DNA of 35,543 nt from an uncultured Actinomycetes bacterium. GTDB lineage: Bacteria; Actinomycetota; Coriobacteriia; Coriobacteriales; RUG033. The notes under the pieces are model-generated. The model saw only the letters and a program-made list of their open reading frames with translations, had not been told where the DNA came from and searched no databases. The position numbers and the translations under genes were made by a program. Positions 1 through 35,543 of this stretch are shown one piece after another. The DNA is taken from the NCBI GenBank assembly GCA_900314665.1, contig OMWF01000126.1:1-35543 (forward strand), given 5' to 3'. The number at the start of each line of letters is the position of its first letter. Within the stretch, counting starts at the first letter, position 1.

Positions 1-809
1 AGGGTGGCAGCCAGGCTGGCGGCGTAGAGCACCACGCCCGTCGCGCTGAACACCAAAAACGGCCCGATCCGGTCGGGGCGCTTGGCGCCGCGAAGACCCA
101 TGAGCCCGATGACCATGTCCAGACCCGCGTTGAAGAAGCTGTTGATGGTGGTGACGGTCGCATCGATTGGGGTGCCCGCAGACCCCGAGTCGGAAGACAT
201 CATCCAGGCGGCATCGCCGGGAACCAGCATGAGGACACCAAAGCAGGCCTCGATGATCGCAAACAAGATGAGCAGCATGGACAGCGAGTTGAGCATGCGC
301 TGCCTGCCGGTCTTCTCGCCCACCACCACCTGCGCGCCGAAGACCCCGTCAAGGTAATCCTTGTTGACCCGGTTGGCAAGTACGAAGCAGACCATGGCCA
401 CCGCCGTGTTGACCACCAGGAGGGCCATCAAGGAGAGCAGCGAGGACTTGCCCTTGGTAAAGGCGGTCACCAAGGCGATGAGCAGCATCATGGTCACCAT
501 GGTGACGAGCGTCTGGTAAGGACCGACCTTGCTGGAGTCATGCGAAGCACGTATCCCCAGGGCGGAGATGACGATGTCAAGGCCTCCGACCCCCATGATG
601 ACCAGTCCGTACGCCGTCAGAAACCGGTTGGTCAGGCCCGCGATGTCCTCGTTGATGACGTTGCTCGCCCGCAGCCCGGTAGGGTCGCCAGAGAGGCTGA
701 CAAGCACCAGGAGCAGGCCCATCGAGGCCACCGTGACGCCCGTGACCATGGTCACCACCGACACGATGTTCAGCACCCGCTGGTTTCCTGTCATCTGAAA
801 CTCGACCAT
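1..809 (-). CDS. Internally duplicated multi-pass membrane protein (C-terminus cut by window edge)
   Basis: No family is recognised. The frame runs from ATG at 809 through the left edge without a stop, giving 269 visible residues with about seven hydrophobic segments. AGGAGG at 821-826 supports the start, although the spacing (about 11 nt) is long. The protein is built from two related units. Unit one starts near residue 9 (QRVLN) and unit two near residue 169 (RQRMLN). Both contain a GLD-[IM]-VI motif (76-81 and 229-234) followed by a G-[IL]-R turn and a [KR]-[VI]-GP-[YF] motif (94-98 and 247-251). It lies 72 nt downstream of acetate kinase on the same strand and may be the third gene of that operon. 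Function unknown; the hydrophobic profile suggests an integral membrane protein without obvious catalytic motifs. Confidence 0.8.
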   Translation of the reverse strand, partial: MVEFQMTGNQRVLNIVSVVTMVTGVTVASMGLLLVLVSLSGDPTGLRASNVINEDIAGLTNRFLTAYGLVIMGVGGLDIVISALGIRASHDSSKVGPYQTLVTMVTMMLLIALVTAFTKGKSSLLSLMALLVVNTAVAMVCFVLANRVNKDYLDGVFGAQVVVGEKTGRQRMLNSLSMLLILFAIIEACFGVLMLVPGDAAWMMSSDSGSAGTPIDATVTTINSFFNAGLDMVIGLMGLRGAKRPDRIGPFLVFSATGVVLYAASLAAT

Positions 810-829
810 AGACGCCGAGGTCCTCCTTT

Positions 830-866
830 GCACCCGTGTCCCCAGCATACCGCAGGGCACGGGTGC
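830..866 (-). promoter_or_regulatory. Hairpin between acetate kinase and the membrane protein gene
   Basis: GCACCCGTG at 830-838 and CACGGGTGC at 858-866 form a perfect 9-bp stem with a 19-nt loop. It lies in the leader of the membrane protein gene, directly upstream of its AGGAGG (821-826). There is no U-run, so it is not a standard intrinsic terminator. It could stabilise a processed end or modulate translation of the downstream gene. The role is inference. Confidence 0.45.
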
Positions 867-881
867 CCGCAGGCTCGCTTC

Positions 882-2141
882 CTAGTACGCCCAGGGGTCC
901 GAGATGTCCACGCCGTTGGCGATAAACGACACGTCGCGGGCGATCTCTGCCTCCTCGTCAGTAGGGATGACCAGCACCTTGACCGTCGACCGGTCGGTCG
1001 AGATGAGCCGCTCGACGTTGTCCGGCGCATCGTTGCGGGACTCGTCGACCTCGATGCCGAAGGGCTCGAGACCGCGCAGGATGAGGCGACGCGCATAGGA
1101 GTCGTTCTCGCCCACGCCGGCGGTGATCACGATGGCGTCGATGCCGGCCAGCTCAAAGGCGTAACCGCCGATGACGCGCCTGATCGAGGTGAGGAAGATG
1201 TCATAGGCGAGCTCGCATTGGGAGCTGCCTTCGCGGATGACCTCTTTGAGGTCCCGCAGGTCGCCGGAGACGCCCGAGATGCCGAGCATGCCGGACTCGC
1301 GGTTCAAGATCTCATCCATCTGCTGGGGAGCGAGCCCTTCCAGCTCCATGATGGCCGTGATGATGGCCGGGTCGACCGAGCCGGACCGGGTGTTCATCAT
1401 CACGCCGTCGAGCGGGGTGTATCCCATCGAGGTGTCCATGCTGTAGCCGTGGTCGAGGGCGGCGATGGAGGCGCCCGCGCCCAGATGGCAGGTGATCATC
1501 TTCAGGCAGCGCAGGTCCTCGCCCAGAAAGTCGGCGGCATGGCGGGACACGTACTTGTGCGAGATGCCGTGAAAGCCGTATCGGCGGATGTTGTACTTCT
1601 CGTAATAGCGATACGGGATGGGATAGATGTAGTTGCGCCGGGGCATGGTCTGATGGAACGCCGTGTCAAAGGCCGCCACCTCAAGCGCCTTTGGAAAGAG
1701 CTCTTGGCAGCGCTTGATGACGCCCAGGGCGTAAGGGTTGTGGAGCGGCGCCAGATGGGCGTATTGGTCGATGACGTCGACCACATGGCCGTCGATGCGC
1801 TGCGAGCAGTTGAACGCATCGCCCGCGTGTGCCACGCGATGACCTACGGCATCGACCTCGTCCAGGCTTTTTAGCGGTGCCCCCGGCTCATCGGTGAGCA
1901 CCTTGAACACCAGGTTGAGGGCGTCCATGTACTCCGGCGCGGCAACCGTGCGAAACACCTGTCCCAGGTGGTTCTTGTTGATGAGGTGGGCGTTTTCCTG
2001 GCCGATGTTCTCGACCTTGCCCTCCGAGAGCACCTCCAAGTCCGGCTCCCGACGCCCCCAGGCGCCGTGCACCATGCCCTCGGAGTCGAAGAGCTTGTAT
2101 TTGAGCGAGCTCGAGCCCGCGTTGAGCACCAGGATCTTCAT
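882..2141 (-). CDS. ackA: Acetate kinase
   Basis: Interconverts acetyl phosphate plus ADP with acetate plus ATP in the cytoplasm, the ATP-yielding end of mixed-acid fermentation. The 419-aa protein carries the family landmarks: N-terminal NAGSSSLK (7-14), VGHRV (99-103), FDTAFHQTMP (158-167), YGFHGISH (188-195), DTSMGYTPLDG (236-246), NTRSG (250-254) with the catalytic Arg252, and the C-terminal TDEE (394-397). Length is close to the usual 400 aa. AAGGAGA precedes the ATG. One oddity: the phosphate-binding HLGNG motif reads HLGAG (219-223), so a normally conserved Asn is Ala222; likewise HGG after VGHRV reads HAG. No phosphotransacetylase gene is in the window. It starts 12 nt after the receiver-domain gene and is almost certainly cotranscribed with it. 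Confidence 0.96.
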   Translation of the reverse strand: MKILVLNAGSSSLKYKLFDSEGMVHGAWGRREPDLEVLSEGKVENIGQENAHLINKNHLGQVFRTVAAPEYMDALNLVFKVLTDEPGAPLKSLDEVDAVGHRVAHAGDAFNCSQRIDGHVVDVIDQYAHLAPLHNPYALGVIKRCQELFPKALEVAAFDTAFHQTMPRRNYIYPIPYRYYEKYNIRRYGFHGISHKYVSRHAADFLGEDLRCLKMITCHLGAGASIAALDHGYSMDTSMGYTPLDGVMMNTRSGSVDPAIITAIMELEGLAPQQMDEILNRESGMLGISGVSGDLRDLKEVIREGSSQCELAYDIFLTSIRRVIGGYAFELAGIDAIVITAGVGENDSYARRLILRGLEPFGIEVDESRNDAPDNVERLISTDRSTVKVLVIPTDEEAEIARDVSFIANGVDISDPWAY

Positions 2142-2153
2142 GCCGTCTCCTTG

Positions 2154-2531
2154 CTACGAGTCGCGTCGTGCGGCCCGCTCGATGGTGGCGATGACCTCGT
2201 CGAGCTGCGAACGGTCGGTGGGCTTGATGAGGTGGCAGAGCGGCTCCACCCCAAAGGGAGACGGGTGATAGTCGCTGTAGGCCGACATGTACACCAGCAG
2301 CGGCACGTTCTTGATCTTGGGCAGCGCCTCGCGCAGCAGCGAAGTGCCCGCGCCGGCGATGTCCCAATCGATGAACGCCACGTCAAATGCTCCCTGGCTC
2401 ATCTTGGCGATGGCCTCTGAGAGGCTCACCGCCTCGTCCACGACCTTGACCCGTCCGGTGTCCTCCAGCTGCTGCTTGAGCTCGATGCGGGCGGGCGCCT
2501 CGTCGTCGGCGATAATGGCTTCAAAGATCAT
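2154..2531 (-). CDS. Stand-alone response-regulator receiver domain
   Basis: A 125-aa single REC domain with no output domain. The acidic pair is D9/D10, the phospho-acceptor is D55 (FIDWD), the switch Ser is S83, and K103-P104 supplies the conserved lysine. The opening IIADDEAPAR resembles receivers of the LytTR class, but no DNA-binding domain follows. The ATG at 2531 has a GAGGGGG ribosome site 5-6 nt upstream; a longer in-frame reading (to 2738) lacks such a site. It ends 12 nt before acetate kinase. No histidine kinase lies nearby. Possible phosphodonors are a distant kinase or acetyl phosphate made by the neighbouring enzyme; the latter is inference. Confidence 0.88.
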   Translation of the reverse strand: MIFEAIIADDEAPARIELKQQLEDTGRVKVVDEAVSLSEAIAKMSQGAFDVAFIDWDIAGAGTSLLREALPKIKNVPLLVYMSAYSDYHPSPFGVEPLCHLIKPTDRSQLDEVIATIERAARRDS

Positions 2532-2743
2532 GTCATCCCCCTCGCTCCCATGACACGCATGGGTTGCAGCAATGAACCGGCTCATAGTAGCAAGACCCGC
2601 CTGCCACGGAGGAAACGCGCACCGTGAGGGGGCGAGGGCCTTTCGGCGGCGGATAGCTCCCCGGGTTTGCAGGCCGACGGCCCGTTCTGCGGGGGCGGAA
2701 AGCGGGCGTCCCCGACCCCCATTTGACCGCGCTCTCACCTGAA

Positions 2744-2760
2744 CCCGCCGATGCGGCGGG
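2744..2760. other. Small GC hairpin in the divergent intergenic region
   Basis: CCCGCC (2744-2749) and GGCGGG (2755-2760) pair around a 5-nt loop. It sits in the 286-bp gap between the divergent receiver-domain and HAD genes. No T-run follows on either strand. I see no convincing promoter hexamers in this gap. Confidence 0.3.
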
Positions 2761-2817
2761 TATCATCTGATAAGCGGAGACGTTTGGATTACGAGCAATC
2801 AGGCAGGAGCGGGCGGC

Positions 2818-3501
2818 ATGGCGTTCTCAGAGACCATCACAGGCATCGGTGCGACCCAGGGGTTTTTATTCGACTGCGATGGGTGCCTTCTCGACTCGAT
2901 GGGCATCTGGGGCGCCGTCGAGCGCGAGACGATTGAGATGGCTGGGGCGGAGCTGACCCCCGGGCAGCTCATGGAGCTGCGCGCAGCCAACTTTCACGAT
3001 GCCATCAGAGGGCTTGTCGCCCTTGGCGGAAACGCCTCGGTCGAGGCCATCGAAGAGCAGGCCGAGAACCGCCTGATGACGTTCTACCGCCATCAGGCCA
3101 CCGCCAAACCTGGCGCTCTCGCCTTTGTCAAGACCCTCCATGAGCAGGGCATACGGACGGCCGTCGTCTCGGCCAGCGCCCTGCGCTACCTTGAGGCGGG
3201 GCTCAGGCGAACCGGCCTCTGGGACTATTTCGACATGGTCGTGTCGATGGACGAGCTGCACGCCACCAAGGCCGACCCGGAGGTCTTCCTGGACGTGTGC
3301 CGGCAGTTGGGGACCCGCCCGGGCGCCACCTGGGGCGCCGACGACTCGCTCGTGGTGGTGCGGACCATGCACGCCGCCGGAATGCATGCGGTAGGCACCT
3401 ATGACGATGACGCCTCAGGGACGTTTGCGCAGCTTGAAGCAGAGGCGGACATCGCCGTCCGCTCCTTTGCCGAGCTCGACGCCTACGACTTTGCGCGCTA
3501 G
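2818..3501 (+). CDS. HAD-superfamily phosphatase (beta-phosphoglucomutase-like class)
   Basis: A 227-aa haloacid-dehalogenase-fold hydrolase with a helical cap between motifs I and II. Motif I is FDCDGCLLDS with nucleophile D19 and acid/base D21; the usual Thr of DGT is Cys23. Motif II is VVSAS (about 117-121), the motif III Lys is in HATKADPEVF, and motif IV is GADDS, where an acidic pair binds Mg2+. Length and layout match sugar-phosphate phosphatases or phosphoglycolate-type members. Substrate cannot be predicted. AGGAG precedes the ATG. The gene stands alone on the plus strand between minus-strand genes, so it probably has its own promoter. Confidence 0.85.
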   Translation: MAFSETITGIGATQGFLFDCDGCLLDSMGIWGAVERETIEMAGAELTPGQLMELRAANFHDAIRGLVALGGNASVEAIEEQAENRLMTFYRHQATAKPGALAFVKTLHEQGIRTAVVSASALRYLEAGLRRTGLWDYFDMVVSMDELHATKADPEVFLDVCRQLGTRPGATWGADDSLVVVRTMHAAGMHAVGTYDDDASGTFAQLEAEADIAVRSFAELDAYDFAR

Positions 3502-3541
3502 GCGGGCGCTGCCCACGATGGCGCACCCTGCAGGCGCGGGC

Positions 3542-4183
3542 TCACCCCAGCTTGAGCTCGACCTCGATTGAGGGGTCGACCGCGGAGGCGAAGGCCCGGC
3601 CCGCCTCCTTGGGCCCGACCGCGCTGCCGTAATGGGTGGGGATCGCCGCCTTGGGCGACAAGCCGTTGACAAAGGCCGCCGCCTCGGCCGCGTCCATGGT
3701 GTAGGTCCCGCCAGCCGGTACGAGCGCCACATCGCATGAGACGGAGCGGTTGTCGTCGTTGGCATCGGTATCGCCCGCCACGTAGTAGCGCGTCCCGTCG
3801 ACCGTCACCACGTATCCGAGCCAGTTGTTGGCTTGTGGATGGAAGTCCTTGCCCACGTTGTAGGCGGCCACCGCCTCCACCCTCATGCCGCAGACCGTGA
3901 TGCCGTCGCCCGGCGCCAGCGCCACCAGCCCTTTCACCGGGGGCACCAGCTCGGAGAGCTTGTCGGCCATGGAGAGCGGCACCACAAAGACCGTCCCCTC
4001 CTTGCGCACCCGAGCGATGTCATCAGGCGAGAAGTGGTCGTAGTGATCATGGGTGATGAAGACCACATCGGCGTCGTGAGGGTCGGTGTCGAGAAGATAC
4101 GGGTCGAAATAGGCGACGACCGCCGGGTCGTGGCCCTCGATGCGGATGCAGCTGTGGATGATGACCTCGACGTTTTCAAGCAT
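3542..4183 (-). CDS. Metallo-beta-lactamase-fold metal-dependent hydrolase (UlaG-like)
   Basis: 213-aa MBL-fold protein of the YtkL/UlaG-like group. The metal ligands are visible: H45-x-H47-x-D49-H50 (THDHYDH), H115, D138 (AGDTD) and H184 (PTHYG). There is no signal peptide, so it is cytoplasmic. The ATG at 4183 has GGGAGG 5-6 nt upstream and gives a product that begins directly with the first beta strand. A longer in-frame reading to 4360 adds 59 residues of arginine-rich sequence with no domain character, which I reject. Substrate unknown; family members cleave phosphodiesters, lactones or similar bonds. It converges on the HAD gene with a 40-bp gap. Confidence 0.85.
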   Translation of the reverse strand: MLENVEVIIHSCIRIEGHDPAVVAYFDPYLLDTDPHDADVVFITHDHYDHFSPDDIARVRKEGTVFVVPLSMADKLSELVPPVKGLVALAPGDGITVCGMRVEAVAAYNVGKDFHPQANNWLGYVVTVDGTRYYVAGDTDANDDNRSVSCDVALVPAGGTYTMDAAEAAAFVNGLSPKAAIPTHYGSAVGPKEAGRAFASAVDPSIEVELKLG

Positions 4184-4646
4184 GATGACCTCCCGGTGTC
4201 GCGTGTCAGGCGATACGGGCGCTTCGCCTGCAATCCGTTGCTCACAGGGTAGCACCTCGACGAGCAGCCGAGCGAGCTTCGGGCAACGAGCCAAACGTGT
4301 CTCGGGTGGCAAGTCGAGTGCGCGGCGTTCGCGCTTTATGACCCGCAGCGTCTGCGCCATGACAGGGCTGCATGTGAGGGTGCTGCTGAAATCACTTCCG
4401 GCCGAAGGCCCCCGCCCCGCGTTTGACGCGGCACCTGCGAAAGGCCGCTTCTGGCCGGGGCAGTCCTCCAGTTAGGAACCTCCCCTGACCAGGTCATTCC
4501 CAGCAATCTTGCAGGCGGAGACGCCCGCGCGTTCGCACATGCGGCCGCCCGATCGAGCCATGTCACCGTCTACCAGCGTCCAACCGATGCCACGCGCTTG
4601 CACGCGCGACAACCCGAGCGAGACGCTCTCATGACCCTCAAACAAT

Positions 4647-4973
4647 ATGCATATATCCGTATATTTTGCTCTGTACATGCATTGTTATGCATACATATGA
4701 GAACGAGAAAAATCTGGGCTTGAAAAACGTAGAGGCACCGCGAAATACCCGGATTCCAGACCCCTCTCACGGCTATGCATACGACAAAAGCCCAGGATAC
4801 AGGTCTTATCGAGTGACTCAATGGCTTGTTCTGCAATATGCATACGCGGTATTTTGAGGTATCTCTTCCAAATGAGCCTCTAACCTCTGCAACTTGGAGG
4901 CTTTCAATATCAGATTGCATAATCCATGCATCGACCTCGGAGTTTTCGCAGGAAAACTCCGAGGCTGATGCAT
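4647..4973. repeat. Cluster of seven ATGCAT palindromes
   Basis: The self-complementary hexamer ATGCAT occurs at 4647-4652, 4677-4682, 4687-4692, 4775-4780, 4838-4843, 4926-4931 and 4968-4973. Five copies are extended to TATGCAT or ATGCATA. Start-to-start spacings are 30, 10, 88, 63, 88 and 42 nt. By chance about 0.1 copy would be expected in 327 bp. Elsewhere in the 35 kb I noticed only a few scattered single copies (near 3382, 7127 and 30362). The cluster looks like repeated binding sites for a symmetric DNA-binding protein, but no binding protein is identified. Confidence 0.6.
4926..4973. repeat. Long near-perfect inverted repeat (hairpin)
   Basis: CCTCGGAGTTTTC (4935-4947) and GAAAACTCCGAGG (4952-4964) form a perfect 13-bp stem with loop GCAG. 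The arms continue outward: ATGCATC (4926-4932) pairs with GATGCAT (4967-4973), interrupted only by a G-T pair and an A-C mismatch. The whole 48-nt element is symmetric and contains the two rightmost ATGCAT sites. No U-run follows, so it is not a standard terminator. It could be a mobile-element relic, a small RNA fold or an operator. Confidence 0.7.
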
Positions 4974-5151
4974 ATTCACAGATTGCACCGACTCCGGGCG
5001 GGGGAAGATCGCGCGAGCGCCAGTCCAGACGGTGCGGACCCCGCGGTTCTCGACGCCGTGCAGGGTTGAGACCCCCTTGGACCGTCGCCTTTCGGCGTTG
5101 CGGACCCCAGGCATCGGGCGCCGGGCGCCGGGCGAGCCCCGCCGCGCCCAG

Positions 5152-5994
5152 CTAGCGTCGCTTGGACCCCCGCTTCTGGCATACCGGACACCAGTAGCTG
5201 CTCCGACCCTCCAGCACCGTGTTGCGCAGAGGCTCGCCGCAACGGCGGCAGGGCTCGCCCTCCTGGCCGTAGACCTTGAGGCTCGGGGTGTTGCGGTAAT
5301 CGCGGCCCTCCCCTGCCAGGTATTCAGAAGGCGTGATGGCGTTGTCGCGGATGGCCCAGTCCATCACGTGCGGAATGGCGACGGCCAGGCGGCGGTACTC
5401 GGCGCGGTTGACCTCATCGCACGGCTTACGGGGATCAACCCGGGCCTCGAAGCAGATCTCGCTGGCATAGATGTTGCCGATACCGGCGACCACCCTCTGG
5501 TCGAGCAGGGCGGCCTTGATGGGAACCGTGCGCCTTCCCAGGCGCCCCAGCAGGTACGATCCGCTCACGATCGGGTCGAACGGCTCCGGCCCCAGCTTGG
5601 CGATTCCGGTGAAGTCGTCCGTCTCGCCCGCCCGAACCAGCCAGAACCTGCCGAAGCGCCGCTGATCGAGGTAGCGCAGCTGGGTGCCGTCATCAAGCTG
5701 CATCACCAGATGGGTCCAGCGCTTCTCGGGATAGTCGCCGGGAGTGACGAGCACCTGGCCGGTCATGCGCAGATGGAGCACCAGGGCGTCGCCTGTGCCA
5801 AGCGAGAAGACAAGGAACTTGCCGCGCCGGCCCAACCCCTCGATGCGCTGGCCGCAAAGCTCCGCCGCCAGCTCGCCCGCGCTTGGCCGGGCCACCACGG
5901 CGGGATGGCGCACGTCCACCCCGGCTATGGTGCGCCCCGCCACCTGCGGCCCGATCACCCGCCTCACGGTCTCCACCTCAGGAAGCTCTGGCAT
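5152..5994 (-). CDS. mutM: Formamidopyrimidine-DNA glycosylase (Fpg/MutM)
   Basis: Bifunctional DNA glycosylase/AP lyase that removes 8-oxoguanine and formamidopyrimidines. The 280-aa protein starts with the diagnostic PELPEVE: Pro2 is the Schiff-base nucleophile and Glu3 the catalytic acid. K59 (RRGKF) matches the conserved lysine, GIGNIYASE (171-179) is the helix-two-turn-helix element, and a C-terminal zinc finger uses C249, C252, C269 and C272 with R264 between them. All catalytic residues are present. GAGGAG precedes the ATG. It starts 27 nt after the symporter gene and is probably cotranscribed with it, with no evident functional link. Confidence 0.97.
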   Translation of the reverse strand: MPELPEVETVRRVIGPQVAGRTIAGVDVRHPAVVARPSAGELAAELCGQRIEGLGRRGKFLVFSLGTGDALVLHLRMTGQVLVTPGDYPEKRWTHLVMQLDDGTQLRYLDQRRFGRFWLVRAGETDDFTGIAKLGPEPFDPIVSGSYLLGRLGRRTVPIKAALLDQRVVAGIGNIYASEICFEARVDPRKPCDEVNRAEYRRLAVAIPHVMDWAIRDNAITPSEYLAGEGRDYRNTPSLKVYGQEGEPCRRCGEPLRNTVLEGRSSYWCPVCQKRGSKRR

Positions 5995-6021
5995 GGCCGT
6001 TCTCCTCAGTCGCCCATCGGC

Positions 6022-7632
6022 TCACTGCCGACGGTCGCGCTTGCGCCGACGCGAGACCTCGACGCCCATCTTGGAACCAAACCCGGCCAGCTCGCGGTCG
6101 TCTCCGGCAGCGTCTCCCGCCTGCGCCAGCTCGCGGTCGATGGCTCCCTGGCCGCTTGGCTGCGCGATCGCCACGCCCGCCGGCAGGGCCGCCGGAGTCA
6201 CCAGGCTCACCAGCGGGGTCACCGCCAGCGACACCAGCATGGCGAGGGCGCCGGCGTTGATGGGGCTCGTGAACCCCAGCGCCATGTTGGAGACCGTGAT
6301 GCCCACGCCCAGGATGAAGCTCGCCCATACGCCGGCCTTGCTGATCCGCTTGCTGTAGAGCGCCCAGAAGAAGGGCCCCAGGAACGAGCCGGCCAGGGCT
6401 CCCCAGCTGATGGACATGAGCTGGGCTATGAAAGTGATGGAGCTGGTGTACTGCACCAGGGCGAGCATCGCCGAGATGGCGACGAACACCACCAGCAGGG
6501 CGCGGATCCAAGCAAGCTGGCGCTTCTCGTCCATCTCCTTGACCAGGTTGTCCTTGACGAGGTCGAGGGTGAGCACGCTTGACGAGGTCAACACCAGCGA
6601 GGAGAGCGTGGACATGGAGGCGGAGAGCACCAGCACGATGACCAGGCCGATGAGCAGGTCGGGCAGCGTCGAGAGCATCGTGGGGATGATGGAGTCGTAG
6701 ACGGGGGTGCCACTGGCAGCGTACTCGATGCTGCCTGCATACAGGCGCCCGAAGCCGCCCAAGAAGTAGCTCCCACCCGCGACCACGATGGCGAAGAAGG
6801 TCGAGATGATGGCGCCTTGCTTGATGGCCGGGCCGCTCTTGATGGCGTAGAACTTCTGGACCATCTGCGGCAGGCCCCAGGTTCCCAGCGAGGTCAGGAC
6901 CACCACGCCCAGCAGGTTGGGCAAGTCGGGCCCAAACATGCTGGTGAAGGGGCCTTGCAGGGCGGTGCCCTGAGCGGGTACCTGCGACAGGGAGACGATG
7001 GCCTGAGTGAAGCCGCCGTTTGCCTGCAGCACGCAGATCACGATGGCCGTAATTCCAAAGAGCATGACGATGCCCTGAAGAAAGTCGTTCACCACGGTTG
7101 CCATGTATCCGCCAAGCACGACATAGATGCATGTGATGACCGCCATGCCGATGATGCAGGCCTCATACGGCAGGCCAAAGGCCATCCCAAAGAGCCGCGA
7201 CAGCCCGTTGTAGACGGAGGCCGTGTAGGGAATCAGAAAGATGAAGATGATGGCCGCGCTGGCGATGCGCAGCGCCTGGCTGCCGTAGCGCTTGCCAAAG
7301 AACTCGGGCATGGTGGAGGCCTTGAGGGCCTGGGTCATCTCGCGCGTGCGCGGACCGAGCACCCACCAGGCAAGCAGGCTGCCGAGAAGGGCGTTGCCAA
7401 GGCCCACCCAGCTCGCCGACAGGCCGTACTTCCACCCAAACTGCCCGGCATAGCCCACAAAGATGACCGCCGAGAAGTAGCTGGTGCCAAACGCGAAGGC
7501 CGAGAGCCACGGACCCACGTTGCGGCCTCCGAGGATGAAGCCGTCGACGTTGGCGGCGTGGCTCCTGCAGAAAAGCCCCACCCCGATGGCGATGACGGCA
7601 AAGATGACGAGCATCAGTATCTTGAGAACCAC
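6022..7632 (-). CDS. Sodium:solute symporter (SSS family, PutP-like)
   Basis: A 536-aa multi-pass sodium-coupled importer with about 13 transmembrane segments. The N-terminal half has the family pattern: GGRNVGPW after the first helix, then GTSYFSAVIFVGYAG. The C-terminal half has LSASMSTLSSLVL, the sodium-site helix with its Ser/Thr pair. A 70-residue hydrophilic cytoplasmic tail rich in Asp and Arg follows. Substrate cannot be set from sequence alone; proline, pantothenate or another organic acid are all possible. I place the start at GTG 7632, which has GGGGG at a normal distance; a TTG at 7638 is in frame but too close to it. Confidence 0.9.
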   Translation of the reverse strand: MVLKILMLVIFAVIAIGVGLFCRSHAANVDGFILGGRNVGPWLSAFAFGTSYFSAVIFVGYAGQFGWKYGLSASWVGLGNALLGSLLAWWVLGPRTREMTQALKASTMPEFFGKRYGSQALRIASAAIIFIFLIPYTASVYNGLSRLFGMAFGLPYEACIIGMAVITCIYVVLGGYMATVVNDFLQGIVMLFGITAIVICVLQANGGFTQAIVSLSQVPAQGTALQGPFTSMFGPDLPNLLGVVVLTSLGTWGLPQMVQKFYAIKSGPAIKQGAIISTFFAIVVAGGSYFLGGFGRLYAGSIEYAASGTPVYDSIIPTMLSTLPDLLIGLVIVLVLSASMSTLSSLVLTSSSVLTLDLVKDNLVKEMDEKRQLAWIRALLVVFVAISAMLALVQYTSSITFIAQLMSISWGALAGSFLGPFFWALYSKRISKAGVWASFILGVGITVSNMALGFTSPINAGALAMLVSLAVTPLVSLVTPAALPAGVAIAQPSGQGAIDRELAQAGDAAGDDRELAGFGSKMGVEVSRRRKRDRRQ

Positions 7633-7676
7633 GAGCAACCCCCAGACCAGCAGACGGACGATTGCACCCGGTCCCC

Positions 7677-7716
7677 AATACTAAAGGGATGGGCTGGTTG
7701 CGCCTCCAGCCCATCC
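7677..7716 (-). terminator. Intrinsic terminator of the cysteine desulfurase gene
   Basis: GGATGGGCTGG (7687-7697) and CCAGCCCATCC (7706-7716) form a perfect 11-bp stem with an 8-nt loop. On the minus strand it is followed by CTTTAGTATT, a modest U-rich tail. It lies 67 nt after the stop of the gene at 7784-10042 and upstream of the symporter gene. Confidence 0.7.
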
Positions 7717-7783
7717 GGTCAGGGGACGCAGCACACGCCCCAAAGCGATTCACCGCGCTGCCCTCAACGGCAGCGAGCGCAGC

Positions 7784-10042
7784 TCAGAGCTCCCCCAAGT
7801 AGGCGGCGCGGCAGGCTTCGATGGCCACCAGGCAGGCCTGCACGTCCTCGACGGTGCTGTAGACCCCGAAGCTCACGCGCCCGGTGCCGAGAAGCCCCAT
7901 CCGGCCATGGAGCGGCACCGCGCAGTGCCCGCCCGACCTGATGGCCACGTCCAGCTTTCCGAGGAAGCCTCCCAGCTCGGCCGGCCCCACGCCCCTCAGC
8001 GAGAAGGCCACCAGGCCCATCTGGCCATCCGGCTGGCTGTGGTCTCCCCACACGGTGACGCCCTCGATGCCCCGCAGGCCCCGCACCAGGTAACGGGTCA
8101 GGGTTCGGTCGTGCTCGCTCACCGCCTCCATCCCCAGGGAGTCGAGGTAGTCGACGGCGGCGGCAAGCCCGATGGCCTGGCTCACCGGCGGCGTGCCCAG
8201 CTCGTACTGGCACGCCTGCGGGCGCAGGTAATACGACTCGAACCCGGCATGGGCCACAGTTCCGCCACCCGCCGCCCGGGGGTCCATCTCGTCAAACGCC
8301 TCGGGGCTCACCCACAGGCCTCCGATGCCCATGGGGCCGTAGAGCTTGTGTCCGGAGAAGACCAGGAAGTCGGCGCCCAGCGCCCGCACGTCTACTTTGA
8401 GGTGCGGCAGGGACTGGGCGGCGTCGACCAGCACCCGGGCGCCGGCCTGATGGGCCTTGACCGCCATCGTGTGCACCGGGTTGGCGATGCCGAGGACGTT
8501 TCCCACCTGAGCCACGCACACCAGCTTGGGCTTCTGTGCCAAAGCCTGCTCAAAGGCCTGCTTGCTGATCCGGCCCTCGTCGTCGAGCGGCAGGTAGACC
8601 ATCTGGGCGCCCTTGCGCTCTGCGAGCAGGGCAAAGGGCAGCATGTTCGAGTGATGCTCGGCCTCCGTGCAGACGATGACGTCGCCCGCCTCTATGTTGC
8701 GCTCGCCCCAGGCGGACGCCACCAGGGCGCACGAGGCAGAGGCGTTGGCGGTAAAGACGAGCTCGCGGCCACTTGCGCCGATGAAGCGCTCGACGCGGGA
8801 GCGGGCCTGGTCGTATGCGTTAGTGGCGTCTGTGGAAAGCCGGTAGCCGCCGCGGTAGACGTTGGCGTTGCCGTGCAGGTCAAACTCCGCCTGGGCATGG
8901 AAGGCGGCGCCCAGGCGCTGCCCGGTGGCGGCGGTGTCGAGGTAGACGAGCCGGTTCTTATGCTGGGCGTCGCACAGCAGCGGGAAGTCGCGGCGGTTGC
9001 GCTGGCCCACGGCCTCGGCCTTGGCCAGGTCGTTGGATTCGATCGAGTCAAGCCCCAGGTCGAGGCGCGTAAGCGTGCGCACCGCGATATCCACCAGGCG
9101 CTTATCGGCAGCCCCCAGCTCTCTTATCTGCGAGGGGCCGATGAGGTCGGCGTGATCGGCAGGGACGATGGCCTCGCCGCGGTGGTCGCGACCCCACGCC
9201 GCCAGGCGCACGGCCTGCAGCGCCGAGAGGGTGACGCCTTCCGTGAACTCCTCGACTCCGGCCGGCACCACGCTGTCGGCGCCCAGGCGCTCCTCGCCAA
9301 AGACGTGGTCGCGAAAGCTCAGGTGCGGGAGCGGACGATCAAGACCGCCCACTTTGCGCAGGATGCGCTTGCTGGCCGGCAGGTCCTCCAGAAACTCGCG
9401 GGTGTAGAGGTAGGGCGGACGGCGCAGGCAATCGGCCCAGGAGGCGATGACCTCGGTTCCGGGGTGGTCGTCGGCGTCGGCGCAGAGCTCAAAGAGGTGG
9501 TCGGCGGTGATCCGCACCTGATCAGAGGCCAGCAGCAGGACCTTGTCGGCGGCGGGTATCTGCTCGAGGCACCGGCGGGCGATGCCGAGCACCCCGTAGG
9601 AGACCTCGTAGAGCATGAAGTTGCCGCCCTGCCGGGTGGTGGCCAGGTCCTCCTCGCGGTCGTATTTGAGGAAGGCCAGCACCGGGCACTCAAGCCCCTC
9701 CTCGGTGAGCGAGGCGAGCGTCTCCTGGGCGGCCACGGTCACCTCTTCGAGCAGGTCCTCCACGGTGAGCACGAAGATGCCCGAGACCTGCGCCCGGCAG
9801 GCGGCCTCGATGGCGTACGAGACCGCCCGCCGTCCTTGAAACTCCTGCAGCGGACGCGGGGCCTCTTCAAGCGTGACGGGCTTTGCGTCCGGGTCTTCAA
9901 AGCGAACAGTTATGGGGGTGGTGCCGGTCTCGGTCGCCATGATGAGGGCAATGGCGGTGCCGCACCGCTCCTGTCGCTCCTCCAGGCTGCGCTCGGGCCG
10001 CACAACGGGCCCGGTTTTGGGCTGATGGTCTGCTCTCGACAT
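7784..10042 (-). CDS. Nucleotidyltransferase-like domain fused to SufS-type cysteine desulfurase
   Basis: A 752-aa two-domain protein. The C-terminal part (about 360-752) is a class V PLP enzyme of the SufS type: EHHSN with H463/H464, VDAAQS with D540, FSGHKLYG with the PLP lysine K566, and RSGGHC with catalytic Cys707. It should release sulfur from cysteine as persulfide for Fe-S, cofactor or tRNA thiolation. The N-terminal part (about 30-290) has the outline of a MobA/MocA-like nucleotidyltransferase: a first strand IALIM, then KPV, GRRAVSYAIEAA, and later a SDQ-x-R acidic site with RRPPYLYTREFLEDL. The glycine-rich nucleotide loop is not conserved (ATETGTTP in place of AAG-x-G-x-RM), so this domain may be inactive. 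ATG 10042 is chosen because GGAG lies 7 nt upstream; a TTG at 10060 is unlikely. No other suf gene is adjacent. Confidence 0.85.
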   Translation of the reverse strand: MSRADHQPKTGPVVRPERSLEERQERCGTAIALIMATETGTTPITVRFEDPDAKPVTLEEAPRPLQEFQGRRAVSYAIEAACRAQVSGIFVLTVEDLLEEVTVAAQETLASLTEEGLECPVLAFLKYDREEDLATTRQGGNFMLYEVSYGVLGIARRCLEQIPAADKVLLLASDQVRITADHLFELCADADDHPGTEVIASWADCLRRPPYLYTREFLEDLPASKRILRKVGGLDRPLPHLSFRDHVFGEERLGADSVVPAGVEEFTEGVTLSALQAVRLAAWGRDHRGEAIVPADHADLIGPSQIRELGAADKRLVDIAVRTLTRLDLGLDSIESNDLAKAEAVGQRNRRDFPLLCDAQHKNRLVYLDTAATGQRLGAAFHAQAEFDLHGNANVYRGGYRLSTDATNAYDQARSRVERFIGASGRELVFTANASASCALVASAWGERNIEAGDVIVCTEAEHHSNMLPFALLAERKGAQMVYLPLDDEGRISKQAFEQALAQKPKLVCVAQVGNVLGIANPVHTMAVKAHQAGARVLVDAAQSLPHLKVDVRALGADFLVFSGHKLYGPMGIGGLWVSPEAFDEMDPRAAGGGTVAHAGFESYYLRPQACQYELGTPPVSQAIGLAAAVDYLDSLGMEAVSEHDRTLTRYLVRGLRGIEGVTVWGDHSQPDGQMGLVAFSLRGVGPAELGGFLGKLDVAIRSGGHCAVPLHGRMGLLGTGRVSFGVYSTVEDVQACLVAIEACRAAYLGEL

Positions 10043-10121
10043 GCTTGTGCTCCATTTCAACTGCGTTTATTCAAGCTCTCGCGACGTTGGCGCATGCGGC
10101 GCGCGGGGATGCTCGCGCACC

Positions 10122-10127
10122 ACTATA
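10122..10127 (-). promoter_or_regulatory. Possible -10 element of the cysteine desulfurase fusion gene
   Basis: TATAGT on the minus strand lies about 80 nt upstream of the ATG at 10042. No good -35 hexamer is seen at the usual distance. The rest of the 349-bp divergent gap (10043-10391) holds GC-rich inverted repeats and no gene. Confidence 0.3.
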
Positions 10128-10306
10128 CGGCATCGGCACCGACCGCCCCGGAGCCATCCGGCGCACCGCCGGATTTGCTCCCCTGCCTGCCGGCAGCGGC
10201 TCCATGGCAAGCGGGCAGGCGGACTTTTACGGAAGACTGACGCCAGCCCGCCCGTAAAGCCGTGACGCCCGACCAGCCACGCGCATCCCCGATGCTACGA
10301 TGGCGC

Positions 10307-10327
10307 CCTACGCATCGGCTGCGTAGG
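10307..10327 (+). promoter_or_regulatory. Perfect hairpin upstream of the amino-acid ABC operon
   Basis: CCTACGCA (10307-10314) and TGCGTAGG (10320-10327) pair around TCGGC, 65 nt before the substrate-binding protein start. A TACGAT hexamer (10296-10301) just upstream might be a -10 element. The symmetric sequence could be an operator or a leader stem-loop; there is no U-run. Role is inference. Confidence 0.4.
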
Positions 10328-10391
10328 CGGTACGGAGCGGGGGCACCCGCCCTGGCCGTTTGTCTCGATCGATCTATGCAGGGGAGAGGAT

Positions 10392-11222
10392 ATGAAGAAG
10401 AAGTTTGCACTCGTCGCCGTGCTGGGCCTGGTTGCGGCCCTGGCACTGGCTATGGTCGGCTGCGGTTCCTCCAGCAGCACCAAGAAGGCCACCAGCGCCA
10501 CCAGCGCCACAAGCGCCGCTGCCGCCAGCGCCTCCGGCTCGCTCACCATGCAGGACGGCACCCTCACCGTCATCTCGTCGCTCGACTTCCCGCCCTTCGA
10601 GAACCTCGAGAACGGCGAGGCCGTGGGCTTTGAGATGGACCTGATCCGCGCCCTGGGCGACCAGATGGGCCTCACTGTCAACATCCAGAACCAGGCCTTT
10701 GACTCCCTGGTCCCCGCCATCGCCGCCGGCTCCACCGCCGACTGCTCCATCTCGGGCATCACCATCACCCCGGAGCGCGAGGAGGAGGTCCTCTTCACGG
10801 ACCCCGTTATCGACTCCAACCAGTCCCTGGTCGTGCTGAGCAGCAGCAGCTACACCGACGCCGCCTCGCTCCAGGGTAAGACCATCGCCGCCCAGTCCGG
10901 CACCACCGGCTCCGATTGGGCCAAGGAGAACATCCCCAACGCCAACGTGGTCGATTACCAGGAGGCCACCGCTTGCTTCAGCGCCCTGGCCGCCGGCCAG
11001 GCCGACGCCGTGAGCATTGACCTGCCCGTCGCCTCCTACACCATCCGCACCGCCTACTCCGACTGCAAGATCATCCAGGAGACCCCCACGGGCGAGCAGT
11101 ACGGCATCGCCGTCAACAAGAACAACCCCGAGCTCGTCTCCGCCCTCAACGACGCCCTGGCCGAGATCAAGGCCAACGGCACCTACGATCAGATCTACAA
11201 CTCCTGGTTTGCCACCAACTAA
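10392..11222 (+). CDS. Amino-acid ABC transporter substrate-binding lipoprotein
   Basis: A 276-aa periplasmic-binding-protein type II (SBP_bac_3) lipoprotein. The signal peptide ends in lipobox MVGC, so Cys24 is the lipidated anchor. A Ser/Thr/Ala-rich linker (25-50) precedes the globular domain. The domain has the family signatures: DFPPFE near the start, GFEMDLIRALG, then the hinge GSTADCSISGITITPERE and FTDPVID, followed by GKTIAAQSGTTG. It delivers a polar amino acid to the permease and ATPase encoded next. GGGGAGAGG precedes the ATG. Two tandem hairpins follow the stop, which may explain higher expression of this gene than of the rest of the operon. Confidence 0.95.
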   Translation: MKKKFALVAVLGLVAALALAMVGCGSSSSTKKATSATSATSAAAASASGSLTMQDGTLTVISSLDFPPFENLENGEAVGFEMDLIRALGDQMGLTVNIQNQAFDSLVPAIAAGSTADCSISGITITPEREEEVLFTDPVIDSNQSLVVLSSSSYTDAASLQGKTIAAQSGTTGSDWAKENIPNANVVDYQEATACFSALAAGQADAVSIDLPVASYTIRTAYSDCKIIQETPTGEQYGIAVNKNNPELVSALNDALAEIKANGTYDQIYNSWFATN

Positions 11223-11227
11223 GCGAA

Positions 11228-11258
11228 TATCTGGCCCATTTCATCCGCAAGCCAGATA
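11228..11258 (+). repeat. First of two tandem stem-loops after the binding-protein gene
   Basis: TATCTGGC (11228-11235) and GCCAGATA (11251-11258) form a perfect 8-bp stem with a 15-nt loop, 5 nt after the TAA stop. Stem-loops here commonly protect the binding-protein segment of the transcript from 3' decay. That role is inferred. Confidence 0.5.
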
Positions 11259-11268
11259 GCGCCAGAAG

Positions 11269-11303
11269 CGCCCGGCCATACGTAAATGGCCGGGCGTATT
11301 CTA
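11269..11303 (+). terminator. Intercistronic terminator/attenuator
   Basis: CGCCCGGCCAT (11269-11279) and ATGGCCGGGCG (11286-11296) form a perfect 11-bp stem, followed by TATTCTAT. The permease gene has no obvious separate promoter, so partial read-through is the likely arrangement, giving more binding protein than permease. Confidence 0.7.
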
Positions 11304-11345
11304 TGGGCTTGCAAATCATGCAGACGTTGCTTTGGAGACTTTCCC

Positions 11346-12734
11346 ATGTATCAAGCCACCTTACGAACAGGAGCTCGTCGGGTTCTCATGGCCCTGCTCA
11401 TCGCCGCGGCCTTGGCCTGCGCGCTTATCGCTCTGCCCTCCTCGGCCCAGGCGCTCGAGGTAACCGCCACCACGGCGCGCAGCAACTCGGATAACGACAA
11501 CTCCATCTACGGTGGCATGGAGACGCGCGTCACCTGGGAGGCGCAGACCGCCAGCGACGAGTCCCTCTCCACCCTCACGCTCGACTACCCGGACGGGTCG
11601 ACCATCCCCGCCAACCAGGTGAAGGTCACCGGTCTCTCCGGCCTCAACCGCATTACCCTCGACTACACGGTGGCCTCGGTCGACGCCGACACGGTGGCCA
11701 TCAGCTTCAACACCCCCACCCAGGCGGGCCTGCTCATCCGCGTGGAGGCGAGCAAGGCCGTGCTGCCGGCCGAGGGCGGGTCTTTGAGCGTGTCCGGGTC
11801 CGCCACCCTGGCAAACGGCGCGCAGGTCGACATCCCCAACGGCCCCGCCATGAACGTGGTGGGGGTCTCGGTTGCCCAGCAGCTCTCCAACAAGCTGAGC
11901 GAGCAGGGCTGGGTCCAGGCCTGGAACCAGAACCGCCTGCTGCACATGTTCTTCGACCCCACCATCATCGTCATCTCCATCCCCGCCGTCTTCCACGGCT
12001 GGCTGCTGGCGCTGCTGATGGTGGTCTGCTCGTTCCCCATCGCCATCGTGATCGGACTGCTGCTGTGCTTCCTGCGCATCTCTCACGTCGGCATCTTGCG
12101 CTTCCTGGGTTCGCTCTACGTCAACATCGTCCGCGGAACCCCGCTCTTCCTGCAGATCTACATCGCCTTCTTTGGCCTGCCGCTGCTCGGCATCAACATC
12201 GACAACTACCTGCTGTCCGTCATCGTGATGTCGCTCAACTCCGGCGCCTACCTCTGCGAGATCTTCCGCGCCGGCATCGAGTCCATCAGCAAGGGCCAGT
12301 TCGAGGCCGCCCGCTCGCTGGGCATGAACGCGGTGCAGACCATGTTCTTCGTCATCATCCCGCAGGCCTTCAGGCGCGTCATCCCCACCATGACGAGCGA
12401 GTTCATCCTCCTCTACAAGGACACCTCGCTGTTTGCCGCAGTGGGCGTGATGGAGATGGTCATGTTTGCCCGTTCCATCACCGCCACCACCGGCAACATG
12501 ACCCCCTACATCGTGGCAGCCCTCTTCTACCTGCTGGTCACCCTGCCGCTGACCAAGTTCATCAACATCTTCGAGAAGCGCCTGGCCGACCCCAGCCATG
12601 GGCACAAGCGCGGCGGATCGACCCCCTCCCCTGCCCGCCTCACGGACGAGGAGACCACCCTGCTCGAGTCTGCGCCCAAGGTCGACTCCGAGCATGTGAC
12701 CGCAACCAGCTCCCTGCCCGGCACCCAGGCTTAG
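11346..12734 (+). CDS. Amino-acid ABC permease with an N-terminal extracytoplasmic domain
   Basis: A 462-aa protein. Residues 1-36 are a cleavable-looking signal peptide ending in SSAQA. Residues 37 to about 185 are a soluble, Thr/Ser/Val-rich segment with beta-sandwich character and no recognised binding-protein motif. Residues about 200-410 are a HisM/GlnP-type permease: [11 protein letters not shown] (262-272), and the EAA loop EAARSLGMN with the downstream [11 protein letters not shown] (320-346), which docks the ATPase. A charged, Thr/Ser-rich tail follows. Typical permeases of this family are about 220 aa, so the N-terminal half is an addition. The ATG at 11346 is preceded by TTTGGAGA; an in-frame upstream ATG (11286) lies within the terminator-proximal sequence and would spoil the signal peptide. 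Confidence 0.92.
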
Positions 12735-12747
12735 AAGGAGGCCCAGC

Positions 12748-13497
12748 ATGACCGAGGGCAATCAGCCTATCGTCCGCATCGAGGACCTGCATAAGAGCTT
12801 CGGCACCAACGAGGTCCTGCGCGGCGTCAACATCAACGTCAAACGCGGCGAGGTGGTGGTGATCCTGGGGCCTTCCGGCTCCGGCAAGTCCACCATGCTG
12901 CGCTGCATCAACCTTCTCGAGAAGCCCACCAGCGGACACATCTGGTTTGAGGACACGGACATCACCGCCAAGCACACCGACATCAACAAGGTGCGCGAGC
13001 ACGTTGGCATGGTGTTCCAGAGCTTCAACCTCTTCCCCAACCTGACCGCCTTGAAAAACGTCACCCTGGCGCAGGTCAAGGTGCTCAAGCGCTCCAAGGA
13101 GGAGGCGCGCGAGGTGGCCATCAGGCAGCTTGAGCGGGTGGGGCTGGGAGACCGCATCGACTACTACCCCTCCGAGCTCTCGGGCGGCCAGCAGCAGCGT
13201 GTGGCCATCGCCCGCGCCCTCGCCATGGACCCGCACGTGATGCTCTTTGACGAGGCCACCAGCGCCCTCGACCCCGAGCTTGTGCGCGGCGTCCTCGACG
13301 TCATGAAGGACCTCGCCCGCCAGGGCATGACCATGATCGTGGTCACCCACGAGATGGGGTTTGCCCGCGACGTGGCCGACCATGTGGTCTTTATGGACGG
13401 CGGCGTGGTGGTTGAGGAAGGCACCCCCGAGGAGGTCTTCGACCATCCCAAGTCGGAGCGCACCAAGAAGTTCCTGGGCGATATCAAGCTCAAGTAA
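12748..13497 (+). CDS. Amino-acid ABC transporter ATP-binding protein (GlnQ-like)
   Basis: A 249-aa ATPase of the polar amino-acid uptake family. Walker A is GPSGSGKST (41-49), Q-loop Gln91, signature LSGGQ (144-148), Walker B ending D168-E169 and H-loop His201. The [11 protein letters not shown] stretch after the Q-loop is typical of GlnQ/ArtP members. All catalytic residues are intact. It starts 13 nt after the permease stop with AAGGAGG between, and completes the import operon begun at 10392. Confidence 0.96.
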
Positions 13498-13546
13498 CGG
13501 TTCTACTCGCCGCTCATCAGCGGACGCAGCCCATACCCCATTCATC

Positions 13547-13593
13547 AAGCCGCCCCCTGACTCCCATCCCGGAAAATCAGGGGGCGGCTTTGT
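13547..13593 (+). terminator. Intrinsic terminator of the amino-acid ABC operon
   Basis: AAGCCGCCCCCTGA (13547-13560) pairs perfectly with TCAGGGGGCGGCTT (13577-13590), a 14-bp stem with a 16-nt loop, ending in CTTTGT. It lies 50 nt past the ATPase stop. The A-rich left and T-rich right ends are typical of a rho-independent site. Confidence 0.85.
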
Positions 13594-13712
13594 AGAAAGG
13601 CGCATGCGCCTTGGCGGCCTCTCAAGCGGCTGCGCGCTTGCGATCACAGCCGTCCCGCGTGCGTAAACGGAGCTTCGGCGCTTCCTTCATGAACGGCAGC
13701 TTGCGGTCCCGC

Positions 13713-14669
13713 CTATTTGAACAGATGGCTGCTCCGGAAGAAGACGGCGGCGATGCCGATGCAGCCGAGCGCGATGGCGATGGGAATCAGCCAGGTCTGC
13801 GAGAACGGCAGCCCCACGTTCATGCCGTAGAAGCTGAACACGATGGTGGGGATGGAGAGCACGATGGTGATGACGGTGAGGGTCCTCATCGTCAGGTTCA
13901 GATTGTTGTTGATGACGCTGCTGAAAGTCTCGGTGGTGCCGTTCAAGATGTTGGTGGTGATCGAGCACATCTCGATAGCCTGCCTGACCTCGATGAACAC
14001 GTCGTCGAGCAGGTCGCGATCGTCCTCGTAGAGCTTGATGACGCGCCCCTGGCTGATGCGGGTCAGCGTAGCCTCGATGGAGCGAAGCGAGGTGGAGAAG
14101 TACACCAAGGACTTCTCGAAGCCGAGCATCCTGATAAGCTCGCGGTTGCTCATGGTGCGGCGAAGGATGCGCTCGTTCTCACGGAACTGCCGGTCGATGG
14201 AGCGCAGGCAGCTCAGGTAGCGCTGGGAGACGCGCAGCGTTATCTGCAGCAGCAGACGCGTGCGCTGGTTGGTGTTGACGTGCCGGACCTTGCCTTCGGC
14301 GAACGAGGTGACCGTGGGGTTCTCGCGCAGGCTGACGGTGACGATCATGTCCTGGCGCGGAAGGAATATCGCGGCCAGCGGGTGGGTGTCGTACTGGACG
14401 ATGGAGATGTCTTCGGCCTCCACCTCGTCCTCGACAAAGGGGCAGTCCATGATGATCAGCGCCTGGCCGGTGTCGTCATCGTAGTCTACGTGGGCGCGCT
14501 CGTCATCGTCGACGGCGGCGCGCACAAATTCAGGGGCGATCTCGAGCTTGGTGGCAAGCCACGCGCGCTCTTCGACGGTGGGTGCCACCACGTTGATCCA
14601 GCAGCCGGGTTGCGGCTCATCTATCTGCTGCGTACCTTCATCGGCTGTGGTGAGAAAGAATTCAATCAC
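13713..14669 (-). CDS. corA: CorA-family magnesium/divalent cation channel
   Basis: A 318-aa membrane protein. A large cytoplasmic N-terminal domain with a long helical stalk (about 140-245) is followed by two C-terminal transmembrane helices. The diagnostic YGMN motif lies at 281-284, at the end of the first helix, and the short basic C-terminus SSHLFK follows the second. The loop after GMN (VGLPFSQTW) is shorter on acidic residues than the usual MPE-type loop. The protein should assemble as a pentamer and pass Mg2+, or Co2+/Ni2+. The start is GTG at 14669, with GGGGG 7 nt upstream. The gap to the downstream-strand neighbour (14670-14799) shows no recognisable Mg2+ riboswitch. Confidence 0.93.
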   Translation of the reverse strand: MIEFFLTTADEGTQQIDEPQPGCWINVVAPTVEERAWLATKLEIAPEFVRAAVDDDERAHVDYDDDTGQALIIMDCPFVEDEVEAEDISIVQYDTHPLAAIFLPRQDMIVTVSLRENPTVTSFAEGKVRHVNTNQRTRLLLQITLRVSQRYLSCLRSIDRQFRENERILRRTMSNRELIRMLGFEKSLVYFSTSLRSIEATLTRISQGRVIKLYEDDRDLLDDVFIEVRQAIEMCSITTNILNGTTETFSSVINNNLNLTMRTLTVITIVLSIPTIVFSFYGMNVGLPFSQTWLIPIAIALGCIGIAAVFFRSSHLFK

Positions 14670-14799
14670 GAGGGCACCCCCTTATCTGGTGACGAGGCGT
14701 GTTCTTTAGTGCCAAATGAGGAGTTTACCCTGTCCCCCTGGGCCTGCCTACCACCCAATTGGCGAGATGCGACATCACCGCTGCGAAGGCCCCCACGTC

Positions 14800-16710
14800 T
14801 CAGCGCTTCGCCAAGGCGAGGCAGCGCATGGCGTTTAAGATGGCGATGACCGAGACGCCCACATCGCCAAAGACGGCGAGCCACATGGTGGCTATGCCGA
14901 TGAACGGCAGGGCCAGAATCATGATCACAATCTTGACCGTCAGGGCAAAGACGATGTTTTGCCAGACGATGCCCATGGTCTTGCGGCTGATGCGCATCGC
15001 CTGCGCGATATTGGAGGGCTTGTCGTCCATAAGCACCACGTCGGCAGCCTCTATTGCGGCATCGGAACCCAAGGCGCCCATGGCGATGCCCACATCAGCG
15101 CGCATCAGCACCGGGGCGTCGTTGATGCCGTCGCCCACAAAGGCGAGCTTGTCCTTCCCTGACGCCGCAGAGATCAGATCCTCCACGTACGACACCTTGT
15201 CCTGGGGCAAGAGTTGAGCGTGATACTCGTCGATGCCAAGCTCGCGGGCCACTGCCGCAGCCACCCTCTCATGGTCTCCAGTGAGCATGACCGTCCTCCT
15301 GATGCCGGCGGCATGCAGGTCGTCGATGGCTTGCTTGGCATCCTTCTTGAGCACGTCGGCGATCACGATGTGTCCGCAATACTCTCCGTCCACAGCGACA
15401 TGGAGGATGGTTCCCACCACCTCGCATGTCCTGTAGATGATTCCGGCATCGTTCATCAGCCTGTCGTTGCCCACCAGCACGGTATGGCTCCTGACGTGGG
15501 CCGAGACGCCCTTGCCGCCCCGCTCCTCCACATGGTCGATCTGCTCCTGGTCGATGACGCCGCTGTAGCTCTCCTTGACCGAGAGGGCGATGGGATGGTT
15601 GGAGAAGGCCTCGGCGTGCGCCGCATAGCTCAGGAGGAGATCCGGGTCGTAGGCCTCTTCGGCATGGACCGCCACCACCCTGAACGTTCCATCGGTCAAG
15701 GTTCCGGTCTTGTCGAAGACCACCGTCTCCACATGGGACAGGTTCTCGAGGTAGCTCGAGCCTTTGACAAGGATGCCCGCCCTGCTGGCGGCGCCGATGC
15801 CGCCAAAGAACGAGAGGGGCACGCTTATGACGAGCGCGCAGGGGCAGCTGACCACCAGGAAGATGAGGGCGCTCATGACGCAGCCGCTCCAGCTCGCCGC
15901 TCCCGCCAGAGGCGGAACGAGGGCGATGGCGAGCGCCGATAGCACCACGATGGGCGTGTAGTAGCGAGCGAAGCGGGTGATAAACGCCTCAGTGCGCGCC
16001 TTCTTCTCGCTGGCGTTCTCCACCAGCTCGAGGATGCGCTGGACCGTGGACTCGCCGTAGGGCTTGATGACCTCGGCGGTGATCGCCCCGGTCAGGTTGA
16101 TGCAGCCGGACACCACCTCGACGCCCGGCTCCACCGCCCGGGGGACGGACTCCCCGGTGAGCGCGGCGGTATCCACCTGGCTCTCGCCCTCAACCACGAG
16201 CGCGTCGAGCGGAATCCGCTCGCCCGGCTTGACGACGATCCGCTCGCCCTGCTTGACCTCGGAGGGGTCCACCACGGCAAGCTCGCCGTCGCGCAGCAGG
16301 TTGGCATGGTCCGGGGCGATGTCCATCATGGCCGAGATGGAGCGGCGCGTACGACCCACCGCATAGTCTTCGAAGAGAGTTCCCACCTGGTAGAAGAGCA
16401 TCACCGCCGCGCCCTCGGCCATGTGCGGCTCGGACTCGGGAAAGAACACCAGGGCAAAGGCGCCGATGGTGGCGATGGACATGAGCAGGTTCTCGTCGAA
16501 GGGCTGCCGGTGGATGATGCCGTGCCAGGCCTTGGCCAACACGTCGTATCCGGCCAGCAGATAAGGGACGAGAAATGCCGCGAACTCAATCCAGAGCCCG
16601 TAGCTGCCTGAGTAGACACCAGTGGGCTGCAGCAGCTCCAAGGTCGCAAAGACGATGAGCGCGATGACGATGCGGCGCTGTTTGCGCTTGCGACGGTTCT
16701 TCTTAGCCAT
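14800..16710 (-). CDS. P1B-type heavy-metal-exporting ATPase (ZntA/CadA class)
   Basis: A 636-aa ATP-driven efflux pump. Visible features are a very basic N-terminus, TGE actuator loop (TGES, 185-188), the ion-binding CPC in the sixth helix (289-291), phosphorylation loop DKTGT with D333, the SNHP nucleotide-binding motif, and GDGINDAP hinge. The final helix contains FGDVGVS, an Asp expected for Zn2+/Cd2+/Pb2+ pumps rather than copper pumps. It lacks the usual N-terminal metal-binding domain; a free one is encoded just upstream. GGGGAGAGG precedes the ATG. It is the last gene of the metal operon. Confidence 0.94.
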   Translation of the reverse strand: MAKKNRRKRKQRRIVIALIVFATLELLQPTGVYSGSYGLWIEFAAFLVPYLLAGYDVLAKAWHGIIHRQPFDENLLMSIATIGAFALVFFPESEPHMAEGAAVMLFYQVGTLFEDYAVGRTRRSISAMMDIAPDHANLLRDGELAVVDPSEVKQGERIVVKPGERIPLDALVVEGESQVDTAALTGESVPRAVEPGVEVVSGCINLTGAITAEVIKPYGESTVQRILELVENASEKKARTEAFITRFARYYTPIVVLSALAIALVPPLAGAASWSGCVMSALIFLVVSCPCALVISVPLSFFGGIGAASRAGILVKGSSYLENLSHVETVVFDKTGTLTDGTFRVVAVHAEEAYDPDLLLSYAAHAEAFSNHPIALSVKESYSGVIDQEQIDHVEERGGKGVSAHVRSHTVLVGNDRLMNDAGIIYRTCEVVGTILHVAVDGEYCGHIVIADVLKKDAKQAIDDLHAAGIRRTVMLTGDHERVAAAVARELGIDEYHAQLLPQDKVSYVEDLISAASGKDKLAFVGDGINDAPVLMRADVGIAMGALGSDAAIEAADVVLMDDKPSNIAQAMRISRKTMGIVWQNIVFALTVKIVIMILALPFIGIATMWLAVFGDVGVSVIAILNAMRCLALAKR

Positions 16711-16744
16711 GCCTCTCCCCTGCCATTAGATCGATGCCCGAGCG

Positions 16745-16963
16745 CTACGCCAGGACCTCGCAGTCCGGCTCGATGTCGTCGAAGATCTTGATAGAGCGCT
16801 TGAGCGCGTCCTCGAACTTGTCGTCGGAGGCGTCGAGCGTGAACTTGTAGGTCAAGGCGTTGACGCTGACGGAGTTGACGCCGTCGAGCTTGCCGATCTT
16901 GTCCTCGATCTTTGCGGCGCAGTTGGCGCAGATATCTCCGTCGAGCTTGATTACCTTCCGCAT
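16745..16963 (-). CDS. Free heavy-metal-associated (HMA) domain protein
   Basis: A 72-aa ferredoxin-like HMA domain. The metal site is C-A-N-C in DGDICANCAAKIED, and KIGKLDGVNSVSVNALT is the usual second helix/strand pattern. Asp before the CxxC region is typical of HMA domains from zinc/cadmium pumps. The ATG at 16963 has AGGAAGG at good distance; a longer in-frame reading to 16999 lacks one. It sits 34 nt before the pump gene, which has no HMA domain of its own, so it most likely delivers metal to that pump or senses load for it. Confidence 0.9.
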   Translation of the reverse strand: MRKVIKLDGDICANCAAKIEDKIGKLDGVNSVSVNALTYKFTLDASDDKFEDALKRSIKIFDDIEPDCEVLA

Positions 16964-17011
16964 GATGACTTCCTTCCTCGGTCGATGATTGGCACGCAAG
17001 CGCCTTCCGGC

Positions 17012-17368
17012 TCACTCGCAGACATGCGAGAGCCCCTGCGCGAGTATCGAGTGCACATGGTCGTCGGAGAGCGAGTAGACGATCTGCCTGCCCTCGCGCC
17101 GCCCCTTGACCAGATGCGCCTGCTTCAAGCTGCGCAGCTGATGGGACACTCCGCTTTGCGAGACGCCCACCGCCTCGGAGAGGTCCGCGACGCACAGATC
17201 GCCTTCCATGAGGGCGTAGAGAAGCTTGATGCGCGTGGTGTCGGCAAAGACCTTGAACAGGTCAGCCAGGTCGTAGAGCAGCTCCTCGTCGGGCATCTCG
17301 CAGGCGATGACCTTGCCCTCGCCGTGCCGATGCTGAAACACCTCGCCGGATGGGTTGTCTCGGGCCAT
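17012..17368 (-). CDS. ArsR/SmtB-family metal-responsive repressor
   Basis: A 118-aa winged-helix repressor. The DNA-recognition helix is VSQSGVSHQLRSL (69-81). The C-terminal helix carries D102-x-H104-x10-H115-x2-E118, exactly the alpha5 zinc-site spacing of SmtB/CzrA. Cys59 in GDLCVADL matches one of the CadC/ArsR alpha3 cysteines, and His13/His15 and Cys23 lie in the N-terminal arm, so a second site is possible. ATG 17368 has GGGAGG upstream; a longer reading to 17569 would run through the operator and is rejected. It is first in the operon with the HMA protein and the P1B-ATPase, and should release the operator when zinc or cadmium binds. Confidence 0.93.
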   Translation of the reverse strand: MARDNPSGEVFQHRHGEGKVIACEMPDEELLYDLADLFKVFADTTRIKLLYALMEGDLCVADLSEAVGVSQSGVSHQLRSLKQAHLVKGRREGRQIVYSLSDDHVHSILAQGLSHVCE

Positions 17369-17424
17369 GTCGACCTCCCGTCTGTTGCCGCGGGCCGCAG
17401 CGCACGTGCCCCGGCGTACCATGT

Positions 17425-17450
17425 AACATATGAGCATCTGTTCATATGTT
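17425..17450 (-). promoter_or_regulatory. SmtB/ArsR-type 12-2-12 operator over the metal-operon promoter
   Basis: Two 12-bp arms, 17425-17436 and 17439-17450, are inverted repeats with 11 of 12 positions paired around a 2-bp centre. The arms contain AACATATGA and TTCATATGTT, close to the known SmtB/CzrA consensus. On the minus strand a -10-like TATGTT (17425-17430) lies inside the operator. The site is 57 nt upstream of the repressor start, so it should give autoregulation of the whole operon. Confidence 0.85.
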
Positions 17451-17568
17451 GCACTCAATGTACGTCGCCTCCCTCTCGATGTCAATCCCCTCCCGAGAAG
17501 CGCCAAGGCCCCGCCCTGCCGCCCGTCCGGAAGTCGGCGAGGGTCGCTTGGCACCGGGGTCATGTTCA

Positions 17569-17721
17569 CGGCTTATACCAACCGAAGACCGTTGGTTTCG
17601 TGTTTGTCATCTCGTATCCGGCATTAGTTTGCTACGGTTCCTTCCTTGGAAATGAAGTCACCGACGCGGGGATTTAGGCAGGCGTCTCCGCCAAACATAC
17701 ACATCACTGGGGGTTTTACTC
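17569..17721 (+). promoter_or_regulatory. Leader/promoter region of the envelope (dlt-like) operon
   Basis: The 353-bp gap between the metal repressor and the lipoprotein gene has no other gene. Its right part must carry the plus-strand promoter. TTGTCA (17604-17609) and TAGTTT (17625-17630) are candidates, but the 15-bp spacing is short. ACCAAC and GTTGGT form a 6-bp inverted repeat around 17578-17597 just upstream, a possible operator. Evidence is weak. Confidence 0.3.
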
Positions 17722-17901
17722 ATGCGTTCTCGCTTCTTCCTTGCATTGGCACTCTCCGCTGTCATGGCTTTTGGAGCCTTTGGCCTTGCCGCCTGCGGCT
17801 CGAAGAGCTCAAACAACAGCGGGTCTGCCACCTCGGCAACCTCCGCCCAGTCAACCTCACAGGACAACTGCTACGGCAACGACCTCCCTGCCACCAAGTA
17901 G
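17722..17901 (+). CDS. Small lipoprotein leading the dlt-like operon
   Basis: A 59-aa protein. Residues 1-24 form a signal peptide and LAAC (22-25) is a lipobox, so Cys25 is the anchor. The mature part is only 35 residues: a Ser/Thr/Asn/Gly-rich stretch and then QDNCYGNDLPATK at the C-terminus. TGGGGG precedes the ATG. It ends 33 nt before DltB. No family is recognised. A lipoprotein start to a teichoic-acid acylation operon is unusual, and the short mature chain suggests a membrane-anchored partner or tag rather than an enzyme. Confidence 0.75.
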   Translation: MRSRFFLALALSAVMAFGAFGLAACGSKSSNNSGSATSATSAQSTSQDNCYGNDLPATK

Positions 17902-17934
17902 CTGCTGACGCCCTCTCAGCGCGGCGTCCCCTAG

Positions 17935-19116
17935 ATGGACTTCTACACCGAACCAGCGTTTTTCATGCTGCTCCTCCCCATCGTGGGCATCGCGGTGGTG
18001 CTGGGTCTCGCCCAAAAGCCGCTTGCCCGCTACGGGTTTGCAGTCTCGGTCGCCATGCTGGTCCTGCTCTTCTCGCGCTCCCTGGCCAGCCTCGCGTTTC
18101 TGGGCTGCTACCTGCTGCTCTCATGCCTACTCATGCGCTGGGTGCGGCATCTCTTTGCCAGCAAGGCCCCTCATGCGGTGGGCTGGTACCGAGTGGCCCT
18201 GGCGCTCCAAATCGCCCCCCTGGCCGTCTACAAGGTGGGCGTCGTCTTCGACCCGAGCTTCCTCGGCTTCCTCGGCATCTCGTACATCACCTTCAAGGCG
18301 GTGCAGGTGCTAATCGAGACCCGCGATGGCCTTATCGAGCACCTCTCGGTCTTTGAGTACCTCTACTTCCTCATCTTCTTTCCCACCTTCACCTCGGGGC
18401 CCATCATGCGCAGCCGCAAGTTTGCGGCCGACATCGACAAGCCCCTCTCCCGCGACGCCTATCTCGAGCGCCTCTATCGGGGCGCGGGCTTCTTCATCTT
18501 GGGCGCGGTGTACAAGTTCGTCTTCTCCGCCATGACCGCCTGGCTGATGTGGTTCGCGCCGAGCGTCATCGGCACCTCCACCGCGGGCTCCTTCGTCCTG
18601 ACCCAGGTGGTGTACGCCCTGTGCTACGGGCTCAACCTCTTCTTTGACTTTGCCGGCTACTCGCACATGGCGGTGGGCGTTGGCATGGCCCTCGGGATCG
18701 AGGTGCCCCGCAACTTCCGGGCGCCGTTCCTGGCCGTTTCCATCAAGGACTTTTGGAACCGCTGGCACATCACCCTCTCATGGTGGCTGCGCGACTTCGT
18801 CTTCATGCGCTTCTCGGCCGCCGCCTTTGAGCACAGGTGGTTCAAGTCGCCGGTTGCGGTGGCGTGCGTCGGCTTCATCCTCAACATGACCCTGATGGGC
18901 GCTTGGCACGGCCTGACCATCCCCTACCTCGTCTACGGCCTGTTCCACGGCGTGCTGCTGGCGCTCTGCGAGCTCATGGAGCGCAAGTGGGGCTTTTACA
19001 AGCGCAACCACAAGAAGCGCTGGTTTAAGGTTTGCTCATGGGCCGTTACCATGGTGGCCGTGTTCTTCTCGTTGGCGCTGTTCAGCGGCCAGGTCTTCAA
19101 CCCGGTCCTCGTGTAG
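17935..19116 (+). CDS. dltB: DltB-like MBOAT acyltransferase
   Basis: A 393-aa multi-pass O-acyltransferase. In the dlt pathway it takes D-alanine from DltC on the inner face and passes it across the membrane. The diagnostic pattern is present: FFPTFTSGPIMR (148-159), LFFDFAGYSHMAVG (235-248), KDFWNRWHITLS (271-282) with His278, and the catalytic His325 in MGAWHG (321-326) inside the membrane tunnel. Length fits the family (about 380-410). The ribosome site before the ATG is weak, so translation may be coupled to the lipoprotein gene 33 nt upstream. Confidence 0.93.
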   Translation: MDFYTEPAFFMLLLPIVGIAVVLGLAQKPLARYGFAVSVAMLVLLFSRSLASLAFLGCYLLLSCLLMRWVRHLFASKAPHAVGWYRVALALQIAPLAVYKVGVVFDPSFLGFLGISYITFKAVQVLIETRDGLIEHLSVFEYLYFLIFFPTFTSGPIMRSRKFAADIDKPLSRDAYLERLYRGAGFFILGAVYKFVFSAMTAWLMWFAPSVIGTSTAGSFVLTQVVYALCYGLNLFFDFAGYSHMAVGVGMALGIEVPRNFRAPFLAVSIKDFWNRWHITLSWWLRDFVFMRFSAAAFEHRWFKSPVAVACVGFILNMTLMGAWHGLTIPYLVYGLFHGVLLALCELMERKWGFYKRNHKKRWFKVCSWAVTMVAVFFSLALFSGQVFNPVLV

Positions 19117-19137
19117 TCTCTGAAGGGAGCTTTTGTC

Positions 19138-19389
19138 ATGGCAGATCAGCAGGTGCGCGATCAGATCATCGACCTCGTTGCCGAAATCAGCGGTGAGGAC
19201 GAGGTCAAAGAGCCCGAGAACCAGGACGTCGACCTCTTTGAGGCCGAGGTCTTCGACTCCTTTGCAGCCATCCAGTTCCTGGTCGAGGTCAAGGACCGCT
19301 TTGGCGTCTCCATCGCCCCCACGGAGCTTGAGCGCGAGGAGATGAACACGGTCAACAAGATCGTGGCCCGTATCACCGAGCGCATGTGA
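19138..19389 (+). CDS. dltC: DltC-like carrier protein
   Basis: An 83-aa acidic four-helix carrier. Ser41 in VFDSFAAIQFL is the site for 4'-phosphopantetheine and aligns with the DSL motif of DltC. FGVSIAPTEL and a short helix IVARITERM complete the fold. It should carry the activated acyl group (D-alanine in known systems) to DltB. AAGGGAG precedes the ATG, and it lies 21 nt after dltB. The adenylating partner DltA is not encoded in this window. Confidence 0.92.
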   Translation: MADQQVRDQIIDLVAEISGEDEVKEPENQDVDLFEAEVFDSFAAIQFLVEVKDRFGVSIAPTELEREEMNTVNKIVARITERM

Positions 19390-19417
19390 TGGCGGCACCG
19401 TCTCCCCGACGCACCCG

Positions 19418-20581
19418 ATGAGCCCCCACACCGTACACACCCGCCTCGTTGCCCTCCTCGTCGGCGTCGTCATCGCCGCGGCGGCGGCCTGCTGCACCTT
19501 CCTGCTGCTGCCCGCCCAGAGCGAGCAGGCGACAGGGGTCGAGTACGGGTACGTCTACTCCGGCGCCAAATCGTCGAGCGCGAGCTTCATCGAGGCCAAT
19601 ATGGACCAGAGCTCGATCCTGGTCCAAGGCTCCTCCGAGTTCTCCACCCCCTCCAGCCTCGTGCCCCAGGTGCCCTCGCAGGTCTTTGGCGCCACCAACT
19701 ACGGGCTGCGGATGATGTGCGTAGGCGAGGCCTACGACCAGAGCCTCTGGCACGCGATGGCGCTGGGCGCGCTCGCCAACGGCAACCGCCTTCCCGGCGG
19801 CAAGGTGGTGCTCATCGTGGCACCCGGCTGGTTTGTGGATGGCGGACAGGATCCCAACACCTTCAAGACCCGCTTCTCGTACTCGATGTGGCAGGGCTTC
19901 TGCGACAACCCCGACGTCCCCGACCAGACCAAGAGCTACGTGGCTTCTCGCCTGCGGCAGATGGGCATTGACGAGACCACCATCAACTCGGGTGCGGGAA
20001 ACCTCCCCCAAGACCGTCTGGACTCGCTTGCCTTGGGCGCGCTTGACGACCTCAAGCTGCGCCAGCAGCTCGGCAAGGTCCGGCAGGAGGGCTCGCCGCT
20101 CGCCTCCGGCGAGTTGCAGACTCCCGATTGGGAGTCCTTGCGCGCCCAGGCTCTGGCCGACGCCCAAGCCAGAAGCACCAACAACGACTGGGGCATCGAG
20201 AATGGCTTCTACGCCGACCGCCTGGCACCAGTGCTCGACGGCTCCCGGGGCATCAGGGCAGGCGAGACGTATTCCGCCACCCCCGAGTACGATGACCTGC
20301 GCGCCTACCTTCAGGTGGCCAAGGCAAACGGCCTGGACGTGCTTGTGATCGTCTCGCCGGTATGCGGCCCCTACTACGACCACATCGGCATCGACGCCTC
20401 CGCCCGCGCTACCTGCTACGAGCGCATCCGACAAGTGGCGGCTGACGAGGACGCGCAGGTGGCCGACTTCTCCGACCGCGAGTACGAGCGGTACTTCCTC
20501 TACGACATCGTCCACTTTGGCTGGACCGGCTGGATCGACGTCGAACAGAGCATCTACCAGTTTGCGCAGGGAGGCGAGTGA
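19418..20581 (+). CDS. dltD: DltD-like extracellular acyl-transfer hydrolase
   Basis: A 387-aa protein anchored by one N-terminal transmembrane helix (about 9-32) with an outside SGNH/thioesterase-like domain. The catalytic block is QGSSEF (70-75), whose Ser72 or Ser73 is the nucleophile, and the C-terminal D363-x-x-H366 in YDIVHFGWTGW supplies the Asp and His. In known systems DltD transfers D-alanine onto teichoic acid. Length is near the family norm (about 400). It starts 28 nt after dltC with no clear ribosome site and overlaps nothing; dltX follows 2 nt after its stop. Confidence 0.93.
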   Translation: MSPHTVHTRLVALLVGVVIAAAAACCTFLLLPAQSEQATGVEYGYVYSGAKSSSASFIEANMDQSSILVQGSSEFSTPSSLVPQVPSQVFGATNYGLRMMCVGEAYDQSLWHAMALGALANGNRLPGGKVVLIVAPGWFVDGGQDPNTFKTRFSYSMWQGFCDNPDVPDQTKSYVASRLRQMGIDETTINSGAGNLPQDRLDSLALGALDDLKLRQQLGKVRQEGSPLASGELQTPDWESLRAQALADAQARSTNNDWGIENGFYADRLAPVLDGSRGIRAGETYSATPEYDDLRAYLQVAKANGLDVLVIVSPVCGPYYDHIGIDASARATCYERIRQVAADEDAQVADFSDREYERYFLYDIVHFGWTGWIDVEQSIYQFAQGGE

Positions 20582-20583
20582 GC

Positions 20584-20766
20584 ATGGCGCTCGGTGCCAA
20601 GAAGAAGACGGCCAGCGCACGGCTCAGGCGCTGGCTCGACGCGCACAACAAGACGGCGTGCCTCTTGATAGGGACGCTTACCGCCGCTGCCCTCATAGGG
20701 CTCTTTCTCTTTGTTTGCTTCTCCGGATTTGGGGCTTCTGCGGATTTCATCTACAGCCAGTTCTAA
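20584..20766 (+). CDS. dltX: DltX-like small membrane protein with C-terminal FIYSQF
   Basis: A 60-aa single-span protein: a basic N-terminus (KKK, RLRR), one transmembrane helix (about 26-49) and the C-terminus ADFIYSQF. The last six residues match the F-x-Y-x-x-F ending of DltX (usually FIYNEF). In recent models the Tyr of that motif receives the acyl group from DltB and donates it through DltD; here it would be Tyr57. ATG 20584 has GGGAGG about 9 nt upstream; a GTG six bases earlier is too close. In Firmicutes dltX usually comes first in the operon, before dltA. Here it comes last, right after dltD. Confidence 0.85.
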   Translation: MALGAKKKTASARLRRWLDAHNKTACLLIGTLTAAALIGLFLFVCFSGFGASADFIYSQF

Positions 20767-20837
20767 CTGCCGGCTCAATTGGCTTACTGTAACAGCCGGG
20801 GATATGCAACTCGAGGAGTTCAAGGGGACGCGGCATC

Positions 20838-21965
20838 GTGGTTCAGCAGCAGGGCGACAAAAGCAGGGAGCATGACGACGCCGGCCACCGGCGCCGTTCT
20901 TCTCGCGAGGACGAGCTTCGTCAGACGCGCCCGCCGCGTTCGGGGGATGTCCGTTCTCCTCGCAGGCCCCGTCCGTCTGCGCTGGAGCGCGACACGCGCA
21001 CCGGAGAGCAGCACCACGAACCCGTCAGCCGGCAGGACCGCTCACGGACGCCGGGACGCGCCTCTCGCCCCATCGAGCGCTACGCAAACGAGCGCCCCCA
21101 AAACAAGCAGGCCGCATCCCGCCCACGCAGCACGCAGGACGGGCGGCCCCGTCGGCGAGCGCAGCAGGTCGAGTCTGTTCTCGTGCGCATCGTAGCCGGC
21201 GTGATCGTCGGGCTGCGCGCCTTCGTCTCCTTCTTCAAGGGCCTGGGGTCGGTCGTCATCAAGGGCCGCCGGGTACCCGTCTGGTCCCTCATCGTAGGCG
21301 CGATTGCGGTGGTCGTCGCCGTCGCGCTCATCTCATCGGCTGCCTCCTCGGCCCATGCGCAACGCGTGCTGGCCGAGCAGCAGGCCGCCTCCGAGGCCGC
21401 CGCCAGCACTGAGGCCCAAGCCGCCTCCGAGGCCGCCGCCAGTGCGGCCGCAGCCTACCAGGGCGTGGAGGACCCCTGGGTGAGCAGCGGCTACTTCACT
21501 ACCGGCGACGCCGAGCTTGACCAGATGGTCAAGGACCTCTGCGACGCCAACAGCAGCGCCGACAAGGACTTCTCCGACAACGCCTACAACACCTACCTGC
21601 AGATAACCTGGATGGACTACGTCGAGCGCGACAGCAACCAGAATCCCGAGGGGGCCGACTGGGCCGTCACCTATGCCAAGCAGCTGGTGACCGAGAACAG
21701 CGGCAACTGCTACAACTTCACGGCCATGACCCAGTGGATTCTCCGCTACTTTGGCTACACGGACGCCTTTGCCCAGCCCTGCATCGTCCATCTGCAGAGC
21801 GGCAACTGGGGCGACCACGGCCTGGTCTTTGTCACCAACGTCAAGACCGGCGAACGCTGCTTCTGCGACGACGCGCTGAGCTCTAAGGGATGGATGCTCG
21901 CCATCGACACTTACGAGTACACCATCAAGGACGTGGGTCAGGGCAACCTCACCACCGAACCGTAA
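20838..21965 (+). CDS. Membrane-anchored transglutaminase-like protein
   Basis: A 375-aa protein. Residues 1-110 are a disordered Arg/Gln-rich cytoplasmic tail. One transmembrane helix lies at about 148-170. An Ala/Glu/Ser repeat (about 176-206) forms a stalk. Residues 210-375 are an outside domain with a transglutaminase-like triad: C291 in NSGNCYNF, H327 in WGDHGLV and D344/D345 in CDDA. The start is GTG at 20838 with GGGG upstream. It follows the dlt-like genes on the same strand after 71 bp and precedes murB, so it probably acts on the cell wall as a peptidase or crosslinker. Substrate is unknown. Confidence 0.75.
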   Translation: MVQQQGDKSREHDDAGHRRRSSREDELRQTRPPRSGDVRSPRRPRPSALERDTRTGEQHHEPVSRQDRSRTPGRASRPIERYANERPQNKQAASRPRSTQDGRPRRRAQQVESVLVRIVAGVIVGLRAFVSFFKGLGSVVIKGRRVPVWSLIVGAIAVVVAVALISSAASSAHAQRVLAEQQAASEAAASTEAQAASEAAASAAAAYQGVEDPWVSSGYFTTGDAELDQMVKDLCDANSSADKDFSDNAYNTYLQITWMDYVERDSNQNPEGADWAVTYAKQLVTENSGNCYNFTAMTQWILRYFGYTDAFAQPCIVHLQSGNWGDHGLVFVTNVKTGERCFCDDALSSKGWMLAIDTYEYTIKDVGQGNLTTEP

Positions 21966-22054
21966 CCAACCATTGCCGACGAGGACGGGAGCCGCCCCAG
22001 CGAACGACACGGACGCCCTTTCCTCGCCTGCCGATAAGACCAGGAGGCCGCTCC

Positions 22055-22984
22055 ATGGACGTCAATGTCCTGCACGCCAGACTCGCCGCCCTCTTCTCGT
22101 CTGAGGAACTGAAGCTCGACGAACCGCTCTCGGCGCACACCACCTTCCGCGTAGGGGGGCCGGCCGACTTCTTCGTGGAGCCCCACAGCACGGAGCAGAT
22201 CCAGGCAGCCGTCAACGCCGCCCGGGAGGCCGGCGCCCCCTGGCACGTCATCGGTCAGGGCAGCAATCTCCTGGTGGCTGACGAGGGACTGCGCGGCCTG
22301 GTCATCTGCCTGAGAGAGCGGTTCTCCGCGATCACGGTCGAGGGCTGCACCCTCACCGCCCAGGCCGGCGCCACCAACAAGGAGGTCGCCCGGGCCGCCT
22401 GCGAGGCGGGGTTGACCGGGTACGAGTTTGCGAGCGGCATCCCCGGCAGCATCGGGGGAGCGGCCTACATGAATGCGGGCGCCTACGACGGCGAGTTCAA
22501 AGACGTGGCCTCGACGCTCACCTGCCTTGACCAGGGCGGCCAGGTGATCGCCGTGAACGCGGCGGACGCCGGCTTTGGATACCGGACGAGCGCCATGCAG
22601 GACCGCGGATGGCTCGTGCTGGCAGCCACGCTGCAGCTCAGCCCCGCTGAGCCGAACCGCATCGCCGAGCGCATCGCCGACCTCACCGCCCGCCGCAGCG
22701 CCAAGCAGCCTCTTGATCTGGGCAGCGCCGGATCCACCTTCAAGCGTCCTGCCGGCCACTACGCGGCCCAGCTCATCGACGAGGCCGGCCTGCGCGGCTA
22801 CCGCGTGGGCGACGCCATGGTCTCCACCAAGCACACCGGCTTCGTGGTCAACGTCGGCCATGCCACCGCCTCGCAGGTCCTCCAGGTCATCCGCGACGTG
22901 ACGGACCAGGTGCAGGCAGCCAGCGGCGTCCGCCTCGAACCAGAGGTCCGGATGTGGGGGTTTGCCGGCATCGACGAGCGCTAA
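22055..22984 (+). CDS. murB: UDP-N-acetylenolpyruvoylglucosamine reductase (MurB)
   Basis: FAD enzyme that reduces the enolpyruvyl group to give UDP-MurNAc in peptidoglycan precursor synthesis. The 309-aa protein shows the FAD fold elements TTFRVGGPADFF, VIGQGSNLLV, and SGIPGSIGGAAYMNAGAYDGE (its core kept short here), the FGYRTS region, GSAGSTFKRP with the proton-donor Ser, and the C-terminal LEPEVRMWG with the catalytic Glu. The absence of a long Tyr loop places it with type II enzymes. ATG 22055 has AGGAGG 7 nt upstream; an in-frame earlier start (21890) overlaps the preceding gene and is rejected. Confidence 0.96.
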   Translation: MDVNVLHARLAALFSSEELKLDEPLSAHTTFRVGGPADFFVEPHSTEQIQAAVNAAREAGAPWHVIGQGSNLLVADEGLRGLVICLRERFSAITVEGCTLTAQAGATNKEVARAACEAGLTGYEFASGIPGSIGGAAYMNAGAYDGEFKDVASTLTCLDQGGQVIAVNAADAGFGYRTSAMQDRGWLVLAATLQLSPAEPNRIAERIADLTARRSAKQPLDLGSAGSTFKRPAGHYAAQLIDEAGLRGYRVGDAMVSTKHTGFVVNVGHATASQVLQVIRDVTDQVQAASGVRLEPEVRMWGFAGIDER

Positions 22985-23125
22985 CGTCCAACTGCACGCC
23001 CGGCGCTCAACCACGCGCCTCAAAACCCTCTGGCACCATCGCCGTACTGCTCGCCCCATAGGCAAGCGGTATGGCTATCATTTTTATTGCATATGACACG
23101 CACGTCCGGAAAAGGGGCCGTTCCG

Positions 23126-23965
23126 ATGTCCAAGAACACCGTTCTCAGCATGCAGAAGCAGAAGCGCGCGGGCGAGAAGATCACGATGGTGACCTCCTAC
23201 GATTACTCCATGGCGCGCCTGGTCGAGGAGGCCGGCATCAACGCCATCCTGGTGGGCGACTCGCTGGGAATGACCATGCTCGGCTACGCCGACACCTTGC
23301 CGGTGACCATGGAGGACATGATTCACCACACCGCCGCCGTGAGTCGGGCGCTCACCAACACGTTTCTGGTCTCCGACATGCCCTTTCTCTCCTACCAGAC
23401 CTCTGAGCGCGACGCCCTAGCCAACGCCGGCAGGCTGGTCAAGGAGGGACATGCGCAGGCGGTCAAGCTCGAGGGCGGCGCCACGGTCGCCTCGCAGATC
23501 AAGGCCATCGTCGACGCGGGCATTCCGGTTCAGGGCCACATCGGCATGACCCCGCAGTCGGTCAACGCCTTTGGGGGCTTCAAGGTGCAGGGCAAAGACG
23601 CCGACGCCGCCAAGCGTATCGTTGAGGACGCATACCAGGTGCAGGAGGCGGGCGCCTTCTCGGTGGTGCTCGAATGCGTCCCGGCGCCCCTGGCGTCCTT
23701 CATCACCGAGCGGCTCGACATCATCACCATCGGCATCGGCGCCGGAAGCGGCTGCGACGGCCAGGTGCTCGTCTACCAGGACCTGCTCGGCATCACCCGG
23801 GGACACGCCCCCAAGATGGTCAAGCAGTTTGGCCAGCTGGGCGACGCCATCGTCGGATGCTACAAGGCCTACGCCGAGGAGGTCAGAAGCGGCGCCTTCC
23901 CCGCTGCCGAGAACGCCTTTGCCCTGGACGAGGCCGTCATGGACGAGGTCCGCAAGAGCTTCTAA
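23126..23965 (+). CDS. panB: 3-methyl-2-oxobutanoate hydroxymethyltransferase (PanB)
   Basis: Transfers a hydroxymethyl group from methylenetetrahydrofolate to 2-ketoisovalerate to make ketopantoate, the first step of pantothenate synthesis. The 279-aa TIM-barrel protein has VTSYDYSMARLV, LVGDSLGM (Mg ligand D45), SDMPF (D84), KLEGG with E116, HIGMTPQS, LECVPAPLA with E183, and GIGAGSGCDGQVLV. All catalytic residues match the family. ATG 23126 gives standard length and has GGGG upstream; an earlier ATG (23087) adds residues without homology. No panC, panD or panE is adjacent. A short AT-rich patch at 23070-23095 may hold its promoter. Confidence 0.96.
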   Translation: MSKNTVLSMQKQKRAGEKITMVTSYDYSMARLVEEAGINAILVGDSLGMTMLGYADTLPVTMEDMIHHTAAVSRALTNTFLVSDMPFLSYQTSERDALANAGRLVKEGHAQAVKLEGGATVASQIKAIVDAGIPVQGHIGMTPQSVNAFGGFKVQGKDADAAKRIVEDAYQVQEAGAFSVVLECVPAPLASFITERLDIITIGIGAGSGCDGQVLVYQDLLGITRGHAPKMVKQFGQLGDAIVGCYKAYAEEVRSGAFPAAENAFALDEAVMDEVRKSF

Positions 23966-23998
23966 GCCCGCCGCCATCCCAACATTCAGCGCACATAC

Positions 23999-24040
23999 GC
24001 CAGGGGCGCCTCCCGAGGGAAGCGCCCCTGGCTCGTCTCT
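23999..24040 (+). terminator. Terminator between convergent panB and the ABC/FtsX gene
   Basis: GCCAGGGGCGC (23999-24009) and GCGCCCCTGGC (24022-24032) form a perfect 11-bp stem with a 12-nt loop, followed by TCGTCTCT on the plus strand. It lies 34 nt after the panB stop and 6 nt past the end of the convergent gene, so it may serve both. Confidence 0.7.
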
Positions 24041-27000
24041 ACTCGCTTCTGAGCGCCTCCACCGGGTCGCGACGGGCGGCGGCCATCGAGGGGATGAGGC
24101 CGGCGACGAACGTCAGCAGCACGCTGATGCCAATCAAGATGAGGGCGTCTGCGGGCGGCAGGGTCATCACGTTCTCGATCTGGTAGCCGCTCATCACAAA
24201 GGCGTTGACCGGGATGGACACCAGCAGCACCACGATGATGGCCATCACGCCCGAGATGAGCCCCTCGATGATCGTCTCCGCGTTGAAGATGTTGGCCACG
24301 TTGAGCTTGCTTGCGCCCATGGCGCGCAGGATGCCGATCTCCTTCTTGCGCTCGAGCACCGAGATGTAGGTGATGATGGCAATCATGATCGAGCTCACCA
24401 CCAGCGAGATGGCCACAAAGGCGATGAGCACCATGGTGATGCGGTCTACGATGTCGGTCACGCTGCGCATGAGGGTGCCCATCAGGTCGCTGTAGGCGAT
24501 GGTGCGGTCGTCCTGGCCGGCAGCCTCCATCTCGTCGTTATAGCGGTCGATGATGGAGATGACCTGCTCCTTGCTGGGGAAGTCGATCGGATAGATGGAG
24601 ATGGTCTCGGGGTTGTCCTTCTGGGCGTATCCCAGCTTCTTCATGTTACCGTCGTAGGTGAGCTGGTCGGCGTTCATGTAGTTGGTGAGCAGGCTCGTGA
24701 GGTCGTCCTGGGTCATGTTGAACTGGAAGGCGTTGGCAAAGGCGTCGGTGTCGACGGTCAGGGCGCCCTGCATGCTGTCGGCCAGGCCGGTCATCGAGGA
24801 CGCCAGCTGAGTCTGGATGGCGGTCGCCAGCTGGCTCGCCATCGCCGACATGGCCTGCTGCATCAGTTGGCTCATGGCCGTCTCGAGGTAAGGAGTGAAC
24901 TGGTTGGTTATGTAGTCGTTCATGGCCTCCTGCATCTGCTCGCTATAAGCGCCGCCGAGCACCTCCGCCAGCTGCGCGACCGCTTCCTGACCGCCGCCCT
25001 GGGCAGCCGGCGTGCTCATGTACGTCTGCCATGCAGCGCCCACCGCGGCGCCGTCGCTCATGTCGACGTGCTGCGCCATCAGATAAGCCATGAAGCCGCC
25101 CACCACCTTGCCGCTGGCGGCCTGCACCTCCGTACTGTCCAGGTCGGGGCTGATGGACGAGAAGTCGGGCTGCGGGGCGCCGGCCAGCACCTGCCCCATG
25201 GTCTGCTCGTTGAAGACTGAGGAGAGCGCGCTGGTGTCTAGCTGGATGGAGCTGAGGTCCATGCTGCCGCCAGCCCCGGAGAGCGCGCTGCCGTCAAACC
25301 TGAAGGCGCTCGCCAGGGCGTTCTCGTCGATGGTGAAGAGCGAGCCCATGTCGAGCCGGCCCCCCTGCTCATCGCTCAGCTCGTCGAAGGTCTTGCCGGT
25401 GAAGACGTCGACGTCGGGGTTGGCGATCTGGTCCTGCACGATCTGCGACTCGCCCGCCACCTCCATCAGGTGGTCGATGAGCCCGGGCGTATAGGCGATG
25501 CCCTCGCTCAAGGCCGAGGTCTGGGTGGTCTCCTTGGGCTTCACGATGCCCACGACCTTGAGCTCGATGCCGTCGTTGATCTGCTGCACCAGGTAGTCAT
25601 CGTCGTTGGACATGTCGGTCCAGGTGCCCTGCGAGGCGTTGTACTGATACTTGTTGACCGCCGGGACCACCTTGAAGGTGAGGTTCATGGCGTCCTCGTA
25701 GGTGAACTGCGTATCGGCCTCGGGAACCTCGACCTCATTGCCCTCCAGGGCCTCGTTGGCCATGTCCTTCATCCGCGCGGGGTCGTAGACGCCCAGGTTG
25801 TAAAGGGTGTAGTCGCTGATCTGACCGTCGCTGCTCAGGACCAGGACCGCCTCGTCGTAGGAGTGCGGCCAGCGGCCGTCAACCACCTCCATCTGATCAT
25901 CGAGCAGGTCGCTGTTGTCAATCATCTCGCTGAACGAGTTCATGCCGCCCCCCGTGGTGGAGAGCGCCGACCCGCTTATGCCGTTCTGCATCACCGATGA
26001 GATCTGCCCGGGATTGAGCTGGACCGGCCCGTTGGAGGTGTCCGTCTCGTAGACCTGCGGGGTGATGCCGTACGTGTACTGGATGGCGCTCACGTACGGC
26101 TCGATGCCCGATTGCGGCGAGTCCAAATACTGCTTGAAGGAGGAGAGGTCGTTGCTCTTCACCTTGGCGAACATGTCGCTCATGATGGTGTTCTGCGATA
26201 TCAGGTAGGTCTTGGTGCCAGGGTTCTGCTCGCTTGCCACCTCCTGCGGCTCTGAGCCGCCATCGCCGCTGCCGTAGCTGGCGGTGGCGGAGAGCAGGTT
26301 GGTCATATCAAAGCTCGACTTGGTGATGGTGAGCGGATAGGCGGACAGGGCGTCCTGCTCGGTCTTGGCGATGTAGTTGTTGACGCCGGTGGAGACGGCC
26401 AGAATCGCGGCGATGCCCATGATGCCGATGGAGCCCGCGAACGACGTGAGGAAGGTGCGCCCCTTCTTGGTCATCAGATTGCTGAAGGAGAGCCCCAGCG
26501 CGGTCAGGAACGACATTCGCGCCCGCTTGGTCTTGGGGCCCTTGCCGGCGCCTGCGCCAACCGCTGGCTGGGCGGCGGTGTCTCCCGCGGCAGAGCCGTC
26601 CGAGAAGGCCTCTCCAGCAGCAGCGGGAGCGCCGTACTCAGGCTTTGGAGCTGCGGTTCCGGCTACCGCCGCCGCTGCTGCCGCCACCCCCGCGTCGGGC
26701 TCCTGCGCCCGATGCCCTGAAGCGGGGGCAACGGGGGCGCTGTCACCCACGATGCGCCCGTCGCGCAGGTTGACGATGCGAGTCGCATACTGCTGGGCCA
26801 GCTCCGGATTGTGCGTGACCATGACCACCAGGCGGTCCCGGGCGACCTGGCGCAGGACCTCCATCACCTGGATGCCGGTCTGGGTGTCGAGGGCGCCCGT
26901 GGGCTCGTCGGCAAGCACGATGTCGGGGTTGTTGACCAGGGCGCGGGCGATGGCCACGCGTTGCATCTGCCCGCCGGAGAGCTGCCCCGGCTTCTTGTGC

Positions 27001-27404
27001 ACGTGGTCCGCCAGGCCCACGGCGTCCAGGGCGTCAAGCGCCCGGCGCTTGCGCTCGGCCCGCCCCACCCCGGAGAGGGTGAGGGCCAGCTCCACGTTGC
27101 TCAGCACCGACTGGTGCGGGATGAGGTTGTAGCTCTGGAAGATGAAGCCGATGCGATGATTGCGGTAGGTGTCCCAGTCCTTTGAGCGATAGCGCTTGGT
27201 GGAGACCCCGTTGACCACGATGTCGCCGCTGTCGGCGTGGTCCAAGCCGCCAAGCACATTGAGCAGCGTGGTCTTGCCGCTTCCAGAAGGCCCGAGAACC
27301 GCTACAAACTCGCTGTCCCTGAAGCTGATGCTGACGCCATCGAGCGCCTTTTGTATAAAATCCCCGGTCTTATACGATTTGCACAGTTCTCTCAGCTCGA
27401 TCAC
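24039..27404 (-). CDS. ABC/FtsX fusion protein with a very large outside domain
   Basis: A 1121-aa protein. Residues 1-215 are a LolD/MacB-type ATPase: GPSGSGKT (38-45), Q90, LSGGQ (142-146), D166-E167, H198. An Ala/Pro-rich linker (about 222-295) follows. One transmembrane helix (about 318-340) leads into an outside domain of about 600 residues, partly Met/Gln/Ala-rich and helical. Three C-terminal helices form the FtsX module, with LERKKEIGILRAMGAS typical of the family. Such proteins act as mechanotransmitters, exporting or releasing lipids or peptides, or controlling wall hydrolases, rather than as importers. The start is GTG at 27404 with GAGGAG 5 nt upstream. No partner kinase or peptide gene is adjacent. 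Confidence 0.93.
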   Translation of the reverse strand: MIELRELCKSYKTGDFIQKALDGVSISFRDSEFVAVLGPSGSGKTTLLNVLGGLDHADSGDIVVNGVSTKRYRSKDWDTYRNHRIGFIFQSYNLIPHQSVLSNVELALTLSGVGRAERKRRALDALDAVGLADHVHKKPGQLSGGQMQRVAIARALVNNPDIVLADEPTGALDTQTGIQVMEVLRQVARDRLVVMVTHNPELAQQYATRIVNLRDGRIVGDSAPVAPASGHRAQEPDAGVAAAAAAVAGTAAPKPEYGAPAAAGEAFSDGSAAGDTAAQPAVGAGAGKGPKTKRARMSFLTALGLSFSNLMTKKGRTFLTSFAGSIGIMGIAAILAVSTGVNNYIAKTEQDALSAYPLTITKSSFDMTNLLSATASYGSGDGGSEPQEVASEQNPGTKTYLISQNTIMSDMFAKVKSNDLSSFKQYLDSPQSGIEPYVSAIQYTYGITPQVYETDTSNGPVQLNPGQISSVMQNGISGSALSTTGGGMNSFSEMIDNSDLLDDQMEVVDGRWPHSYDEAVLVLSSDGQISDYTLYNLGVYDPARMKDMANEALEGNEVEVPEADTQFTYEDAMNLTFKVVPAVNKYQYNASQGTWTDMSNDDDYLVQQINDGIELKVVGIVKPKETTQTSALSEGIAYTPGLIDHLMEVAGESQIVQDQIANPDVDVFTGKTFDELSDEQGGRLDMGSLFTIDENALASAFRFDGSALSGAGGSMDLSSIQLDTSALSSVFNEQTMGQVLAGAPQPDFSSISPDLDSTEVQAASGKVVGGFMAYLMAQHVDMSDGAAVGAAWQTYMSTPAAQGGGQEAVAQLAEVLGGAYSEQMQEAMNDYITNQFTPYLETAMSQLMQQAMSAMASQLATAIQTQLASSMTGLADSMQGALTVDTDAFANAFQFNMTQDDLTSLLTNYMNADQLTYDGNMKKLGYAQKDNPETISIYPIDFPSKEQVISIIDRYNDEMEAAGQDDRTIAYSDLMGTLMRSVTDIVDRITMVLIAFVAISLVVSSIMIAIITYISVLERKKEIGILRAMGASKLNVANIFNAETIIEGLISGVMAIIVVLLVSIPVNAFVMSGYQIENVMTLPPADALILIGISVLLTFVAGLIPSMAAARRDPVEALRSE

Positions 27405-27494
27405 AGGGGCTCCTCACGGGTCAACGTCGATGCGCGCCGCCCCCAGCGGGCAGCGGCGCGCGGTCGACTCATTTTAGGGGCAGTGCGGTCCTCG

Positions 27495-27523
27495 ATGATC
27501 GGAGCGGGTGGTTCTGATAACAA
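27495..27523 (-). promoter_or_regulatory. Possible promoter of the ABC/FtsX gene
   Basis: On the minus strand TTGTTA (27518-27523) and GATCAT (27495-27500) are separated by exactly 17 bp; each matches the sigma70 consensus at four of six positions. It lies about 90 nt before the GTG start. A GCAGAC/GTCTGC hairpin just upstream, next to TTGTTAT, could be a weak terminator for the preceding yigZ gene. A 9-bp GC hairpin (27432-27461) lies in the leader. Confidence 0.35.
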
Positions 27524-27600
27524 GCAGACATCTAACGTGCCGTCTGCCTGGCCGATGCGTACGTACCGGGGCGGAGCGGCAAGCGCTCAAGCCGGGAGGC

Positions 27601-28266
27601 CTACTCCCCTGCCCGCTCGTCATCATCGACGAGTTGGAGTCGGGGTGCGCCCGGCGTTGCCGCCACCTGCCCGGCAGTGAGCTCTCCGACCTGTGCCAGC
27701 ACCGCCTCGCAGCGCTCGGCCCGCACCCTGAACACAAGCTCCACCTGCGCGGCGAACTGCGCGTCCAGCACCTGGGCGCCCTGCTCCTCGACGAGTGCCC
27801 GCACCCGCTCGTACCAGGGATAGCCCATCCGCGCCCTGACATCGACGCAGGGCACCGCCGCCATGAGGCGGGCCGCCTCGAGCGCCCGCTGGGCAGCGGC
27901 GGTGTAGGCGCGCATGAGCCCGCCCCTCCCCAGCAGGGTGCCGCCAAAGACCCGGGCCACCACGCAGCCCACATCCTCGAGCTGGTGGTGCTGAAGGACG
28001 GTGAGGACCGGCAGTCCCGCCGTGCCATGCGGCTCCTTGGCATCCGAGTAGTGCGCCAATCCTCCGCGATGCAGCACGTAGGCGGAGACGTAGTGGCTCG
28101 CCTCGGGGATGTCGCGCATGACGCCGTGGCGAAACTCGACGAGCTCCTCCTCGCTCGTCACGTGCGTCACAAACCCGGTGAAGACGCTCTTGCGGTCCTC
28201 AAAGCGTCCGGTGGACGTCCCCGCCACCGTGCGGTACCTCGTGGTCTGGCTGTTATCGGCCGACAC
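27601..28266 (-). CDS. YigZ/IMPACT family protein
   Basis: A 221-aa protein of the UPF0029 (YigZ/IMPACT) family. The conserved core is ASHYVSAYVLHRG, then SDAKEPHGTAGLPVL and VVARVFGGTLLGRGGLMRAY, matching the SDDGEPxGTAGxPIL and RYFGGxxLGxGGLVRAY signatures. A ferredoxin-like C-terminal domain (about 140-221) follows. Family members bind RNA or ribosomes in eukaryotes; the bacterial role is not firmly known. GTG 28266 gives an N-terminus that fits the family; a longer reading to 28335 overlaps thrH and lacks homology. It starts 16 nt after the thrH stop. Confidence 0.9.
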   Translation of the reverse strand: MSADNSQTTRYRTVAGTSTGRFEDRKSVFTGFVTHVTSEEELVEFRHGVMRDIPEASHYVSAYVLHRGGLAHYSDAKEPHGTAGLPVLTVLQHHQLEDVGCVVARVFGGTLLGRGGLMRAYTAAAQRALEAARLMAAVPCVDVRARMGYPWYERVRALVEEQGAQVLDAQFAAQVELVFRVRAERCEAVLAQVGELTAGQVAATPGAPRLQLVDDDERAGE

Positions 28267-28282
28267 GCCCGGAAGCGCTTCC

Positions 28283-28888
28283 CTAGCTGGCCAGCGCGCG
28301 CTTGAAGGCCGTGAGCAGATCGTCGAACTCCTCATAGGCGGGGATGTCGGGGTTGGCGGCCTTGATGGCGTCCGTGCTGCGGAAGAGGAACCCGGCCTTG
28401 CTCTCCTTAATCATCCCCAGGTCGTTGTAGCTGTCCCCGGTGGCGATGGTCTCGAAGCCGGCGTCCTGCAGGCAGTGGACGGTGGTGAGCTTTGAGTTGC
28501 CGACCCGCATCACGTAGTCGGCGATCATGCCCTGCTCGTCCGTCACCACGGAGTTGCAGAAGATGGTGGGGCGGCCCAGCTTGGTGATGAGCGGCTTGGC
28601 AAACTGCTCGAACGTGTCGCTCACGATGATGACCTGGCACAGGTCGCGCAGCTGGTCGAGAAACTCGCGCGCCCCGGGCAGCGGGTCGATGGTTGCGATG
28701 ACCTCCTGAATCTGCGCAAGCCCCAGGTGATGCTCGTTCAGGATGTCCATCCGGTAGTGCATGAGCTTGTCGTAGTCGGGCTCGTCGCGGGTGGTGCGCC
28801 TCAGCTCGGGGATGCCGCTGGCTTCCGCAAACGCGATCCAGATCTCTGGAACCAGGACACCTTCCATGTCTAGGCAGGCGATGTACAT
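28283..28888 (-). CDS. thrH: ThrH: phosphoserine phosphatase / homoserine phosphotransferase
   Basis: A 201-aa HAD enzyme nearly collinear with Pseudomonas ThrH. It opens with CLDMEGVLVPEIWIAFAE: nucleophile D7 and the family-specific Glu9 in place of the usual second Asp. Further landmarks are TTRDEPDYD, IQEVIATIDPLPGA, IVSDTFEQF (motif II) and ATGDSYNDLGM (motif IV). It dephosphorylates phosphoserine and, in known members, can transfer phosphate to homoserine, linking serine and threonine synthesis. GGGGAG precedes the ATG. It lies between citrate synthase and yigZ on one strand, probably one transcript. Confidence 0.93.
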   Translation of the reverse strand: MYIACLDMEGVLVPEIWIAFAEASGIPELRRTTRDEPDYDKLMHYRMDILNEHHLGLAQIQEVIATIDPLPGAREFLDQLRDLCQVIIVSDTFEQFAKPLITKLGRPTIFCNSVVTDEQGMIADYVMRVGNSKLTTVHCLQDAGFETIATGDSYNDLGMIKESKAGFLFRSTDAIKAANPDIPAYEEFDDLLTAFKRALAS

Positions 28889-28948
28889 GCTTCTATCTCC
28901 CCTTCTCTTCGTGCAACGGACGCTGCGGACGCGCTGGCTCCGGCGCTC

Positions 28949-30301
28949 TCAGCGCTCATCGATCGACTTGTAGACGCGCGGAGCGCGGGCCGAGCTCTTG
29001 TATGCCGGGCGGATGATTCGTCCGCCGCTTGCAATCTCCTCAAAGCGGTGGGCCGCCCAACCCGCCATGCGGGCGCAGGCGAAGATCGGCGTGAACAGCT
29101 CGTCGGGAATCCCCAGCATGGTGTAGACCAGCCCCGAGTACATGTCGACGTTGGCGCAGAGCACCTTGCTCGTCCCCCGCTGCTGGGCGATGACCTCGGG
29201 GGCCAGCCGCTCGATGCGCTCGAGCAGGTTGAACTCCGCCTCGTACTCGGTGCCGGCCACGAGCTGCTTGGCAAAGCGCTTGCAGATGACGGCGCGCGGG
29301 TCGGAGGTGGTGTAGACCGCGTGGCCCATGCCGTAGACCAGCCCGCTCTTGTCGAAGGCCTGCTTGTTCACGATCTTAGCCAGGTACGAGGCCACCTCGT
29401 CGTCGCTCTCCCAGTTGGCGACGTGCTCCTCGATGTCCTTGTGCATGGCCCTCACCTGGTGGTTGGCGCCGCCGTGCCTGCGGCCCTTGAGCGAGCCGAT
29501 GGCCGCGGCGTAGGCCGAGTAGGGGTCGGTGTCCGCCGAGGAGAGCACGCGCACCGCGAAGGTCGAGTTGTTGCCGCCGCCGTGCTCGGCGTGCAGGCAC
29601 ATCATGACGTCGAGCATGCGGGCCTCCTCCGGCGTGAACTGCCGGTCCGGGCGCAGCATGGAGAGGATGGTCTCGGCGGTGGACTGGCCGGGGATGAAGC
29701 GGTGCATGATCATCGACTCGTTGTAGAAGCGCGAGCGCACCGCATAGTAGGCCAGGACCATGATGCGCGGCAGCCGACTCATGAGCGAGAGCGCGGTGTG
29801 GACCTCGTGTTCGGGCGAGCGGTCCTCGGCATCCGGGTCGCGGCTGTAGAGCAGCAGCACACTGCGGGCCAGCATGTTCATGATGTCGGGCGGCGTGTTG
29901 GTCAGGATGAGCTGCGCGGTGAAGCCGTCGGGCAGCTCGCGCTGGCTGTCAATCACCTCGACAAAGCGGTCTAGCTGCTGCTGCGTGGGAAGTTCGCCCG
30001 CCAGGAGCAGGTAGGCGATCTGCTCGTAGTTGAAGCGGCTCGTCTCGGCATCAAGGCCGAGCAGGTCATAGAGGTCGTAGCCGCGAAACCTGAGCGTGCC
30101 CTTGTCGGGCACCTTGACCCCGTCCGAGATCACGTAGCCGTGGACGTTGGCAATGTTGGTGACGCCTGCCACCACGCCGGTCCCGTCTGCGTTGCGCAGC
30201 CCGCGCTTGACGTCAAACTGCTCGTACAAAGCCGGGTCTATCGAGTTGACCTTCTTGAAGGAGTCGTACAGGTTGAACTTGCTCTTCTCGTCCAATTCCA
30301 T
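28949..30301 (-). CDS. Citrate synthase
   Basis: Condenses acetyl-CoA and oxaloacetate to citrate. The 450-aa protein carries the catalytic blocks: a conserved His in LHAEHGGGNNSTF, the second His in GRRHGGANHQV, and the catalytic Asp in NVDMYSG. FIPGQSTAETIL and YGMGHAVYTTSDPRA are further landmarks; the GHAVY form resembles eukaryotic-type rather than the GHRVY of E. coli. Length is slightly above the usual 370-435, owing to an N-terminal extension. I choose ATG 30301 over GTG 30319; neither has a strong ribosome site. No aconitase or isocitrate dehydrogenase is adjacent, so an incomplete, glutamate-forming branch is likely. Confidence 0.93.
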   Translation of the reverse strand: MELDEKSKFNLYDSFKKVNSIDPALYEQFDVKRGLRNADGTGVVAGVTNIANVHGYVISDGVKVPDKGTLRFRGYDLYDLLGLDAETSRFNYEQIAYLLLAGELPTQQQLDRFVEVIDSQRELPDGFTAQLILTNTPPDIMNMLARSVLLLYSRDPDAEDRSPEHEVHTALSLMSRLPRIMVLAYYAVRSRFYNESMIMHRFIPGQSTAETILSMLRPDRQFTPEEARMLDVMMCLHAEHGGGNNSTFAVRVLSSADTDPYSAYAAAIGSLKGRRHGGANHQVRAMHKDIEEHVANWESDDEVASYLAKIVNKQAFDKSGLVYGMGHAVYTTSDPRAVICKRFAKQLVAGTEYEAEFNLLERIERLAPEVIAQQRGTSKVLCANVDMYSGLVYTMLGIPDELFTPIFACARMAGWAAHRFEEIASGGRIIRPAYKSSARAPRVYKSIDER

Positions 30302-30637
30302 AGCCACGACCAATCTCACCGGGAGGCTGCTCAGACCTCATGCGGACCAAGTCTTCATTGTGATGCATCGCGTTGGGTCTGTGCCGTTTATTGCGCTGGC
30401 ACCCGGACGGACGGCGCCGCCCTGCGCAACCTTTAGACGGGAGGGGCGTTGACTCGACGGTCGGACCCAGAACCTGAGCCCGAGACGGCCGTGGCCCGAT
30501 CCCGCACCGGCTCTTGCAAGCGCACCTGGAAGCGGGCGCCAAGGTAACCCCTGGCCCGAATACACGCCAGGGGCCGGTAAGACCGACCCCTGGCAGGTTG
30601 CCCGATCGTATCCGCTTCAAACGGTGAGACCGTGGCG
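30302..30637. other. 336-bp gene-free gap upstream of citrate synthase
   Basis: Holds the terminator region of the PNPOx-like gene (see 30548-30594) and presumably the citrate synthase promoter. I find no convincing hexamer pair. No protein-coding or known RNA feature is seen. Confidence 0.5.
30548..30594 (-). terminator. Overlapping alternative hairpins after the PNPOx-like gene
   Basis: CCCCTGGC occurs at 30548-30555 and 30587-30594, and its complement GCCAGGGG at 30566-30573 between them. The middle arm can pair with either outer arm, with loops of 10 or 13 nt, so the two 8-bp hairpins exclude each other. On the minus strand the second is followed by TTACCTT. Placed 44 nt after the stop of the gene at 30638-31039, this most simply is a terminator; the switch-like geometry is unexplained. 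Confidence 0.55.
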
Positions 30638-31039
30638 CTAGGCCTCGATCTCCCTGGTGGGCGCGGTGAACGAGCTCACCGTGGCGTGGATGTTGTCGAG
30701 GCGCAGCACCACGCAGTTGCCGTCGCCCGGGGTGTACATGGAGCGCAGGTTGGGGTAGTCGTTGAGCACGGCGTCACACGTCTCCGTCGAGTCGTCGGGG
30801 ACGAGGTCGGCCTCGACCCGCAGCCAGGTGCCCGCCTCGTGGTCAAAGGTGCACAGGGCTGCGCGCGGATGGGCGGCGATCTGCTTGTAGACGTCCTTGA
30901 CCATGCCGGTCTGGATGTAGAGGGCGCCGTTGACCTTGGCGATGGTGCCAAACGGACGCACCTGGGGGTTGCCCTCGGCATCCACGGTGGCCAGGTAGTA
31001 GGTCGGATTCTTCTTGAGGTACTCGAGGATCTCGTCCAT
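30638..31039 (-). CDS. Pyridoxamine 5'-phosphate oxidase-like flavoprotein
   Basis: A 133-aa split-barrel protein of the PNPOx/FMN-binding family. YYLATVDAEGNPQVRPFG near the N-terminus and LYIQTGMVKDVYKQIAAHP are the family pattern, placing FMN at the dimer interface. Such small members act as FMN or F420-linked reductases or binding proteins rather than true PdxH. ATG 31039 has GGAG 6 nt upstream; a longer reading to 31114 adds a hydrophobic N-terminus without support. It is 105 nt downstream of metF on the same strand. Substrate unknown. Confidence 0.85.
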   Translation of the reverse strand: MDEILEYLKKNPTYYLATVDAEGNPQVRPFGTIAKVNGALYIQTGMVKDVYKQIAAHPRAALCTFDHEAGTWLRVEADLVPDDSTETCDAVLNDYPNLRSMYTPGDGNCVVLRLDNIHATVSSFTAPTREIEA

Positions 31040-31144
31040 CTCAATCTCCAATCGCAAGAGACGCAGTGACGCCACCAGGATAACGCAAGCACAGACGCAC
31101 GTGGGAAGTCCCAACCACCTAAACCGAGCTTCTGGCGACGCTTC

Positions 31145-32074
31145 CTAAATCAGGTCGCGCAGCCCCGCGCCCTCGATGAGCGTGGTCACGTCCTCGTACT
31201 TGTTCAGGGCGTAGATGTGCAGGCCGGCGATGTCAAAGGTGCGGTACTGGTCGATCTGGTTGATCGTGTACTCGATGCCCGCCTTTTTGAAGTCGGCCTT
31301 CTTCTGAGCCAGCGACTCCTCAGCCTCCTCAGGCGCAAAGGGGTTGGGGAAGATCCAATACTTGGAGATGAGGCGAGAGAGGTCGTGGCCGAGCACGCAA
31401 CCGTTGTGCGACAGCGCCATGTTGATGGTGGCCGCCTCATCGAGCACAGGCATGATGCCCACATCGACGGGCATCGTGATGCCGGCCGCGCGGATGGCCT
31501 CCATCCAGTATGCAAACTGGTCCATGTCCCAGCACAGCTGAGTCATGATGTAGTCCGCACCGGCATCCTGCTTCTGCTTGAGGTAGCCGATGTCAGCCTC
31601 CAGGCTGCGGCTGGCGATGTGCCCCTCGGGCGAGCCGGAGACCGCGATGGTGAACGCATCGCCAAACTCCTGGCGCACAAACTTGACCAGCTCGGTAGCG
31701 TAGTGCAGGTCCCCGTTGGTGCCGGTCCAGCCAAAGGGCAGGTCCCCGCGCAGGCACAGCAGATGGTTGACGCCGTTGTCGAGGTAGGTCTGCAGCTGGG
31801 TGCGAATCTCGTCCTTGGTGTTTCCGATGCAGGTGAAATGCGCCACCGGGATGACGTTGCCCCGGGACTGGACCGCCTTGAGCACCTCCAGGTTGGTGCG
31901 GGCATTACGGCCGCCGGCGCCGTAGGTGCACGAGATGTAATCGGGCTGGAACCCGCACAGGTGGTCGAGGACGCCGTCCTCCCCCACCAGCTTGTCCATG
32001 CCCTGCTCGGTCTTGGGCGGAAAGACCTCAAACGAGAAGAGCGTGCGCTCCTTCATGACGTCGGTGACTCTCAT
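31145..32074 (-). CDS. metF: Methylenetetrahydrofolate reductase (MetF)
   Basis: FAD enzyme reducing 5,10-methylene-THF to 5-methyl-THF, the methyl donor for methionine synthesis. The 309-aa TIM barrel has SFEVFPPKTE with catalytic Glu16, SCTYGAGG, CIGN, CLRGDLP with the FAD-binding Asp, and TQLCWD. FPNPFAP near the C-terminus is a common MetF feature. ATG 32074 has GGGGGAGG upstream; a longer reading to 32155 adds 27 residues without homology. There is no adjacent metH or metE, and the leader (32075-32219) shows no recognisable SAM or B12 riboswitch. Confidence 0.95.
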   Translation of the reverse strand: MRVTDVMKERTLFSFEVFPPKTEQGMDKLVGEDGVLDHLCGFQPDYISCTYGAGGRNARTNLEVLKAVQSRGNVIPVAHFTCIGNTKDEIRTQLQTYLDNGVNHLLCLRGDLPFGWTGTNGDLHYATELVKFVRQEFGDAFTIAVSGSPEGHIASRSLEADIGYLKQKQDAGADYIMTQLCWDMDQFAYWMEAIRAAGITMPVDVGIMPVLDEAATINMALSHNGCVLGHDLSRLISKYWIFPNPFAPEEAEESLAQKKADFKKAGIEYTINQIDQYRTFDIAGLHIYALNKYEDVTTLIEGAGLRDLI

Positions 32075-32219
32075 TGGACGTACCTCCCCCTCCTTCATGC
32101 GGATGGGCCACCATAGGCCCAGTAGTCTGACGGTATACCACTCGTCTGCGCGCACCCGGCAGGCAACCGGCCAGCGTTGCTAAAGCGTCCGCTCTATCGT
32201 GATGGAGTGACCGCCGCCC

Positions 32220-32462
32220 CTACAGCCCTGCGGCCAGCGCCCGCAGGTGGGCGCTGCTGCCCTCAAGCCGAGCGGTGGCGGCGCGCAGCTGGTCCATGTC
32301 GGCGTCGGAGAGCTTCTCGGGCTTCTTGGAGGCCAGACGTGCCACGGCGTTGACGTCGCCTTTTATTTGGTGGCGCTCCTCCTTTGAGATCTGCTTGCCG
32401 GCCTTTGAAAGGGCTTGGTCGACCTCCGCAAGCAGCTGCTGGGCGCGGGAGACGTCCTCCAT
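32220..32462 (-). CDS. Hsp70 lid fragment after an in-frame TAG
   Basis: An 80-aa helical, charged segment that aligns without gap to the C-terminal lid of DnaK: SRAQQLLAEVDQALSKAGKQIS matches the NQAD-x-LI-x-x-TEK-x-L helix and the following loop. It begins with ATG at 32462, and this ATG is in the same frame as the Hsp70 gene just upstream, separated from it by TAG and one codon (CGC). There is no ribosome site, so expression would need reinitiation after the stop or read-through. If the TAG were sense, the joined protein would be about 592 aa, a normal Hsp70 length. It is best read as part of the neighbouring gene, not as an independent one. Confidence 0.8.
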   Translation of the reverse strand: MEDVSRAQQLLAEVDQALSKAGKQISKEERHQIKGDVNAVARLASKKPEKLSDADMDQLRAATARLEGSSAHLRALAAGL

Positions 32463-32465
32463 GCG

Positions 32466-33998
32466 CTAGCGCCGGGCCTGGTCGACGATGGCGTAACGCT
32501 CGGCGTCGGCGATGGCGGCCTCTATCTCCGAGTCGCTCATGCGTCCAGAGCTGGTGATGGTGATGGACTGCTGGCGCCCGGTGTCTTGGTCGCGGGCGGA
32601 GACGGTGAGGATGCCGTTGGCGTCGATGTCGAAGGTGACCTCGATCCTGGGCACGCCCGCCATGGCGCGCTTGATGCCCTTGAGCGTGAAGCGGCCGATG
32701 GTCTTGTTGTCAGCCGCCATGGGGCGCTCGCCCTGGAGGACATGAATCTCGACCTTGGGCTGGAAGGGCGCGGTGGTGGTGAATACCTGCGAGTAGTGCA
32801 CCGGAAGGGTGGTGTTGCGCTCCACGAGGCGGGTCGCCACGCCGCCCGCGGTCTCGATGGAAAGCGAGAGCGGCGTCACGTCGAGCAGCAGGATGCTCTG
32901 GTCGCGAGTGGCGAGCGCCGAGCCCCGCAAGGCGCTAGATAGGGTTTCGGCTTGCAAGGCCGCGCCCTGGGCCACGCACTCGTCGGGGTTTATTGAGCTC
33001 GAGGGGCTCTTGCCGGTAAGCTCGCGCACGTAGCGCTGGACCGCCGGGATGCGGGTCGAGCCTCCCACCAGCAGCACCTGTCCCAGTTCGCTCGCGGCGA
33101 TGCCCGCGTCGTTCAGGGCCCGCTCCACCGGCTCGGCGGTGCGCTGCACCAGGTCGGCGGTGAGCTGCTCAAACTGGGCCCGGGTCACCTGCTGGTCCAG
33201 ATGCACCGGGTCGGACGGCCCAGAAGCCAGGAAGGGCAGGTTCACCTGGGCGGTCTCAGAGGCCGAGAGCTGCTCCTTGGCCGTGCGGGCGGCCTCCCGC
33301 ACGCGCTGCAGGGCGGCCGGGTCGCGACTCACATCGATGCCGGTCTTCCGCTTGAAGCCTTCGATGAGCAGCGAGCAGAGCCGCTCGTCAAAGTCGTCTC
33401 CTCCCAGGTGGTTGTCGCCAGCGGTGGCCAGGACCTCGATCACGCCGTCGCTGATCTCGATGATGGAGACGTCAAAGGTTCCGCCGCCCAGGTCGTAGAC
33501 CATGACCTTCTGAGGGCTGCCATTGTTGAGACCATAGGCGAGCGCGGCGCTGGTGGGCTCGTTGATGATGCGCAGCACGTTGAGCCCGGCAATGCGGCCG
33601 GCGTCCTTGGTGGCCTGCCGTTGCATATCGTTGAAGTAGGCGGGCACGGTGATGACCGCATCGGTCACCGGCTGCCCCAGGTAGCGCTCGGCATCGGACC
33701 GGAGCTTGCGCAGCACCATGGCGCTGATCTGCTGGGGCGTGAACCGCTGCCCGTCGACGGTGAGATGCCAGTCGGTGCCCATCTGGCGCTTGATGGAGGC
33801 GACGGTGCGGTCCGGATTGATCGCCGTCTGCCGCACGGCCACGCTCCCTACCAGGCGCTCGCCTTGCTTGGTGAAGGCCACTACGCTGGGGGTGGTGCGC
33901 TCGCCCTCGGCGTTGACCATGACTGTGGGGCGTCCCCCTTCTACCACCGCCATGCAGCTGTTGGTGGTGCCTAGGTCGATGCCGATTGCCATTCCCAT
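32466..33998 (-). CDS. dnaK: Hsp70 (DnaK-like) chaperone, truncated in the lid
   Basis: A 510-aa ATP-driven chaperone. The actin-like ATPase domain is complete: [10 protein letters not shown] (5-14), [30 protein letters not shown] and the interdomain [11 protein letters not shown]. The beta-type substrate-binding domain is complete, with [13 protein letters not shown]. The chain stops in the first helix of the lid at DQARR, where a TAG falls on a position that is Glu in E. coli and other DnaKs. The lid continues in frame past the TAG (32220-32462). ATG 33998 is preferred because GGAAGGA lies 9 nt upstream; ATG 34004 is too close and ATG 33992 also possible. It follows dnaJ on the same strand; no grpE is nearby, so it may be a paralogue of the main DnaK. 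Confidence 0.93.
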
Positions 33999-34056
33999 GC
34001 TCATCAGTCCTTCCCCATGCGGCGCGGGCATCCAGAGGCCCGCCCGCCTCAGCTTG

Positions 34057-34902
34057 CTAGATGCAGCAGAAGTACATCCCGGGATAGCCCATCGAGGTGG
34101 CCGTCGCCATGCAGCAGTTGAGGGCCACCAGGCCCAGGCAGCAGGTCACCATTCCGTTCGCGTTGCCGCGGGTAAATCCCCTCTCCGCCGATTGCTGCTG
34201 GTAAGCCTGGCTCGGCTGCTGAAAGGCCCGGAGGGCGCGGCGGTACTCGGCGTTTCCGGGTTCGAGCTGCACCGCCTTGCGGATCTGCTCGTAGCCCAGC
34301 ACCTCATTGCCCGCCCCGTAGTTGGCAAGCGAAGCGATGTAGTACCAGCGGGCGTTGCGGCCGCCGCTGGGGATGCCGGCCATGATACGGGCGGCTTCGT
34401 GGTAGCGGCCGGCGTTGATGAGGTTGATGGCGTTGCGCACCTCGTCGGAGTCAAAGGCAGAGGCCTCGGGGTGGATGGACCGGGGATCGCCTCCCGCGCC
34501 AGGGCCGCCAAAGCCAAAGAACTCCTCCCAGCTGAAATCCTGGGTGGACCAGCCATAGGGGTTGCCGCTCGGGCTTCCATAGGCGCCGCCCTGCCCCTGC
34601 GAGCCCCGAGCGCCTGTGCCGTACGCGCCTCCAAAGGGGCTGCTGTAGCTGCCCTGCCCCGGTTGGGAGGCGCTTCCGTAGGGACTGCTCGTCGCCCGAC
34701 GGGCGTCCTCGCGAGCAAACTTGGAGGGGTTCATGATGCGCTGGTACGCCTCGTTGATCTCGACCATTTTGCGGGCCGCCTCGGCATCCCCCGGGTTGAG
34801 GTCGGGGTGGTACTTGCGGGCCAGCTTGCGGTAGGCCTTCTTGACCTCGTCCTGGCTGGCGCCCTCGGAAACGCCGAGAACCTCGTAGGGGCTTCTATCC
34901 AA
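34057..34902 (-). CDS. DnaJ-domain co-chaperone with TPR-like region
   Basis: A 281-aa protein. An N-terminal J domain (about 4-63) has HPD at 32-34, the Hsp70-stimulating motif. A Gly/Ser/Tyr/Gln-rich linker (about 80-150) follows, then a helical TPR-like region (about 165-235: [16 protein letters not shown] and later [15 protein letters not shown]), and a hydrophobic, Cys-rich C-terminus ([13 protein letters not shown] near the end). It lacks the zinc domain of classical DnaJ. The start is TTG at 34902 with GAGGAGGAG upstream; no ATG fits. The start overlaps the DUF5685 stop by 8 bp, so translation is coupled. It should recruit the Hsp70 encoded 58 nt downstream. Confidence 0.88.
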
Positions 34903-35543
34903 CGCTCTCCTCCTCGCGCGCCACGTCGCCCGACGCCTCGCAGGCCTCGCTATCCAGGCCGTATACCTGGTCAAATCTCTGCCATACGCCAGCGTAGACC
35001 ACGCTTTGCAACAGATGGTCGTCCTGCTCGAGCGGCAGGCGCTCAAAGGCGGCGGCGACGCGGCCCATGCACGCCCCCAGCACCTCCCGCAGGTCATCGG
35101 GCGAGAAGTGGCCTTTAGCAAAGGGATTGTACGACCCGGATTCCAAATCGCCCTTAAGGTCCACAGCTGCGTCCATCAGGTAGACGAAGCGCCCCAGCTC
35201 GCGCCCAAAGGCTGCGAGCTCGTCAAACCAGGCCTCGTCCCCCCAGGCAAAGAGCTCGCCAAATCCAAGCCCAAACCAGTTGGCCGCCTCGTCCGGGGCC
35301 GTCTGCCCGCCCGCCTTCTGACGCCGCTCGACCTCGCCCACGGCGTCCAGGCACCGCGCGAGGGCGTCCGCCTGGCGGGGCCAGCGCTCCCGCACCTGGG
35401 CCAGCGGCCTGGCGAGCATGCGATTGATGAGGTGCGCCGAGCGCCGCCGGTCGTCGTTCCAATCGTCCAGCGACTTGTAGTACGAGAGGAGCACCGTCAT
35501 GTCGGCGGCGTACTCGGTGCAGGCGCTCACCGCCCAGGTGCGG
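34895..35543 (-). CDS. DUF5685-family protein (N-terminus cut by window edge)
   Basis: The frame enters at the right edge and stops at 34895; 215 residues are visible. [19 protein letters not shown], then a helical, acidic middle and [27 protein letters not shown] are the features by which I assign it to DUF5685. A GTG at 35530 is in frame, but the reading continues upstream (RTWAV), so I treat the gene as partial rather than starting there. In related bacteria such proteins occur next to DnaJ/Hsp70 pairs. Function unknown; it may be a client- or membrane-linked factor of this chaperone set. Confidence 0.75.

Follow-up and report, generated by a model that had tools for sequence, protein, structure and literature searches.

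A dlt-type operon without linked dltA in an uncultured Coriobacteriales bacterium, and a clade of DltA enzymes with a putatively changed substrate pocket

The window (the whole stretch of 35,543 nucleotides that was analysed, contig OMWF01000126.1 of assembly GCA_900314665.1) carries genes for a small lipoprotein, DltB, DltC, DltD and DltX on the + strand at 17722-20766, and dltA is absent from it. The features of the region are listed below. Identities refer to L076, the dltA-less operon of genome G002, and the cut-offs for DltB, DltC and DltD are the NCBIfam equivalog cut-offs, which all three proteins exceeded.

14800..16710, - strand: P-type metal ATPase (PF00122; 58% identical in L076)
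17012..17569, - strand: ArsR-type regulator (PF01022; 74% identical in L076)
17722..17901, + strand: small dlt-linked lipoprotein, 59 aa, with signal peptide, lipobox Cys, low-complexity linker and conserved C-terminal tail; QDNCYGNDLPATK
17902..17934, + strand: junction of 33 bp from the lipoprotein stop to the dltB start, the place of dltA (about 1.55 kb) in most close relatives
17935..19116, + strand: dltB, MBOAT acyltransferase, 393 aa, with WHG (His325); TIGR04091 416 bits, cut-off 375; PF03062
19138..19389, + strand: dltC, carrier protein, 83 aa, with FDSF (Ser41, the phosphopantetheine Ser); TIGR01688 69.7 bits, cut-off 52.35
19418..20581, + strand: dltD, SGNH-type transferase, 387 aa, with GSSE and C-terminal DIVHFGW; TIGR04092 259 bits, cut-off 150; PF04914
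20578..20766, + strand: dltX, membrane microprotein ending in FIYSQF; start GTG at 20578, or ATG at 20584 by comparison with relatives
20838..21965, + strand: membrane-anchored cysteine-peptidase / transglutaminase-like protein, start uncertain, conserved downstream of dltX

An earlier note, made from the letters alone, had described DltB, DltC, DltD and a DltX-like peptide in one run without dltA. The equivalog scores, the FIYSQF end and our failure to find a DltA in the window confirmed this description. Its statement that the catalytic residues of DltB, DltC and DltD are intact also held, as the WHG, FDSF, GSSE and DIVHFGW motifs can be read from the sequence. The dlt genes of the window show a strong third-position codon bias (GC3 0.76-0.90). 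DltX matched no NCBIfam or Pfam model and is supported by its position and by similarity to the peptide encoded at the same place in relatives (tblastn, lowest E about 1e-23). Its C-terminal FIYSQF conforms to the FXYXXF acyl-shuttle motif of PMC12148441, excerpts of which describe D-Ala passing from DltB via DltX to DltD.

For the 59-aa lipoprotein, NCBIfam and Pfam gave no confident family match. Its C-terminal tail (consensus QDNCYG[DEN]D[LM]P..) is conserved in the window and in 15 of the 80 relative loci, where it adjoins dltA or dltB (upstream of dltA in L009, L010, L011 and others), and by this conservation we take the lipoprotein to be a genuine gene. In L020, L022 and L025 a long acidic protein ending in C[IV]PDI[IV]LR occupies the lipoprotein's place. 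The Cys-containing tail that they share may mark a peptide that binds a partner. The peptidase-like gene follows dltX in the window and in 12 of the 80 relative loci. The encoded protein has no Pfam match, its residues C291, H327 and D344 are invariant among 14 sequences, and its AlphaFold core reaches a pLDDT over 90. The best Foldseek matches, all weak, were the pseudomurein endoisopeptidases PeiP/PeiW, TglA and LapG (E 2e-4 to 1e-3). In G125, three repeat-bearing proteins with a core that looks similar by eye adjoin dltB-dltD-dltX.

The Firmicutes operon for D-alanylation of teichoic acids has the order dltX-dltA-dltB-dltC-dltD. Like the window, it encodes DltB, DltC, DltD and a DltX that bears the FXYXXF motif, whereas the window has no linked dltA (none was found), carries dltX last instead of first and contains the lipoprotein and the peptidase-like gene as additional members. 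The related dlt operons of rumen and gut Coriobacteriia (L009-L016, L036 and others) contain the lipoprotein, dltB, dltC, dltD, dltX and the peptidase-like gene in the same order as the window, but have dltA, with a changed substrate pocket, between the lipoprotein gene and dltB. Thus, the window shows the order of its closest relatives (lipoprotein-dltA-dltB-dltC-dltD-dltX-peptidase) minus dltA, and since the junction measures only 33 bp, it leaves no room for a dltA remnant. Among 80 DltB loci from named genomes, 74 had dltA in the same locus; it was missing from L027, L035, L053, L071, L076 and L086, some of which are truncated. In a dltB tree of 82 rows, the window was nested in a 9-row set (98/95) whose other members have a linked dltA.

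L076 was left out of this tree because its dltB match is in two pieces (6001-7178, two frames meeting near 6819, a frameshift or sequence error). It lies on contig JAFWFL010000042.1 of genome G119, whose matches are identical to those of G002, a metagenome-assembled genome from sheep duodenum (JAFWFL01). Its genes follow the order of the window, without dltA: P-type ATPase, ArsR regulator, a lipoprotein with the same tail, dltB-dltC-dltD-dltX and peptidase. The dltA of G002 was found alone on another contig (C106, 455 bits), between genes that we labelled by eye as threonine-aldolase-like and AAA-type, and in the DltA tree its product groups with operon-linked DltAs (98 SH-aLRT). In both genomes the operon lacks dltA and is preceded by the same genes, but G002 has its dltA on a different contig, while that of the window genome is not in the assembly. 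Because G002 has the same layout and keeps dltA elsewhere, the dltA-less layout is real and does not imply that DltA was lost. Synteny between the two genomes ends at the dlt block. In a dltB+dltD tree the window and L076 were not sisters; grouping them, which corresponds to a single origin, was not rejected (AU p 0.057), and one shared relocation of dltA is unproven.

The position of dltA is labile in the clade of the window operon: it lies upstream of the lipoprotein gene in L017 and L021, downstream on the opposite strand in L020, after dltX in L024 and on another contig in G125. The dltA upstream of the lipoprotein gene in L017 and L021 is of the Cys type (see below) and seems to have been replaced there. 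In G120 (L019) it is dltC that lies on another contig. Given this lability, a missing dltA alone is ordinary.

The assembly of the window genome comprises 2.27 Mb in 314 contigs, with 94.48% completeness, 3.56% contamination and about 5.5% estimated missing. The genome-wide search for DltA-type adenylation domains that the earlier note had called for yielded six PF00501 (AMP-binding) places, and neither a DltA nor a DltA fragment anywhere in this 94.5% complete assembly; the best score against the DltA model TIGR01734 was 240 bits at a cut-off of 560. This cut-off is harsh for the order, as just 1 of 119 genomes passed it and true DltAs here score 318-564 bits, and raw scores were therefore compared instead. 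With the DltA of a close relative as query and E up to 10, only an enzyme on contig C249 and a CoA-ligase-like enzyme matched. The C249 enzyme was rejected as a relocated DltA (240 versus 560 bits, and a position far outside the DltAs in the tree).

A second dltB-dltD-dltX set, without dltC and dltA, lies at L089 (G000:C250, 4532-7248). Its dltB2 and dltD2 both score above cut-off, and dltX2 is interrupted by the contig end. The set sits behind genes labelled by eye as a molybdopterin-type oxidoreductase and an iron-sulfur protein. With regard to C250 as a possible contaminant, its tetranucleotide profile correlates with that of the window at 0.83, compared to 0.91-0.94 for pieces of the window against its remainder, 0.46-0.81 for five other genomes and 0.41-0.48 for G002. 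We counted one DltC in the window genome. Since L024 has the order B-D-X-A-C, dltA and dltC could follow dltX2 past the end of C250, which is a guess from one relative.

The operon is probably part of a canonical dlt aminoacylation system whose dltA is unlinked, with DltA encoded elsewhere in an assembly gap. DltD was detected in 33 of the 119 genomes of the order, and in 32 of these 33 a DltA scoring 318 bits or more is present as well, the window genome being the sole exception. The same threshold was reached in all 20 other distinct genomes of a set of 22 genome handles, which takes in the window genome and counts G002 twice (the second time as G119). G138, the only other genome of the window genome's family, has a DltA as well. 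As DltA accompanies DltD in all these genomes, we infer that a DltA in a gap is the best reading of the locus. Thus, of the alternatives in the earlier note, a ligase elsewhere that charges DltC is favoured by the separate dltA of G002 and by the 32 of 32 other DltD genomes, although this ligase is absent from the window assembly. Several points count against this reading: the assembly contains neither a DltA nor a fragment of one, and at 94.5% completeness a gap that holds dltA is a minority event a priori; with C250, where dltA and dltC are likewise missing from the sites they normally occupy, two loci lack dltA at once; and the window and G002 are not sisters in the dltB+dltD tree.

A different source of charged DltC would be the C249 enzyme, possibly with another amino acid, if DltA were truly absent. 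This stand-alone NRPS-like adenylation enzyme of 493 aa is the only one of amino-acid type in the assembly; it scores 340 bits against TIGR01733 (cut-off 317) and retains the Asp of the amino-acid site. However, its identity is about 30% both to DltAs and to NRPS domains, its end branch in the DltA tree measures 8.65, the DltA motif YGHKSPLM is missing from it, and it falls short of the DltA model as noted above. We found no close relative of it among the loci examined, and on its 9.8-kb contig we saw no dlt gene or carrier; its neighbours are a PatB-type C-S lyase, an esterase and a GNAT acetyltransferase. That this enzyme charges DltC is unlikely in our view.

If dltA had been lost, the loss alone would be enough to stop the pathway, and the failure to find DltA in the assembly would fit an operon in which B, C, D and X no longer work. 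Such a relic is improbable: the four reading frames are intact, their catalytic motifs are conserved and their GC3 is 0.76-0.90, there is a second intact dltB-dltD set, and G002 has the same layout with dltA kept elsewhere. In an assembly as fragmented as this one (314 contigs), a wrong join between the lipoprotein gene and dltB might also have removed dltA from the contig. We consider such an artefact very improbable, because the independent assembly of L076/G002 has the same junction, preceded by the same two genes.

In the favoured reading of an unlinked dltA, a DltA encoded in sequence missing from the assembly would adenylate an amino acid and load it onto DltC. DltB would hand the amino acid from DltC to the Tyr of DltX (FIYSQF), DltX would pass it to the Ser of DltD, and DltD would transfer it to a teichoic acid. 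A single DltA and a single DltC may serve both the window operon and the C250 set. The biochemistry of this relay is carried over in its entirety from published dlt work. With respect to the polymer, the window genome encodes two PF00884 membrane sulfatase-family proteins, neither of which matches an LtaS model. At L247 (G000:C205, 1123-3888) we observed a protein of 921 aa whose N-terminal part resembles YidC and whose C-terminal part is of the sulfatase family.

The part worth following is the changed DltA pocket of the clade. We aligned 74 DltA rows (73 from the 80 loci plus the dltA of G002) and numbered residues by the B. cereus chain 3fcc. According to excerpts of PMC8972799 and PMC4176424, Asp197, Thr297 and Val301 lie at the amino group of D-Ala, its methyl group is surrounded by Leu, Met and Cys at the equivalents of 198, 201 and 269, and Cys269 confers D/L selectivity, which is relaxed in C269A. 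Cys269 was present in 55 of the 74 rows, including all 51 from outside the clade, and missing in 19, every one from the clade of the window operon. The clade's 23 other dltB-tree rows divide into 18 without Cys269, four with it (L017, L021, L023 and L024) and L027, which has no dltA row; the nineteenth Cys269-less DltA is that of G002. Position 269 is Ala in 11 and Val in eight of the variants. Met201 is replaced by Thr in 17, Ser in one and Asp in one, and Thr293 by Gly in 16, Ala in two and Asn in one, while position 301 is Asp in 14, Asn in two, Val in two and Gly in one. When the variant motif NGYGPTESTD was searched for as a DNA pattern, it matched in 13 of 396 Coriobacteriia genomes; no control genome was among the matches listed, and there was no match in the window genome. 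In 12 of the 13 the match lies a short way upstream of dltB, separated from it by the lipoprotein gene in the case of L252, and the thirteenth is the relocated dltA of G002. Two further pocket types were observed. Cys269 is kept and Val301 is exchanged for Gln, with a one-residue deletion nearby, in L024, L034, L043, L047, L049, L102, L106 and L107. A separate stand-alone DltA-like adenylation family (L174, L175, L176, L177, L179 and L180), which several of these genomes encode in addition to DltA, has K/S/L-or-V/C at 201/269/293/301.

Judged from their sequences, the clade's enzymes are of DltA descent and have an altered substrate pocket, and the loss of Cys269 together with the pocket exchanges indicates that the group may activate another, probably more polar, amino acid. 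It is a real possibility, if somewhat less likely than not, that the clade's dlt systems, the window's included, transfer not D-alanine but another, probably larger, polar or cationic amino acid through an otherwise standard DltB/DltC/DltX/DltD relay. With equal reserve, the exchanges of Met201 to Thr and Thr293 to Gly might in most cases open the methyl cavity, with Asp or Asn placed at 301. Asp at the position corresponding to 301 presumably occurs in some diaminobutyrate NRPS specificity codes. As the DltA of the window genome is not in hand, the pocket argument reaches the window only through kinship. The earlier note's other alternative, a different acyl group from a different activating enzyme, thus gains from the apparent pocket change as far as the acyl group is concerned, but not in its second half, as the enzyme is by descent a DltA. 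Against a new substrate, the C269A enzyme still uses D-Ala (excerpts of PMC4176424), and in L017 and L021 an operon of the same type goes with a DltA that has the Cys. DltB, DltC and DltD also show almost no changes that match: of the alignment columns that follow the type of DltA pocket, a single one in dltB, a single one in dltD and none in dltC passed the filter, too few to argue for co-change.

Excerpts of PMC4176424 describe D-alanine, apparently without exception, as the amino acid of teichoic-acid aminoacylation. None of the titles listed by our literature searches dealt with Coriobacteriia dlt operons or DltA pocket variants. Teichoic-acid aminoacylation determines the charge of the cell surface and how well the cell resists cationic peptides. 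Lysine esters occur on actinomycete teichoic acids. The excerpts of PMC5039512 do not show such lysine esters. If the proposed change of substrate were true, these 'dlt' operons would furnish the cell envelope with an aminoacyl decoration of a new kind. Because its selectivity Cys and neighbouring pocket residues are exchanged, this natural clade allows the question whether dlt systems carry other amino acids to be put directly to purified DltAs of gut and rumen Coriobacteriia.
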